Shown: in pieces, positions 1 through 59,483 of the stretch
How positions within the stretch are numbered: the stretch's first letter is position 1
Layout: each line of letters opens with the position of its first letter
Source: Verrucomicrobiota bacterium
GTDB lineage: Bacteria > Verrucomicrobiota > Verrucomicrobiia > Limisphaerales > Fontisphaeraceae
Direction of reading: 5' to 3'
DNA: 59,483 bases
Assembly: GCA_037139415.1 (NCBI GenBank)
Contig: JBAXGN010000016.1
Location: forward strand, 1-59,483
The notes under the pieces: generated by a model
The model's input: the letters and a program-made list of their open reading frames with translations, nothing else
The model's database searches: none
What the model was told of the DNA's origin: nothing
Program-made: the position numbers and the translations under genes

Positions 1-55
1 AAGTTACGCAATTTTTTGCGCGAACGCAACATTTATCTTTACGAAGTCAAATTAA
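1..55. repeat. 55-bp terminal inverted repeat, left copy
   Basis: These 55 bases are the exact reverse complement of the last 55 bases of the window (59429-59483). Identity stops at base 56, where the left side continues CC and the right side GC. The repeat is AT-richer than its surroundings and contains a 5-bp stem closed by a four-base loop. Reading outwards, both window ends enter the same sequence. That fits either an insertion element present in several copies or an assembly break at a shared k-mer. The repeat itself is seen directly; its origin is inferred. Confidence 0.95.
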
Positions 56-59
56 CCTT

Positions 60-848
60 ATGCGTAGAATGAATCAGGAATCAATCGGGCTGCGGGCGGT
101 CCGCCGTGAGCGCATGGCGTTCACTCTCATTGAGCTGCTCGTGGTGATTGCGATCATCGCCATCCTGGCAGGGCTCCTGTTACCCGCGCTCGCCAAGGCC
201 AAGCAAAAGGCGCAAGGCATCAACTGCCTTAACAATCTCAAACAATTACAGTTGTGCTGGATTCTGTACGCGGATGATTTCGATCAAACCATGGTGCTCA
301 ACCGGGCGGCCTCAGCGCCCACTTGGATTGAACCCAATTCCTGGGTCTCCGGCAATGCCCAGTTGGACGTGGATTACAGCAATCTTACCAACGCCCTGCT
401 GTGGCGATACAACTCCAGTGCCGCCATTTATCGGTGTCCTTCCGACCAAAACAAGAATGCCGCCGGCAACTCCACCGTGCGGAGCTACGCGATCAACTGG
501 GCGGTGGGCCAGTATGGCTCGGGACCAACCGCCATGCCTCGCGCCAGTTACATCAAAGTCACTGAACCACCGTCGCCGTCGCAACTCTTTGTCTTCCTCG
601 ACCAGTGGCGGCCGGACAACTCTCATTTCGGCATTTATCCGCCCGCCACGAATGGCTACGCGCCACCGCGCGCCGGGTGGTACGAGATGCCGGCGTGCGC
701 GCACAATAACAGCGGGGCGTTCTCCTTTGCCGACGGTCATGTGCAGGCATTACGCTGGACTGGAGACGCGGTGCCCCAGCATATTGCGACGACGACTACC
801 GCCGCTGACAACCGGGATCTGGCAACGGTCCAAGCCTGGATTTACTGA
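60..848 (+). CDS. prepilin-type N-terminal domain protein, DUF1559-like
   Basis: Type IV pilin / type II pseudopilin-like secreted protein of 262 residues. A short basic leader is followed by the prepilin motif [24 protein letters not shown] (about residues 20-43), and the helix continues into AKAKQKAQ, as in the large verrucomicrobial and planctomycetal DUF1559-like family. Near the C-terminus [13 protein letters not shown] carries the family's H-x9-DG pattern. The residue before the cleavage site is Ala ([10 protein letters not shown]) rather than the usual Gly. Starts at 60, 69 or 114 are all possible; 114 gives a very short leader. The first start lies only five bases inside the terminal repeat, so its native promoter is not visible. 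The role is probably extracellular or pseudopilus-associated; the substrate is unknown. Confidence 0.85.
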
Positions 849-860
849 CCGGGCTTTGCT

Positions 861-2117
861 TCATTCACCCTGGGTTTTGGGCTTGGGCAAGAGGAGGGTC
901 AGCGCCGCCGCGACCAGCAGGCAAAGACCGAGCACCGTGAAGGGAATGACCACCCCGTGAGTTTGCTTCTTGAGCGCTCCGACAATGAAGGGGCCGAGGA
1001 ATCCGCCCATATTGCCAATGGCGTTCACCAACCCGATCACCGTCCCCATGACATTGCGCGGCAGGGTTTCCGCCGGGATGGCCCAAAACGGCGCCAAGGC
1101 GGCGAACGGTCCCGGGATGGCCAGGCAGAGGAGGGCGTACGAGAGCCAGAAGGAATGTTCCTTGAGCAACACGCTGGCGATGAGACTGACGCCGCTGAGG
1201 ATATAGACTGCTGCCACATGGCCGCGCCGCTCGCGGGTTTTGTCCGAATGCCATGAGTTGATGACCATCACGATGGCGGTCACCACATAAGGAATCGCAA
1301 ACAGGATGCCGTATTGCAGTCCGCTCAGTTGGGCGGTGCTCTTCAAGCCTTCCGTGAGAAACGTCATGCAGCCATACGCGGCGGTGTTATGCAAAAAATA
1401 GATGAGGATCATGACAAATACCGAGGGGCGCAGCAACGCCTGCCACAGCGGCGCGGGAGTCACGGGCTCCAATTCGGCGGCCTCCCGTTTCAGGGTGGCT
1501 TCAAGGTGGTCCCGTTCCTCGGGAGAAATCCATTTGGCGTCCCGCGGATGATCGGTGATGAAGTAGAGCCAGATCGGCAACCAGACGAAGGGCAGCGCGC
1601 CTTCGAGGATGATCATGGTTTTCCAGCCCCAAGCGCCAATCAGCCAGCCGGTGACGGGTGCGGACGCGGCCACAGCCAGTGGTTGGCAGAGGTTCCAATA
1701 CGCATTGGCCCGGGCGCGTTCGGCGCGCGGAAACCAGTTGGCCAGCAATACCAGCGTGGTGGGGAACACGCCGCTCTCGGCCACACCCAGCAGGAAACGC
1801 ATGACTTCAAACTGGCGGAAATTGCTCACCAAGCCGCAGCCCACCGCGCACATGCCCCACAGCACCAGGAAAATGGAGACGAGTTTTTTGGGACTCCAGC
1901 GGCTGGCGAGGTAGCCACTGGGAATCTGGAGCAGCACGTAACCGAAAAAGAAAATGCCTGCCGCCTGGCCCTTCATGCGGTCGTCCATGAAGAGATCCTT
2001 CATCATGGTCGAGAGGGTCGGGTCCAGGGCCAGGGACACGTTCGTGCGATCCACATACGAGATCGTGTACATGATCAGCGCCACCGGGATGATGCGCAGC
2101 CAGCGTTGGGACTTCAT
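861..2117 (-). CDS. MFS transporter, anion:cation symporter (ACS)-like
   Basis: Inner-membrane major facilitator of 418 residues with about 12 hydrophobic segments. The N-terminal helix holds YTISYVDRTNVSLAL, the D-R pattern seen in the ACS family (hexuronate, phthalate and tartrate type proton symporters). The loop 2-3 region has GYLASRWSPKK, the MFS signature motif. The C-terminal half has GTVIGLVNAIGNMGGFLGP, also typical of ACS members. The substrate is probably an organic or sugar acid, inferred from the family. The gene ends just after the convergent prepilin-like gene and is divergent from the PaaK-like gene at 2478, so it probably has its own promoter in 2118-2477. Confidence 0.85.
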   Translation of the reverse strand: MKSQRWLRIIPVALIMYTISYVDRTNVSLALDPTLSTMMKDLFMDDRMKGQAAGIFFFGYVLLQIPSGYLASRWSPKKLVSIFLVLWGMCAVGCGLVSNFRQFEVMRFLLGVAESGVFPTTLVLLANWFPRAERARANAYWNLCQPLAVAASAPVTGWLIGAWGWKTMIILEGALPFVWLPIWLYFITDHPRDAKWISPEERDHLEATLKREAAELEPVTPAPLWQALLRPSVFVMILIYFLHNTAAYGCMTFLTEGLKSTAQLSGLQYGILFAIPYVVTAIVMVINSWHSDKTRERRGHVAAVYILSGVSLIASVLLKEHSFWLSYALLCLAIPGPFAALAPFWAIPAETLPRNVMGTVIGLVNAIGNMGGFLGPFIVGALKKQTHGVVIPFTVLGLCLLVAAALTLLLPKPKTQGE

Positions 2118-2477
2118 GGGCGCAGACGATGCCGCAAATCACGCCCGGATACCAAGCAAATTTTACGGATCTTAACGATTACTTGAGCGTGACATCGCCA
2201 GGCCAAGCCAACTCAAATCCACCTCCAACCACCACGCCTACGCTTCCAGATTGGCAGGCTGGTTGAGGCACCCAATGCGGAAAACAGATTACTGGCTGCG
2301 GATTGCGATTTACTGTTGTCGCGCACCCATGGCTGCGATTAGGCTTGGGGCATGACAACAACATGCTGGAATCCGAACCTTGCCACCGGGGCGCTGGTCA
2401 TCCGGCTTCAACCGGAATACCGGGGCCGCCGGGTATTCGGTAAGGTAATCAATCCATGAACCAACCCTAAAAATCCC
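2118..2477. other. divergent intergenic region, no gene seen
   Basis: This 360-bp stretch lies between the divergently oriented MFS transporter and PaaK-like genes and must hold both promoters. No convincing -35/-10 pair, hairpin or coding frame was found. A short direct repeat of the type GGCTGCG(G)ATT occurs near 2290-2340. Confidence 0.5.
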
Positions 2478-3671
2478 ATGCGCACATTTGATGCCCGCTA
2501 TGAAAATATGTCGCGTCCAGAGCTGGAACAACTGCAACTTGAACGGTTGCAGACGTTATTGGTACGGCTCAAACGGAATGTCCGGAGGCAGCGTGAACGC
2601 CTGGGCGAGCTGCGGGTAGAGTCGCTCGCGGACCTGGCGCGGCTGCCGTTTACCACGCCGGCGGAGGTGCTGGAAAGCTTCCCCTACGGGATGCTGGCCT
2701 TCCCGTTGCGCGAGGTCATCCGGCTGAATTCCACGGTGGGTTCCGGCGGCAAGCCCATGGTAGCCGGGCACACGCGCAACGATCTGCTGCAATGGGGCCG
2801 GCTGGTGGCGCGTCAGTTGGTGGCCACCGGGGTGACGGCCAATGACGTGCTGATGATCTGCCTGGGCGGAGGCGAGCAAGCCGCCGCCGCGGGCTACGTG
2901 CTCGGCGCCGAATTGATTGAGGCGTCGGTCATCGCCGAAGAGCCGTTCCACATTGATCACCAGTTGGCCATGCTGAAAAATTACCGGCCCACCATTCTGA
3001 TCACCACGCCCACGAACGCCAACGATCTGATCCTGTTGATGGATCGCTGCAAGGTGGAGCCGCAATCGCTTGGCTTGCGCTCGGTGCTGCTCACCCGTCC
3101 GGTGGGCAAACCGGTGCGGGAACAAATTGGGGCCGGGCTCTTTGCCACGGTACAATGCAACTTTGGCATCGGCGAGGTGCTGGATCCCGGTCTCTGCGTG
3201 GAATGCGCCGCCGGACGGTTTCACGTGAACGAAGATCATTTTCTAGTGGAGGCGGATGCCGGGGAATTGGTCGTTACCACGCTTTGCCGGGAGGCCATGC
3301 CCCTGCTGCGATATCGCACCCGGGTGACCTGCGAAATTTCCTCGGAAAAATGCCCCTGCGGGCGCACCAGCCGGCAGGTGATGCCGGGCGTCCGGCTCGA
3401 TGGGCGGGTCTATGTGAATGAAATGCCGATCTACGAGCAGCAGGTGGGCGAGGTGTTGGCCCAAAGCGGCGTGGCGGGCTGCGCGTTCCGCTGCGAATTC
3501 CAGGAACGCCGCATTCTCATTCACGTTCAAATGACCGAGCAGTTATTTGCCGATGTCATCTGGCCCATTGAACGGTTGCGCCGCCAAGTGGAGGTGGAAA
3601 TCCTGAATCGTCTGGGCGTGGAGGCCCAAGTGAGTTTCATGCAGGACAAACCGGCGCCCCACCCGGTTTAG
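2478..3671 (+). CDS. phenylacetate-CoA ligase-like (PaaK-type) adenylate-forming protein
   Basis: A 397-residue member of the PaaK branch of adenylate-forming enzymes, which activate carboxylates with ATP and load them on CoA. Family hallmarks: the N-terminal YENMSRPELEQLQLERLQ, the central TTPTNANDL, and PLLRYRTRV...CPCGRTSRQV with its Cys pair. Departures: the P-loop, usually SSGTTGKP, reads STVGSGGKP. The C-terminus ends at QDKPAPHPV without the usual EGKxxRV-like segment that carries the catalytic lysine. It is somewhat shorter than typical PaaK (about 430). The activity may be altered or lost, and the substrate is unknown. It converges with the prenyl synthase gene and the last four bases overlap. 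Confidence 0.75.
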   Translation: MRTFDARYENMSRPELEQLQLERLQTLLVRLKRNVRRQRERLGELRVESLADLARLPFTTPAEVLESFPYGMLAFPLREVIRLNSTVGSGGKPMVAGHTRNDLLQWGRLVARQLVATGVTANDVLMICLGGGEQAAAAGYVLGAELIEASVIAEEPFHIDHQLAMLKNYRPTILITTPTNANDLILLMDRCKVEPQSLGLRSVLLTRPVGKPVREQIGAGLFATVQCNFGIGEVLDPGLCVECAAGRFHVNEDHFLVEADAGELVVTTLCREAMPLLRYRTRVTCEISSEKCPCGRTSRQVMPGVRLDGRVYVNEMPIYEQQVGEVLAQSGVAGCAFRCEFQERRILIHVQMTEQLFADVIWPIERLRRQVEVEILNRLGVEAQVSFMQDKPAPHPV

Positions 3672-4585
3672 CGATCGCGTTTCAACAGGAATTCCGCCAG
3701 CGCTTCCAGCGCCACCGCCCGGCCCTTAAACGGCTTCAGGGAGGCAAACGCTTTTTCCGTCAAATCCCTGGCGATGACGCGGGATTTCTCCAGCCCCAAA
3801 ATGGCGGGATAAGTCGCCTTTTCCGCGTGCGTGTCCTTACCGGCGGTTTTGCCCAGCGCTTCGCTGGTCTGGGTGACGTCCAGGATGTCGTCAATCACCT
3901 GGAACGCCAGGCCGACATGATAGCCAAAATCAGTCAGGGCCTTGAGTTGTGCCGGAGTGCAGTTGGCGCTCATGCCGCCCAGGCGCGCCGAACAGCACAA
4001 CAGCGCGGAGGTTTTTCGTTCATGAATGTAACGCAGTTCGTCCACGGACACCTTTTTGCCCTCACCTTCCAAATCCGCCACCTGCCCGGCCACCAGTTGG
4101 AGCGACCCGGATGCCCGGGCGAGTTCCAGCACGACGGCCTGGTGCGAGTAACGCGGCCAGCCCTGGCACAAGGCGGCGATCTCAAACGCCTGGGTGAGCA
4201 ACGCATCCCCCGCCAGGATGGCAATGCCTTCCCCGAACACCTTGTGATTGGTCAACTTGCCCCGCCGATAATCATCGTTATCCATGGCCGGCAGGTCATC
4301 GTGAATCAGCGAGTAGGTATGGATGCATTCCACCGCGCACGCGAGCGGTAGGGCGGGTTCATCCTGGCCGCCGCATGCCTCGGCCGCCGCCAGGCAGAGC
4401 GCGGGCCGCATGCGTTTACCGCCGGCAAACAGCGAGTAGCGCATGGCTTGGTGGATCGTGGCTGGCTTGGTCTTCTCGGTTGGCAGAAAACCATCCAGTG
4501 CCCGGTTCACCAATTCGGTGCGGGAAGCCAGAAATTCAGACAGGTCAAAACCCTTCTTCAGCGATACCTTTGTGTGCTTGGCCAT
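3668..4585 (-). CDS. ispA: polyprenyl synthetase (farnesyl/geranyl diphosphate synthase)
   Basis: Condenses isopentenyl diphosphate with allylic diphosphates to make short-chain prenyl diphosphates for quinones, carotenoids or undecaprenyl phosphate. The first aspartate-rich motif is HDDLPAMDNDDYRRG and the second is VIDDILDVTQ; GKRMRPAL and the KTSALL segment are also present. The open frame reaches 4729, but the start at 4585 (MAKHTKVSL) gives 305 residues, the usual bacterial IspA length, and removes an unconvincing N-terminal extension. The two residues between the Asp pairs of the first motif (DD-LPAM-DNDD) match the bacterial FPPS type. The exact chain length cannot be read from sequence. 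Confidence 0.9.
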   Translation of the reverse strand: MAKHTKVSLKKGFDLSEFLASRTELVNRALDGFLPTEKTKPATIHQAMRYSLFAGGKRMRPALCLAAAEACGGQDEPALPLACAVECIHTYSLIHDDLPAMDNDDYRRGKLTNHKVFGEGIAILAGDALLTQAFEIAALCQGWPRYSHQAVVLELARASGSLQLVAGQVADLEGEGKKVSVDELRYIHERKTSALLCCSARLGGMSANCTPAQLKALTDFGYHVGLAFQVIDDILDVTQTSEALGKTAGKDTHAEKATYPAILGLEKSRVIARDLTEKAFASLKPFKGRAVALEALAEFLLKRDR

Positions 4586-4765
4586 AAATTGTCCGCACAT
4601 AAATAAAAAATAACGCGGTCCGGCGCAAGCCTCAAAGCGGGGAATTCTCCGCCGAGTAACAGCGACGGCACGCCTGCCCCACTTTAGGAGCTGGCTGACA
4701 AATGGCTTTTTGCCCTCGCCGTTCGCCATGGGGCGCGATTGGCTGGAGGGAGCCGTGTGCGGGCG

Positions 4766-5722
4766 CTAGCGGAAATTTTTCTTGCTCAGTTCCAGCACGC
4801 TATCGGCCTGGTCCTTGGTGATGATTGACGCGCCGGCATCCATGCTCGCGGGCCGGATGCCAAAACGTTTGAGCAGGGTTAGTTGCACCACGGGATAAAA
4901 CCCCTGGATATACGGTTGCTGGTCAATGGTAAAGCGGATCTGCCCGGCCTTGATCAGGCGCAGGATTTCCGGCGTCAGATCGAAACCGGCGGCCAGAATG
5001 CCCTTGTCTTTGAAATTTTGTTCGAGAGCCAGACCGGCTCCCTCCGTGTCGGCCTGGCCGGTGCAGACGACATACTTGATGTCCGGGTGCTGCTGCAGTT
5101 CGCGCGTGATGACCTTGGCGGACTCCACCGCACTGTTACCGGTGATCGCCACCGTCCACGTAATCCCCTTCTTCTTCAACTCCTCCTGTTCGCCGCGCAA
5201 GCGATCCGAGAGCGCCGAAACACCCTCGGCATGCATCGTCATCAGAATATGGCTGTTCTCCGGGATATAGTTCGCGCACTCCCGCCCGGCGGTTTTGCCG
5301 GCCTCATACAACCGTTGGCAAACAGCGCTCAAACGGGCATTGGGAGTATCCTGGTCATCCACGTTAAAGGCCACCACCGGGATGCCCTTGTGTACGGTTT
5401 CTTCCACCACGGCGTCGAAACCCACCGGATCAATGATGTTCAGGGCGATGCCGTCGTAGCCGTCGCGCACGGCTTGGCGAACCATCTCGGCCTGGGCCTT
5501 GATATCCACACCCTTGGTGCCGGTGAACTCGCATTTGACGTTCATCATTTTCGCCGCGTCCGTCATGCCTTGTTTCACGGGTTTAAAAAAATCTTCTTCC
5601 ACGCAGGTGGTGATGAAGATAAAGCGCAATGGCTTCCGGGCATTGGTTTCCGGGGCGGCTTGACTACTGAGAACCAGCGTCATGGCGAATAGCACAGCGA
5701 GTTGTTTATTCATAAATTTCAT
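4766..5722 (-). CDS. periplasmic sugar-binding protein of an ABC transporter (RbsB-like)
   Basis: A 318-residue periplasmic-binding-protein type 1 (Peripla_BP_4). It has a signal peptide (MKFMNKQLAVLFAMTLVLSSQA, no lipobox) and then the fold FIFITTCVEEDFFKPVKQGMTDAAKMM. The pattern MVRQAVRDGYDGIALNIIDP...GIPVVAFNVDD and the C-terminal AAGFDLTPEILRLIKAGQIRFTIDQQPYIQGFYPV are typical of ribose/xylose-type binding proteins. No ATPase or permease gene lies beside it, so it either works with transporter parts encoded elsewhere or feeds a sensor. It stands alone between genes of other functions. Confidence 0.88.
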   Translation of the reverse strand: MKFMNKQLAVLFAMTLVLSSQAAPETNARKPLRFIFITTCVEEDFFKPVKQGMTDAAKMMNVKCEFTGTKGVDIKAQAEMVRQAVRDGYDGIALNIIDPVGFDAVVEETVHKGIPVVAFNVDDQDTPNARLSAVCQRLYEAGKTAGRECANYIPENSHILMTMHAEGVSALSDRLRGEQEELKKKGITWTVAITGNSAVESAKVITRELQQHPDIKYVVCTGQADTEGAGLALEQNFKDKGILAAGFDLTPEILRLIKAGQIRFTIDQQPYIQGFYPVVQLTLLKRFGIRPASMDAGASIITKDQADSVLELSKKNFR

Positions 5723-5827
5723 GCGGGCTTATTGCTAGCACACTTCCGGGGGAAAAGTCATGTGAAAACGACTGCCGGAAATGTGAATGAGTACTTTGGC
5801 AGAACAGAACCTCCATGAGCTGGTGCG

Positions 5828-6841
5828 TCAGCGGGCAGCGGCACCTTCGCTGCGGGTCAGTTTTAATACGCGATGATTCCGCGAATCGGCGATGTAGATG
5901 TCCCCCGTGCGAGGATGGGCAACCACTCCGTGCGGTTCGCCGAGTTGAGCTTGGAGCGGCGGACCTGGGACGCCCGCAGTACCGCGCGTTCGAGTACCGG
6001 CCAGGGTGATCAGTTTGCCTTTCGCCACCAGGAACTTCCGGATCAGGTTATTGCCGGAATCAGCGATGAGAATATTGTTCTCCGCATCCGCCCACAGGTG
6101 TTTCACTCCACTCAGCGGAGGCTGGGCGCTCGAATCCTCAAGGACGCGAACCGTTCCATCACTACCGAGCATTTTCAGCCCCCGGCCCGCTACGATGTAT
6201 AGATTTCCCTTGGCATCCACGGCCTGCGCGCGACTGCCGCTGATACCCGGCACGGTGGTGATTATACCAGTTTTCACGTCCACAATTCGTTCAAAGCGGC
6301 TGAAACCGCCGAGATAGAGTTTGGTAAAGTCATGGTTGAAACAGAGGCAGGCGAGGCCGTCCAACGACGCCTGGGTGGCTGGACCGCCATCGCCGCTATA
6401 GGCATTGCGACCGTTGCCGGCAAAGGTGGTCACGGTGCCGGTCCTGGCATCTACCCGGCGCACCGAGTAATGGTAGGTGTCGGCGAGGAACAGGTTTCCC
6501 TGCGCGTCGGCCACCAGGTTGTGCGGTGCCTGGAAGCTGGCTTGTGCGGCCGGCCCGCCATCGCCGAGGGGCGCGCCCTTTGGCTTGGCGCTCGTTACCA
6601 CAGTGAGAATGCCCGTGCGCGCATCCACGCGCAGCAGGCGATGGGTTTCCTCACAGATATACATGTTGTCTTGCGGATCAAACGCGATCCCGAATGGCTG
6701 GCTGATCCGGCACTCGGTGGCGGGTTTTCCCTCCACGGCAGTGCCACCGCCAGCAACAATTTTCAACAGCTCAGCCGCTGGCAATAATGATGCGGTCGCG
6801 AGCAACAGAGCGGCTGGCAGGGAAGACAGGTTAAGTTTCAT
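5828..6841 (-). CDS. secreted NHL-repeat beta-propeller protein
   Basis: A 337-residue exported protein with signal peptide MKLNLSSLPAALLLATASLLPA. Repeats of the NHL type follow, e.g. QPFGIAFDPQDNMYICE, APHNLVADAQGNLFLAD, KHLWADAENNILIAD and EPHGVVAHPRTGDIYIAD. The last shows the usual NHL closing phrase, D-S-x-NHRVLK. GDGGPA(T/A)QAS occurs twice, as in the family of NHL proteins that precede GDGGPA motifs. Probably a six-bladed propeller acting outside the cytoplasm as a binding or scaffold protein. No catalytic residues can be assigned. Confidence 0.85.
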   Translation of the reverse strand: MKLNLSSLPAALLLATASLLPAAELLKIVAGGGTAVEGKPATECRISQPFGIAFDPQDNMYICEETHRLLRVDARTGILTVVTSAKPKGAPLGDGGPAAQASFQAPHNLVADAQGNLFLADTYHYSVRRVDARTGTVTTFAGNGRNAYSGDGGPATQASLDGLACLCFNHDFTKLYLGGFSRFERIVDVKTGIITTVPGISGSRAQAVDAKGNLYIVAGRGLKMLGSDGTVRVLEDSSAQPPLSGVKHLWADAENNILIADSGNNLIRKFLVAKGKLITLAGTRTRGTAGVPGPPLQAQLGEPHGVVAHPRTGDIYIADSRNHRVLKLTRSEGAAAR

Positions 6842-7083
6842 GGGCGTGATTGTTTTTACAAACGACTGCGGTTTGCTGCGTTGGTACTGATGAGAAATCG
6901 CTTTCCTCCGCGCTTCATATTTGCACTTATCGCGTTGCAGTCATGGAGCGTTGCTTTGGGCTCGTTTTGCATGATCGGGATGGTACGGCGGCGGCGGTGA
7001 AGGGCAAGCTGTTTTTGTATTTTTTATCCCTCATAAACCTTGACTTTCATGACGTTGGACGCGATGAAAGGGACGTGTTTTCC

Positions 7084-7281
7084 GTCCCAACAAGTTTTTA
7101 TGCGCGGTGGTGTCTAAGCCCCGGTGCAGACGGCTTGCGCGAGGCGCCGGTGGACCCGCCGCCGGAGAAGCTGCTGCAAGTCATCTGGCTGCATCAGCGG
7201 TTGAAACGGTTGAGCTTGCGCCTGGTGGATGGCCGTTCGTTGCGCGTGTTGCATCCGGGGTTTTGGATCAGAAACCTTTAG
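7084..7281 (+). pseudogene. truncated remnant of a DUF2851-family gene (5' part)
   Basis: The + frame reads SFYARWC, then a short spacer, then PPEKLLQVIWLHQRLKRLSL and DGRSLRVLHPGFW before ending at TAG (7279-7281). From memory this matches the N-terminus of DUF2851 proteins, which runs FYARW...EkLLQalW.HQRL...L...DGR.vrVLHPGFWN...GPDFR and continues for about 400 more residues. Homology stops after GFW. Nothing resembling the remaining protein is seen downstream; an AT-richer two-gene cassette begins at 7372. I read this as a gene cut off by insertion or deletion. The stretch upstream (6842-7083) holds no other recognisable coding sequence and must carry the promoter of the NHL gene. Confidence 0.6.
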
Positions 7282-7371
7282 TTTTTTCAATTTTGTTGCC
7301 TTTGGTGCCTGATGCACTTATGCTTCACACAAGCGCAACGAAAGCCGAAATTACTGAAAATGGAATGAGTT

Positions 7372-7884
7372 ATGGCCTTTGAATCATTGACTGACGATCG
7401 CATTGAAACACTTTTGCGGATGCCAAAGCGCATCACCAATCCGACGGCAAGAAGTGTGCAAGATGCCAACCACGAAAAAAAGGATTATCTTGTCCAGAGC
7501 AATGACGGTTCCGAAAGATTCAAACTCTTTGTGCGACAGAACAAAACGATATCTGAAGATTTTTCCTGTGGTTTAATTTGGCTGCCTGCGGGTGGCGAAA
7601 GTCTGATTTTAACTCGTTACAACGGAAGCAGTCACGAGCATCCAAACCACTTGGAGCAAACGAAAATCAGCTTTGCCTGTCATGTTCACAAAGCGACAGA
7701 GCGATATATTCAAGCGAATTTGAAAGCCGAGAGTTTTGCAACGGAGGCAATTGCATATCAAACGTGCAACGGAGCATTGCACGCGCTTGTCGTGGATTGC
7801 AATATCTCAGGTATTGAAACAGTTTCTGACCACCCAGAGTTGCCGTTGGAAACGCAAGACCGGAACATCACAATAGACCTGTGA
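7372..7884 (+). CDS. hypothetical protein, partner of DUF1828 protein
   Basis: A 170-residue soluble protein that I do not recognise with certainty. There is no signal peptide or membrane segment. The middle holds RYNGSSHEHPNHLEQ and FACHVHKATERYI, rich in His and possibly metal-binding; near the end comes NGALHALVVDCNISGIE. It is followed after only three bases by the DUF1828 gene, so the two are almost certainly co-transcribed and probably work together. Base composition is clearly more AT-rich than the flanking genes, and the pair sits directly behind a truncated DUF2851 gene. Both point to horizontal acquisition. The function is unknown; a role in a toxin-antitoxin or defence-like module is speculation from context. 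Confidence 0.7.
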   Translation: MAFESLTDDRIETLLRMPKRITNPTARSVQDANHEKKDYLVQSNDGSERFKLFVRQNKTISEDFSCGLIWLPAGGESLILTRYNGSSHEHPNHLEQTKISFACHVHKATERYIQANLKAESFATEAIAYQTCNGALHALVVDCNISGIETVSDHPELPLETQDRNITIDL

Positions 7885-7887
7885 ACT

Positions 7888-8682
7888 ATGAATTTTGACC
7901 TAAAATTGCTTCAAGAGAAGCTTTGCATAACACTTTGCGGGGAAGTGCAAATCCGCACCACAAAACAAGGTTATCTGCAACTCGTCACGCCGTTTACATT
8001 TTTTGACGGCGACACCTTCCAACTCTACTTGCAAGAAATGCCCGGCGGCGGCCTTCGGTTGACAGATTGTGGACACACCTTGATGCACTTGAGTTATGAA
8101 AACGATATCTCCAAGTATCGTGAGGGCACCCGAGGAAAGCTTTTTGAGCAAGTGTTGGCAACCTCAGGAATCAAGGATGAAGGCGGACAACTTATCTTTG
8201 ATACCTCGGTCGAAAACCTTGGGAATAGTGTCCTGAAATTCGGCCAAGGGATAACACGCATCTATGACCTAACATTCCTAAATCGATCGCGTGTTGCGGG
8301 CACGTTCTACGAAGATTTGAAAGAGCGACTTTTCGGCTTGGTTGCCTCTGACCGAATCCAGCAAAACTTTTCACTGGCGGGCAAAGAGGATGCTCCAAGC
8401 TATCCGATTGATTTTTACATCAACCGGAAACAATCACCGCTTTTCTTGTTTGGCATTGCCAGCGTTGACAAGGTACGGCTTGTGACAATCATCCTTGAGC
8501 ATTGGTTAAGAGCAAAAGTTGAATTTGATTCTCTGCTCATCTTTCAAAACCAAGCCGAAATTCCACGTGGCGACTTGGCAAGACTTTCCAATGTTGGTGG
8601 TCAAATGGTTGCTTCGCTTGATGCTTCGGAAGATTTCCAACGTAAGGTACTCAAGCTGTCAAATCAGTTTGAAACCAACTAA
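7888..8682 (+). CDS. DUF1828 (and probably DUF1829) domain protein
   Basis: A 264-residue cytoplasmic protein. The N-terminal third matches the DUF1828 pattern: VTPFTFFDGDTFQLYLQE, GGGLRLTDCGHTLMHL, then KLFEQVLATSGI. The remainder (about residues 95-260; LTFLNRSRVAGTFYEDLKERLF... YPIDFYINRKQSPLFLFGIA) is consistent with the DUF1829 domain that often follows. The family has no established biochemical function; such proteins are found in accessory regions. It is the second gene of an AT-rich two-gene unit. No nuclease or NTPase motif is evident by eye. Confidence 0.75.
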   Translation: MNFDLKLLQEKLCITLCGEVQIRTTKQGYLQLVTPFTFFDGDTFQLYLQEMPGGGLRLTDCGHTLMHLSYENDISKYREGTRGKLFEQVLATSGIKDEGGQLIFDTSVENLGNSVLKFGQGITRIYDLTFLNRSRVAGTFYEDLKERLFGLVASDRIQQNFSLAGKEDAPSYPIDFYINRKQSPLFLFGIASVDKVRLVTIILEHWLRAKVEFDSLLIFQNQAEIPRGDLARLSNVGGQMVASLDASEDFQRKVLKLSNQFETN

Positions 8683-9052
8683 GCTTTAGCTTGAGGGACA
8701 ATGTGCCGTTTTCAAAGGGAGGAGTACCTGAACTAACGAACCCCCTTGACCTCTGAGACACTCACACCAACTGAACATCAACGTACCCCCGAAACCATGC
8801 TGCAAAATCGTCAACTATGAAAACTGGACTCTTGATTGGCTCAACATGGCGACAGGAAATCGGATTCAACGTTTAATGCCAAACAGAGAATGAACTATAC
8901 TGTGAATGACCTCTTTTCAGAACCGCTAACAAGCTTACCGGTTCAACAATGGCACAAGCCCGTTTGCGCGATGCCTCAAGCTCCTGTGCCCAAGAAATTG
9001 GATTATTCGATTCCATGATTAAGAATGGTCAAACCGGCCCCCTTCGTGCCAA
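8683..9052. other. gene-free AT-rich stretch behind the DUF1828 cassette
   Basis: No credible coding frame was found; the longest + frame (8836-9018) has no recognisable features. The composition resembles the cassette, so this is probably the distal part of the acquired segment. No tRNA, obvious direct repeat or integrase remnant was found that could mark an attachment site. Confidence 0.45.
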
Positions 9053-9631
9053 TTACCGAAGCGGGCGGGGCGGAAACTCGACATTGGCAAAAACTTCAGC
9101 CAAGGCAATGGTAACTTTGAGGGTGGGCAGGTACAGTTTGGCCTCCAACCCGGATGTTTCCTTGAGCAGCCATTGTTCACCTTCCTGCCGGATAAAGTGC
9201 TCAATATAAGGCGCTTTTTGACTCACCAGCAGGTATTCTTTTAATGAGGGTATGCGGCGATAATTCTCAAACTTGGCCCCCCGGTCATACGCTTCTGTGG
9301 AATCCGACAGGACTTCAACAATGACCGTCGGGGTAGTGAGCGTATCCTGCACTTCATCAACAAACTCTTGTTTGCCACAGGCCACTATGACATCCGGATA
9401 AGTGTACAACCCAGTGGCTACGACTTTTACGCGAAGATTGGAATCATAAACGACACAACCACAACCTTTAAGTTGGTTGCGCAGTTCCCCCCCAATGTTC
9501 ATGGGAATTAAACTATGCCATCGAGTCCCCCCCGACATGGCGAAGATCTCGCCATCGAAAAACTCACTCTTGAAAGTGGCGCGTCGCTCAACATCGAGAT
9601 ACTCGGTCTCGCTCAGCTTATGTGTTGACAT
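9053..9631 (-). CDS. Uma2 family (DUF820) restriction-endonuclease-fold protein
   Basis: A protein of the Uma2/DUF820 family, a PD-(D/E)xK nuclease fold that is highly amplified in some bacteria and of uncertain role. Family pattern: DVERRATFKSEFFDGEIFAMSGGT...HSLIPMNIGGEL, NLRVKV...YTYPDVIVACG, PTVIVEVLSDSTEAYDRGAKFENYRRIPSLKEYLLVSQ. The Asp of YPDV, the Glu of VEVLS and the YxxxxS-LxEY region are the conserved core. The open frame extends to 9862, but the Met at 9631 gives the normal 192-residue length. The extra 77 codons consist of interspersed repeat sequence and are unlikely to be translated. Confidence 0.85.
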   Translation of the reverse strand: MSTHKLSETEYLDVERRATFKSEFFDGEIFAMSGGTRWHSLIPMNIGGELRNQLKGCGCVVYDSNLRVKVVATGLYTYPDVIVACGKQEFVDEVQDTLTTPTVIVEVLSDSTEAYDRGAKFENYRRIPSLKEYLLVSQKAPYIEHFIRQEGEQWLLKETSGLEAKLYLPTLKVTIALAEVFANVEFPPRPLR

Positions 9632-9759
9632 GTGCGTTTCCCATACATGCATACCATAAAACCGGCACATTAAATTGCAAGCCTGGTTTTTAGCCTGCTT
9701 TTTGGAGATGGTGTCAAACCATAGCATGTTCATTTCAGTCCATTCCAACTCCTTGTTAC

Positions 9760-9850
9760 AAACTCCTGGCTTTCCGCTTTCGCGTATTTCGCATGTTTCG
9801 CGGTCTGAATTCCCCGTCCGTTCTAACTCCTGACTCCTAACTTCTACTTT
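9760..9850. repeat. interspersed simple repeat (CGCGTATTTCGC type), copy 1
   Basis: This low-complexity stretch includes TTTCGCGTATTTCGC and a following run of short pyrimidine-rich phrases (CTAACTCCTGACTCCTAACT). The 14-base phrase TTCGCGTATTTCGC recurs at about 10498-10511. Such FAYFA-/RVFRVFR-encoding repeats are scattered between genes in several uncultured bacterial lineages. It lies upstream of the Uma2 gene. Confidence 0.6.
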
Positions 9851-9947
9851 CATTGTCTTCATTTTTCTGCCCGTTTCATCTTTCTGCTAGATTTCATCCC
9901 CATTTTACCGGCCTTTTTCCCCTGAAATATTTTTTAAACTTTTTTGA

Positions 9948-9972
9948 GGGTAGGACCGTATTTGTCCTACCC
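9948..9972. repeat. perfect 9-bp stem hairpin (REP-like)
   Basis: GGGTAGGAC (9948-9956), loop CGTATTT, then GTCCTACCC (9964-9972), preceded by a T-run and followed by more C. It lies in the gap between the divergent Uma2 gene and the HTH gene. It could be a REP-type palindrome mobilised by a TnpA-REP transposase, or a bidirectional terminator or regulatory hairpin. No transposase is present nearby. Confidence 0.6.
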
Positions 9973-10023
9973 CCCATGCTACGCTGTTCCCCGAAACAAT
10001 AAAAATTATAACGATAGAATACT

Positions 10024-10434
10024 ATGAAAGATCAGGATACCCGAGACCGTTTCGTTCAACTCCGCGCCCAAGGCTGGAGCTACAACCGGATTGCCACCGA
10101 ACTCAACGTCTGTAAAAAGACCCTTATCACCTGGAGCCGCCAGCTCCAGTTTGAAATCCACAACCTGCAGGTCATGGAAGCCGAGGCCCTGCGCGAGCAA
10201 CACTTCCTGTCCTATCAGGACCGTTGCCAACTCCTGTCCGATCGTCTGCGGCGCATTCGCGCCGCCCTCGATCAGCGCGATTTCAACGAACTCCCCACTG
10301 CCAGCCTGCTGGCCCTGGAGTCCCGCTTGCGCACGGAAGTCAATCGGGAATCCACCCCGGTTCAACTGGTAACCCCTTTCAAGGACATCCCCGCCCCGGA
10401 ACTCCCTTCCGACCTCCACCAATGGTCCGTCTAA
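10024..10434 (+). CDS. small HTH protein, terminase-small-subunit/transposase-like
   Basis: A 136-residue protein. The N-terminal 45 residues form a helix-turn-helix of the Hin-resolvase/terminase small subunit kind (DRFVQLRAQGWSYNRIATELNVCKKTLITWSRQ). A charged helical tail follows (LREQHFLSYQDRCQLLSDRLRRIRAAL). The start at 10024 follows an AT-rich leader. Similar short HTH proteins are common in verrucomicrobial genomes without a phage terminase large subunit beside them, and none is present here. DNA binding is likely; the target and role are unknown. It lies between interspersed repeats and may be part of a mobile or repeat-associated unit. Confidence 0.75.
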   Translation: MKDQDTRDRFVQLRAQGWSYNRIATELNVCKKTLITWSRQLQFEIHNLQVMEAEALREQHFLSYQDRCQLLSDRLRRIRAALDQRDFNELPTASLLALESRLRTEVNRESTPVQLVTPFKDIPAPELPSDLHQWSV

Positions 10435-10487
10435 CCCTTCCATCATTTTTTACCTGCCATATTTATGCCATGCTCTTCGCTCCCCAT

Positions 10488-10560
10488 TCGCGCCGATTCG
10501 CGTATTTCGCGGGCGTCCCTGTCTCCCTCTGAAATTTGAAATCTGAAATCTGAAATTCCT
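10488..10560. repeat. interspersed simple repeat, copy 2
   Basis: Contains TTCGCGTATTTCGCG followed by a run of TCTGAAAT(T/C) units (GAAATTTGAAATCTGAAATC). The first part matches the copy at 9760-9850. It separates the HTH gene from the small basic-protein gene at 10561. Confidence 0.65.
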
Positions 10561-10911
10561 ATGTGGCCCCCCAAATTCATCTGCCGCATCATCCGGCCCA
10601 AACGCATCAAGCCGGTCATCATCCGCGCCATCCGGCATGTCGTCCCGAAACGGATCACCTCGCCCCCAAAGCCGTTGCTGGTCGTCCAATACTTTCGGGC
10701 GCTCACCCGGTTCATAAATCTGGATCGCCAACTGTTTTCCCATAAGTTCGCCTTTGGCCCGAATTTGCTGGGTGCCCTGGTGGATCCGTTTCCGATGCAA
10801 AACTACACCACCCCCCTCCCGGCAACCCCGGCGGTGAATTTGCAATCACCAATTCAACTGCCTAATCTACAAGAACTTATCACCAAACTAGCCAATCAAA
10901 CTACACCGTAA
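10561..10911 (+). CDS. small basic hypothetical protein
   Basis: A 116-residue protein that I cannot assign to a family. The N-terminus is strongly basic and hydrophobic (PPKFICRIIRPKRIKPVIIRAIRHVVPKRI); the C-terminus is rich in Pro, Thr and Gln. Codon third positions are GC-rich in this frame, as in neighbouring genes, which favours it over the overlapping minus-strand frame. It may pair with the HTH gene upstream. The stop lies inside a terminator-like hairpin. Confidence 0.5.
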   Translation: MWPPKFICRIIRPKRIKPVIIRAIRHVVPKRITSPPKPLLVVQYFRALTRFINLDRQLFSHKFAFGPNLLGALVDPFPMQNYTTPLPATPAVNLQSPIQLPNLQELITKLANQTTP

Positions 10912-10956
10912 AGTTACCGCAAACGGTGTAATTTCGGTGTAGTTTTGGTGTAGTTT
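10898..10956 (+). terminator. terminator-like hairpin with T-runs
   Basis: AAACTACACCG (10898-10908) pairs perfectly with CGGTGTAGTTT (10935-10945), an 11-bp stem. An alternative pairing exists to ACGGTGTA at 10923-10930. The stem is followed by T-rich sequence and a second GGTGTAGTTTTT. It overlaps the stop codon of the 10561 gene. Confidence 0.55.
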
Positions 10957-10987
10957 TTACCTGCCACATCACTCCCCATGAACCCAG

Positions 10988-11040
10988 TCCCATCCTTCTC
11001 CCCCAAGGGGGAGAAGGTGCCAGCAGGGTGGTTGAGGGGG
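10988..11040. repeat. interspersed palindromic repeat (TCTCCCCCAAGGGGGAGA type), copy 1
   Basis: A 53-bp unit with a central palindrome. It matches 20752-20804 inside wspC at 50 of 53 positions by direct comparison. Related repeats encoding phrases like PHPILLPQGGEG are known as scattered elements in many bacterial genomes. Confidence 0.85.
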
Positions 11041-11059
11041 CGGGGCATCCCAGATCTCC

Positions 11060-11310
11060 TGCGGGCTGAGACCGCCCCATGCGCGGAGCAGTTGCAGCAG
11101 TTGCTCCTGCCGGGGACGCAAGACCAGCTTCGTCCGGCCAGCGCTGGAATTGCTTGGATCCGCCGCCAGACCGCTTCCAGCGTCTGGTGCAAACCCTCCA
11201 CCGCGTATTCGTCAGTCAAGTGTGAGTCAAGTCTTTGGTCAAGCGGTTCAACGGGCCGGTAGTGGGCCAAAATTTTACCGGCCAACACCAAGACCACCGG
11301 TGCCTGGTTA
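11060..11310 (-). pseudogene. decayed fragment with winged-helix-like C-terminal part
   Basis: On the minus strand one frame reads APVVLVLAGKILAHYRPVEP and continues to LEAVWRRIQAIPALAGR. The coding signal then moves to another frame with KLVLRPRQEQLLQLLRAWGG and LSPQEIWDA. The second part resembles the start of a winged-helix domain (LRPRQEQLL.LL...G.LSPxEIW.A). It is broken off by the interspersed repeat at 10988-11040. This looks like a frameshifted, truncated gene remnant, assigned by eye only. The parent family is uncertain. Confidence 0.35.
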
Positions 11311-12753
11311 TTATCGTTGCGATGAACCTGCCTTTGCCGGGATTTCGTAGTGAGAGAGGATTTCGCCACTGGGATGGGCGGTGGCACCGTCCCTGGGCAG
11401 CGCTGGCCGCACATAGTCCACCGCAGTCTTCTCCGGCGAGACGATCACGCGCAGGTAACCGGAACTTCCCAGGATTGTCCCGTGTACATAACCATATTCG
11501 GCAGCGGAACGCGGGACCCGGCCATTACCGGAGTATCCGGGCTGCGGCACTTCCTGGTACACGACGCCATCCAGGTCCTGTTTGGCATAGAAGTGATCGT
11601 GTCCGTGGAAGACAATTTGAACATGATTCTGCACCAGGAGTTGGTGAATCGGCGCGGGCCAGCCCGGACGGTTCAGCTTGAAACCGTCACTTCCGTCCGC
11701 ACTTCTGCCACCCCACTCGTAGAAGGGCGCGGCCTCTGAGCCGCCACGGGCCTGCTCATCTGCGCCGCCCACCAGATGATGGATGAAGATATATTTGAAT
11801 TTTGCGCGGCTGCTTTCAAGGGCGCGTTTCAGCCATTGATACTGCTCAACACCGAGCGTGCGCTTCCAGTTGTCATTCCGGCCACGCTGCCGTTGGGTGA
11901 ACCAAAACGGATCCAGCACGACGAACAGGGCGGGACCCCATTCCCAGGCGTAGTAATCCTGCAGCAACCCGGCCTGCGGACGCTGCGCGGCGTTGCCCGA
12001 ATAGAAGCTGTCAGGAACGGGGTTCGGAAAATAGCGTTTGCGCATCTGGCAGGACCAGACCGCGAGACCATCCGCAGCGCTCTCACGGCCCCGCGGGCTT
12101 TCACCGTCATGATTGCCAAGGACCAGAAACAGCGGGGCGGACTGGCAGAGCTGACCGAAATAAAAGCGCTGGGCGAGATATTGACGGGCGGCATTTTCGC
12201 GATTCTCATGTTTTTCAGTCATGAAAGTATCACCCAGGTCAATGTGGAAATCCGGTGCATCGGCCAGGGCATTGGCGAGGGAACGCTGATAGATGGCGGG
12301 ATCGGTGTTTTCATCCAGATGGGAATCCGCCGTAATGGTAAAGGCGAAGGCACCGCCCGGCGGGCGGGCCGTGTGAAAGGTAAACTCGGCGCTGTTGGTC
12401 CGATCAGAGCGGAACTGGTAATAATATTGCGTGCCGGGTTGGAGCGTCCCGAGCACCAACTCCACCGGCTCGCCCGACTTGAATTGGCGCGCCGGTGTCC
12501 GGCTGGCAAGCTGGCCGCGCTGAGTTCCGTAAACAAGGCTGCCGGCCATATCCGCATAGCACAACACACTTACCGTCACGGCACTGGTTGTAGGCCGTCC
12601 CAGAACCAAATCAAAGAAATGAGCCGGCACGTCGTTGCACTTGGAATTCTGGACCGGCAACCGCGAGCCACCGCCTTTGGGCCCACGCTTCTCCTCGGCG
12701 GCAGACAACCCCAAAGCCGCACAGGCCAGGAACAGAATAAGCCAACGAGTCAC
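11311..12753 (-). CDS. secreted calcineurin-like metallophosphatase (purple acid phosphatase-like)
   Basis: A 480-residue exported phosphoesterase with signal peptide MTRWLILFLACAALGLSA. An N-terminal fibronectin-like domain (about residues 50-130; LVLGTLQPGTQYYYQFRSD) resembles that of purple acid phosphatases. The metal-site motifs are in order: TADSH, DLGDTF, LGNHDGE, IHHLVGG and FHGHDHFYAKQ. The last gene of a minus-strand unit: its start overlaps the stop of the sulfatase gene by four bases (12750-12753), implying translational coupling. It probably acts in the periplasm or outside the cell to release phosphate from organic esters. The exact substrate is unknown. Confidence 0.88.
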   Translation of the reverse strand: MTRWLILFLACAALGLSAAEEKRGPKGGGSRLPVQNSKCNDVPAHFFDLVLGRPTTSAVTVSVLCYADMAGSLVYGTQRGQLASRTPARQFKSGEPVELVLGTLQPGTQYYYQFRSDRTNSAEFTFHTARPPGGAFAFTITADSHLDENTDPAIYQRSLANALADAPDFHIDLGDTFMTEKHENRENAARQYLAQRFYFGQLCQSAPLFLVLGNHDGESPRGRESAADGLAVWSCQMRKRYFPNPVPDSFYSGNAAQRPQAGLLQDYYAWEWGPALFVVLDPFWFTQRQRGRNDNWKRTLGVEQYQWLKRALESSRAKFKYIFIHHLVGGADEQARGGSEAAPFYEWGGRSADGSDGFKLNRPGWPAPIHQLLVQNHVQIVFHGHDHFYAKQDLDGVVYQEVPQPGYSGNGRVPRSAAEYGYVHGTILGSSGYLRVIVSPEKTAVDYVRPALPRDGATAHPSGEILSHYEIPAKAGSSQR

Positions 12754-14153
12754 GCTTTGCCCTTTCGTTTGCCACCCTGTCTGGCGGGCGTGGTGGGTTT
12801 GGAGGGATCGAAGCTGGGATTCGGCTTGGGCATTTGCGCATGGATGGCGGTGAGGTAGTCGGTCAAACGCTGGTCCAACTCTTTGACTTTGTCCGGCATT
12901 TCGCGCGCAAGGTCCTGGCGCTCACCAGGGTCTTTGGTGATATTAAACAGGCGGAGGCCACCGGTTTCATAAATGCGGATCAGCTTGAAGTCACCGAGCA
13001 GAATCGCCGATGCTGGCCCAATGGCATCCTTATCGTAATGGGGGAAATGTACGACGTACTCTTCGCGCGGACGCTGCACGGTTCCGATGCCCGCGTGGGT
13101 CAGCACGGGGACAAGGCTGCCGCCTTCAACCCCTTTGGGCATGGATTCCGTGAGGTGCGCGAGGGCGGCGACGGTGGGGAATAAGTCAGCCCCCAGCACC
13201 CGGACATGCGAACAAACACCCGGCTTGATGCCCGGTCCGCGAATGATGAACGGCACGCGCAAACCACCTTCTGAGACGGTACCTTTGCCACCGGCCAACG
13301 GCGGGTTTTTCCCTGGCGTCCCGTGATCGGTGGTGAAGAACACGTATGTGTTTTCGGCGATGCCCAATGCATCAAGTTGCTTGAGGATCATGCCAAAGGC
13401 GATATCCAGATCAAGGGTGGCGGCGGCTTCGGCGATCTCCCGCTCGTTGGGGTTACCACCCCAAGTCTTCACGGTAGCCAGCGCTTGCGGGCTGGCATCG
13501 CCGCCCTGGCGCGAGGCGTAATGAGAAAGCTGGAGGTAGAACGGTTTGCCAGCCTTGACCTGCCGCGCCATGAAGTCCATGCCGTGCTCGGTCATGCCAT
13601 AGAGCTGTTTGGGATGGGGGTTATCCACGTTATCCGGGCCACCGTTGCCGTTGGGACCATCGTTTTCATCAAAACCATGCTGGCCGGGACTGACTCGGCC
13701 CACATGCCATTTGCCAAAGTGGGCGGTGGCGTAACCGGCATGCTTGAGCAGGCCAGCAATAGTGATCTCATTGGCCGGTAATTCGGTCGAGGATGAAGGG
13801 GCCATCACCCGGCCATTGGGGTCGCTGCCGCTGTCCCTTTTACCCTCATTGACAAACGTCATGTGCAACTGGGCCGGGCTTTTGCCGGTAAAAAATGTGG
13901 CGCGGGACGGGGTACACCGCGGCGAGGGGGCGTAGAAATTGGCGAACCGCATACCGGTCTGGGCCAACCTCTCAAAGTTGGGTGTGCGCACGAACTCATT
14001 TTTGGACACGGGTACGGCGTCATCCATTTGCACGGAGGTGCTGCTCCAGCCATGGCCTTCCCCAAGGATGAAGATGAAGTTCGGCAGCCTCTCCGCGCCC
14101 GGCAGTGAAGTGGCCAGCAGTGCCCCGCAACAAATACTGATAAAGGTTTTCAT
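12750..14153 (-). CDS. secreted sulfatase, atypical N-terminal metal site
   Basis: Sulfatase-family hydrolase, 467 residues, with signal peptide MKTFISICCGALLATSLPGA. The formylglycine motif is CTPSR (APSPRCTPSRATFFTGKSP); the second metal motif is FFTTDHGTPG and the catalytic region includes HFGKWHVG. The first metal motif, normally ADDxGWGD, reads LGEGHGWSSTSVQMDD, so the paired aspartates are missing at the usual position. The start at 14153 avoids overlap with the SMP-30 gene and places the signal peptide correctly; the open frame to 14288 is not needed. Maturation would need a formylglycine-generating enzyme or anSME encoded elsewhere. Likely substrates are sulfated polysaccharides, inferred from the usual role in this phylum. 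Confidence 0.87.
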   Translation of the reverse strand: MKTFISICCGALLATSLPGAERLPNFIFILGEGHGWSSTSVQMDDAVPVSKNEFVRTPNFERLAQTGMRFANFYAPSPRCTPSRATFFTGKSPAQLHMTFVNEGKRDSGSDPNGRVMAPSSSTELPANEITIAGLLKHAGYATAHFGKWHVGRVSPGQHGFDENDGPNGNGGPDNVDNPHPKQLYGMTEHGMDFMARQVKAGKPFYLQLSHYASRQGGDASPQALATVKTWGGNPNEREIAEAAATLDLDIAFGMILKQLDALGIAENTYVFFTTDHGTPGKNPPLAGGKGTVSEGGLRVPFIIRGPGIKPGVCSHVRVLGADLFPTVAALAHLTESMPKGVEGGSLVPVLTHAGIGTVQRPREEYVVHFPHYDKDAIGPASAILLGDFKLIRIYETGGLRLFNITKDPGERQDLAREMPDKVKELDQRLTDYLTAIHAQMPKPNPSFDPSKPTTPARQGGKRKGKA

Positions 14154-14167
14154 TAACGCGTTCGGCT

Positions 14168-15109
14168 TTATTGGTTGTGCGCGGGTTGGCGGGGCGACTT
14201 GGCCGTGCCACCTACCTGCATCTGAATTGCATAAAGCGCGGGCCGGGTGGTGATGAACAGCGTCTTGAAATCGCGTCCGCCAAAGCAAACATTGGTGGGT
14301 TGTGCCGGCACTTCAATCGTGCCAATCTTGTTGCCGGAGGAATCGTAAATCAACACGGTCTGCTCGCAAAAATACAGGTTCCCCTGATCGTCCAAGGTCA
14401 CGCCGTCCGCACCCACGGGGGCAAAAAAGCGCTTATTGGAAAGGGAACCGTCGGCGTTGATGTCGTAGGCGTGGATTTTCTTTGCGCCGTGGTCACTGAC
14501 GTAAAGAACTTTCCCATCCGGGGAACCGACCAATCCATTCGGGCGGACATAGTCCGTGATGACCCGAAGCACCGTCTTTCGATCGGGACTGAGATAGTAC
14601 ACGTATTCCCCCGCCTGGGACTTTACGCCCCGGCCATAGATGGGGTCGGTGAAATAGATGCCGCCCTTGGGATCAACCCATAAGTCGTTGGGCTGGTTGA
14701 AGCGTTTGCCCTGATATTGATCCACGACCACCGTCACCTGGCCTTGGCGATCCACGGAAACCAGCCGGCCACGCCCGCCTTCACATGCTATCAGGTTGCC
14801 CTGCCGATCAAAATGCTGGCCGTTGGCATTTCCAGTGTCGGTTCGGAACGTGGAGAGCTTGCCAGCCACCGACCATTTCAGGGTGCGGCTGGTCGGAATA
14901 TCCGAGAAAAACACATTCCCTTCCGCATCGGCGGCCGGACCTTCACCAAACTGGAGGCCCCCGGCCAGTTCCTGTACGGTTGCACCAGGCGCAATGAGGT
15001 TGGCATCGACGGGAGATCCGGGACGGCTCTCCGCCCCGCGCAACGCAGTCCCAGCCCCCAGCGCCATCATCAACCATCCCAACCACCGCAGTTTTGAACC
15101 GTCATTCAT
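14168..15109 (-). CDS. SMP-30/gluconolactonase/LRE family protein, secreted
   Basis: A six-bladed propeller lactonase-like protein of 313 residues with a signal peptide (LGWLMMALGAGTALRGA). Family features: GLQFGEGPAADAEGNVFFSD, TGNANGQHFDRQGNLIACEGG, FNQPNDLWVDPKGGIYFTDP and RPNGLVGSPDGKVLYVSDHG, covering the Glu, Asn and Asp metal ligands of gluconolactonases. The Met at 15109 is preferred over the upstream frame start at 15187 because it places the signal peptide at the N-terminus. The first gene of the minus-strand unit with the sulfatase (14 bases apart) and phosphatase. It probably opens aldonolactones produced from sugars, though the precise substrate is unknown. Confidence 0.87.
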   Translation of the reverse strand: MNDGSKLRWLGWLMMALGAGTALRGAESRPGSPVDANLIAPGATVQELAGGLQFGEGPAADAEGNVFFSDIPTSRTLKWSVAGKLSTFRTDTGNANGQHFDRQGNLIACEGGRGRLVSVDRQGQVTVVVDQYQGKRFNQPNDLWVDPKGGIYFTDPIYGRGVKSQAGEYVYYLSPDRKTVLRVITDYVRPNGLVGSPDGKVLYVSDHGAKKIHAYDINADGSLSNKRFFAPVGADGVTLDDQGNLYFCEQTVLIYDSSGNKIGTIEVPAQPTNVCFGGRDFKTLFITTRPALYAIQMQVGGTAKSPRQPAHNQ

Positions 15110-15328
15110 TTGCCCAGAACGATAGCCTTGCAAGATTAACAAAGCATCTGTGCTTTCATTAAAAAGTTTTAATCTTTGGGCGGTCAAACATGTGAGTCTG
15201 GCACGCTGACATCCCGAGGGCCGGGATGCCAGGAGAGGCGACTCCGATTCTTAAATTCGCAGCCGAACAATCCGGTTGCAACATTGCCCGGGTGAACACT
15301 GCTTGACAGGTTGTGGTGGCGAATCAGT

Positions 15329-15952
15329 TCAAATGCCCGGGAAATATTTTTTAATGCAATCGGGGCAGATTCCGTGGGTGAATTTGGCACCGGTGTGGCG
15401 CTGGATATACTGCTCGATTTGGTTCCAGTACCCTTGGTCATCACGGATTTTTTTACACGCGGAGCAAATCGGAATCAGGCCGCGCAACGTGCTAACTTCA
15501 TCCAGCGCTTGCTGTAATTCCGTCGCGAGCTGGCGGTATTTTTTCTCGCTTTCGCGCAGAGCGAATTCGGTGCGCTGAATGCGGAGCATGGACTGCACGC
15601 GCGCCAGAAGCTCCGCGTTGCCGATCGGCCGGGCGATGTAACCATCGGCGCCGGAGTCCAGGCCCTCCGCTTGCTGATCGCTCGCCGTGCGAACGGAGGA
15701 TAGCTGTACGATAAAGATGCGTGCCAGCAGGGGATCGGATTTAATCTGCCGGCATACTTCCAAGCCATCCAGATCAGGCAAGTGAACATCCAAAAGCATC
15801 AAATTCGGCAGGTGTTCACGCGCCAAACGCAAAGCCTCGGCTCCCGTGGCCGCCTCCAATAAATCAAAGCCGGCCGGCCCCAGCACCCGGGTGGCGGCCA
15901 GGCGCATGATTTCGTTATCATCCACGATGAGTATCTTGGCGGGTTGAGTCAT
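15329..15952 (-). CDS. response regulator with C-terminal four-cysteine motif
   Basis: A 207-residue single receiver: KILIVDDNEIMRLA with acidic pocket, phospho-acceptor Asp in LMLLDVHLPDLDG, and GADGYIARP as the Lys region (here Arg replaces the usual Lys in IxKP). A coiled helix (about residues 125-155) leads to a tail GLIPICSACKKIRDDQGYWNQ...HGICPDCIKKYFPG. This CxxC...CxxC tail is a recurring module at the end of receiver and PAS proteins and may bind a metal. The start at 15952 begins just before the receiver; the longer GTG frame to 16093 adds nothing recognisable. It is divergent from the adjacent Wsp cluster and could be a phospho-acceptor for it. Confidence 0.82.
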   Translation of the reverse strand: MTQPAKILIVDDNEIMRLAATRVLGPAGFDLLEAATGAEALRLAREHLPNLMLLDVHLPDLDGLEVCRQIKSDPLLARIFIVQLSSVRTASDQQAEGLDSGADGYIARPIGNAELLARVQSMLRIQRTEFALRESEKKYRQLATELQQALDEVSTLRGLIPICSACKKIRDDQGYWNQIEQYIQRHTGAKFTHGICPDCIKKYFPGI

Positions 15953-16247
15953 GTTTGGGATTCCTTGTTCCGCTTGGAAAGGCACGGGGTTTGCCCACCA
16001 CTTGGCTGATGGCTGGCGGCCAACGGCCCGTGAGTACGAGTCGCCTGGTCCAACCGCGCTTTCCGATTTACGCACATGGGCGCAGATTAGCACAATTGCC
16101 GCCGGTTGTCTTTAAAAAGTCCTTCCCCGGGTAATTTTTTTGTGGCATTATGGGCAAGAAGCAGTTACGGTGAAGCCAGATAGTGGCTGGTCAATGTTAT
16201 TAAAGCTAAATCATGCCAATGCGTACACAACGAATGAAGCCCTGTTC

Positions 16248-17852
16248 ATGAAAACCTTAACTATCGCACAGCGTCTCAAAGTCACGCTCGGTATCATTAT
16301 CGGCCTGCTCCTGGCCGGCTTCATCTTAACGGCTTGGATGCAGTCCCGGATTGACGAGGCGGAAAAACAAGCCGTGCATCAGCGCGATACCCTGCTGCGA
16401 AATACCGCGCTGATAAGGCTGATCATGATGGATACGAGTGATGCGCTCCGCGGTTTGCTGCTGGATCCCCAAGCGGCGGCGGAAAAGAAACGCAAATTGG
16501 ATGGCGACGCGCTGATGGCCAAAATCGTTGAGGAAACCAAACCTTTGGTGAAAGACCAACCTGGCTTATCCAAAGCCATGATTGACCTGGAGAACTTCGA
16601 TGACAAGACCTTGAACGTGCTTGAAGACCGGATCATGCAATTGGTGGTCACCAACCAGCAAGCCGCTAATGACTTCTATCAAAAGAGCTATTTGTCCGAA
16701 CGCCAAAAGGCCGATCAACTCATCGCGGAATTTGATCGGCAGATTCAGAATACCGGTGACAAGGATCAGACCAAGACCTTCGTCGTGGAGATCATCATGG
16801 TCGCCTGCGTCCTTATCATTATCATCACCAGCCTTTGGCTCGGACGCGGTTTGGTCAATGCCATCACCCAGCCGCTGGATCGCCTCCTTGGCGCCATGCA
16901 GCACTTGCAAGCCGGGAACTTTACGAATCGAATCTCCCTGCCGCGACACGATGAATTTGGCATCCTGGCGGAAGGCTTGAACCAGACCGCCGAGAATCTC
17001 GCCCGGCTGGCCGGGCAGGCGCAACAGGCGGGCATCCAGTTGAACACCAGCGTCACGGAAATGGCAGCCACCCTCAAGGAACAGCAGGCCAGCTCCAGCG
17101 AAATGGCGGCGACCACCATGGAAATCAGCAGCACTTCCAAGGAAATTTCCGCCACGGCGAAAGAGCTGGGGAAAACGATGAGCAGCGTGGCCGCCGTGGC
17201 GGAGGACACCGCCCAACTCGCTAGCGGCGGACAATCCGGGTTATCCCGGCTGGAAGCCACCATGCGCCAGGTGATGGAGGCCACCGGTTCCATCGCCGCC
17301 AAACTGGCTTTACTCAGCGAAAAGACCGCCAACATCAACTCGGTGGTCACCACCATCAATAAAGTTGCCGATCAAACCAACCTGCTTTCGCTCAACGCAG
17401 CCATTGAAGCGGAAAAGGCCGGCGAGTTCGGCCAGGGATTTGCCGTGGTCGCCACCGAAATCCGCCGCCTGGCGGATCAAACCGCAGTTGCCACGTATGA
17501 CATTGAACAAATGGTCAAGGAAATGCAATCGGCGGTAGCCGCCGGCGTCATGGGGATGGACAAATTCAGCGAGGAGGTTCGGCGGGGCGTCGAGGAAGTC
17601 AAACAGGTCACCGCCCAACTGGCCCAGATTATCCAGCAGGTGCAAACCTTGACGCCCCGCTTTGAAAGCGTCAACGACGGGATGCAATCACAATCCGCCG
17701 CTGCCGGCCAGATTAGCGAGGCCCTAAGCCAGTTGGGAGAAACCGCCCAACAATCGGCGGAAGCCATTGTGCAAAATGCCGAAGTGGTCGAGCGGCTCAC
17801 CGCCTCCGCGCGCGGGTTGCAGGACGCGGTATCGCTCTTCCGGGTAAAATAG
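16248..17852 (+). CDS. wspA: methyl-accepting chemotaxis protein, WspA-like (first copy)
   Basis: A membrane chemoreceptor of 534 residues, the input of the Wsp pathway. TM1 is about residues 10-30 ([19 protein letters not shown]), a periplasmic four-helix-bundle-like sensor spans about 30-180, and TM2 is about 183-202 ([20 protein letters not shown]). HAMP follows ([20 protein letters not shown]...[11 protein letters not shown]), then the signalling domain. The hairpin tip [23 protein letters not shown] is conserved. The segment [20 protein letters not shown] and then MGMDKF is the pattern I remember from Pseudomonas WspA. The Met at 16248 starts right before TM1. The signalling part is nearly the same as in the second copy downstream. 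WspA in Pseudomonas senses surface contact or envelope stress; the stimulus here is unknown. Confidence 0.92.
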
Positions 17853-17879
17853 CCGCCGACAATTTAAAACCAACTTGTT

Positions 17880-19364
17880 ATGAAAAACTGGTCTGTCCAA
17901 AAACGGGTGATGTTTGGCTTTGCCTTGGTTATCCTGATCTCCGCCATCATCTGCACCTATGCCATCCTCAGGCTCGGCACGATCCAGACATACGCACTCC
18001 AAGTGCAAATGAATACCGTGCCGTCCCTGCATGGCATCGGGGAAATGAACGCTGCGGGAGACGAAGATTTCATTCGGGTACTCGAATATATTTACTCCAC
18101 GAACGCGGTCGAAAAGGCCACGCTGGACACTCCGCTAAATGCTTTTTCAGAGGAAATGGCCAAGCGCTTCAAAGCCCTCGAACCCACGCTGCTGGATGCG
18201 AAAGATCAGCAAATGTTCGGGACCATCAAGACGGCGCGTGACGAATATACGACGGCGCGCAACAAAGTTCTGGAGCTGGCACGGGCAAACAAATCCGCCG
18301 AAGCGGAGGACTGCCTGGATAAGCAGCTAAAACCCAAGTATCGGGACTTCTCCAAAGCAATTGATGAGATCGCGAATGATAACTTTACCGACGGGATCCT
18401 GATCGGCAAGGAGATCACCGCTTCCGTTTCCTCCACCCGCTGGGTGGTGCTGGGAGGCAGCCTGGCCTCGTTGGTCGTCTGCATCTTGATTGCCATGTCC
18501 GTGGTCAAATCGCTCAGCGAAACCTTGAACAAGCTCCTCGCCGCGCTCATGCAGGTCAACACCAGCTCGGCGGAAATGGCGGCGACGCTCAAAGAACAAC
18601 AGGCCTCGGCCAACGAGGTGGCTTCCACCTCCATGGAGATCGGCGCCACCGCCAAGGAGATTTCCGCCACCGCCAGGGAACTAGGCAAGACGATGAACGA
18701 AGTGGCGCACGTTTCCGAACAGACGGCCCAAGTGGCGGGCGGCGGCCAGACCGGACTTGCCCGGCTGGAGTCCACCATGCGCCAGATCATGGATGCGGCC
18801 GGCACCATCAGCGCCAAACTCGCGATTCTCAACGAAAAAACCGCCAACATCAACTCGGTGGTCACCACCATCAACAAGGTGGCCGACCAAACGAATTTAC
18901 TCTCGCTGAACGCGGCCATTGAAGCGGAAAAGGCCGGCGAACACGGCCAGGGGTTCGCCGTGGTGGCGACGGAAATCCGCCGTTTGGCGGACCAGACGGC
19001 GGTCGCCACGTACGATATCGAGCAAATGGTGAAGGAAATGCAGTCCGCCGTGGCGGCCGGCGTGATGGGCATGGATAAATTCAACGAAGAGGTGCGGCGA
19101 GGGGCCGACGAAGTGGGACGGGGCACGGCGCAACTCACGCAAATCATCCAGCAGGTGCAAACGCTCACCCCACGCTTTGAAACGGTCAATGACGGCATGC
19201 AGTCCCAATCCACCGCCGCCAGCCAGATCAGCGATGCGTTGGGGCAACTCGGGGAGACCGCCCAGCAATCCGCCCAAGCGCTGCGCCAAAACACCGAGGC
19301 CCTCGAACAGCTCACGGCGGCCGCACGCGGTCTCCACGAAGCCAGCGCCCAATTTAAAAATTAG
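17880..19364 (+). CDS. wspA: methyl-accepting chemotaxis protein, WspA-like (second copy)
   Basis: A 494-residue chemoreceptor directly behind the first. TM1 is about residues 10-32 ([21 protein letters not shown]), followed by a 4HB-type sensor, and TM2 is about 181-203 ([22 protein letters not shown]). No clear HAMP domain follows; TM2 runs almost directly into the signalling helices. The hairpin-tip region ([20 protein letters not shown]) and the methylation helices match the first copy closely, while the sensor halves differ. This looks like tandem duplication with sensor replacement or divergence. The N-terminus MKNWS also resembles remembered Pseudomonas WspA. It ends four bases before wspB. 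Confidence 0.92.
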
Positions 19365-19367
19365 CCC

Positions 19368-19880
19368 ATGATCTTCCTTTTGTGTCAAATCGGGAACGAC
19401 CGCTACGCATTGGAGATTCGTCACGTGGTGGAAGTGCTGCCGCGTGTCCATTTAAAACAGATTCCCCAAGCCGCCCGGGGTATTGCCGGAGTGTTTAACT
19501 ATCATGGCGAACCCGTGCCGGTGGTGGATTTGGCGGCCATGGCGCTCGACCTGCCGGCACGCGCCAGCCTGTGTACCCGCCTCTTGGTTGTCCAATACCC
19601 AGTGGCAGAAGGGCGCACCGGTCTTTTGGGACTCCTGGCGGAGCATGCCACGGATACCCTCCGGCGCGAGCCGTCCGATTTTCAACCCCCGGAAGTCTCC
19701 CCCCCCCAAGCCCCCTATTTGGGACCGGTTACCAGTGATGAACGCGGGTTGATTCAATGGCTGAAATTGGAACAAATTCTGCCACCATCCGTGCGCGACC
19801 AATTATGGCAACAAGCCGCCACCGCGCAGGAACAACCAACCACCTCAATCGCCGGAAAAGTCGAAGGATTGAAACGATGA
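19368..19880 (+). CDS. wspB: CheW-like coupling protein WspB
   Basis: A CheW-domain protein of 170 residues that links receptor and WspE kinase. FLLCQIGNDRYALEIRHVVEVLPRVHLKQIP and GIAGVFNYHGEPVPVVDLAAM are the CheW core, and the N-terminus matches the WspB pattern. Nothing unusual beyond a Pro-rich loop (FQPPEVSPPQAP). Its TGA stop overlaps the ATG of wspC (19877-19880), which indicates translational coupling. Confidence 0.9.
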   Translation: MIFLLCQIGNDRYALEIRHVVEVLPRVHLKQIPQAARGIAGVFNYHGEPVPVVDLAAMALDLPARASLCTRLLVVQYPVAEGRTGLLGLLAEHATDTLRREPSDFQPPEVSPPQAPYLGPVTSDERGLIQWLKLEQILPPSVRDQLWQQAATAQEQPTTSIAGKVEGLKR

Positions 19881-21334
19881 CGGTGGCATCCTCATCCGGG
19901 CTGAAAGCCATTGAGCAACTCCTGCGCCAGGTCATCGGCTTGGACCCCGAAGCGCTCGGGGCCTCAACCGTTGCCACGGCCGTCCAACACCGGATGAAAA
20001 AGCGCGGTCTGAAAACCGTGGATGAATATGCCTCGCTGCTCTTGTTGGCCGACGCGGAATTGCAGGAATTCATTGAAGCCATGGTGGTGCCGGAAACCTG
20101 GTTTTTCCGAGATCACCAACCGTTTGTGGCGCTGGGTCAGTGGGTGAAGGAAGGCTGGTGGCCAGCGCATCCCCAAGGCGTGTTACGCGTGCTCAGCGCT
20201 CCCTGTTCCACGGGGGAGGAACCGTATTCCATCGCCATGGCGCTATTCGACGCCGGCCTGCCGCCCGACCAGTTTGTCATCGAAGCGCTGGACATCAGCG
20301 CAGCCGCGCTGGCACGCGCCCGACCAGGGGTTTATGGCAGCAATTCATTTCGCGGCCAGGACCTTGGTTTTCGCGACAAGTACTTTCGCCCCTGCGCCAC
20401 CGGACACCAACTGGCCGCAGCGATCCGGCGGCAAGTGCAGTTCCGGCAGACGAACCTGCTGGATCCCATTTTACCGGAAAGCCCCGGCAGCCAGCACGTC
20501 GTCTTTTGCCGCAACTTCTTGATCTACTTGGATGAACCGGCGCAACACCGGGTCATGACCGCGTTGGACCAAGTGCTGGCCAGCGATGGTTTTCTGTTTG
20601 TGGGCCACGCGGAAACGTTTGCTTTCCATCGCTTCGGGTTTGTGCCGGCACGGATCAATATGGCCTTCGCGTTTCGCAAACGCGAGAAGCATGCGCCAGC
20701 CGTGCTGCGGCGTAAACCTGCCGTTCTGGCACCTCCCCAGGAACCCCCTCATCCCATCCTTCTCCCCCAAGGGGGCGAAGGTGCCCGCAGGGCGGTTGAG
20801 GGGGAGCAGTCGGTTCATGGGTTCAAAGAGCGAAATCTGGTTTCGGGGAAGTCTCACCCCGCCCTAACCTCGCTTGGCCCTGCGGCGCTCCGGGGTGCGG
20901 TCGGCCCGCTTCCAAAACCGGGGCGGATGCCAGCTATTTTGCCGCTTCCTTCCAAGCGGCACCCGGTGCCACCGGCAAAGCAGTCTGACAATGAAGAGGC
21001 GGATTTGGCTGAAGCCCGGCGACTCGCCGATCACGGAAAACTTGAAGCGTCGAAAAGCCAGTGCGAGGCGTATTTGCAAAATCATGAACCCTCCAGCGAG
21101 GTGTTTTTTCTGCTTGGGCTGGTGCATGGGGCGGCGGGAAACCATGTGGCGGCGGGCGCCTTTTATCGCAAAGCCTTATACTTGAATCCGGATAACCAGG
21201 AAGCGCTGGTTCACCTGGCGTTGCTGGCGGAGAAACTGGGGAAATTTGAGGAGGCCAGAAGGCTTCAGCAACGGCTGCGCCGGTTGCAGGCTAAACCGTT
21301 GGCGACCAACGCCCAAGCCAGCTCCAAATTATGA
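19877..21334 (+). CDS. wspC: CheR-type methyltransferase with TPR tail, WspC, with in-frame repeat insertion
   Basis: S-adenosylmethionine-dependent protein-glutamate methyltransferase that adapts the Wsp receptor, 485 residues. The CheR N-terminal helices and MVVPETWFFRD are followed by the SAM site SAPCSTGEEPYSIAM and then DISAAALARAR, RNFLIYLD and GHAETF. After about residue 280 comes a linker, then TPR-like helices (about 370-470; AEARRLADHGKLEASKSQCEAYL, VFFLLGLVHGAAGNHVAAGAFYRKALYLNPDNQEAL). The linker (about residues 289-351) encodes EPPHPILLPQGGEG and onward, i.e. an interspersed repeat inserted in frame. The ATG at 19877 is used rather than the frame start at 19757 because it overlaps the wspB stop and begins at the CheR domain. 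Confidence 0.92.
   Translation: MTVASSSGLKAIEQLLRQVIGLDPEALGASTVATAVQHRMKKRGLKTVDEYASLLLLADAELQEFIEAMVVPETWFFRDHQPFVALGQWVKEGWWPAHPQGVLRVLSAPCSTGEEPYSIAMALFDAGLPPDQFVIEALDISAAALARARPGVYGSNSFRGQDLGFRDKYFRPCATGHQLAAAIRRQVQFRQTNLLDPILPESPGSQHVVFCRNFLIYLDEPAQHRVMTALDQVLASDGFLFVGHAETFAFHRFGFVPARINMAFAFRKREKHAPAVLRRKPAVLAPPQEPPHPILLPQGGEGARRAVEGEQSVHGFKERNLVSGKSHPALTSLGPAALRGAVGPLPKPGRMPAILPLPSKRHPVPPAKQSDNEEADLAEARRLADHGKLEASKSQCEAYLQNHEPSSEVFFLLGLVHGAAGNHVAAGAFYRKALYLNPDNQEALVHLALLAEKLGKFEEARRLQQRLRRLQAKPLATNAQASSKL
20752..20804. repeat. interspersed palindromic repeat, copy 2, in frame inside wspC
   Basis: Matches 10988-11040 at 50 of 53 bases. Sequence with a similar unselected look (PALTSLGPAALRGAV) continues to about 20930, so the whole insertion may be about 190 bp. 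It is open in the wspC frame and lies in the linker between the methyltransferase and the TPR region. Confidence 0.85.
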
Positions 21335-22011
21335 GCACCCAAGTGAATCATTCAGAGATTACCACGTGCTGGAAACACATCGGGGTGTGGGGCGATGGTT
21401 CCTGCAAGAACCTGCCCACCTACGCCCATTGCCGCAATTGCCCGGATTATCGGCGGGCCGCTGCGGCCTTGCTTGACCGCGAACCACCGCCTGGTTACTA
21501 TGAGGATTGGACGCAACGCGTGGCACAGCCGCGCCAGCCGCGCCTGACGGGCACGAAACCCGTGGTCATTTTTCGCCTGGGTGGAGAATGGCTGGCGCTG
21601 CCGACGACCTCCTTCCAGGAGGTTGCCGAACTGCGCCCCGTCCATTCGTTGCCGCACCGGGCGGACACGATCGTCAAGGGCCTGATCAACATTCGTGGCG
21701 AATTGCTCATCTGCATCTCGCTCGCAGCCCTGCTGGGATTGGAAACCGCGCCGGAGCCAGCCGCAAAAAAATCGCGCTCGGCACACCAGCGACTTCTGGT
21801 TGCGACGCACCAAACCGGGCGGGTCGTGTTTCCGGTAACCGAAGTGCATGGCAGCCGCCGTTACCATCCGGATGATCTCAAGCCCCTTCCTTCCACGGTG
21901 GCGCTGACCACCGCCCGTTATTCGATCGGGCTGCTAGCCTGGCAGCAACACCTGGTGGGCGTTTTGGACGCCGAATTATTGTTTTACACCTTGAACCGCA
22001 GCCTGTCCTGA
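21331..22011 (+). CDS. wspD: CheW-like protein with N-terminal Cys motif, WspD
   Basis: A second CheW coupling protein, 226 residues. The N-terminus has the Cys pattern TCWKHIGVWGDGSCKNL and then HCRNCPDY (C-x12-C-x8-C-x2-C). This is the hallmark I remember from WspD (CWnRIGvxGDrSCpeL...HCRNCPvy) and distinguishes it from plain CheW. The CheW domain follows (VIFRLGGEWLALPTTSFQEVAEL...IVKGLINIRGELLICISL). It starts by overlapping the wspC stop by four bases (21331-21334). The Cys motif may bind a metal; its role is not established. Confidence 0.92.
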   Translation: MSTQVNHSEITTCWKHIGVWGDGSCKNLPTYAHCRNCPDYRRAAAALLDREPPPGYYEDWTQRVAQPRQPRLTGTKPVVIFRLGGEWLALPTTSFQEVAELRPVHSLPHRADTIVKGLINIRGELLICISLAALLGLETAPEPAAKKSRSAHQRLLVATHQTGRVVFPVTEVHGSRRYHPDDLKPLPSTVALTTARYSIGLLAWQQHLVGVLDAELLFYTLNRSLS

Positions 22012-22021
22012 CTGTTTATTT

Positions 22022-24289
22022 ATGGGTGATCTCAGTCAATTCTCAATGTTTGAACTCTTCCGCCAGGAAGCGGAGAACCAAACGGCCACGCTCACCCGGG
22101 GAATCCTCACGCTGGAACAGAATCCCACGTCACCCCGCGAATTGGAAGCGCTGATGCGCGCCGCGCATTCCTTGAAAGGCGCGGCACGGATCATTGGGTT
22201 GGAGGCTGGTGTCCGGCTGGCGCATGCCATGGAAGACTGCTTTGTGGCGGCCCAAAAAGGACAACTGCTCCTGAACTCTGCCGCCACGGATTGCTTATTG
22301 AGAAGCGTTGATCTTTTTACCAACCTCGCCCAAACGCCCGAGTCAAATCTAGCCGTCTGGGATGGCAACCGGAAATCCGAAGTGGACTCTCTGGTGCAAT
22401 CCTTGGCGGCCCTCACCAGCGGAAGCTCTCCCAGCCTGCCGGCGCGGATGAACGAAGCACCCCTCCCGGTGCCGGCGGAGAACCCACCGATCCCACCCGC
22501 GCCAGCCATGCGGAACAACACCCCGGAACCGGAAGCGGCGGATCGGGTATTGCGCGTAACGGCGGAAAACTTGAACCGCCTGTTGGGACTCGCGGGCGAG
22601 TCCCTGGTCGAATCCCGCTGGTTGGAGCCGTTTGCCGATTCGCTCCTCCGCCTCAAGCGCCAGCAATGGCGGCTGGCCAAGACCCTGGAGAGCTTGGAGG
22701 GAAATCTGGCCGGACAGTCACTCGACGAGCGGACCCAAGCCCACCTTCAGGACGCCCAGCAACAGGCCGGCGACTGCCTGCGGAATCTCTCCACCCAGCA
22801 CGCCGAATTTGAACTGTACTGCCGGCGCATCGCCGGGCTTTCGCATCGTTTGTACCGCGAAGCCATGGCCAGCCGCATGCGGCCGTTCGCCGATGGGGTG
22901 CATGGTTTTCCGCGCTTGGTGCGGGATCTGGCCCGGGATCTGGGTAAAGATGTCCGGTTGGAGATTACGGGTAAAGACACCCCACTGGACCGGGAGGTGC
23001 TCGAAAAACTTGAAGCCCCGCTCAACCACCTCCTCCGCAATGCGGTGGACCATGGCATCGAAATGCCCGAAGTGCGGGTCCAGACGGGCAAGCCGCCGCA
23101 GGGAACGATCCTCCTGGAAGCCCGGCATAGCGCGGGCTTGCTGCTGATCATCGTGCAGGACGACGGCTGCGGGATTTCCCTGGAGCGTTTGCGAAAAGTC
23201 ATCGGGGAGAGAAAATTGGCCGCGCCGGAAGTGGTCGAAAAACTGGGGGAGGATGAATTGCTGGAGTTTTTGTTTTTGCCCGGTTTTTCGCTGCGTGAAA
23301 ACGTGACGAATGTTTCCGGCCGCGGGGTGGGGTTGGACGTGGTGCGGAGCACGGTGCAGAACCTGCGCGGCTCGGTGCGCGTGTCCGCGCCGCCCGGGCA
23401 AGGGGTTCGCTTTCAACTGCAACTGCCGCTGACGGTGTCAGTGGCGCGCACGCTCCTGGCGGAGATTGCCGGCGAACCGTATGCTTTTCCGCTGGCGCGG
23501 GTGCAAGGCGTACTGCGTGTCCCGCAGAATCAGGTCGCGATGCTGGAAGGCCGGGAACACCTCGCGTACAAAGACCAGCGGATCGGATTGGTGGCGGCCA
23601 GCCAGATTTTAGGACGCGGCGCCGCCCCGGCAGGCGACGAACTGGCGGTGATTGTCCTGGGCGAACGCACGCGCCGGTTTGGGGTGGTGGTGGACAAATT
23701 CCTGGGCGAACGGGAGCTGGTGGTGCAGCCGTTGGACCCCCGGCTCAGAAAGATCAAGGACATCAGCGCGGCGGCGCTGATGCCGGATGGCTCTCCCGTT
23801 TTGATTGTGGACGTGGACGACCTGCTGCGTTCGATTGAATTGTTGGTAACCGGCGGTCGTTTGGCCAAAGCCCACAGTTCCGAAACCGCCCTGGCCCAAC
23901 ACCGCTGCAAGCGAATCCTGGTGGTGGATGATTCCCTCACGGTGCGCGAGCTGGAACGCAAACTCCTAAGCAACCGGGGATTTGAAGTGGAAGTGGCGGT
24001 GGATGGCATGGATGGCTGGAACGCCGTGCGCACGGAGACCTACGACCTGGTGGTCAGCGACGTGGATATGCCGCGCCTGGATGGCATTGAATTGGTCAGC
24101 CTCATCAAGAAGGATCCGCGGTTGAAAGCCCTGCCAGTCATGATTGTGTCGTACAAGGACCGCGAAGAAGATCGGCGGCGCGGCCTGGATGCGGGAGCCG
24201 ACTATTACCTGACCAAGGGAAGTTTTCACGACGAAGCCCTGCTCACCGCCGTAGTGGATCTCATCGGCGAACCGGAGGACCACCCATGA
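22022..24289 (+). CDS. wspE: CheA-type hybrid histidine kinase/response regulator WspE
   Basis: The central kinase of the Wsp pathway, 755 residues. HPt domain at the N-terminus with phospho-His49 (AAHSLKGAAR); dimerisation and ATPase domain about 180-470 (HLLRNAVDHGIEMPE, IVQDDGCGIS, GRGVGLDVVRS). A CheW-like regulatory domain lies at about 475-610 and a C-terminal receiver at about 630-755 (KRILVVDDSLTV, acceptor Asp in LVVSDVDMPRLDG, GADYYLTKG). This order, HPt-kinase-CheW-REC, is that of WspE. There is no separate P2 domain between HPt and kinase. By analogy it phosphorylates WspF and the downstream WspR-like receiver. Confidence 0.93.
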   Translation: MGDLSQFSMFELFRQEAENQTATLTRGILTLEQNPTSPRELEALMRAAHSLKGAARIIGLEAGVRLAHAMEDCFVAAQKGQLLLNSAATDCLLRSVDLFTNLAQTPESNLAVWDGNRKSEVDSLVQSLAALTSGSSPSLPARMNEAPLPVPAENPPIPPAPAMRNNTPEPEAADRVLRVTAENLNRLLGLAGESLVESRWLEPFADSLLRLKRQQWRLAKTLESLEGNLAGQSLDERTQAHLQDAQQQAGDCLRNLSTQHAEFELYCRRIAGLSHRLYREAMASRMRPFADGVHGFPRLVRDLARDLGKDVRLEITGKDTPLDREVLEKLEAPLNHLLRNAVDHGIEMPEVRVQTGKPPQGTILLEARHSAGLLLIIVQDDGCGISLERLRKVIGERKLAAPEVVEKLGEDELLEFLFLPGFSLRENVTNVSGRGVGLDVVRSTVQNLRGSVRVSAPPGQGVRFQLQLPLTVSVARTLLAEIAGEPYAFPLARVQGVLRVPQNQVAMLEGREHLAYKDQRIGLVAASQILGRGAAPAGDELAVIVLGERTRRFGVVVDKFLGERELVVQPLDPRLRKIKDISAAALMPDGSPVLIVDVDDLLRSIELLVTGGRLAKAHSSETALAQHRCKRILVVDDSLTVRELERKLLSNRGFEVEVAVDGMDGWNAVRTETYDLVVSDVDMPRLDGIELVSLIKKDPRLKALPVMIVSYKDREEDRRRGLDAGADYYLTKGSFHDEALLTAVVDLIGEPEDHP

Positions 24290-24447
24290 ACCTTCCCAAA
24301 CCCGGGCGGGTTATCGTGCGCAACGCGGGGTGGCTCAGGGTATATAAATCCTGGTTTTACACCGCCACAAATAAATCTGACCGCCAGCAAAAAGTGGGTT
24401 ATAATGGTTGGCAAACGGATGGCTGGTTTGAAAATAGTTCCCCATAA
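24286..24447 (+). CDS. possible short ORF between wspE and wspF
   Basis: An ATG overlaps the wspE stop (ATGA, 24286-24289) and opens 53 codons ([17 protein letters not shown]...), ending at TAA just before the wspF start at 24449. The stop-start overlap is the same arrangement as at the wspB/C and wspC/D junctions. The peptide has no recognisable features and may be chance or the remnant of a longer wspF N-terminus. Confidence 0.2.
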
Positions 24448-24448
24448 A

Positions 24449-25468
24449 ATGCGAATTGGAATTGTCAACGATCTGCCGCTGGCAGTGGAAGCGCTCCGCC
24501 GATTGCTGGCCAAGCAAACGGAACACCAGGTCATTTGGGTGGCGTATAACGGTTCGGAAGCGGTGGAACTGTGCGAACGCAACACGCCCGACCTCATTTT
24601 GATGGACCTGGTCATGCCGGTAATGAACGGCGTGGAAGCCACCCGCCGCATTATGGCTCGGTGCCCGTGCGCCATTTTGCTGGTCACCGTCAGTGTTCGT
24701 GAGAATGCCGGCTTGGTTTTCGAGGCCATGGGCAACGGCGCGTTGGATGCGGTGGATACGCCAAACCTGGGGAACGATGTGGTGCAAACTGGCACGTCGT
24801 TGCTTGCCAAAATTGATCTGATGAATCGCTTGCTGGCGGTGGGAAATGGCCCGGCAAAGCCCTTGTCGCCTTCAATGGGTGACGTGGCCTTTTCCCGTAA
24901 ACCAAAACTGGTCGCCATCGGCGCTTCCGCCGGTGGCCCGGCCGCGCTCGCTTATGTGCTCTCCCGGCTCCCGCGTAATCTGCCTGCCGCCGTGGTGCTG
25001 ATTCAGCACGTGGACGAACGCTATGCCCCCTCGCTGGCGGAGTGGTTGAACCAACAGTCCATCCTCCCGGTGCGGGCGGCCGTGGAAGGAGACACCCCCA
25101 CCGTTGGCCAAGTGCTCCTGGCGGTGAAAAATGATCATTTGGTTTTTACCGGCCCCAACCGGCTTGGATATACGGCACACCCTCAGGAAACATTTTACCG
25201 TCCCTCCGTGGATGCGTTTTTTGAAAGTGTGGCCCGTCATTACAAAGGCGGCGTGATCGGGGTGGTGCTAACCGGGATGGGCCCGGATGGGGCCAAGGGC
25301 CTGAAGACATTGCGCGCTGCCGGGTGCTATACCATCGCCCAAGATCGTGAAACCTGTGCGGTTTATGGCATGCCCAAAGCGGCGGCGGCCATCGGCGCCG
25401 CGGTGGATATCCTGCCGCTGGAAAAGATTGCCGCGCAAGTGTCCGAACGGATTAATAAGCTGGCATAG
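24449..25468 (+). CDS. wspF: CheB-type methylesterase WspF
   Basis: Receptor methylesterase and negative adaptation element of the Wsp pathway, 339 residues. The receiver ([19 protein letters not shown], acceptor Asp53 in LILMDLVMP) begins exactly as in the WspF family. The esterase domain has catalytic Ser160 (AIGASAGGP), His (LIQHVD) and Asp ([11 protein letters not shown]). The Met at 24449 directly precedes the receiver; the frame start at 24404 adds an unsupported 15 residues. In Pseudomonas, loss of WspF locks the pathway on; the same logic would apply here if the adaptation loop is conserved. Confidence 0.93.
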
Positions 25469-25491
25469 TGCAATCATAACAAAACCAATTT

Positions 25492-28020
25492 ATGAACTCT
25501 CCTTTGCCGTCCACTGCTTCGCCCAACCCACCGGCCGAAAATCCCAGCCGGATCATGGTGTTACTGGTGGATGACCAGCCGATGATCGGCGAGGCGATCC
25601 GGCGCATCCTCGCCAACCAGACCGACATTGATTTTCATTTTTGCGCGAATCCGGCTGACGCCTTGGGCACCGCGCGCCAAATCAAACCCACGGTGATTCT
25701 CCAAGACCTCGTCATGCCCGGCATTGGCGGCTTGGAACTCCTCAACGAATACCGGCTGGATCCCGTCACCAAAGATATCCCCGTCGTGGTGCTGTCCACC
25801 AAAGAAGACCCGGTGGTGAAAAGCGAATCATTTGCGGCCGGGGCCAACGATTATTTGGTCAAGTTGCCGGATAAGATCGAACTCCTTGCCCGCGTCCGTT
25901 ACCACTCGCGGGCTTACAACAGCCTGCTCCAGCGCGACGCAGCCTATCAATCATTGCGGGAAAGCCAACGTTGCCTCACAGAAACGAACGATGCGCTTTT
26001 ATTGGCCAATCGCAAGCTGGAAGAAGCCACCCAGGCCAAATCCGAATTTCTGGCGCTCATGAGCCATGAAATCCGGACGCCTATCAACGGTATTATCGGC
26101 ACGTCCGAGCTGCTGGCAGACACGAAGCTGGACGAAAACCAGCAGGAGGCCCTCCACGTCATTCTCAACAGCAGCGAAGCCCTGCTGGCCATCATCAACG
26201 ACGTGTTGGATTTCTCCAAAATTGAGGCGGGTAAACTGGAGATGGAGCATGTCCCCTTCGATCTGGTCACCTGCCTTAAAGACGCATTTGACGTCGTGGC
26301 TTTGAAAGCGGCGGAGAAAAATCTGGATTTGATCTGCCATTTTGATGCCGCCGTCCCCACCCATTTGGTGGGCGACGTCACCCGGGTGCGCCAAATTTTT
26401 CTGAATTTGCTTGGGAATGCCATCAAGTTCACCGCGCAAGGTGAGATCGTCGTGCGGGTGCAACTGGACGCCGCCGCCTTCAATCACCGTCAACCTTCAG
26501 CCACCCCCCTGCGGTTCTCCGTTCGCGACACTGGCATTGGCATTTCGCAGGAAAAACAGGAACGCCTGTTTCGCCCCTTCATGCAGGCTGACAATTCCAG
26601 TACCCGGCAATACGGCGGCACCGGGCTGGGCCTGTCCATCAGCCGCCGGTTGGTGGAACTGATGGGCGGGCGGATTTGGCTGGAGAGTGAGTCTGGCAAA
26701 GGTTCCACGTTTCACTTTGCCATCGCGCTCCCGCCGGCGGCTCCCACCCGCCGGGCGCCCTGGCTGGAACCCCAGCCCGGGTTATCTGGAAAAAAGGTTC
26801 TGTTGCTGGAAGATAATCAGACTTTTCAAGGCATGTTCCGTGAACTGGCCCAAAGCTGGAACCTGGGTGTCTGGTCCGCCGTGTCCACCGATGAAGCCCG
26901 CGCCATCTTGAACCAAGAACCCAGCCCGGATGTGGTGATGGTGGACGAGCAGTTGCCTGCGGGAGATGTTTTTTCGCTGGTGGATCATCTCCAGTCATCA
27001 CGCGGCGGCAAAAGTCCGGCGCTGGTTTTGCTCACCTCGCAGCGCCGGCGGCGCGATCCACTCCAGTCCGCGCGCTTAAACGCCGCCTTGGTGCTTAAAA
27101 AACCGGTCTGGCCTCAACAGGTGCTGGACACCCTCCTTCGCGCGGTGGGGAGCGCCGTCACCGCGCCCACTGCCTCCAGCGCGCCCGCCCTAGACTCCAC
27201 CATGGGCGTCCGCATGCCGCTGCAGATTCTTTTGGCCGATGATAATGAAATCAACCAGAAGGTCGCGCGGGCGTTGCTGCGCCGCTTGGGTTATGAAGTT
27301 CAGGTCGCCCGCAACGGCAGCGAAGTTCTTCAGGCGTTGGAAGAGCAGCTCTATGATTTGGTGTTCCTGGATCTTCAAATGCCGGAAATGGACGGCTATG
27401 AAGCCATGCGGCGGATTATCGCCAAATGGCCGGCCGAAAAACGGCCATGGGTGATCGCCATGACTGCCGCCGTCCTGCCCAAGGATCGGGAAAAGTGCCG
27501 GGCGGCGGGGATGAGTGATTTCGTGATTAAACCGGTTCGGACGGACGTCCTGCAAGCGGTCATTGCCAAATGGTATCCGCTGGTCGCGGCAAGGCGGGCG
27601 GCGAGCCGTGCCACTGAGCCGCAACTGACTGAGGATTCCCACGGCTCGCTCGAACAGAGCAATTTATCGCCGTTTGAATCTGAACGCCTTGAGGAAATCA
27701 GCGGCGGCAATCCAGTCAACCAGCGGGACCTCATTCTCTTGTATCTGAATCAGGCCGGCGAACTGATGCGCCTGCTGGACGCCGCCATCCGCCGCCAGGA
27801 CTTCCTTGAGGCCGGCCGACACGCGCATAAATTGGCGGGTTCCAGTAGCGTCTGTGGCATTAACCACGTCGCACAATCGCTGCGAGTGATCGAGCAGTTG
27901 TGTGAGTGTGGGCAGCCAGCCAAGGTGCCGGAACATTTCGCGGTGACCGTTCAACAGTTGGAAATCGCCCGCAAGGCCTTGACCGAGTATCTTGAAAAAC
28001 TGAAACCCCATTCTCCCTAA
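25492..28020 (+). CDS. WspR-like receiver fused to hybrid histidine kinase (REC-HisKA-HATPase-REC-REC-HPt)
   Basis: An 842-residue cytoplasmic hybrid kinase in the place of WspR. REC1 (about residues 20-145, Asp72 in LQDLVMPG) matches the receiver I remember from WspR almost phrase by phrase: [53 protein letters not shown]. It is followed, through a helix like the WspR stalk, not by GGDEF but by HisKA (His192 in SHEIRTP) and HATPase ([23 protein letters not shown]; to about 415). REC2 (about 433-550, Asp485 in MVDEQLP), REC3 (about 577-697, Asp627 in FLDLQMP) and HPt (about 735-835, His779 in HAHKLAGSS) follow. No diguanylate cyclase motif is present. It presumably converts WspE phosphate into a phosphorelay rather than cyclic di-GMP. 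Confidence 0.93.
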
Positions 28021-28351
28021 TTTGCGGCTTCACCTTTCTAACTCGTTGGGTATGGAACTGGTCGCCAAAACCGGGCAGGAAACCGGCACCAAGGCTGCTT
28101 CTCTTGATTTCCAATTTTACTTCATCCTTTCCCATGCTCTTCCGGCCTCGCCCCCTTCAGCCTTCACCCATTAGTTGACTGCCGCAGAGTTTTTCCCTGT
28201 CTTCGGACTCAAACGCCGCACCGTGACCAGTTCGAGGAACCCATAAAAAACATTCGCGGCCAATACAGGGTTATCCAAGGATTGAGTTCGCAGCGCTGCT
28301 GACCGCGTCAGGGGCTTGCCTTGCTCCCGGCATTTGCATTAGGCTCGCCGC
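28021..28351. other. intergenic stretch, no gene seen
   Basis: These 331 bp after the Wsp cluster hold no convincing reading frame, hairpin terminator or RNA gene. They separate the signalling cluster from an unrelated esterase gene. Confidence 0.5.
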
Positions 28352-29656
28352 ATGAATACTACTTGCGCGATCTTTTTGCTTTCTGCCCTGGCAGTGGCGC
28401 TGGCAGGCAACGCCGCTGCCGCCGACCGCCCAGATGTAAATTACGATGAAGCCAAAGTGGGGGAATTGACCCTGCCCGATCCGCTCACGTTTTCCAACGG
28501 CAAACCAGTCAAGAACGTCAAAGCCTGGCAGCAGAAACGGCGTCCGGAAATCGTGAAGCTTTTCGAGACGCACATGCAGGGTCGCAGCCCCGGCAAACCG
28601 GCGGCGCTCTCCTTTCAGCAAATCGAAACCGACCCGCAAGCCTTGGGCGGCAAGGCCACCCGCAAACAGATCACGGTATATTTCACGGCGGACAAGACCG
28701 GTCCCAGCATGGATATCCTGCTGTACCTTCCCAATCAGGCGATTAAGCCCGTACCGGTTTTTCTGGGACCGAATTTTGGCGGAAACCATGCCGTGAACAC
28801 GGATCCGGGCATCAAGCTGTCGCAGCGCTGGATGCGCGATGACAAGGAGAAGACCGTGGTGAACAATCGCGCCACCGAAAAGGCACGCGGCAAGGAGGCC
28901 GGCCGCTGGCCAATCGAAACCATCCTGGACCGTGGCTATGCCGTGGCCACCATTTATTATGGCGATCTGGAACCGGATTCCACCAATGGCTGGACGCAGG
29001 GCATTCGCGGGTATTATCTCGCGCAACAGGGCAAGACCGAGTTTGCCCCGGACGACTGGGGTGCGATTGGCGCCTGGGCGTGGGGATTAAGCCGCGCGAT
29101 GGATTATTTGGAAACGGATCGCGCGATTGATGCCAGCCGAGTGGCCATTATGGGGCATTCACGCCTGGGTAAAACCGCGCTGTGGGCCGGGGCACAGGAT
29201 GAGCGTTTTGCCATCGTCATCTCCAACGATTCCGGGGAGGGGGGCGCGGCGTTATCACGGCGTTGGTTTGGGGAAACGGTGGGCATCATGAACAAGAGCT
29301 TTCCGCACTGGTTCAACGACAACTACAAACGCTACTCCACCAATGTCCCCGCACTGCCCGTGGATGCGCACTTGCTGCTTGCGCTGATGGCGCCGCGCCC
29401 AGTCTATGTGGCCAGCGCGGAGGAAGACCGCTGGGCGGACCCCCGGGGCGAATTTCTTGCGGCGAAAAACGCCGAGCCGGTATATCGGTTGTTTGGTTTG
29501 GAGGGCCTGGGGGTCAGCGAGATGCCCGGCACCAACCAGCCCGTCGGCAAAACCATTGGCTATCATATCCGCACCGGCAAACACGACGTAACCGATTATG
29601 ATTGGGCGCAATACCTGAATTTTGCCGACCGCCATTTCAACAAAACCAAACGTTAA
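28352..29656 (+). CDS. secreted alpha/beta hydrolase, CE15-like (glucuronoyl/acetylxylan esterase type)
   Basis: A 434-residue exported esterase with signal peptide [23 protein letters not shown]. Nucleophile elbow [21 protein letters not shown] (Ser), an acidic residue in [14 protein letters not shown] and the His of [16 protein letters not shown] make up the likely catalytic triad. The elbow shape G-x-S-R-x-G-K and the later [10 protein letters not shown] match carbohydrate esterase family 15, which cleaves glucuronate esters between lignin and xylan. It may instead act as an acetylxylan esterase. Its neighbours do not form a recognisable polysaccharide locus, but a TIM-barrel isomerase follows 47 bases downstream. 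Confidence 0.8.
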
Positions 29657-29703
29657 TCAAAACTGCGCTTGCAACCGGACACTAAAAACGGGATTTTTCA
29701 CTT

Positions 29704-30516
29704 ATGAAATTTGCCATCTGCAACGAAATCTTTCAGGGTTGGACCATTGATAAGGCCATGTCCTTTGCCAAACAGGCGGGATACGACGGCATTGAAATCG
29801 CGCCGTTCACGCTGGCCAAATATGTGACAGACATTCCTCAAACAGAACGCCAGCGCATCCGCGAGACGGCAGCGCGCCTGAACCTGGAAATCAGCGGCAT
29901 CCACTGGGTGTTGGTCCAAGCGGAAGGGATGCACCTGAATCATCCGGACACTCAAATCCGGGAGAAGACCGCGCGTTACTTTTGCGAGCTGGTGGATTTC
30001 TGCGGCGACTTGGGCGGCAAGGTCATTGTCGTGGGTTCACCCAAACAGCGCAACGTGATGGAGGGGGTGACGCCACAACAGGCATGGGAATGGGCCGCCA
30101 ATACGTTCCGGCCAGCGGTGGAGCGTGCCGAACAGCGCGGGGTCACCATCTGTTTTGAACCATTGGCGCCGGTGGAGACCAATTTCATCAACACCGCCGA
30201 GGAGGCTATCCGCTTTGCCCGCCAGTTCAACAGTCCGTCCATGAAGATCATCCTGGACGTCAAGGCGATGTGTTCCGAAACCAAACCGATCCCGCAAATC
30301 ATCCGCGAGTCCAAGGGGGAATTCGCCTATTTCCACGCCAACGACCGCAACCTGAAGGGACCGGGATTTGGCGACGTGGATTTTCACCCGATCGCCGCCG
30401 CCCTGCGCGAGGTGGGGTATCAAGGTTATGCGTCGGTGGAAGTGTTCAAGTTCGAGGAAGGCCCCGAAGCCATCGCCACGCGAAGCATCGCGTATCTGAA
30501 GCAGGTTTTTTTATAA
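29704..30516 (+). CDS. TIM-barrel sugar isomerase/epimerase (hydroxypyruvate isomerase-like)
   Basis: A 270-residue xylose-isomerase-like TIM barrel (AP_endonuc_2). It runs MKFAICNEIFQGWTIDKAMSFAKQAGYDGIEIAPF, ISGIHWVLVQ, LGGKVIVVGSP. Metal ligands are plausible at Glu (ICFEPLAP), Asp (IILDVKAM), His (AYFHANDR) and Glu (ASVEVFKFE). Such enzymes isomerise or epimerise small keto sugars; the substrate cannot be read from sequence. It has no signal peptide and is cytoplasmic. Confidence 0.83.
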   Translation: MKFAICNEIFQGWTIDKAMSFAKQAGYDGIEIAPFTLAKYVTDIPQTERQRIRETAARLNLEISGIHWVLVQAEGMHLNHPDTQIREKTARYFCELVDFCGDLGGKVIVVGSPKQRNVMEGVTPQQAWEWAANTFRPAVERAEQRGVTICFEPLAPVETNFINTAEEAIRFARQFNSPSMKIILDVKAMCSETKPIPQIIRESKGEFAYFHANDRNLKGPGFGDVDFHPIAAALREVGYQGYASVEVFKFEEGPEAIATRSIAYLKQVFL

Positions 30517-30545
30517 TCGCCGAGGTCCTTGTGCTTGCATTCGGC

Positions 30546-31964
30546 CTACCTGCCTGCCGCCGGCGAAGCCGGGGCGTGCATGCCTTTGGCCACCCATTTA
30601 CGCGCCAGCCACAGGCCGAGCGGGGAACTCATGGCGATGCAACCATAGATGAACCACAAGGTCCCGGTGTGCAATTGCGCGACCGGGGTATTTTCGGGGC
30701 AGTAGGTGCTGAGCAGGTAACCGGAATAAAAGCCCGTGGTGCCTTTGGCCATCAACCACGGCACCTGGGCGAGGCCCATGAATTGAGCGACGCGGCCGGG
30801 CGGCGCCAGTTCACTGGCGTATTCCAGGAAGCGTGCCGACCAAAGGGCTTCGCCGATGGAGAAAATCACAAAGTAGGTGAGCAGCATGGGCAAACTGGGG
30901 CCGTAACAAAGCAGGAAGGTGGGCAGCGCGGAGACCAGGGAACCAATGATCATCATGGTGTAGACATTGGTGCGCCGCGTCAGCGCGGTCAGCACCGGCA
31001 CGCCCACGAAAATAATGGCGGGGTTGATCCAGTTGATCAGCCATTCCATTTTATCGCCCACCTCTTTCGGGTAAGAGCGCAAAATGTATTGGGGCATGGT
31101 GAGCCATTGATGCGCGAACAGCGTGCGCACCGGCAACAGCATGAAAATGAAAAATACAAACCGCTTGTTGCCAAACGGCCCCTCCAGAAAATAACTTTTG
31201 AAGCGTTGCCAAAGGGGTGGCTTGGAGCGGGATGGATTATCCAGCACGGCGTCCGGTCGCAACTTGGCGGCCTCGGTTTTGCGGGTCATGAGCAATAGGA
31301 ATAACAGCAGTGTCAGCACCGTCAACCCGCAGCACAACCAGTTCACCGCTTGCACGCCGGAGCCCGTCACTTGGGCCAGTGACCGACTCATGGGATCAGC
31401 CGTCGCACCAGGCTGATGGCCATCCAGGATATTTTGCACCCCGGGCCGGATCCAGGAGGACAGGGTGCCGATGCCCACAATCCCCAGATTCATGACAGCA
31501 TAAATCATCGCGTAGCCCATCGCGCTGGTTTTGGCATCCGTGTATTGCTTCACCCCGGAGTAACAGACTGGTTGCAACATGCCGCTGCCGCACGCCACCA
31601 ACAACAAGGCCATCATGGCCATGATGGCCATGGAGCTACTCCCGCCACTGCTGGCGGCCAGACAGTAGAGCGTCCGCCCGAGAATGGTCACCAGCAGGGC
31701 ACAGACAATGGCGCGGCGCAGACCCAGCGCCTCCGTAAGGCTGCCCACCCCCAGCATGAACAGGGTGACGAGCATGGTGAACACGCTCACAGCCATGCCC
31801 GCATGGGTATCGCTCCACCCCAGGTCCTTGCCAAGATAGATCGTCATCAGCGTCAGGATTCCGAAGTAGGCGGCGGAATCCACCACAAACGCACCGATGA
31901 CATACCACAACGCCCGTGGTGCACCCGCGAGATCCGTGAATGATTGGGTTAGTTGCTTGAACAT
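30546..31964 (-). CDS. MFS transporter, possibly POT/peptide type
   Basis: A 472-residue polytopic membrane protein with about 12-14 hydrophobic segments. The N-terminal helix (YVIGAFVVDSAAYFGILTLMTIYLGKDLGW) and the position of MGYAMIYAVMNLGIVGIGTLS recall proton-dependent oligopeptide transporters. The central loop (TRKTEAAKLRPDAVLDNPSRSKPPLWQRFKSYF) separates two six-helix halves. The substrate is not determined. A short tandem repeat of GGCCAT(C/G)AT lies at about 31610-31632, inside the coding part. It converges with the isomerase gene. Confidence 0.8.
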   Translation of the reverse strand: MFKQLTQSFTDLAGAPRALWYVIGAFVVDSAAYFGILTLMTIYLGKDLGWSDTHAGMAVSVFTMLVTLFMLGVGSLTEALGLRRAIVCALLVTILGRTLYCLAASSGGSSSMAIMAMMALLLVACGSGMLQPVCYSGVKQYTDAKTSAMGYAMIYAVMNLGIVGIGTLSSWIRPGVQNILDGHQPGATADPMSRSLAQVTGSGVQAVNWLCCGLTVLTLLLFLLLMTRKTEAAKLRPDAVLDNPSRSKPPLWQRFKSYFLEGPFGNKRFVFFIFMLLPVRTLFAHQWLTMPQYILRSYPKEVGDKMEWLINWINPAIIFVGVPVLTALTRRTNVYTMMIIGSLVSALPTFLLCYGPSLPMLLTYFVIFSIGEALWSARFLEYASELAPPGRVAQFMGLAQVPWLMAKGTTGFYSGYLLSTYCPENTPVAQLHTGTLWFIYGCIAMSSPLGLWLARKWVAKGMHAPASPAAGR

Positions 31965-32020
31965 GGAATTAATGCGCGGGGCTTTTCATCAGCAATTAAT
32001 AATGGATACCTTGACCGGGT

Positions 32021-34912
32021 TCAAGCGGCAGTTTTATCGCCTTGGGATCGCCTTTGACGATGTGCCAAGGCGCGCACGATGGTGTCCAGGACGTGATCCA
32101 GATTTTTACCAACATCCTCCGCCAGAAACCGCAACACGAAATAGCCGTGCTCCTGGAGCAGGGCGTCTTTCCGCCGATCACGGCGATAGGCTTCGGGATC
32201 ATTCAGATGCTGTGCGCCATCCAACTCGATGGCCAGGCTGGCATCCGCACATAGCAGGTCCACTTCCATCTGCCCACGTCCATCGAACGGGATTGGCAAC
32301 TCCACATTCAGGCGAAAACGCCCGGTGGTATCCGGCAACGATTCAAGCCGCCGGTATAAAAAAGCCTCGGTTGCGCTGCGAGCGCGATCCGTTCCCTCCG
32401 CTTCAGGCGCTGGGGAACGGGTGACATGCACAAATAGATTCGCCAATGGTTGGTCAACCCCATCACGAATAAGCCGCCGCACACTGGCGGCATAATCCTT
32501 TTTCCACTCGGGATCAATTGGCAGCGGAACCTCGGCGGGCCAGCCAGGCAGGGCGCTGGCCGGCAATAGGATCGCATAGCCAAGCGCTTCATATCCCCTG
32601 CACCGCCGATCAAACATCCCGGCAAACATCGGGACATTGAGGTCGGCATAATCATAGATTCGCACTTCGTGTTTGTCATGATGAAGACGATGCAACCGAC
32701 CGGCGTATTGGGCAATGGTGCCCCGCCAAGACACCGGCAAAGCTAGGAACAAGGTGTCCAGCCGAGGAAGGTCGAACCCTTCGCCGATAAATCCTCCGGT
32801 GGCCATGAGCACACGCCCTTCACTCTCAGGGAGCGCTGCCAATCGCGCATTGGCGGCCAGCAAGTCTTTCTTGGTCATTCCCCCCTGCAGAATAATAATA
32901 TGGGGAATTTCCGATGCCAACCGTTCAGCCATGAGCCGCAAGTGTTCGGTGCGTTCGGTTAATAGCAAGGGGAACCGGCCTTCGCGCACAACGCCCAACA
33001 CATCGTGGCAAATCATTTCGTTGCGAGGCGCGTCGGTTACCAACGCCTTGTACAGTCTTTGAAACTCAACGCGCCGATCCTGCTCTCCCAACTCTGCCAA
33101 CATCCGAAAACCAGTCGGGCGCACATACACATGATGCGCAAAAGGTCGGGCCGCCGCCTGTTGTTTTGCATCAACACGATACCGGACGGGGCCACACTGC
33201 ATGAAGATAATCGGGTGATGTCCATCTTTCCGGGTAACCGTGGCCGACAGACCGGTGACAAATTTTGCTTTGGCCCGGCGGGCAACCAATTCAAAACTCT
33301 GGGCAGTCACGTGATGGCACTCATCCACGATCAAGTGACCATAGTCTCCGACGCGGTCATCCACCACGCCTTTGCGCACCAGGCTTTGGATCAGCGCCAC
33401 ATCCAAGGTGCCGGTCATTTTCTTCCGTCCTCCACCGATCCGACCAATCGCTTTGGCCGGCAATTCAAGAAACGATGACAGACGCTCCACCCACTGATCC
33501 AACAACTGCTGACGGTGGACAATCACGAGCGTATTAACCCCGCGTTGGGCAATCAGCCAGGCGGCAATCACGGTTTTTCCAAAAGCCGGCGTAGCGGAAA
33601 GCACCCCGATATCGTGCGCACGCATGGCTTCGGCAGCCATCTGCTGCTCGGGACGCAACTCGCCGTGGAATGAGACGGTCAATGGGGTGCCGACCAATCG
33701 TTCGTCGCGGAGTGCCGGCTTGATGTTCAGATCACGAAGCAAGGCCTTAATGTCAGACAAGCAGCCGCGCGGCAAACCCAGGTGCAGTGGGCAATCCTCA
33801 GCACAGTCAATAACGCGTGGCTTGTCATAGGTCGGCAGCCGCATGGCTTGCGCCCGATAGAATTCGGGATTTTGAAACGCGGCCAGGCGGAGCAGACGAT
33901 TGCGAAGCGGCGGCGGTAAATTCTCCTTGGCAATGTAAATCTGGTCGCCAAGAACCAAATCCAAACTTTCTGGCAACGTTCCGGTGATGGGGGTTTCTTT
34001 GTGCCGCCGCGAAGGCGATGCCAGCCACGGAGTTTCCTCACCTGGCTCCGCCAGAACCAAGCGCACGCCAACTATTTTCCCCCGATTTTCCGCATCGCAC
34101 ACAATGGCTTCGACTTGTGGTCGGGTGAGTTTGCGCACCGACGCCAGAAACATCCATTGGTCCGGATGAGGATTAAACTCTTCGTCAAGAAACACACTGT
34201 TACCGCGCGACCTTGGCTCTTTTTGCAGAGGCAAAGCAATCAGGTTTCCGAAACCGCCACTGGGTAGGGTATCCTGATTGGGAAACAAGCGGTCATAAGA
34301 ACCCAATCCGATGTCCGGACGGTTTTCCATCGTTTCGGTTAAAAGGTAGGAACCGAGATTTCGTGCAAGACGTGCTGGAAGTGCCTCTTCAAAAAACATC
34401 CAGACGTGGCCGCCGTTACCGGAACGGGATCGTTCGAGTGCGGTAGACAGCTCAAAGCGTTTGCAGGTTTGCATGAACGCGCCGGCATCCTCCTTCCAAG
34501 TGTCCCGATCGAAATCAGCAGCCAGAAAATAACAGGTCTCATCCTGAAGCATCGGGTATACACCCATGATGAAATCACGCCCTTGGCCATCCCGCCCGGA
34601 GAGGTGCCAACAGATGACCTCATCGGTCACCGGCAGCAGACGTCGGCTGGCACAATCAGTACACTTGACCTTGGGTTTGAAACAGATACCGCGAACCCAT
34701 TCGTTGGCACACGCTGGTTGGTAGCCAGACTTGCCGGTTTTTCGACTCTCAAAACGCCGGGGATATACGTCCTCCCGGCCGCGAAACAGCGATCGGAAGA
34801 GGGCGATTTTGACGGCGGGCACGGAATGCTGATTGATTCCTGCATTTCCCTGCTCAGGAAACAACGTCGCCATTGGAATGGCAGTTTCTGCCGGAATCAC
34901 CTTCGCGCTCAT
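32021..34912 (-). CDS. TOTE-type primase + SF2 helicase + DUF559 nuclease fusion
   Basis: A 963-residue multidomain protein. Residues about 35-290 form an archaeo-eukaryotic primase domain of the TOTE conflict-system kind: catalytic AADFDRD (Asp133, Asp135), the SGNGGHVW motif (His169) and a Cys cluster (Cys77, Cys84, Cys87). Residues about 415-800 are an SF2 helicase with Walker A ATPAFGKT (441-448), DECHH (530-534), LSAT, and a C-terminal lobe with ATGGFIGEGFDLP and QYAGRLHR. The last 110 residues are a DUF559/Vsr-like PD-(D/E)xK nuclease (MEVDLLCADASLAIELDGAQH). There is no ribosomal or repair context. The combination points to a single-gene defence or conflict effector acting on DNA; this is inference. 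The start at 34912 is preferred; a frame to 34996 exists. Confidence 0.88.
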   Translation of the reverse strand: MSAKVIPAETAIPMATLFPEQGNAGINQHSVPAVKIALFRSLFRGREDVYPRRFESRKTGKSGYQPACANEWVRGICFKPKVKCTDCASRRLLPVTDEVICWHLSGRDGQGRDFIMGVYPMLQDETCYFLAADFDRDTWKEDAGAFMQTCKRFELSTALERSRSGNGGHVWMFFEEALPARLARNLGSYLLTETMENRPDIGLGSYDRLFPNQDTLPSGGFGNLIALPLQKEPRSRGNSVFLDEEFNPHPDQWMFLASVRKLTRPQVEAIVCDAENRGKIVGVRLVLAEPGEETPWLASPSRRHKETPITGTLPESLDLVLGDQIYIAKENLPPPLRNRLLRLAAFQNPEFYRAQAMRLPTYDKPRVIDCAEDCPLHLGLPRGCLSDIKALLRDLNIKPALRDERLVGTPLTVSFHGELRPEQQMAAEAMRAHDIGVLSATPAFGKTVIAAWLIAQRGVNTLVIVHRQQLLDQWVERLSSFLELPAKAIGRIGGGRKKMTGTLDVALIQSLVRKGVVDDRVGDYGHLIVDECHHVTAQSFELVARRAKAKFVTGLSATVTRKDGHHPIIFMQCGPVRYRVDAKQQAAARPFAHHVYVRPTGFRMLAELGEQDRRVEFQRLYKALVTDAPRNEMICHDVLGVVREGRFPLLLTERTEHLRLMAERLASEIPHIIILQGGMTKKDLLAANARLAALPESEGRVLMATGGFIGEGFDLPRLDTLFLALPVSWRGTIAQYAGRLHRLHHDKHEVRIYDYADLNVPMFAGMFDRRCRGYEALGYAILLPASALPGWPAEVPLPIDPEWKKDYAASVRRLIRDGVDQPLANLFVHVTRSPAPEAEGTDRARSATEAFLYRRLESLPDTTGRFRLNVELPIPFDGRGQMEVDLLCADASLAIELDGAQHLNDPEAYRRDRRKDALLQEHGYFVLRFLAEDVGKNLDHVLDTIVRALAHRQRRSQGDKTAA

Positions 34913-35042
34913 GTTAAAAATGTAGCGGGGAGCCGCCGTGCTGTCGAGACAGGAAGCATGGCAAAAATGGAAACGGATTGTGTGTCGCCGTTCCATGGAA
35001 TCAGGCTTGTCTTTTCAAACCAGCGTGGTTTGAATACCCGGC

Positions 35043-36071
35043 ATGAAGGCTGTACAATTAATTGCTCATGGTGCGCCGGGAAAACTCGAACTGCGGGATC
35101 TGCCCGATCCCCAGCCCGGCCCGGGCGAAGTGGTGGTGCAGGTCATGGCCTGCGGGTTGAATCATCTCGACTTGTGGCTCGAGGAAAACGGTTTACCCAT
35201 TCCCCCGGTGCTGCCCCGCACGCCGGGTTGTGAAATCGCCGGGCGTGTCGTGCAGATCGGCCCCAATGTCACCCTGTGGAAAGCGGGTGACCGGGTGGCG
35301 ATACAATCCAACATCTTCTGCGGCACATGCGAGTATTGTCAGCGCGGCGAGGAATCCATGTGCCTGCGCGGTGAACTGTTGGGCATTCAGCGCGATGGCG
35401 GTTTTGCGGAAAAGACCCTGGTGCCCGCCCGCCTGTTGGTAGCACTGCCTGACACCGTGGACTTTGCCACTTCCGCCGCGCTCACCCTGGCGGGCAGCAC
35501 GGCCATGCACATGCTCACGGACCGCGCCAAGGTCAGACCCGGCGATTGGGTGCTGGTGATGGGCGCCGCCAGCGGCGTCGGTTCCACCGCCATCCAGATT
35601 GCCAAAGGGCTGGGCGCACGCGTCATCACTACCGGCACGACCGAGGCCAAACGCAACCTCGGCAAACAGCTCGGCGCGGAGTTTGCGCTGGACCCGAATG
35701 ATCCCAAATGGCCCGCCGAAATTCGCAAGATCACGAACAAGCATGGGGTGGACTTGGTCGTCGAGCATGTGGGCGGGGAAGTGTTGCTGAAGATCCTCGA
35801 ATGTCTGGCACGTGGCGGCACGGTGGTGACTTGCGGTGCGACGGCGGGACGCGAGGTGAACCTGAATCTTTGGCCGTTTTTCGTCAAACAACAACGGTTG
35901 GTCGGCAGTTACGGACGCAACCGCGCGGATATGAGTGCCACGTTGGAATGGGCCGCCGCCGGCAAGCTCAAACCGGTGATCCATGCCATCATGCCGCTCG
36001 AAAAAACCGCCGAAGCCTTCCTGGCCCTGCGCAACCGCGTCGTGCTCGGCAAACTCGTGATTCAGCCATAA
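35043..36071 (+). CDS. zinc-dependent MDR oxidoreductase (alcohol dehydrogenase/quinone reductase family)
   Basis: A 342-residue medium-chain dehydrogenase/reductase. GroES-like N-terminal domain (CGLNHLDLWLEENGLP...PRTPGCEIAGRV), structural zinc loop CGTCEYCQRGEESMC (four Cys), then the NAD(P) Rossmann motif GAASGVGSTAIQIAKGLGARVITTG. The substrate is unknown; similar proteins are annotated as quinone or alcohol dehydrogenases. The gene stands alone, divergent from the TOTE-type gene by about 130 bp. Confidence 0.88.
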   Translation: MKAVQLIAHGAPGKLELRDLPDPQPGPGEVVVQVMACGLNHLDLWLEENGLPIPPVLPRTPGCEIAGRVVQIGPNVTLWKAGDRVAIQSNIFCGTCEYCQRGEESMCLRGELLGIQRDGGFAEKTLVPARLLVALPDTVDFATSAALTLAGSTAMHMLTDRAKVRPGDWVLVMGAASGVGSTAIQIAKGLGARVITTGTTEAKRNLGKQLGAEFALDPNDPKWPAEIRKITNKHGVDLVVEHVGGEVLLKILECLARGGTVVTCGATAGREVNLNLWPFFVKQQRLVGSYGRNRADMSATLEWAAAGKLKPVIHAIMPLEKTAEAFLALRNRVVLGKLVIQP

Positions 36072-36151
36072 TTGGCGGTTCAAAAAATAATAAACGCATT
36101 TTTTTAAAATCCGTACTGGCTTTTCTTGCAAAGATGGTTCATAGTTAGATC

Positions 36152-36505
36152 ATGAAATTGGTTTTGACGACTCACAACATTACTCTCACCGACGCCATCG
36201 AAAACCATATCGTATCCAAAGTGGAAAAGCTGGAGCACTTTGACAAGTGGGTGGTGGACGTTCGCGTTACAATTGAGCATGACAATACCAAGGTGCCGGA
36301 ACGCCAGTTTACCTGCCGCATGCGTTTGGGCGTCCGGGGCCGCGATTTGTTTGCGGAAGACCACGAAAGCGACCTCTACGCCGCGATTGATCTCGTGACG
36401 AAAAAAATTGAGCAGCAGATTCGCACCCGGCACAGCCGGTCCAAGGCCAAAAAACACACTGAAGCCGCCAAAGGCAAACAGAAACGCATCGAAGCGGGCG
36501 TGTAA
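36152..36505 (+). CDS. hpf: ribosome hibernation-promoting factor HPF/YfiA, short form
   Basis: A 117-residue ribosome-associated inhibitor that binds the small-subunit decoding region during starvation. The S30AE pattern is clear: LVLTTHNITLTDAIENHIVSKVEKLEHFDKWVVDVRVTIEH, then DLFAEDHESDLYAAIDLVTKKIEQQI, and a basic Lys-rich tail. It lacks the long C-terminal dimerisation domain, so it is the short type. It is preceded by an AT-rich leader with T and A runs (36083-36110). Confidence 0.93.
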   Translation: MKLVLTTHNITLTDAIENHIVSKVEKLEHFDKWVVDVRVTIEHDNTKVPERQFTCRMRLGVRGRDLFAEDHESDLYAAIDLVTKKIEQQIRTRHSRSKAKKHTEAAKGKQKRIEAGV

Positions 36506-36601
36506 GCTCGACCCGGCGCGTACGGCGCCGCCGATGAATCACGGCATCCGCCGCATGGCGGGTCGTGGCTGGTGACGTATAGCAAACGAGTGAATGCCGC
36601 C

Positions 36602-37876
36602 ATGCTCCTGCGAGCACGCATTGTGGTTCCGGTTTCGACCCCGCCGATTGAAAACGGCGGGGTGGTTCTTTCAGGAGACCGGATCACCGCAGTAGGGCGG
36701 TGGGACGAGTTGCGGGTGGATCATGCCGGAGGTCCGGTGGTGGATCTGGGCGAGGCGGTCTTGGCGCCGGGCTGGATCAACGCCCATTGTCATCTCGACT
36801 ATACAGGATTCGCAGGCCGCATTCCTCCACGCAAAAGCTTTCCGGATTGGATCAAACAAATTCTCGCCCTCAAAGCCCACTGGAGCTACACGGATTATGC
36901 CGCCTCGTGGGTGGCGGGCGCCCAAATGCTGGTGCGCAGCGGCACCACCACGGTGGCGGATATTGAAGCCGCTCCGGAACTACTGCCGGACATTTGGGCG
37001 TCCACTCCGCTGCGCATGCTTTCCCTGCTGGAGTTGACGGTGGTGCGCACTGGCCGGCCCGCACAAGCCGTGTTGGATGAAGCCGTGCAGGTGCTGGCCA
37101 CGCTGCCGCCCGGCAGGAAGAGCGGCGGATTTTCCCCGCACGCGCCGTATTCCACCACTCCGGAATTGCTTCGCTTGACGGCGGAACAAGCGCTGGCCTC
37201 CGGCTGTCGGATGGCCATTCATGTGGCGGAGTCGCACGAGGAGTTCGAGATGTTCATGCACCGAACTGGATCGCTGCATGACTGGTTGAAGCGGCAACGC
37301 AACATGAGCGATTGCGGCCTGGGTTCACCCGTGATGCACCTGGCCCGACAGGGAGCCCTGAGCCCGTTCACCCTGGCGGTTCACGCCAATTATCTGGCTC
37401 CGGGAGATGCGGCATTACTGGCCAGCTCGGGCACCGGCGTGGCCCATTGCCCCCGCAGTCATGCGTACTTCCAGCATCAGCCATTTCCGCTGGAAGAGTT
37501 GCGTCAGGCGGGGGTGAACCTATGCATCGGCACGGATAGCCTCGCCTCAATGATCACACACCAGAAGCAATTGCCAACCCTGGATATGTTTGCCGAACTC
37601 CGCACGCTGGCCCAGGCGCAACCCGGCCTAAGCCCGGAATTCATCGTGCGCATGGCTACCCTGCACGGTGCGCGCGCATTGGGATTGGCCGGGCAGGCGG
37701 GCGAACTGACCCCCAACGCTCACGCGGATATGCTGGTGATCCCGGGAGCCGGTTCGCCAGACTCGGTTTACGAAAGCATAGTGCATCATCAAGGGCCGGT
37801 GCAGAAGGTGATGATCGGCGGACAGTGGGTGGAGATGCACGGCTCCAAGATAAATGATTACATGCCGGAAATCTGA
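36602..37876 (+). CDS. amidohydrolase, aminodeoxyfutalosine/SAH-type deaminase family
   Basis: A 424-residue TRZ/ATZ-type metal-dependent deaminase. INAHCHLDYTGF holds the metal HxH, MAIHVAESHEE the third His, FTLAVHANYLAPGD the fourth, and LCIGTDSLASM the catalytic Asp; TTVADIEAAPEL is also family-like. Substrates in this subfamily are methylthioadenosine, S-adenosylhomocysteine or aminodeoxyfutalosine (menaquinone pathway); I cannot decide among them. The ATG at 36602 is preferred over an upstream GTG at 36572. It follows the hpf gene by about 100 bases. Confidence 0.8.
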   Translation: MLLRARIVVPVSTPPIENGGVVLSGDRITAVGRWDELRVDHAGGPVVDLGEAVLAPGWINAHCHLDYTGFAGRIPPRKSFPDWIKQILALKAHWSYTDYAASWVAGAQMLVRSGTTTVADIEAAPELLPDIWASTPLRMLSLLELTVVRTGRPAQAVLDEAVQVLATLPPGRKSGGFSPHAPYSTTPELLRLTAEQALASGCRMAIHVAESHEEFEMFMHRTGSLHDWLKRQRNMSDCGLGSPVMHLARQGALSPFTLAVHANYLAPGDAALLASSGTGVAHCPRSHAYFQHQPFPLEELRQAGVNLCIGTDSLASMITHQKQLPTLDMFAELRTLAQAQPGLSPEFIVRMATLHGARALGLAGQAGELTPNAHADMLVIPGAGSPDSVYESIVHHQGPVQKVMIGGQWVEMHGSKINDYMPEI

Positions 37877-38221
37877 TGTGTTTTAGAAATGCCAACGGCG
37901 GTGTTCAATCATGGACGCGCGACCTTGAAAAGGATGGTTGGGAAGACACCAGCGTTCTGTACCCACTCACCCCGGCCCTCTCCCTTGGGGAGAGGGAGAC
38001 CAGCATTCGGCTAAGTGAGATGCACGCACCGGTTCCGGTTGCCTACTGGCGCGCGCGCGGAATACGGAAGTCACGGACGCGCGTTACACTGCGTGAGATG
38101 TCAACAACCTGCAATTGCATTTCCCTCTCCCCAGCAACGGGAGAGGGTTAGGGGTGGGGAACTTACTGAGAGAGGTCAAAAAAGATTATTATTTTACCAA
38201 CAAAATTAAAACTGATCCGAC
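37877..38221. repeat. inverted repeat pair (LTPALSLGERE type) in an intergenic region
   Basis: No gene is seen in these 345 bp. Left arm 37966-37998 (CTCACCCCGGCCCTCTCCC then TTGGGGAGAGGGAG) and right arm about 38121-38159, in opposite orientation, belong to the same repeat family with a few mismatches and a small insertion. About 120 bp of unrelated sequence lies between. It resembles the pair at 50993-51234, so it is either a non-autonomous element or two solo palindromes. The bases after 38160 are AT-rich and probably carry the promoter for the SDR-bio genes. Confidence 0.75.
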
Positions 38222-38947
38222 ATGACTGCCACCCCTCAACCTTCACGCGTAGTGCTGATTACCGGCGCAGCAGGCGGCCTCGGAAAAGGCCTGGTCGCCG
38301 CGTTCCTGGAACAAGGCTGGCGGGTGATGGCCGGCTGGCATCAGCGCCATGCGTTCACGGAATCGGATTGCTTAATTCCGGTACAGTGGGATGTCACGTG
38401 TGCGGAACACGCTCAAGGAGCGGTGGGACTTGCCCTGAAACGCTGGGGGCGGGTGGATATGCTGGTCAATAACGCCGGGCTGACCAGGGACGCCGCGCTC
38501 GTCCAGATGAAAGCCGCCGACTGGGAACAGGTGCTGGGCGTGAATTTGAAAGGTGCCTTCCTGTGCAGCCAGGCTGTTTTGCGGCCCATGTTGAAACAAC
38601 GTGACGGCCACATTCTGAACGTGACCAGCTTTGCGGCGCGCACTGGCACGCGCGGCCAGGCGAATTATGCGGCGGCCAAGGCGGGGCTGCTCGGCCTGAC
38701 GGAATCGCTGGCGCGGGAAGTGGGCGCGCGTAATATTCGCGTGAATGCGGTGTTGCCCGGTGTGTTGCTTACCCCCATGACGGCCGGGCTGAAACCCGAG
38801 GTGCTGGCTGAATTTGAGCACGCCAATACGTTGGGCCGATTGAATTCCATCGAGGAAGTCGCGCGCTTCATGGTGTTCCTCGCTGGCACCCGGAATATTT
38901 CCGGCCAGCTTTTTCAGTTGGACAGCCGGATTGCGAGCTGGAGTTAA
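38222..38947 (+). CDS. short-chain dehydrogenase/reductase (FabG-like)
   Basis: A 241-residue NAD(P)-dependent SDR with VLITGAAGGLGKGLVAAFL, NNAGLTRDAALVQM, catalytic Ser (ILNVTSFAARTGT), Tyr-x3-Lys (NYAAAKAGLLG) and IRVNAVLPGVLLTPM. This is the pattern of 3-oxoacyl-ACP reductases. It is the first gene before bioF and bioA on the same strand with short gaps (54 and 4 bases), so it may supply a step of pimeloyl-ACP formation or simply share the operon. This link is inference. Confidence 0.87.
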   Translation: MTATPQPSRVVLITGAAGGLGKGLVAAFLEQGWRVMAGWHQRHAFTESDCLIPVQWDVTCAEHAQGAVGLALKRWGRVDMLVNNAGLTRDAALVQMKAADWEQVLGVNLKGAFLCSQAVLRPMLKQRDGHILNVTSFAARTGTRGQANYAAAKAGLLGLTESLAREVGARNIRVNAVLPGVLLTPMTAGLKPEVLAEFEHANTLGRLNSIEEVARFMVFLAGTRNISGQLFQLDSRIASWS

Positions 38948-39001
38948 CCTGCCCGTTTCCGCTGTTCATTTTTACCCATTCCGCCATAATTGCCGGTAAC
39001 G

Positions 39002-40210
39002 ATGTCGGATTTTGCAGCTCAGTTAAATCAGGAGTTGGAAGACATCCGCCGCAGCGGGCTGGTTCGGGAATTGCGCCGGGTGGATTCGCCGCAATCCGCG
39101 TGTCTCCAGATGGGCGGACGCGCGTGGTTGAACTTTTCCTCCAACGATTACCTGGGGCTGGCGGATCATCCGGCCCTGAAAGCGGCGGCCAGCAAGGCGA
39201 TTGAAACCTTTGGCGCGGGCGCAGGCGCTTCGCGGTTGATTTGCGGATCGCTGGCCCCGCACCACGAGCTTGAGGATGCCTTGGCGGCTTTCAAAGGCGT
39301 GGAGGCGGTACTGAGTTTTTCCACGGGTTACGCGGCGGCGGTAGGGACCATTACCGCGCTGCTCGACAAAGACGATATTCTCATTCTCGACAAGCTGGTG
39401 CATGCCAGCATTGTGGATGCCGCTCGCCTGAGCGGAGCGCGATTGCGCGTCTTTGCCCACAATGACCTGGCCGATCTGGAAAAGAAACTGGCTTGGAGCC
39501 GGGCCCAGCGGGACGCCGCGCAAAGAACTACGGTAAAATCACCCCGCGTCCTCGTGGTGACCGAATCCGTATTCTCGATGGATGGCGATCAGGCGCCGCT
39601 GCCGGAACTGGTGGCATTGAAGAATCGTTATGATGCCTGGTTGATGGTGGATGAGGCGCACGCGACCGGTTTGTTCGGCGCGCGCCGCAGCGGGCTGGTG
39701 GAGCAGCATGGCCTGACCGGGCAGGTGGAAATCCAAATGGGCACGCTGGGCAAAGCCCTCGGCGCGAGCGGCGGTTTCATCGGCGGCTGCCTGGCGTTAA
39801 AAGAACTGCTGGTGAATCGCGCGCGCAGTTTCATCTACTCCACCGCCCCGGTGCCGGCAGCGGCGGCGGCCGCCCGGGCGGCAGTGGAATTGGCGCAGTC
39901 CGCAGAAGGTGCGGAACGATGCGCGACGCTATGGGCCCGGGTTCATCAACTGCACTCGGCGCTCCAGCAAACGAATTTAAAATTGGTGGATCCGGTAAGC
40001 CCCATTCTCCCGCTAATTCTCGGGCCGGAAGAACGCGCGATGATGGCCGCGCAACAACTGCGCGAGCAGGGATTCTTTGTGCCTGCCATCCGTTACCCCA
40101 CCGTGGCACGCGGCGGCGCGCGGCTCCGGGTGACGCTGTCCGCCGCGCACAGCAAAGCCGCAGTCCAAAAACTGGCAGACGCATTGATCACCGTTTTGAG
40201 TCATTCATGA
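39002..40210 (+). CDS. bioF: 8-amino-7-oxononanoate synthase
   Basis: Pyridoxal-phosphate enzyme of biotin synthesis that condenses pimeloyl-thioester with alanine, 402 residues. WLNFSSNDYLGLADHP, FGAGAGASRLICGS, VTESVFSMDGDQAPL, LMVDEAHATGLFG and the PLP lysine in MGTLGKALGASGGFI are all present. The ATG at 39002 is preferred over an in-frame TTG at 38990. The length is slightly above the usual 385. Confidence 0.93.
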   Translation: MSDFAAQLNQELEDIRRSGLVRELRRVDSPQSACLQMGGRAWLNFSSNDYLGLADHPALKAAASKAIETFGAGAGASRLICGSLAPHHELEDALAAFKGVEAVLSFSTGYAAAVGTITALLDKDDILILDKLVHASIVDAARLSGARLRVFAHNDLADLEKKLAWSRAQRDAAQRTTVKSPRVLVVTESVFSMDGDQAPLPELVALKNRYDAWLMVDEAHATGLFGARRSGLVEQHGLTGQVEIQMGTLGKALGASGGFIGGCLALKELLVNRARSFIYSTAPVPAAAAAARAAVELAQSAEGAERCATLWARVHQLHSALQQTNLKLVDPVSPILPLILGPEERAMMAAQQLREQGFFVPAIRYPTVARGGARLRVTLSAAHSKAAVQKLADALITVLSHS

Positions 40211-40214
40211 CACC

Positions 40215-41633
40215 ATGCACCCCCTAGCCAAACTTGATCGCGCCTTTGTCTGGCATCCCTTCACGCAGATGCGGGATTGGATGAAGCGGGAACCGATTGT
40301 CATCACCTCCGGCCGGGGGGCCGTGCTGCGCGACGTGCACGGGCGTGAGTATCTGGACGCCAATGCTTCCATCTGGACCAACCTGCACGGGCATCAGCAT
40401 CCCAAAATCAACCGCGCCATCCAGCGTCAACTCGGCAAAATCGCCCACTCCTCAGCACTGGGTTTTGCCAATGAGCCGGCCTCGCTCCTGGCAGCGCAAT
40501 TAGTCAAACTGGCCACCCTGCGCAGCCAACCCGACAAGCAGCCGGCTCCGATTCACAATCCCAAGTTAGCCAAAGTTTTTTTCTCGGATAACGGTTCCAC
40601 CGCCACCGAAGTGGCGCTTAAGCTGGCGTATGAATGCGCCCGCCGCGCGGGAACGCGAACGCCACGGTTCCTTTCCCTGGAGGGCGCGTATCATGGCGAC
40701 ACCGTCGGGGCCGTGAGCCTCGGGCATATTGACCTGTTCCATAAGGCGTACGCGGGACTACTGTTCAAGACCGACCACGTCATGGCGCCCTATTGCTATC
40801 GGTGCCCGTTTAATCGTGCCAAACCGGAGCGGGCAGACGCGCGGGATTATCGCCAATGCCGGATGGAATGCCTGGATAAAGTGGAGCAAAAATTGGCGGC
40901 GCAAAAGAAACAGCACGGCGCAGCCTACGCTGGATTCGTGTTTGAACCGTTGTTGCAAGGCGCGGCGGGCGTGATTGCTCAACCAAAGGGCTGGCTGCGC
41001 GAAGCGGCAGCGCGCGCGCGTGCGCATGGCGCACTCTTAATTGCGGATGAGGTCATGACCGGATTTGGCCGGACCGGAACGCGCTTTGCTTGTCATCAGG
41101 AAGGCGTACAACCGGACTTCCTATGCCTGGCCAAGGGCCTGACCGGCGGATATCTGCCCATGGCGGCGACGTTAACCACCAATGCGGTGTTCAACGCGTT
41201 TCTGGGCGAGTACGAAGAATTCAAAACGTTCTTTCACGGTCACAGCTTCACCGGTAACCAGCTTGGGTCAGCAGCGGCGCTGGCCAGCCTGGAAATTCTG
41301 GAAAGCCCGACCACACACCGCGCACAGAAGACATTGGAGACAACCTTGCGCAGCGCATTGCAAGGGCTGTGGGAACTGCCGCAGGTGGGAGACATGCGGC
41401 AGGTCGGTCTGGTGGCGGGAATTGAACTGGTCCGCGACTGGCACAAGCGCCAGCCATTTGATTTACGGGAACGCGCGGGCATTCGGGTATGTGAAGCCAT
41501 GGCCCGACGGGGTGTGCTGACGCGTCCCGTGGGCAACGTCATTATGCTGATGCCACCGTACTGCACCACACCCGCACAAGTGCGCAAAATCGTGCAGACG
41601 CTCTACGATGCAGTGAGAGAGGTTTTGCGCTGA
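40215..41633 (+). CDS. bioA: adenosylmethionine-8-amino-7-oxononanoate aminotransferase
   Basis: Class III aminotransferase of biotin synthesis that uses SAM as amino donor to form 7,8-diaminopelargonate, 472 residues. Start HPFTQMRDWMKREPIVITSGRGAVLRDVHGREYLDA, DNGSTATEVALKLAYE, GAYHGDTVGAVSLG, LIADEVMTGFGRTG and the PLP lysine in CLAKGLTGGYLPMAA are typical of BioA. An inserted Cys-bearing loop (PYCYRCPFNRAK, YRQCRMECLD) near residues 195-225 is not in short BioA but occurs in longer versions. It starts four bases after bioF. bioB, bioC and bioD are not in the window. Confidence 0.93.
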   Translation: MHPLAKLDRAFVWHPFTQMRDWMKREPIVITSGRGAVLRDVHGREYLDANASIWTNLHGHQHPKINRAIQRQLGKIAHSSALGFANEPASLLAAQLVKLATLRSQPDKQPAPIHNPKLAKVFFSDNGSTATEVALKLAYECARRAGTRTPRFLSLEGAYHGDTVGAVSLGHIDLFHKAYAGLLFKTDHVMAPYCYRCPFNRAKPERADARDYRQCRMECLDKVEQKLAAQKKQHGAAYAGFVFEPLLQGAAGVIAQPKGWLREAAARARAHGALLIADEVMTGFGRTGTRFACHQEGVQPDFLCLAKGLTGGYLPMAATLTTNAVFNAFLGEYEEFKTFFHGHSFTGNQLGSAAALASLEILESPTTHRAQKTLETTLRSALQGLWELPQVGDMRQVGLVAGIELVRDWHKRQPFDLRERAGIRVCEAMARRGVLTRPVGNVIMLMPPYCTTPAQVRKIVQTLYDAVREVLR

Positions 41634-41654
41634 GAAGGATGACGCTTATAACTT

Positions 41655-42575
41655 ATGGCACCTCAAATAAAGAAATTACTGTGGTTGGTCGCAATAATGA
41701 TTCTCATTATTGGCGCTGGGACCTACTATTATTCGCTATTCCTCACACATCCGCCGGGAACAGGCCCAGTTCAGATCTCCATGAGCGAAGCCAAGATAAG
41801 CACGGATACCAATGAGATATGGATAATTGGCCTTGGCGATAGTGTGACGGCAGGCTTTGGTGCCAGTGCCGGAAAAAGTTACTGGGATCTCCTGGTCAAT
41901 AATGCACAGGAAGAAGACCTATCCCTTGGCGGCAAGTGCCTTAAGAGAATCTATCCCAACCTTATCAGCACCAATCTATCGAAATCGGGAAGCACCTCGC
42001 TGCAACATGAACGCCAACAGATTCCCCGGCTTCCCCGAGATGCGCAGCGAAAAGCCATCATTGTCATAACCACTGGAGGTAATGATCTGATTCATAGCTA
42101 CGGAAAAGAGCCGCCAAAGGAAGGGGCCATGTATGGAGCGACACTGGATCAAGCCAAACCATGGATTCAGAATTTTGGCGTGCGGCTCGACAAAATGGTG
42201 CGTGAAATCAACACGCATTTTCCCAAGGGTGCAGAAATCTACATGGCAACGATTTATGATCCCAGCGATGGAACTGGAGTCATGAGACATACTGGACTTC
42301 CAGAGTGGCTGGACGGAGTCAAGATTTTAGCCGAGTATAACAAACTGATATTGAATTTGAATAAGAATCACCCAAACGTGCGTGTCGTCGAGATGCATCA
42401 GGCATTTTTAGGCCATGGACTGCATGCCCGGCATTGGTGGGAACCGTATTATGACCCGGCAGATCCGTTCTGCTGGCTGGCTTCAAATATCGAAGACCCC
42501 AATGACCGCGGTTACGATGCCATTCAAAGGTTAATGTGGAATGCTATCGCAACGAGAATTGTTCGTTCGCCATAA
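41655..42575 (+). CDS. SGNH/GDSL-type esterase, membrane-anchored or secreted
   Basis: A 306-residue SGNH hydrolase with an N-terminal hydrophobic segment (LLWLVAIMILIIGAGTYYYSLFL). Block I is IIGLGDSVTAGFGAS (Ser), block II NLSKSGST (Gly), block III TTGGNDLIHS (Asn). The block V Asp/His region is altered: it ends DPNDRGYDAIQRLMWN, without the usual DxxH. The catalytic His must lie elsewhere or be absent. The gene is AT-richer than its neighbours and follows bioA by 21 bases, but its export signal argues against a role as the pimeloyl-ACP esterase. The substrate is unknown. Confidence 0.78.
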   Translation: MAPQIKKLLWLVAIMILIIGAGTYYYSLFLTHPPGTGPVQISMSEAKISTDTNEIWIIGLGDSVTAGFGASAGKSYWDLLVNNAQEEDLSLGGKCLKRIYPNLISTNLSKSGSTSLQHERQQIPRLPRDAQRKAIIVITTGGNDLIHSYGKEPPKEGAMYGATLDQAKPWIQNFGVRLDKMVREINTHFPKGAEIYMATIYDPSDGTGVMRHTGLPEWLDGVKILAEYNKLILNLNKNHPNVRVVEMHQAFLGHGLHARHWWEPYYDPADPFCWLASNIEDPNDRGYDAIQRLMWNAIATRIVRSP

Positions 42576-42714
42576 GCAAGAAAATTGGGCCGCTTCATTT
42601 GCCTGGCGAGTGGAGAAGGCAGCCGATATGATGGCGCAGAGGCCACGTCACAATTTTGTGACTTTATTGCATTTACAAGCCCACGGTGTTTCCCTCTAAT
42701 GCATGGGCGTGGCG

Positions 42715-43458
42715 ATGAACATACTTGGCATCATACCCGCGCGCTTTGCTTCGACCCGGTTTCCGGGCAAGCCGCTGGCCCTGATTGGCGGAAAAACCCT
42801 GATTCAACGGGTGGTGGAACGTTGCCGCCAGGCCCGTTCCCTGAGCGAAGTCATCGTGGCAACGGATGATTCCCGGATCGCCGAGTTGGCGGCCCGGTTT
42901 TGCACCGTTGAAATGACTTCCCCCGATCATCCCAGCGGGTCGGACCGCATTGCGGAAGTGGCGCGGCGCCGCGCCTGCGATGCGGTGGTCAACATCCAGG
43001 GGGATGAGCCACTGATTGACCCGGCGGTAATTGATGTGGTGGCGAACGCCTTGGCGGACAGCGAAATGTCCACGGCGGCCACGCCCATCCGCGATGAGGC
43101 GGAATACGACAATCCCAACGTGGTGAAAGTCGTTGTCAACGCCACCGGTCGTGCCTTATATTTTTCGCGCCGCACGATCCCGTACGTGCGTGAGGCCGCC
43201 AGCCGCCCAATCCGCGAGCAGATGGCGGCCTATCCGTTTTTGAAGCATTTGGGTATTTACGGGTTTCGACGAGAAACCCTGTTGCGGCTGGTGGGGTACC
43301 CGGTATCCCCCTTGGAAGCGGCGGAGAAACTGGAACAACTGCGCGCCTTGGATCACGGCATCGGCATCACCGTCGCAACGGTGGAGTACGACAGCGTGGG
43401 CGTGGACCTGCCCGGCGATGTGGCGCGGGTGGAACAACTTTTGAAAGCGCATTTATGA
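42715..43458 (+). CDS. kdsB: 3-deoxy-manno-octulosonate cytidylyltransferase
   Basis: Activates Kdo with CTP for lipopolysaccharide synthesis, 247 residues, the normal length from the Met at 42715 (42703 is an alternative). [58 protein letters not shown] and [16 protein letters not shown] are the family motifs. Its presence indicates a Gram-negative envelope with Kdo-containing lipid. The stop overlaps the pyrG start (ATGA, 43455-43458). Confidence 0.95.
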
Positions 43459-45068
43459 AATATATTTTTGTCACGGGTGGGGTCATCAGTTCCTTGGGGA
43501 AGGGCCTGACGGCGGCGTCCCTCGGAACCTTGTTGGAAAACCGCGGCCTCAAGGTCGTGCTCCAGAAGTTTGATCCGTATCTCAACGTGGACCCAGGCAC
43601 GATGAACCCGTTCCAGCACGGGGAAGTGTACGTGCTGGATGATGGCGCGGAGACGGACCTGGACCTGGGGCATTACGAGCGCTTCACGCACGTCAAGCTC
43701 ACCCGCATGAACAATCTGACGAGCGGGCAGGTGTACAAGACGGTGCTCGATAACGAGCGCAAAGGGGTGTACCTGGGGAAAACGGTGCAGGTGATCCCGC
43801 ACGTCACGGATGAGATTCAAAAGCGCATTTCCACGTTGGCGGAGCAATCCAAGGCGGATGTGGTGATCACGGAAATCGGCGGCACCACGGGAGACATTGA
43901 GGGGCTGCCGTTTTTGGAGGCGATCCGCGAATTTGCGCTGGATGTCGGGCCGCAAAACGCCATCTTTATTCACGTCACCTACGTGCCGTTCATCAAGGCG
44001 GCAGGCGAACTGAAGACCAAGCCCACGCAGCAATCGGTGGCCAAGCTGCGCGAAATCGGCATCGCGCCCAACATCCTGGTGTGCCGCTGCGAGCATTCGC
44101 TGGACAAGGAACTGCGCGCGAAGATATCCCTGTTCTGCAACGTGCCGGTAGAGGCGGTGATTGAGGAGAAGGACGTGGACCACTCGATTTACGAAGTGCC
44201 GTTGATGCTGCAACGGGAACGGATGGATGAACTGGTGTGCCGCTATCTGCGCCTGGACACCCCGCCGGCCAACATGACGCACTGGCAGGAAATCATCCGC
44301 AAACTGATCGCTCCGGCGCACCGGGTCCGCATCGCGGTGGTGGGCAAATACATCGGTCTGCAAGACGCCTATAAATCGGTCTATGAAGCGGTCATTCATG
44401 GCGGCATCGGCAATGATTGCGGCGTGGAAATTGTGCGGGTGGACTCCGAGGATATCGAACGCCACGGGCCGGACAACATCCTGCGCGGCATGGGCGGCAT
44501 TCTCATTCCCGGGGGATTCGGTAATCGCGGCATCGAAGGCAAAATTCAGGCGGCGCGCTATGCACGCGAGCATGGCATTCCCTATCTGGGGTTATGCCTG
44601 GGCATGCAAATCGCCACCATCGAGTTCGCGCGGAACGTGTTGAAACTGGAGGGGGCGCATTCGACGGAGTTCGATCCGCAATCACCGCACCCGGTGATTT
44701 GCCTGCAAGAGGATCAAAAAAATGTCACGGACAAGGGCGGCACCATGCGCCTGGGGCAACAAACCAGCCAGTTGAGCATGAACACGCTGGCCAGCAAATT
44801 GTACGGTGCCTTTGCCATTCAGGAACGGCACCGGCACCGCTACGAGTTCAACAACGCCTATCGTCAGCAGTATGAGAAGGCCGGCATGGTGTTCAGCGGC
44901 ACCACCACCGATGGGAAACTGGTAGAAATCATTGAAATCCCGGCGCATCCATTTTTTATTGCCAGCCAGTTCCATCCCGAATTCCAAAGCAAGCCGCATG
45001 AGCCGCATCCGTTGTTCAAAGGCTTTATCGCGGCAGCCCACGTGTTCATGCATCGCAAACCGATTTAA
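43455..45068 (+). CDS. pyrG: CTP synthase
   Basis: Makes CTP from UTP, ATP and glutamine, 537 residues. Synthetase domain: [63 protein letters not shown]. Glutaminase domain: [15 protein letters not shown], nucleophile Cys in [17 protein letters not shown], and the His-x-Glu near [11 protein letters not shown]. Coupling to kdsB is meaningful because KdsB consumes CTP. Confidence 0.97.
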
Positions 45069-45131
45069 TATCGCGCTGAAGCTTGGCGTGCGGAGCCGGA
45101 GTCCCCGCGCGCCTGGCAAAGCAGATGCCGC

Positions 45132-46460
45132 ATGACATATCACGAGGCTATCGCCCGTTTGGAGGGGTTGCAGATGTTCGGCGCCAAGCCGGGCTTGGAG
45201 CGCACGCGCCAGTTGGCGGCGGCGGTCGGGAATCCGCAGAACCGGTTGCGCTTCATTCATGTCGCCGGCACCAATGGCAAAGGCAGCACCTGCGCCATGC
45301 TGGAGAGTATGTACCGGCAGGCCGGCCTGCGCGTCGGCCTTTTTACCTCGCCCCACCTGGTGGCCTTTGCCGAGCGCATTCAGGTGAATCGCCGCCTGAT
45401 ACCCGAAGCTGACGTGGTGCGGTTGGTGGCGGAAATCCAGCCACACTGGGAACGACTGAGCGGCGAGGATCATCCCACGTTTTTTGAAGTGGTGACCGTG
45501 ATGGCGATGCGCTATTTCGCCGAGCAACAATGCGATCTGGTGATCTGGGAAACCGGGCTGGGCGGCCGGCTGGACGCCACCAACATTGTCCAGCCCCTCG
45601 CCAGCCTCATTACCAATATTCAATACGATCACCAGAAATGGCTGGGCAACACCTTGGCGCAGATCGCGGCGGAAAAAGGCGGCATCATCAAACCAGGCGT
45701 ACCGGTCCTGACTGCGACGGACGCGACGGACGCTTTGAGCGTAATTCGGGGGCTCGCCAGGAACCAGCGTGCTCCGTTGTGGGAGATTACCCGGGCAGAT
45801 GCCGGTACAGGATTGGCCGCCACCACCAAACTTCCTTTGCTGGGCGAGCACCAAAAGCTCAATGCCGCGCTGGCGCTGGCGACCGTCCGGCTTTTGCAAC
45901 CCAGCATCCCGGTGACCGAAGCGCAGCAAAAAGCTGGGCTGGAAACCGTCCATTGGCCGGGACGGTTGCAACAGGTCTTGCGTTTGAATGGCCAGACCCT
46001 TTGGCTGGATGGGGCACACAACCTGGGCGGGGTGGCGACCCTGTGCGCCGCCCTAATCGCGCTCAGCCCCACGCGCAAACCGGCATTGATTCTTGGAATT
46101 TTGCGCGATAAAGACTGGGTGGACATGTGCCGTTTGCTGGCACCGGTGGCCGCGCGTGTCCTGGTGGTGCAGGTGTGCAGCGAGCGCACCGCGTCTGCCG
46201 CGGAATTGCAGGCGGTCTGCCAGTCGGCTAATCCCGCCGTCACTATTTCCAGTCACCCAAACCTGAGCGCAGCCTTGCGCGCCGCTGAGACAGAACCGTT
46301 CGTGGTCATCGCCGGCTCCCTGTACTTGATTGGCGAAGCGATGGAATTGCTCGGTCTCTCCCCAACGCTGGCGGTGAACGAACGCGGTTTGAATGAATGG
46401 GGCGGCACCCCGATCCGCCGGGAAACCGGACCTTTAAAGCAAGAAAAGAGCATGGTATGA
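45132..46460 (+). CDS. folC: folylpolyglutamate synthase/dihydrofolate synthase
   Basis: Mur-ligase-like enzyme that adds glutamate to dihydropteroate or folates, 442 residues. P-loop VAGTNGKGSTCAMLESMYRQAG, GLFTSPHL, FFEVVTVMAMRYFAEQ, ETGLGGRLDATNIV, ITNIQYDHQKWLGNTL and WLDGAHNLGG are diagnostic. It starts 63 bases after pyrG. The last ATGA overlaps the start of the exoprotein gene, an unusual coupling of a housekeeping enzyme to a secreted protein. Confidence 0.94.
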   Translation: MTYHEAIARLEGLQMFGAKPGLERTRQLAAAVGNPQNRLRFIHVAGTNGKGSTCAMLESMYRQAGLRVGLFTSPHLVAFAERIQVNRRLIPEADVVRLVAEIQPHWERLSGEDHPTFFEVVTVMAMRYFAEQQCDLVIWETGLGGRLDATNIVQPLASLITNIQYDHQKWLGNTLAQIAAEKGGIIKPGVPVLTATDATDALSVIRGLARNQRAPLWEITRADAGTGLAATTKLPLLGEHQKLNAALALATVRLLQPSIPVTEAQQKAGLETVHWPGRLQQVLRLNGQTLWLDGAHNLGGVATLCAALIALSPTRKPALILGILRDKDWVDMCRLLAPVAARVLVVQVCSERTASAAELQAVCQSANPAVTISSHPNLSAALRAAETEPFVVIAGSLYLIGEAMELLGLSPTLAVNERGLNEWGGTPIRRETGPLKQEKSMV

Positions 46461-49141
46461 AAACAAACCCACCCGCAGAGTTTGGCGGACTAATACTCAA
46501 AGGCCGGGCTTGGAGGGTTGCCTGGCGGTTGGCACTATGCCTGACCTGCGCAACGGCGGCGGCGCAACCCGCCGGCGGGGCATCCGCCAAACTACCCTTT
46601 AGTGGGCAGGTGATGATAGACCCGATTCCGATCACGCAACAGCCGCAGAGTGTGACCAACCCGGTGGGAGGAACCGCCTCATTCACCGTGCTGGCTGGCG
46701 GCACGCCACCACTGGGCTATCAGTGGCGGTTTAATGGCTCCAATCTCATAAACGGCCCCCATATTAGCGGGGCGCAGAGCAATTCGTTATTCATTCTGAA
46801 TGCGACCACGAACGATGCCGGTGATTACACCGTGGTGATCACCAACAGTGCCGGCAGCATCACCAGTGAGGCGGCAACCCTCACCATCCGTCGCACCGGG
46901 ACACTCGTGCTGTTTCGCACCACCCTTGGCGATTTTGAAGTGGAACTGTATGAATCGGACAAGCCAGTGACCGTGCTAAATTTTATTCGTTATACGCAAA
47001 ATGGGAGGTACACGAACATGATTATGCATCGGGTGGCGACCAATTGGGTGGCCCAAGGCGGCGGGGTGATGGTGACCAATCGGGGCACAACCAGCCAAAC
47101 GTTGGCACCCATCCCAACCTATCCGCCCATCACCAACGAATTCAAGGTGGGCCGGCTCATCAGCAACGGGTATGGCACCATCGCAATGGCCAAGACATCG
47201 GATCCCAATTCGGCGACCTCCCAGTTCTATTTCAACCTTGCGGATAATTCGGCCGCTCTGGATAATCCGAATAACAGCGGAGGATTTACGGTATTTGGCC
47301 GCGTGGTATTTGGGACCAACATTCTGAACCGGTTTAATCCCGGCCCCGGCAACACCTTTATTAATGAAGTGAATGCGGGGGGCATGTTGGCAGAGCTGCC
47401 CGTGCTAAAATCGGCTACCGCAGCGCTCCAGTACGAGGATTTGATTTACGTGGAGGTTTCCCTGCTTGGCGCGCCAAACTTCCTCATGCAGCCGCCGAGC
47501 GCGACCAACGTCGTGGGCACTTCGGTTTCATTTACCGCCATCACCACGGGCTCGGCCCCGATCGCATATCAATGGTACAAAAACGGCGCATTGATTCCGG
47601 GGGGGACGAATGCGGCCTATGCCATCTCCAATTTGGTAACTTCTGATTCCGGTGGGTATTCGGTTGCAGCCAGCAATAACTTTGGCATGGCCACCAGTGC
47701 GGTGGGCACGCTGACGGTGACTGATCCGACCACCACCCCGGTCATCACTCAGCAGCCCGCCAGCGTGGTGGCACGCCCAGGGCAACCGGTTCAATTCCAG
47801 GTGCAAGTTACCAACACGTCCCCGCTAAACTATCGTTGGACGAGAAATGGTTCACTGCTGCCGGGCGGCAGTAACGCGACCTACACCATCGCCAGCGCGA
47901 GTGTAGCGCAAGCGGGCACCTACCGCGTCACGATCACGAATGTCTTGGGCAGTGTCACCAGCGCACTGGCCAGTCTGATCGTGGATGGCGTAAAACCCAC
48001 CGTGACCATCGCGGCACCGCTGGCGAATGCCCGCGTCAGCAACGCCACCATCACGGTCACCGGCAAAGTTACCGACGCAGGCGGCCCGCTCGCCGGGGTT
48101 TATTACCAGGTCAATGCGGATTCGTGGCAAACCGCCAGCGGCCTCACTAATTGGCTGGCGCCCGTAACCAATCTGGTGGCTGGCACCAACCTGATTCGCG
48201 TGTATGCCATGGATGCGGTGGCAAATTATTCCACCACGAACACGCTGAAGGTGAACTATGTGGTAACCAATCTGCTACGGGTGCTGAACGGCGGTACCGG
48301 ACTGGGTAAAGTGGCTCCGTACACCAATAACCTGTTGGAAGCGGGCAAAAGCTACACTCTGACGGCCACGCCGCAGGCCGGGAGCCTCTTTTCAAATTGG
48401 ACCTGCGGCGGGGTAGTGCTGACCAACAAACCCGGGTTGCAACTCACCCTGCGCTCGAACACGGCGTTGGAGGCCAACTTTGTGACCAACGCGTTTCTTT
48501 CACGGAAGGGGGATTATGTCGGGTTGTTCAGTCCAAGCAACGACGTGCTTATGGCCGACTGGACCAATAGCGGAGCGGTGAAATTGACGGTGACGGATAA
48601 GGGAACGTTCACGGGACAATTGACGTACCAAGGCAAGGTGTATCCGTTGGCAGCAGGCGCGTTTGACACGGGGGGGTGCTACACGAATTCGATTGCCCGT
48701 GGTAAAGACCCGGCGCTGATGGTGGGGTTGCGTCTGGAATTAAGCGCCGGTGGTGGCGTAACTGGAATGGTCAAGCAGGGCACGGATTGGGCCGCGGCTC
48801 TGTGGGCGGACATGGGATTGAAAAAGGCGGTAAAAACGAACTACTCCATGACGGTGGAGCAAGCGCCGGACGGCACCCGGGTCGGCACGCTGAATCTAGC
48901 TGTGCAGCCCTCGGGAGTCGTAACACTAACGGGAACCCTATCCGATAAAACCCAATTGACGGGCTCGCTGGCGCTGACCATCAAGAACGAGGTGGTGCTG
49001 TACCAGACGTTGTATGGCGGCAAAGGGATGTGGTTGGGATATGTGAGTTTGGTGGACACGAATAAGGGCTGGGTGGCGCACTGGCAGAAGGTGGCGAACC
49101 CGCCAGGATTCTCGGTGAACACCCGGCTGTTGCTGCCGTGA
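46457..49141 (+). CDS. secreted Ig-like protein with embedded cyclophilin domain
   Basis: An 894-residue exported protein: signal segment (about 15-37), Ig-like domain (about 50-145; ITQQPQSVTNPVGGTASFTV...DAGDYTVVITNSAG), then a cyclophilin-type peptidyl-prolyl isomerase (about 150-335; LVLFRTTLGDFEVELYESDKPVTVLNFIRY, MIMHRVATNWVAQGGG, GTIAMAKTSDPNSATSQFYFNLAD). Two further Ig domains follow (about 338-420 and 425-510), then a Bacterial Ig-like/Big_3 domain (about 512-605), an InlB-like repeat (about 610-680; LTATPQAGSLFSNWTCGGVVL) and a C-terminal module (SRKGDYVGLFSPSNDVLMADW...) repeated in verrucomicrobial secreted proteins. There is no PEP-CTERM or sortase tail. It may fold or act on surface proteins. 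Confidence 0.87.
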   Translation: MKTNPPAEFGGLILKGRAWRVAWRLALCLTCATAAAQPAGGASAKLPFSGQVMIDPIPITQQPQSVTNPVGGTASFTVLAGGTPPLGYQWRFNGSNLINGPHISGAQSNSLFILNATTNDAGDYTVVITNSAGSITSEAATLTIRRTGTLVLFRTTLGDFEVELYESDKPVTVLNFIRYTQNGRYTNMIMHRVATNWVAQGGGVMVTNRGTTSQTLAPIPTYPPITNEFKVGRLISNGYGTIAMAKTSDPNSATSQFYFNLADNSAALDNPNNSGGFTVFGRVVFGTNILNRFNPGPGNTFINEVNAGGMLAELPVLKSATAALQYEDLIYVEVSLLGAPNFLMQPPSATNVVGTSVSFTAITTGSAPIAYQWYKNGALIPGGTNAAYAISNLVTSDSGGYSVAASNNFGMATSAVGTLTVTDPTTTPVITQQPASVVARPGQPVQFQVQVTNTSPLNYRWTRNGSLLPGGSNATYTIASASVAQAGTYRVTITNVLGSVTSALASLIVDGVKPTVTIAAPLANARVSNATITVTGKVTDAGGPLAGVYYQVNADSWQTASGLTNWLAPVTNLVAGTNLIRVYAMDAVANYSTTNTLKVNYVVTNLLRVLNGGTGLGKVAPYTNNLLEAGKSYTLTATPQAGSLFSNWTCGGVVLTNKPGLQLTLRSNTALEANFVTNAFLSRKGDYVGLFSPSNDVLMADWTNSGAVKLTVTDKGTFTGQLTYQGKVYPLAAGAFDTGGCYTNSIARGKDPALMVGLRLELSAGGGVTGMVKQGTDWAAALWADMGLKKAVKTNYSMTVEQAPDGTRVGTLNLAVQPSGVVTLTGTLSDKTQLTGSLALTIKNEVVLYQTLYGGKGMWLGYVSLVDTNKGWVAHWQKVANPPGFSVNTRLLLP

Positions 49142-49365
49142 GGGCCGGGTATCTTTAGCAGCAAACTCGATCGGCAAAAAAACCGGACCAAAAATTGATC
49201 ACGTAGGAAACGGTCCATCCTCAGGTTAAAAGCAGTTCCGGGTTTTCCGTATTTCTGCCGTCCGGTTTTCCCGGTGGAGTTCTCCTTCCCTATTTTTTCC
49301 AATCGTTCCGGCCATTTCAGGTTTGACTCTGGCGGCACTTCTGGGATGTTGTCGCCCCAAGAATT

Positions 49366-50913
49366 ATGGCGAAAATTCAACGCGCAGTTTTGTCCGTATC
49401 CGATAAAACCGGATTGATCCCGTTTGCTCAAACTCTGGTGTCTGCCGGAGTGGAACTCCTCTCCACTGGCGGCACGGCCAAGGCCATCCGCGAGGCGGGC
49501 CTGCCGGTCAAGGATATCAGTGCCCATACCGGCTTTCCCGAAATGATGGATGGGCGGGTGAAGACGCTGCATCCCAAGGTGCATGGCGGCCTGCTTTACA
49601 TCCGGGGCAACGCCGCACATGAAGCGGCGGCCAAAGAGCACGGCATCCCGCCTATTGACCTGGTGGTGGTGAATCTCTATCCCTTCGAGCAAACCGTTGC
49701 CAAACCCAATGTCGCCCTGCACGACGCGATCGAAAATATTGATATCGGCGGCCCCTCGATGCTGCGCAGCGCGGCCAAGAATCATGACAGTGTCACGGTG
49801 ATCGTGGACCCGGCGGATTACATCGTGGTGGGAGACCAGATTAAGGCCAGCGGCGAAACCACGCTGGAATTGCGGCGCACCCTGGCCGCCAAGGTGTATG
49901 CCCGCACCGCCGCCTATGACGCCGCCATCGCAGCGCACCTGACCAAAACGTTTGCCACGGCCAACACGCCCTTGCCAGCCCTGGCCATTTCCGCCCCGCT
50001 GGCGCAGCCGTTGCGCTACGGTGAAAATCCGCACCAAGCCGCCGCGCTCTATGGCAAGTTCCACGAATATTACCAGCAACTGCACGGCAAGGAACTCTCC
50101 TATAACAACATCCTGGATTTGACCGCCGCCGCGATGTTGATCGCGGAATTCTCGAAGGATGCCCCAACGCTGGCGATTCTCAAGCACACCAATCCCTGCG
50201 GCATGGGCCAGGGAGCCACCCTGCGCGCGGCATGGGACAAGGCGTTCGCCACGGACAAACAGGCTCCGTTTGGCGGCATCATTGCGGTGAACCAGCCGTT
50301 GGATCAGGGGTGTGCCGAGGCCATCAGCGAAATTTTCAGCGAAGTGATCGTGGCACCGGACTATTCCGCCGAGGCGTTGACCATTCTCAAGGCCAAGAAA
50401 AACCTGCGGCTGATCAAAGTGATCAAGTGTCCGCTTTCGGCCAATCCATGGGAGGTGCGCAGTGTGGGCGCGGATTCCTATTTGCTCCAGCAACGCGACC
50501 TGGAAGGCGCGGACCGTTCCAAGTTCAAAGTCGTCACCAAGCGGCAGCCCACCGAGGCGGAATGGAATGCCATGCTGTTTGGGTGGCGGGTGGTCAAGCA
50601 CGTCAAATCCAACGCCATCGTATATGCGGGCAGCGACCGCACCCTGGGAGTTGGGGCGGGCCAGATGAGCCGGGTGGATTCCAGCCGCATTGCGGTGTGG
50701 AAGGCTGGCGAGGCCAAGCTCCCGTTGCAAGGAAGCGTGGTTTGCAGCGACGCCTTTTTCCCGTTCCCCGATGGTCTGATTGCGGCGGCGGAAGCGGGTG
50801 CCACTGCCGCCATCCAGCCGGGCGGCTCCGTGCGCGATAGTGAAGTCATCGCCGCCGCAGATGCGCGCAACATGGCGATGGTGTTCACGGGCGTGCGCCA
50901 TTTCCGGCATTAG
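49366..50913 (+). CDS. purH: bifunctional AICAR transformylase/IMP cyclohydrolase
   Basis: Last two steps of purine synthesis to IMP, 515 residues. Cyclohydrolase: [83 protein letters not shown]. Transformylase: [51 protein letters not shown] and [13 protein letters not shown]. Full length. A long antisense frame over it is a shadow. Confidence 0.97.
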
Positions 50914-51270
50914 CCCGGTGCTTGTGAAAAGGATGTGGAAACGGCGTAAAGGCCATGGAGAGATTTGGGCGGTGGGGCTGAATGTGGTGCCCTACCCCCT
51001 CACCCTGGCCCTCTCCCTCGGGGAGAGGGAATCACGCATCCAGCATCATGAAAACTCCCATGGTATTGGTTGCGTTCCCGCGTGGCGGGAAGACTCGCAG
51101 GGCAGAGCAATTTCCTATAACTTATTTTGTAATTTTCTGGAAAACAAAAATTCCGACTCTAACCTCGAAACGCGCTCCCTCGGCCGGATAATGCCCTCCC
51201 TCTCCCCAAGGGAGAGGGCCGGGGTGAGGGGGTACGGAGCCGCAACGATAACGCATGTATTTCAGGCATC
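50914..51270. repeat. MITE-like unit with 38-bp inverted ends (50993-51234)
   Basis: No gene is seen in these 357 bp. The arms at 50993-51030 and 51197-51234 are reverse complements at 36 of 38 positions, enclosing about 166 bp of unrelated AT-richer sequence. The arm (TACCCCCTCACCC..GGCCCTCTCCC) is of the same family as the pair at 37966-38159. No matching target-site duplication was visible. Confidence 0.85.
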
Positions 51271-51867
51271 ATGAGCGCTTTTAACAATCCAGCCATGACG
51301 GCGTTGGGACGGCAAATTGGGCCGGAACTGACCATGGCTGAAGTATTGATTTGCCCGCAAGAGACTGGTTTTGAACTGCGGCATCTGAAAAATGCCGCCG
51401 CACCCGCAACCGAACTTAATACACTGGCGGTCGCCGATCTGCGCAAGTTGGCGCAATCCACCGAACAATGCGCCTATCGTCCGCTCCATGCCGCGCCCGA
51501 TCTGCGGCAGGGCTGGCGATGCTATGCGGCTTCCGAGGGGGAACTGGAGCAGGCCTTGAACCATCTTTATCCGGGGGCGGTTGCGGATTGGTTTGCCGCG
51601 CAGACTTCCAATCCGCCCATCACTCACTACCGAGAATTCACTGCCCGCCAAACTGGCATGTACCGGCGCACGGCCCAATTAAGTGATGAGCAGGCAGCTC
51701 GCGTGATCCGAGCATGTTGCCATCCGAAAGCCTGCTTGAAACGCCGACTATGGACGGTTGCCGGTTTGAAGCCCGACTCCGCAGCGGAAAAAAGTTTGAT
51801 CCCTTGTTTGGAACCATGCGCCGTGTTATTGGATCAAGCGCGCAAGGTTGGCGATCCGCAACCCTGA
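51271..51867 (+). CDS. Fe-S cluster-binding protein, DR2241-domain-like
   Basis: A 198-residue cytoplasmic protein. The C-terminal half has the Cys pattern RACCHPKACLKRRLW and IPCLEPCAVLLDQAR, matching the DR2241 4Fe-4S domain that in Deinococcus is joined to a CbiX-like chelatase. YREFTARQTGMYRRTAQLSDEQAA precedes it. The chelatase part is absent here; the N-terminal 90 residues are not recognised. Metal insertion or tetrapyrrole chemistry is a family-based guess. It precedes the serine hydrolase by seven bases. Confidence 0.65.
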   Translation: MSAFNNPAMTALGRQIGPELTMAEVLICPQETGFELRHLKNAAAPATELNTLAVADLRKLAQSTEQCAYRPLHAAPDLRQGWRCYAASEGELEQALNHLYPGAVADWFAAQTSNPPITHYREFTARQTGMYRRTAQLSDEQAARVIRACCHPKACLKRRLWTVAGLKPDSAAEKSLIPCLEPCAVLLDQARKVGDPQP

Positions 51868-51874
51868 TTCCGGT

Positions 51875-53029
51875 ATGACGCCCCGGCGAATATTTTTGCG
51901 TCGCACCATGCGGTTGGCCGCTGGCGGGTTGATCCTGGCACCGTGTTTGCCATGCCGCCAGATGCTGGCGGCCACGGCTGGCCATCAGGCCATTACTGAT
52001 GCCTTGGCCAAAATCCGGCAAACTCATCGGGTTCCCGCTATTGCGGGGGCGATTGTAACGTCCAAAGGTTTGTCGGCGATTGGCGTGACGGGCGTGCGCA
52101 AAGTCGGAACGGACATTGCGGCGACCTTGGTGGATCAATGGCATCTGGGCTCCGATACCAAAGCCATGACGGCGGTGCTAATCGGACATTGGGTGGAACG
52201 GAAAAAGCTGGCTTGGGACAGCCCGATGCGGGAGGTATTGCCTACGCTGGCCGGTTCCTTTCATCGCGATTTTGCCGGGGTGACCATCCGTCAATTGCTC
52301 CAGCATCGCGCCGGGTTGCCCGCCAACCTGAACTGGCACAACCTTTCCCACAGCGGAACGGTGATGGAGCAACGCGTGCAGACCGTACGCGAGGCTTTCA
52401 CAGCAGCGCCGTTGCATCCACCGGGTTCCAAATATTTGTACTCCAATTTGGGCTACGTCATTGCTGGCGCGATCGTGGAAGCCGTGGCACAGAAACCTTG
52501 GGAGGAAGCCATCACCGAAATCATCTTTCAACCCTTGAAAATGACCCGCACTGGGTTTGGCGGATTGGGGACACCGGGACAAATTGACCAGCCGTGGGGA
52601 CACGTGAAGACGGGCAAGCCGGTGGCGACCAACGGGCCGAACGTAGATAATCCGCCGGTGATGGGGCCGGCGGGACGGGTGCATGCCACCATGCAGGATT
52701 GGGCTCAATTCATTGCGGACACACTACGCGGGGCGCGCGGTCAGACCGCGCTACTGCAACCCGACACCTACAAAACGCTGCACGCGCCGCCGACCGGGGA
52801 CGACTACGCGTTGGGCTGGCTGGTGGTACAGCGGGGATGGGGCGGCGGCACCGTGCTCAATCACGCGGGTTGCAACACCATGTTCTATGCGAATGCCTGG
52901 GTGGCACCGCGCCGGGATTTTGCGGTGCTGGTGTGCATCAATCAAGGCGATGACACCGCCGCCAAAGCTGCGGATGCAGCCGCGAGTGCGTTGATAAAAA
53001 TACGCGTTTCCATAAATGGGGAAAAATAA
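51875..53029 (+). CDS. serine hydrolase, class C beta-lactamase family, exported
   Basis: A 384-residue penicillin-binding-protein-like hydrolase. The N-terminus MTPRRIFLRRTMRLAAGGLIL looks like a twin-arginine-type signal. Catalytic Ser93-x-x-Lys96 (GSDTKAM), YSN (KYLYSNLGYVI) and a C-terminal LNHAGCN in place of KTG complete the class C motifs. Probably an esterase or peptidase acting on peptidoglycan or esters in the periplasm. The start at 51875 avoids overlap with the upstream gene; 51848 is an alternative. Confidence 0.88.
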   Translation: MTPRRIFLRRTMRLAAGGLILAPCLPCRQMLAATAGHQAITDALAKIRQTHRVPAIAGAIVTSKGLSAIGVTGVRKVGTDIAATLVDQWHLGSDTKAMTAVLIGHWVERKKLAWDSPMREVLPTLAGSFHRDFAGVTIRQLLQHRAGLPANLNWHNLSHSGTVMEQRVQTVREAFTAAPLHPPGSKYLYSNLGYVIAGAIVEAVAQKPWEEAITEIIFQPLKMTRTGFGGLGTPGQIDQPWGHVKTGKPVATNGPNVDNPPVMGPAGRVHATMQDWAQFIADTLRGARGQTALLQPDTYKTLHAPPTGDDYALGWLVVQRGWGGGTVLNHAGCNTMFYANAWVAPRRDFAVLVCINQGDDTAAKAADAAASALIKIRVSINGEK

Positions 53030-53139
53030 TCAGAAAAACCCGTCCCCACCGTTGCGGAATTCGGTGCTCGGTCCCCGGACTTCGGATTTGATGGACCAAA
53101 TCCTGATTTCAAACTTCTATCTTCTCGCCGGTTTTTGAC

Positions 53140-54234
53140 TCACACCCACTCACACGGGTAGCAGGATTCCGGATTTTCGGGGTATGCCTCTGGATGGGAT
53201 TGATTCAGGGCCACGGCCTCTTCATCGCGTTTGAACAAGGAACTGCATTTCGTTGCCCATTCCTGGAGTTTTTTCACTTCGTCATCCGAGATGGGGCGAT
53301 AGTTGCGGATGGCCTCGATGGCTTTGGCCTGCAAATCCGGCCAGGCCGGAGGAAAGCCAGCGACGACGCCGGGCTGTGACAGGGAAAAACGATAGGCCAA
53401 AGCGATATCCTCCATTTCCTCCATGGTGCGATACCACCATTTGCGCTTGCGCTCGGCATCCTTGGCCCAGCCCCCCTGGCTCAACGGTTTGATGGCCAGC
53501 ACAGCAGCGCCCTCTTTCTTTGCCAGTTCCAGCACTTCCTTGCCAAATCCGATGTTGAAGTATTCGACGAAATTGATCGGGAACATCACGGTATCGAACT
53601 TGAAGCCTTTGAGCGCAGCAACCGCTGCCCGGGTGGTATGCGCGGAAAAACCAATCGCGCGAATCTTTCCCTCCGCTTTGGCTTTGACCAGCATCTCCAC
53701 CGCCCCGCCGGGCCCCAACGCTTTTTCGACATCTTCCGTTTGGCGCAGGTGATGAAGCTGGTACACATCGAAATGGTCGGTTTTCAGCCGGGTCAGCGAG
53801 CGTTCGAGTTCCTGGCGGCATCCGTCCTTCTCGCGCTGCTTGGTTTTACAGGCCAGATAATACTGTTGCCGATCAAGCCCCTGCAAGGCTTCACCCAAGC
53901 GAACCTCGCACAGGCCATCCTTGCCGTAGGCGGGCGCGACATCGTAATAATTCACGCCGCCCGCGAACGCCTGGTGGACGATTTTTTTGCATTGGGCGGC
54001 ATCCAATTCGGCATGCTGCAACGCAAATCCGGAGAACCCGACGATGGAGATTTTGAAGCCGGTGCGTCCCAGCACGCGCCGGGGAGTGCCACTGGGATGC
54101 GGGAAATTTTCCAGGTCCGACGCCTTGCTAAATGCGGGCGGCGCACCCACGGCCATGCCACCCGCCACGCTACCCACGACTTTCAAAAAATCTCTTCGTT
54201 GCATATCGGCTTGCGATTCGTTGTTTGCCATCAC
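53140..54234 (-). CDS. Tat-exported aldo/keto reductase
   Basis: A 364-residue AKR with Tat signal RRDFLKVVGSVAGGMAVG. AKR core: GRTGFKISIVGFSGFA, NYYDVAPAYGKDG (Asp, Tyr), YLACKTKQRE (Lys) and FDVYQLHHLRQ (His). The C-terminal tail has Cys residues (WATKCSSLF, ESCYPCEWV), fewer than the full ferredoxin-like version. Such periplasmic AKRs are common in Planctomycetes and Verrucomicrobia. The substrate is not known. Confidence 0.87.
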   Translation of the reverse strand: MMANNESQADMQRRDFLKVVGSVAGGMAVGAPPAFSKASDLENFPHPSGTPRRVLGRTGFKISIVGFSGFALQHAELDAAQCKKIVHQAFAGGVNYYDVAPAYGKDGLCEVRLGEALQGLDRQQYYLACKTKQREKDGCRQELERSLTRLKTDHFDVYQLHHLRQTEDVEKALGPGGAVEMLVKAKAEGKIRAIGFSAHTTRAAVAALKGFKFDTVMFPINFVEYFNIGFGKEVLELAKKEGAAVLAIKPLSQGGWAKDAERKRKWWYRTMEEMEDIALAYRFSLSQPGVVAGFPPAWPDLQAKAIEAIRNYRPISDDEVKKLQEWATKCSSLFKRDEEAVALNQSHPEAYPENPESCYPCEWV

Positions 54235-54355
54235 TACTCAACCACGGGTAAACATGGATGCAATTCATCCCGCCCGCCATTAAAAATGCACACCCCGGCC
54301 AACGATACCCCGGGGCATCCATCGGTCGTTCGGTGGCGTAGCGCGGATTGGTTCG

Positions 54356-54634
54356 CTAGGCAATGATTCGCACGCAATTGTCGCCCCCGAAAGGATTTGG
54401 AGCGCGCTCAATGCATTGCGGGTCGTCACACCATTGGCCATCCACCAGGAACCGGTACTCATAACGGCCAGGGGCCAGGGAAAGGACCAGTTTCCACTCG
54501 CCGCTTTTGTTTTTCTTCATGGTCTTTGGCGAGAGTTCCCAGCCGGTGAAATCGCCGGCCACCATGACATCCTTGGCCGCCGGCGCTAAGAGCGAGAAGG
54601 CGGCCTTCATTTTGGCGCTGTTACTTGTAGCCAT
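54356..54634 (-). CDS. CBM48/AMPK-type glycogen-binding domain protein
   Basis: A 92-residue single-domain protein with the isoamylase N-terminal/AMPK-beta fold: KAAFSLLAPAAKDVMVAGDFTGWELSPKTMKK, EWKLVLSLAPGRYEYRFLVDGQWCDDPQC, PNPFGGDNCVRI. It binds alpha-glucans in family members, and the Trp and Lys positions are in place. It has no catalytic part and may target a partner to glycogen. The Met at 54634 is preferred over 54640. Confidence 0.87.
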   Translation of the reverse strand: MATSNSAKMKAAFSLLAPAAKDVMVAGDFTGWELSPKTMKKNKSGEWKLVLSLAPGRYEYRFLVDGQWCDDPQCIERAPNPFGGDNCVRIIA

Positions 54635-54721
54635 AAGCAAAACCTGCTTTCGTCAATCCGGTGCGGGCTGGCACCGTGGTATTACCTTCGCCTACCCGGC
54701 CTTTCTGGTCAAGGGGAAGTT

Positions 54722-55720
54722 TTACTTGGTCAATTCGTTGATCTGGTTGAAATACCCTTGATAAAAGCTGATCACCCGGTAGGCGATAAAAAGCATGATG
54801 CCGAAATAGACCAGGCGCGGCAGCCATTGGACCACTTGATGCAATTGGCGGGTGCCGTCTTCCTGATAGAGCGTGTGCAAGTGGCGCAGTTCGTGATCCA
54901 ATTTACCACTCACTTCCCCGCTCAGGTACAAACGCTTGAACAGGTCGCCAAATTCCGGGCTGGCCTGGACAGTTTGCGCCGGCGTCAGTCCGGAAGCCCA
55001 AGCTGGTTTCCAGGAATGGACGGCGCGCCGCAAGGCGGGCGAACCGCAGGCATCCACCGCAATATCCCAGGCCTTGAAGATGGGCAGTCCCGCGCTGATC
55101 AAGGCTTCCAGCGCCGCCGCCAGCCGGGCCAGCGCCAGGTTTTTGCGAGCCTTGCCCAGCAATGGCACGCGGTGGAGAATCTGCTCAATACGGGCGCGCC
55201 AAGCGTCGCCATGGCGACCTTGCATCACATAAATCAACGCCAAGACGGCCCCATAGACCGGCAGCAGCACGCCCAGGGTTTTGAAGGCATACACCCACAC
55301 GTTGCCCGTGACGAACAAATCGGGAAATGGGAAACTTAAAATTGCGAAGTGAAACAGCGCCGCCGGATACGCCAGTTCGGAAATGACCTGTTTGACCAAC
55401 CGGGCGCGGTCGTCATAATAATCCGCCAACAGATGCAGGCATTGATCCAGCCGACCGCTCAGTTCTCCCGCGCGGATCAGCGCCAAATCAAAGGCTGGCA
55501 CAACGCCGCCGGTTTTTTCAAGGCTATCCGCAAAGGTCCGGCCATGCGCGATTTCTTGGAGGGTCACCAGCGCCATTTGGCCAAGCTCCGCGCTGGGAGG
55601 ATTGTGTTGGACGTGCTGCAAACCGGCGACAATGCCCAAGCCAGCGGAGGTCAGGGAACTGAGCTGCCGATAAAATTCGGCTTGGCGGGAAAGCTTGCCG
55701 GGTGTGGTAATGGGCAGCAT
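54722..55720 (-). CDS. type II secretion/type IV pilus inner-membrane protein, GspF/PilC-like
   Basis: A 332-residue polytopic protein with two GspF domains. LPITTPGKLSRQAEFYRQLSSLTSAGLGIVAGLQ and GRLDQCLHLLADYYDDRARLVKQVI form the first; LARLAAALEALISAGLPIFKAWDIA and ASPEFGDLFKRLYLSGEVSGKLDHELRHLHTLYQED the second. Hydrophobic segments lie between them and at the C-terminus. It may assemble the pseudopilus for the prepilin-like protein at 60-848, though the other secretion genes are not in the window. It shortens the usual 400-residue protein by a trimmed N-terminus. Confidence 0.85.
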   Translation of the reverse strand: MLPITTPGKLSRQAEFYRQLSSLTSAGLGIVAGLQHVQHNPPSAELGQMALVTLQEIAHGRTFADSLEKTGGVVPAFDLALIRAGELSGRLDQCLHLLADYYDDRARLVKQVISELAYPAALFHFAILSFPFPDLFVTGNVWVYAFKTLGVLLPVYGAVLALIYVMQGRHGDAWRARIEQILHRVPLLGKARKNLALARLAAALEALISAGLPIFKAWDIAVDACGSPALRRAVHSWKPAWASGLTPAQTVQASPEFGDLFKRLYLSGEVSGKLDHELRHLHTLYQEDGTRQLHQVVQWLPRLVYFGIMLFIAYRVISFYQGYFNQINELTK

Positions 55721-55738
55721 GGCTGCCTACCTTCAGCG

Positions 55739-56071
55739 CTATTTCAGCGCACCGTCAATCATGGCTTTGAGGGCAGATTTGGATTTGGCGCCAACCGCCT
55801 GCCCGATCACCTGCCCGCCCTTGACCAGGAACAACGCGGGGATGGACATGACATTAAATTTGGCCGCCAGGGTTTGATTTTCATCCACATTGACCTTGGC
55901 GATTTTGGCCTTGCCAGCGTATTCGCCGGCGATTTCATCCAGAGCGGGCGCGATCATTTTGCAGGGGCCGCACCATTCCGCCCAGAAATCCACCAGCACG
56001 GGCACCGGCGATTTCATGACTTCCTGCTCGAAATTTTTATCCGTAATGATGACAATATTGGGCGATGCCAT
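55739..56071 (-). CDS. trxA: thioredoxin
   Basis: A 110-residue cytoplasmic disulfide reductase. [25 protein letters not shown] has the WCGPC active site, and [26 protein letters not shown] the cis-Pro loop. Standard length and sequence. It lies between the PilC-like gene and the proline-rich membrane protein gene on the same strand. Confidence 0.96.
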
Positions 56072-56106
56072 AAGCGTATGACGAAATCAAATTGTGCTGG
56101 TGATGA

Positions 56107-56628
56107 TTACTGCTGAGCGTCGAACAGTGCCTTCAAAATGAACATGACCGCAAGGGCGGCGGCATTGGCGAGTAACGCCGTGCTGGCCAGCACATAATCC
56201 ACCCAGATGACTTTCGGTCCCGGTTTTTGCACGACCGGAGCCACGGGAGCCACCGGGCTGGGCGCGACGGTCGGCGCTTTTCCTGGCGGGGTGGTAACCG
56301 GAGAGCCAGGCTTTTGGGGCGCGGCGACGGTGGGCGGTGGCGCTGGGGCAGCGCCAGGACGCGAGGTGGACAGCGCAACCGGCTTGGTTGACGGAACCGT
56401 GCCAGGATGGGGTGCGGATACCGTAGGCGGCGCCGCGGCGCCGGCGGGCGCTCCCGCAGGGGCAGCCGCGCCTGCGGCTGGAGGCAGCGTCGGCAGCTTG
56501 ATGGTTGGTGCAGCCGTCGGTTTCGGCGGTAAAGATATACGAACGGTTTCCTTTTTAGGTTGAACCTTCGCTTCTGCGGGTTTCGGCGGCACCGCGCCAG
56601 CCGGCCCCGATGGTACGTTATCAGCCAT
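56107..56628 (-). CDS. Pro/Ala-rich single-span membrane protein
   Basis: A 173-residue protein with a long low-complexity Pro-Ala-Thr-Val stretch (about residues 5-140) and one C-terminal membrane segment (VDYVLASTALLANAAALAVMFILKAL). The Met at 56628 (MADNVPSG) is preferred; the frame upstream to 57060 is an antisense shadow of vapB and has no support. The Pro-rich part may extend across the envelope, as in TonB-like linkers, but no TonB motif is seen. The function is unknown. Confidence 0.75.
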   Translation of the reverse strand: MADNVPSGPAGAVPPKPAEAKVQPKKETVRISLPPKPTAAPTIKLPTLPPAAGAAAPAGAPAGAAAPPTVSAPHPGTVPSTKPVALSTSRPGAAPAPPPTVAAPQKPGSPVTTPPGKAPTVAPSPVAPVAPVVQKPGPKVIWVDYVLASTALLANAAALAVMFILKALFDAQQ

Positions 56629-56944
56629 AATTGCTAGTGGGGAAAGCTTAGTATTTGCCGGGGTGCGTGTCAAACCCTTATTCCAATCTTTTACGGATGA
56701 ATCCGCCAACCAAGGTTTGCTGCGTGGACCATGATGGGCAAACGTCGCTCCGGCGGGCGCGTGTTCGTCTCCCTGCAGAATGGGCAAGTGGTGACGTTTG
56801 AGAAAGAATAGCGAACCGGAAAAGGCTATCTCGTTTTGCCATTTTATATTTTTAACGTTCCACAAAAAGACAAGCGGTTCGTGAAACAAATTTGGGATTC
56901 CAAATGGCCATTGACAAGATTCCAAACTAAAGTACTTTGGAATC
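56629..56944. other. intergenic region with possible short remnant; vapBC control region
   Basis: No supported gene. A 26-codon frame at about 56731 (MMGKRRSGGRVF...) has no recognisable feature. The distal 50 bp hold the vapBC operator described separately. Confidence 0.4.
56896..56944 (+). promoter_or_regulatory. vapBC operator with inverted repeat, adjoining the start codon
   Basis: GATTCCAAA (56918-56926), a 9-base spacer, then TTTGGAATC (56936-56944) is a perfect 9-bp inverted repeat that ends just before the vapB ATG at 56945. A further copy of GATTCCAAA lies at 56896-56904. TTGACA at 56911-56916 is a good -35 candidate; no strong -10 is seen. No Shine-Dalgarno precedes the ATG, so a leaderless mRNA is possible. 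VapBC autoregulation at such palindromes is established; its use here is inferred. Confidence 0.75.
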
Positions 56945-57166
56945 ATGAAAACAACAATTGATATTCCAAACGGTGTGATGGATGAAGTCATGAAATTTAC
57001 CGGCGCGAAAACGAAGCGCGAAGCCGTGGTGACCGCCGTGGAACGCTTCAACCGCCTCAAACGGTTGGAAGCGCTGAACGCCCGCGTACGCGGTCAATTC
57101 CGTGATTTCATGACACCGGCCGACTTGAAGGCCATGCGCGCCACCGATATCCCCAAGGCCCGATGA
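56945..57166 (+). CDS. vapB: VapB-type antitoxin
   Basis: A 73-residue antitoxin. Ribbon-helix-helix-like N-terminus MKTTIDIPNGVMDEVMKFTGAKTKREAVVTAVERFNRLKRLEALN, then the toxin-binding tail (VRGQFRDFMTPADLKAMRATD). It overlaps vapC by four bases (57163-57166), a typical type II toxin-antitoxin layout. Confidence 0.9.
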   Translation: MKTTIDIPNGVMDEVMKFTGAKTKREAVVTAVERFNRLKRLEALNARVRGQFRDFMTPADLKAMRATDIPKAR

Positions 57167-57540
57167 AGCTCGTTGATACATCCAGTTGGGTGGAATACCT
57201 GCGTGGCCGCGAATCCGAAGCCAGCGACCGGGTTGAAGCGCTCGTTTTGAGCGGCGAAGCAGCGTGGTGCGACATTACCCTGGTCGAACTATGGCATGGC
57301 GTCCGGGGTGCAAAAGAAAAGCGCGAGCTGAGTGAAGTGGAAAACGAGATTGACCGTATTCCCGTGGACGCAGCGGTTTGGCGGCTCGCCTCCAAGCTGG
57401 CTTTCCGTTGCCGGGAAAAAGGAATTACCGCGCCCATCAGTGACATTGTCATCGCTGCCTGTGCCGCCACTCACAGTTTGGAACTCGAATACTGCGACAA
57501 ACATTTCGACGACCTTCTGCCGCTGGCAAAATCATTGTAA
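57163..57540 (+). CDS. vapC: VapC-type PIN-domain toxin ribonuclease
   Basis: A 125-residue PIN nuclease that cleaves RNA when not held by VapB. The acidic catalytic residues are visible: Asp5 (KLVDTSSW), Glu42 (LVELWHG), Asp94 (PISDIVIAA) and Asp112 (YCDKHFDDL). Intact length, so likely an active toxin. The target RNA is unknown. Confidence 0.93.
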   Translation: MKLVDTSSWVEYLRGRESEASDRVEALVLSGEAAWCDITLVELWHGVRGAKEKRELSEVENEIDRIPVDAAVWRLASKLAFRCREKGITAPISDIVIAACAATHSLELEYCDKHFDDLLPLAKSL

Positions 57541-57579
57541 TTCCAATGAGCTTGATAGCGATTTGGAATAAGGCCGCGT

Positions 57580-58575
57580 TCATATCCGGATGAAGACATG
57601 GTTTGCAGCCGCCTGCAACTGGCAGCGACCTCCAATTGGCAAGGTGACCGACGGCGTGGTATGGCCAAAGTCGCAATTGGCAATGATGGGCAGGTGCTTC
57701 AGCGCGGGAATCTGCCGGACGAGCGCGGTCAGATTTTCACGCGTCACCCCGCCGTTCCGGGCATAGCGCCCCAGCACAATCGCCCGGACTCCCGAAAATT
57801 CAGGTTGGAACGAGAGCGCGCGCAAGCCGCTATCCAATCCCATAAGGGTCGCTTTCCCCTCCGCCGGGTGCTCAACAAAAAGAATGGTGTCCCGTAAAGA
57901 CGGAAAGTAGTTCGTACCCTGCAGCATGTTCAAACACCAATAACTCCCGCCAAGGATGGTACCCTCCGCTTCGCCGTCTTGGATCGGCCAAAAACCGTCA
58001 TGGGCATGGAACGTGCGGTTCTCCTGATCTTTATGCCAGGCATCATCGCTCCAAGTGTCGGCTGGTTGCAAAATGTGGGGAACGATTCCAAACAGGCATT
58101 CACGGAAGTTGTGAAGCGTATAGTCCGCTCCCCGCCGCATCATGAAACTGGTGAAGTTCGGCCCGTAATAGGTCGTCACGCCCGCACGGGCGCAAATGGC
58201 ATTGCACAGGTACGCAATGTCCGAGTAACCACAAAGAATCTTCGGGTGCGCGGCGATAAGGTCGTAGTCAAGGCCATCCAGCAATTGAATGGCTCCCACG
58301 CCGCCGGAAACTGCGAGGATCGCCTTTACCGCTGGATTGGTCATGGCTTCATGAACATCCTCCAACCGATGTTGTGGAGTCGCAGTCAGATGCTCGTTAC
58401 ACTCCCTGACCCAGCGCCCGAAACTGACAGTCAACCCCAAGGCTTCCAACCTGCTAGCAGCAAATTCCACATCACGCTCCGTGAACCCACCCGGCTGCAT
58501 CACACCCCCCAGCGAACGTGAAAGCGCCAGTACCCGAATCTCATCGCCCGCAATTAACTTTGGTGGAACATGCAT
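57580..58575 (-). CDS. S66 family LD-carboxypeptidase (MccF/LdcA-like)
   Basis: A 331-residue serine peptidase of family S66. PPKLIAGDEIRVLALSRSLGG, ILAVSGGVGAIQLLDGLDYDLIAAHPKILCGYSDIAYLCNAI, TTYYGPNF and LFVEHPAEGKAT cover the Ser-Glu-His triad region. S66 members trim murein tetrapeptides (LdcA) or cleave microcin C (MccF); the GG.GA..LL pattern and overall length favour the MccF side, which is inference. No signal peptide. Confidence 0.85.
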   Translation of the reverse strand: MHVPPKLIAGDEIRVLALSRSLGGVMQPGGFTERDVEFAASRLEALGLTVSFGRWVRECNEHLTATPQHRLEDVHEAMTNPAVKAILAVSGGVGAIQLLDGLDYDLIAAHPKILCGYSDIAYLCNAICARAGVTTYYGPNFTSFMMRRGADYTLHNFRECLFGIVPHILQPADTWSDDAWHKDQENRTFHAHDGFWPIQDGEAEGTILGGSYWCLNMLQGTNYFPSLRDTILFVEHPAEGKATLMGLDSGLRALSFQPEFSGVRAIVLGRYARNGGVTRENLTALVRQIPALKHLPIIANCDFGHTTPSVTLPIGGRCQLQAAANHVFIRI

Positions 58576-58828
58576 GACCGGCTATACCACGGTGGTCTTG
58601 GGAATGCAACCATGGCGAAAAACGAATGGCCATTTTTCGCAGAAAACGCTCGCCAAAGCAGGTGTCTATTGCTCAGCTACAGCCGGATTGCGAACGTAAC
58701 TTTGGTATGTGTAATGACGGTACTGGATTATGCCCGCGAACCCGGAGATGGCTTCAACCGGGTTACGTCAAGCCGTTTGCCTGCCAGGGATCAACGGTAT
58801 CAGTTTTTGCCCAACCCGTGAACTCACT

Positions 58829-59437
58829 ATGAGTATCAGATACAAATTGTTTGCCTTGGTTGGGCTGCTGATTGTCCTCATGACGCTGGCGTTTGCCGCC
58901 ACGAGTTATACCGCTCAAAAGAATGCCTTCCTGCACGGGATTGACGAGAAGCTCCGAGCCACGGTGAGCTTGGCCCGCGCGGTGGTTCCGGTGGATTACC
59001 ATGATCGCATCGTGGACCAGAACTCCGTGTCCCGCGACGAATACAACCGCATCGTGGATCAGAACAACAAGACTTGCCGCGAACTTGAACTCCAGTATCT
59101 CTGGAGTTGCCTGCGGCTCAGCAACCAGGTGGTTTTTACCACCGCCACCTCGCCCGGCAAAGATGTCCGCAAGGCGGATCATGCCGCCTTCTTTGAAGTC
59201 CACCGGGATCCCCATTCCTTCGACGCGGCGTTTAACACCATGCAGCCGGTGTATAGCACGTTCCACAATCAGTGGGGCCACGGGCGGATGCTGCTGGTTC
59301 CCGCGATGGATCGGCATGGCCGGGCCTATTGTTTCGGCGCCAGCGTCAGCCTTGATGACATTGAGACCGAGCTTCACGAGTCCATGGTCCGTTTATTGTT
59401 GGTGGCGGCGGGCGTTTCACTGGTGGGCTTAATTTGA
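58829..59437 (+). CDS. N-terminal fragment of a membrane sensor protein (cut by the terminal repeat)
   Basis: From the Met at 58829: TM1 (about residues 6-28; LFALVGLLIVLMTLAFAAT), a periplasmic sensor of about 150 residues (DYHDRIVDQNSVSRDEYNRIVDQN), then the start of TM2 (LLLVAAGVSLVGLI). The reading frame meets the terminal 55-bp repeat at 59429 and stops within it. The layout is that of a sensor histidine kinase or similar transducer whose output half is missing from the window. Two YxRIVDQN phrases form a short internal repeat. Confidence 0.75.
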   Translation: MSIRYKLFALVGLLIVLMTLAFAATSYTAQKNAFLHGIDEKLRATVSLARAVVPVDYHDRIVDQNSVSRDEYNRIVDQNNKTCRELELQYLWSCLRLSNQVVFTTATSPGKDVRKADHAAFFEVHRDPHSFDAAFNTMQPVYSTFHNQWGHGRMLLVPAMDRHGRAYCFGASVSLDDIETELHESMVRLLLVAAGVSLVGLI

Positions 59438-59483
59438 CTTCGTAAAGATAAATGTTGCGTTCGCGCAAAAAATTGCGTAACTT
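59429..59483. repeat. 55-bp terminal inverted repeat, right copy
   Basis: Exact reverse complement of 1-55. It includes a TTGCG / CGCAA stem with a TTCG loop (59455-59468). It interrupts the sensor gene that starts at 58829. Confidence 0.95.

Follow-up and report, generated by a model that had tools for sequence, protein, structure and literature searches.

A Wsp chemosensory cluster of Verrucomicrobiota with a WspR-type receiver fused to a histidine-kinase relay

The window, a stretch of 59,483 nucleotides from a Verrucomicrobiota genome, carries a complete set of Wsp genes followed by a gene for an 842-residue protein in which a WspR-class receiver is joined to a histidine-kinase relay in place of a diguanylate cyclase. 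Sequence comparison and analogy with known systems indicate that the cluster probably constitutes an H-type (WspH-like) Wsp pathway, in which WspE would act on the first receiver (REC1), REC1 would switch the attached kinase, and phosphate would leave through REC3 and HPt to an unlinked regulator. The front-end genes, assigned with Pfam and by comparison with a Pseudomonas wsp cluster (L057), are:

16140-17852, + strand: WspA-like receptor 1 (HAMP, MCPsignal)
17880-19364, + strand: WspA-like receptor 2 (4HB_MCP_1, MCPsignal)
19368-19880, + strand: CheW, WspB-like
19877-21334, + strand: CheR-TPR, WspC-like (start probably at 19877; the longest open reading frame begins at 19757)
21331-22011, + strand: CheW, WspD-like
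22022-24289, + strand: CheA-REC, WspE-like, the sole CheA found in the genome
24449-25468, + strand: CheB, WspF-like (start probably at 24449; the longest open reading frame begins at 24404)

Every gene of the window's cluster has a counterpart in L057, in identical order and at 37-53% identity: 44 and 39% for the two WspA-type receptors, 43% for WspB, 44% for WspC (over 282 residues), 37% for WspD, and 53% each for WspE and WspF. This is in agreement with the initial annotation, which had described the Wsp components as complete and in canonical order, with the refinement that wspA is doubled and two receptors are present. The similarity extends into the output gene. The Pseudomonas R-type system shares with the window not only the front end and the position of the output gene, but also REC1 and the beginning of the stalk, residues 3-166 of the output protein being 67% identical to the receiver part of the L057 WspR. 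Surface sensing by the window's cluster would be a property carried over by analogy from Pseudomonas.

The closest CheA relative of the window, at 64% identity, is encoded in locus L190 (G241:C210), where the CheA gene precedes a stand-alone WspR-type receiver (142 codons) and then a PAS-like open reading frame, with no kinase fusion. Beside the window's cluster, positions 15329-16093 on the - strand encode a receiver with a C-terminal Cys-rich module (ICSACK...HGICPDC), of which Pfam names only the receiver; in loci L004 and L184 the same module is fused to a WspR-type receiver. Further along, positions 32021-34996 (- strand) encode a 991-residue TOTE conflict-system protein composed of an AEP primase, a helicase and a DUF559 nuclease.

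The output gene begins with ATG 23 bases past the cheB stop codon. It and its domains are, with the evidence in brackets:

25492-28020, + strand: H-type Wsp output protein, 842 residues, REC1-stalk-HisKA-HATPase-REC2-REC3-HPt (Pfam and alignment)
25552-25911, + strand: REC1, WspR-class receiver, about residues 21-140, with D27, D28, D72, T103 and K124 (tree, PDB sequence scores, alignment)
25873-26115, + strand: predicted continuous helix, residues 128-208, comprising the end of REC1, the heptad-phased stalk and HisKA alpha1 with H192 (AF2, stalk lengths)
26035-26232, + strand: HisKA, residues 182-247, phospho-acceptor H192 (Pfam, alignment)
26371-26730, + strand: HATPase_c, residues 294-413 (Pfam, alignment)
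26788-27150, + strand: REC2, about residues 433-553, the least conserved receiver (Pfam, alignment, AF2)
27226-27564, + strand: REC3, residues 579-691, D627, the best-scoring REC by Pfam (Pfam, alignment)
27730-27978, + strand: HPt, residues 747-829, H779 (Pfam, alignment)

Assignment of REC1 to the WspR class is based on sequence scores and phylogeny. Against sequences in the PDB, REC1 scores 219 and 218 bits with entries 3i5a and 3bre, which we take to be WspR (they are listed as response regulators, one with a GGDEF domain), and 55 bits with the next entry, PleD. Within its own genome, the self-score of 344 bits is followed by 56 bits for the next receiver, and receivers in other genomes of the order reach up to 239 bits. 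REC1 is 46-74% identical to 173 other WspR-type receivers (53-73% to those of the GGDEF type); for 29 further receivers encoded in the window genome, the range is 17-33%. In a tree of 54 of the 174 WspR-type receivers and the 16 nearest of 29 outgroup receivers, all outgroup sequences coming from one genome and L213 and L219 being left out since both overlap REC1, REC1 falls into one clade with the WspR receivers with split support of 100/99. The tree and the PDB scores rule out a position of REC1 outside the WspR clade, in line with the receiver class originally proposed.

The domain order that had been read from the sequence, with HisKA-HATPase-REC-REC-HPt in the place of GGDEF, was recovered in a Pfam search of the 842-residue protein, which gave no further input domain. 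The best NCBIfam model is BarA, at 484.5 bits and under the cut-off of 890, and kinases of the BarA/GacS type share the HisKA-HATPase-REC-HPt relay with the window protein; they differ in that the input of the latter is a WspR receiver. The alignment shows an intact H, D and H of a His-Asp-His relay. The relevant residues were followed through 67 aligned fusions: D72 and K124 of REC1, H192 of HisKA, N309 and the G1-box D346 are kept in all 67, and D627 of REC3 is kept in all 65 relatives that have no gap at that position. The REC2 aspartate is kept in 63 of 65 ungapped relatives and the two residues of its acidic pair in 56 and 55 of 67, and H779 of HPt in 39 of 43 ungapped relatives. The HPt histidine is gapped in 24 of the 67 fusions, some of them cut by contig ends, and HPt is therefore not essential to the plan. 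From this pattern of conservation, phosphate likely exits from REC3 to HPt, with REC2 as a side receiver.

WspR-type receivers were collected at E ≤ 1e-20 from 320 genomes of the order and from a 387-genome sample of the phylum, the window genome being in both, and were found in 73 and 30 genomes, respectively. Architectures of the relatives were assigned with custom-built HMMs, Pfam being used for the window protein. The 77 loci of the order hold 78 WspR-type open reading frames, which comprise 64 kinase fusions, 4 GGDEF proteins, 4 PP2C-like proteins, 2 nucleotide cyclases, 1 protein with the Cys-rich module and 3 unclassified proteins (among them L182, with a cyclase domain). Thus, the kinase fusion is the main output of WspR-type receivers in the window's order, as seen in a survey of the kind that the initial annotation had proposed for Verrucomicrobia Wsp clusters. 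In the phylum sample, 29 loci with 30 such frames give 6 kinase, 22 PP2C and 2 unclassified proteins. A third set, 80 loci found through WspE, contains 71 WspR-type receivers (60 GGDEF, 7 kinase, 2 PP2C, 1 cyclase and 1 Cys-rich); the three sets overlap, with some loci common to several of them. The remaining nine WspE loci (L006, L026, L031, L043, L048, L050, L060, L066 and L071) have no WspR-type receiver, in some cases because the stretch ends. Among these, L048, L050, L060, L066 and L071 are records with planctomycete titles and Wsp-like clusters, and L048 stops soon past cheB. Two outputs coexist in some genomes of the order: kinase and GGDEF in G196 and G197, kinase and PP2C in G036, and kinase and Cys-rich in G118.

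These counts bear on the possibility that two unrelated pathways lie side by side and that an ordinary hybrid kinase merely happens to follow cheB. The resemblance of the kinase core to common BarA/GacS-type hybrid kinases would fit such an arrangement, however, REC1 belongs to the WspR clade, and the same fusion with the same cluster recurs across further families of the order and in the class, so that we consider it very improbable. All types of front-end gene lie on the receiver strand in 25 of the 77 loci of the order, 22 of them with a kinase fusion, and many of the other loci are cut by contig ends. Because 64 of the 78 receiver frames in the order are kinase fusions, the fusion is not a product of chance, and chance adjacency of kinase and cluster is ruled out by the recurrence of fusion and cluster in order and class.

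In an unrooted tree of CheA sequences (103 of 132 rows, i.e., every non-GGDEF row and a random draw of 30 of the 59 GGDEF rows), kinase-type loci are found on several branches, with 6 changes of output, at least 4 of which are forced by well-supported branches. A conserved partner regulator was sought beside the fusions, mostly within about 2 kb downstream, and none was linked except in L181, where a receiver gene with the Cys-rich module directly follows the kinase fusion. In L155, L158 and L159 the kinase-fusion genes are broken into two or more open reading frames. A plasmid search with REC1 plus kinase as query returned mostly ordinary hybrid kinases, with 80% coverage of the query in 1 of 145 records. 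A phage record, OQ572403.1 (Pseudomonas phage Y1), encodes at 69776-70189 a WspR-like receiver with 71% identity to REC1, for which host DNA within the record is one possible reason.

The window genome is available as a 7.9 Mb assembly of 378 contigs with 98.1% completeness, and the absences reported here are statements about this one assembly. Searches for GGDEF, EAL, PilZ, HD_5 and the flagellin N-terminus gave no match in it; the same searches were positive in 8, 6, 5, 4 and 4 of 14 control genomes, respectively. WspR of Pseudomonas has a GGDEF output, whereas neither the window protein nor the window genome gave a GGDEF match. The genome-wide search thus turned up no wspR-type GGDEF gene of the kind that would have spoken against the initial annotation, and a GGDEF gene elsewhere in the 98%-complete assembly, whether wspR or another, is ruled out. 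The genome gives three CheW-domain matches, all inside the wsp cluster. Since there is no GGDEF match and the CheW matches are confined to the cluster, the pathway is not explained by a WspR hidden elsewhere or by another chemosensory system. Cyclic di-GMP is an unlikely output in this organism because none of its enzyme domains, nor PilZ, was found. The kinase fusion does not depend on the absence of c-di-GMP, however, because GGDEF is present in 22 of the 64 order genomes that bear the fusion and gave no match in 42 (hand tally, window genome included); for order genomes with a WspR-type receiver of any kind, the figure is 25 of 73.

The segment that joins REC1 to its output varies in length by exact heptads in every output class that was measured. 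Between the lysine of REC1 and the histidine of HisKA, the distance is 68 residues in 64 of the 67 aligned fusions, and 61, 54 and 47 residues in the remaining three. Of these 67 sequences, the order contributes 56, the phylum sample 5 and named genomes found through WspE another 5, with the window's own as the last. For 64 GGDEF-type proteins, the distance from the lysine to the DxLT motif is 52 (in 52), 59 (in 7) or 45 residues (in 5). The stalk of 28 PP2C-type proteins is 52 (in 22) or 45 residues (in 6), the anchor lying in a variable region, so that this heptad count is the least secure. Between the two Cys-rich fusions the difference is 7 (68 and 61), and likewise between the two measurable cyclase fusions (42 and 49); the divergent cyclase fusions L187 and L188 are not measurable and stand outside the count. 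Burkholderia WspH has 33 residues between lysine and histidine, i.e., 68 minus 35, and the distance is 61 in L246. The exception is a receiver-kinase fusion from Anabaena (L054) with 70 residues, which is out of phase by +2. On the receiver trees, in the motif-measurable rows, stalk length changed separately at least 3 times in the GGDEF class (59 rows), at least 4 times in the kinase class (63) and at least 2 times in the PP2C class (19). As a control, elsewhere in the 67-row alignment 4 of 60 distinct off-mode lengths are multiples of seven. A heptad rule has been published for Rec-GGDEF proteins (PMC8041772), and in Rec-kinases the length from Rec to H-box favours multiples of seven (PMC13269768); in a limited literature search, we saw no mention of the rule being held by one receiver family across different enzymes.

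The AF2 model of the fusion (six sequences; pLDDT 73.3, pTM 0.41, moderate confidence) has a single helix, residues 128-208, running across the stalk and H192. In the H-type pathway that we propose, the two WspA-type receptors, the two CheW proteins, CheR-TPR and CheB would drive WspE (CheA-REC), which would phosphorylate D72 of REC1, a WspR receiver that has kept its stalk. Phosphorylated REC1 would then reshape a dimeric coiled-coil stalk that runs into HisKA alpha1 and would thereby switch autophosphorylation of H192, a step suggested by analogy with LvrB, by the phase-locked stalk and by the predicted helix. Phosphate would pass from H192 to D627 of REC3, on to H779 of HPt, and finally to an unlinked response regulator that may control transcription; REC2 would probably act as a regulatory side receiver.

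The sign of the switch is assigned from related systems. In Leptospira LvrB, described in 2026, phosphorylation of the Rec domain forms a signalling coiled coil, frees the catalytic domains and turns the kinase on (PMC13269768). LvrB shares with the window protein an N-terminal Rec, a signalling helix and a kinase, the coil of the window protein being predicted; it differs in that it phosphorylates LvrC, and the main text of the LvrB report does not mention Wsp. In Burkholderia, the wrinkly colony form shown by wspA mutants is suppressed by loss-of-function changes in wspHRR, consistent with activation (PMC4324302). The opposite sign, in which WspE inhibits the kinase through phosphorylated REC1 and the relay runs while the receptors are silent, has its model in the Che3 system of Rhodospirillum centenum, where the hybrid kinase CheS3 receives phosphate from CheA3 on its REC1 and, in the authors' model, is thereby turned off (PMC3868531). 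Among the cases considered, CheS3 is the only worked-out one with a CheA donor. The likeness, drawn by description, is that of a CheA-REC donor acting on the N-terminal REC of a hybrid kinase; the difference is that the output of CheS3 is the single-domain CheY3 and that the system controls cysts (PMC3868531). A phase-locked stalk is compatible with either sign. On balance, activation of the kinase by phosphorylated REC1 is favoured fairly clearly, and inhibition by WspE appears unlikely while still deserving consideration.

Phosphate flow in the reverse direction, or REC1 as a sink, would give the Wsp front end a lesser part: the kinase would phosphorylate REC1, or REC1 would only drain WspE, the input would lie elsewhere, and the front end would merely tune the relay. 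CheA3 is reported to use its own REC as a sink (PMC3868531), and the CheA counts may be read in the same direction. Among the 73 receiver-bearing genomes of the order, several of which are incomplete, 9 lack a CheA match (at E ≤ 1e-40) and the match in another 6 is weak (E > 1e-100, 31-41% identity), i.e., 15 of 73, and a kinase fusion lies away from any same-strand Che gene in 18 of the 77 loci, some of them cut by contig ends. A strong WspE relative is, however, present in 58 of the 73 genomes, the 842-residue protein offers Pfam no other input domain, and the high identity of REC1 to GGDEF-type WspR receivers would be unlikely without selection by WspE. We therefore regard a sink or reverse flow as improbable and retain the direction from WspE to REC1 and on to the kinase.

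The nearest named system to the window fusion is WspH of Burkholderia, a Wsp output protein in which a kinase takes the place of GGDEF and which has been reported to be independent of c-di-GMP (PMC8552884). Genetic data for WspH suggest RowR, an unlinked DNA-binding regulator, as a further component, with direct interaction unproven and c-di-GMP unchanged (PMC8552884, PMC4324302). WspH shares with the window the wspA-F front end, a WspR-type receiver fused to HisKA-HATPase, and the same heptad phase. The differences lie in domain content, gene position and genomic setting. In B. arboris and B. stagnalis, WspH consists of receiver and kinase only (frames of 380 and 377 codons from stop to stop), shows 32-33% identity with the window protein across about residues 5-420, and lacks REC2, REC3 and HPt. 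Its gene lies upstream of wspA (L253, L254), whereas the window fusion follows cheB, and the Burkholderia records with WspH also hold GGDEF genes, of which the window genome has no match. The B. stagnalis record NZ_CP156686.1 contains both a complete R-type cluster (L249) and an H-type cluster (L254), and WspH was not found in the stretches of B. multivorans L252 or B. stagnalis L251. L252 holds a pair of cheB and receiver-GGDEF genes with no other wsp genes in the 18 kb upstream, and its WspE lies about 0.4 Mb away.

The kinase output as such is accordingly not novel: besides the precedent of WspH (PMC8552884), kinase-fused receivers were counted in a 2012 survey of CheR-TPR (ACF) clusters, which reported RECs fused to HK, HPT, phosphatase and nucleotidyl cyclase modules (PMC3447774). 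Around 40% of the response regulators of CheR-TPR clusters had a kinase module in that survey, and REC phosphorylation was suggested to modulate the kinase; its passages on these clusters do not set apart WspR-type receivers, the stalk phase or genomes free of c-di-GMP (PMC3447774). What is new is that the fusion is the main output of an order, that it has three domains beyond those of WspH, and that it belongs to a set of at least five outputs carried by this receiver: diguanylate cyclase, histidine-kinase relay, PP2C phosphatase, nucleotide cyclase and Cys-rich module.

These observations contradict statements on Wsp in a 2021 survey, according to which the system is exclusive to beta- and gammaproteobacteria, its output is either WspR or WspH, WspH is confined to Burkholderia, and the two never occur in one genome (PMC8552884). 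As to host range, full clusters are present in Verrucomicrobiota (25 of the 77 order loci) and in alphaproteobacteria; Wsp genes in planctomycetes have already been reported (PMC6461901). As to outputs, the loci have at least five, some genomes of the order have two, and B. stagnalis has both systems. Wsp is usually treated as a c-di-GMP surface sensor. We give even chances to a broader reading, namely that the WspR receiver and its coiled-coil stalk form a phase-locked, exchangeable plug onto which at least five outputs have been swapped with the register kept and one mechanical switch in common, and with which Wsp persists where c-di-GMP is absent. Since the heptad rule extends to several different enzymes attached to one receiver, the swapping of outputs can be put to a direct test and, if the plug reading is true, one chemosensory front end would drive unrelated outputs.
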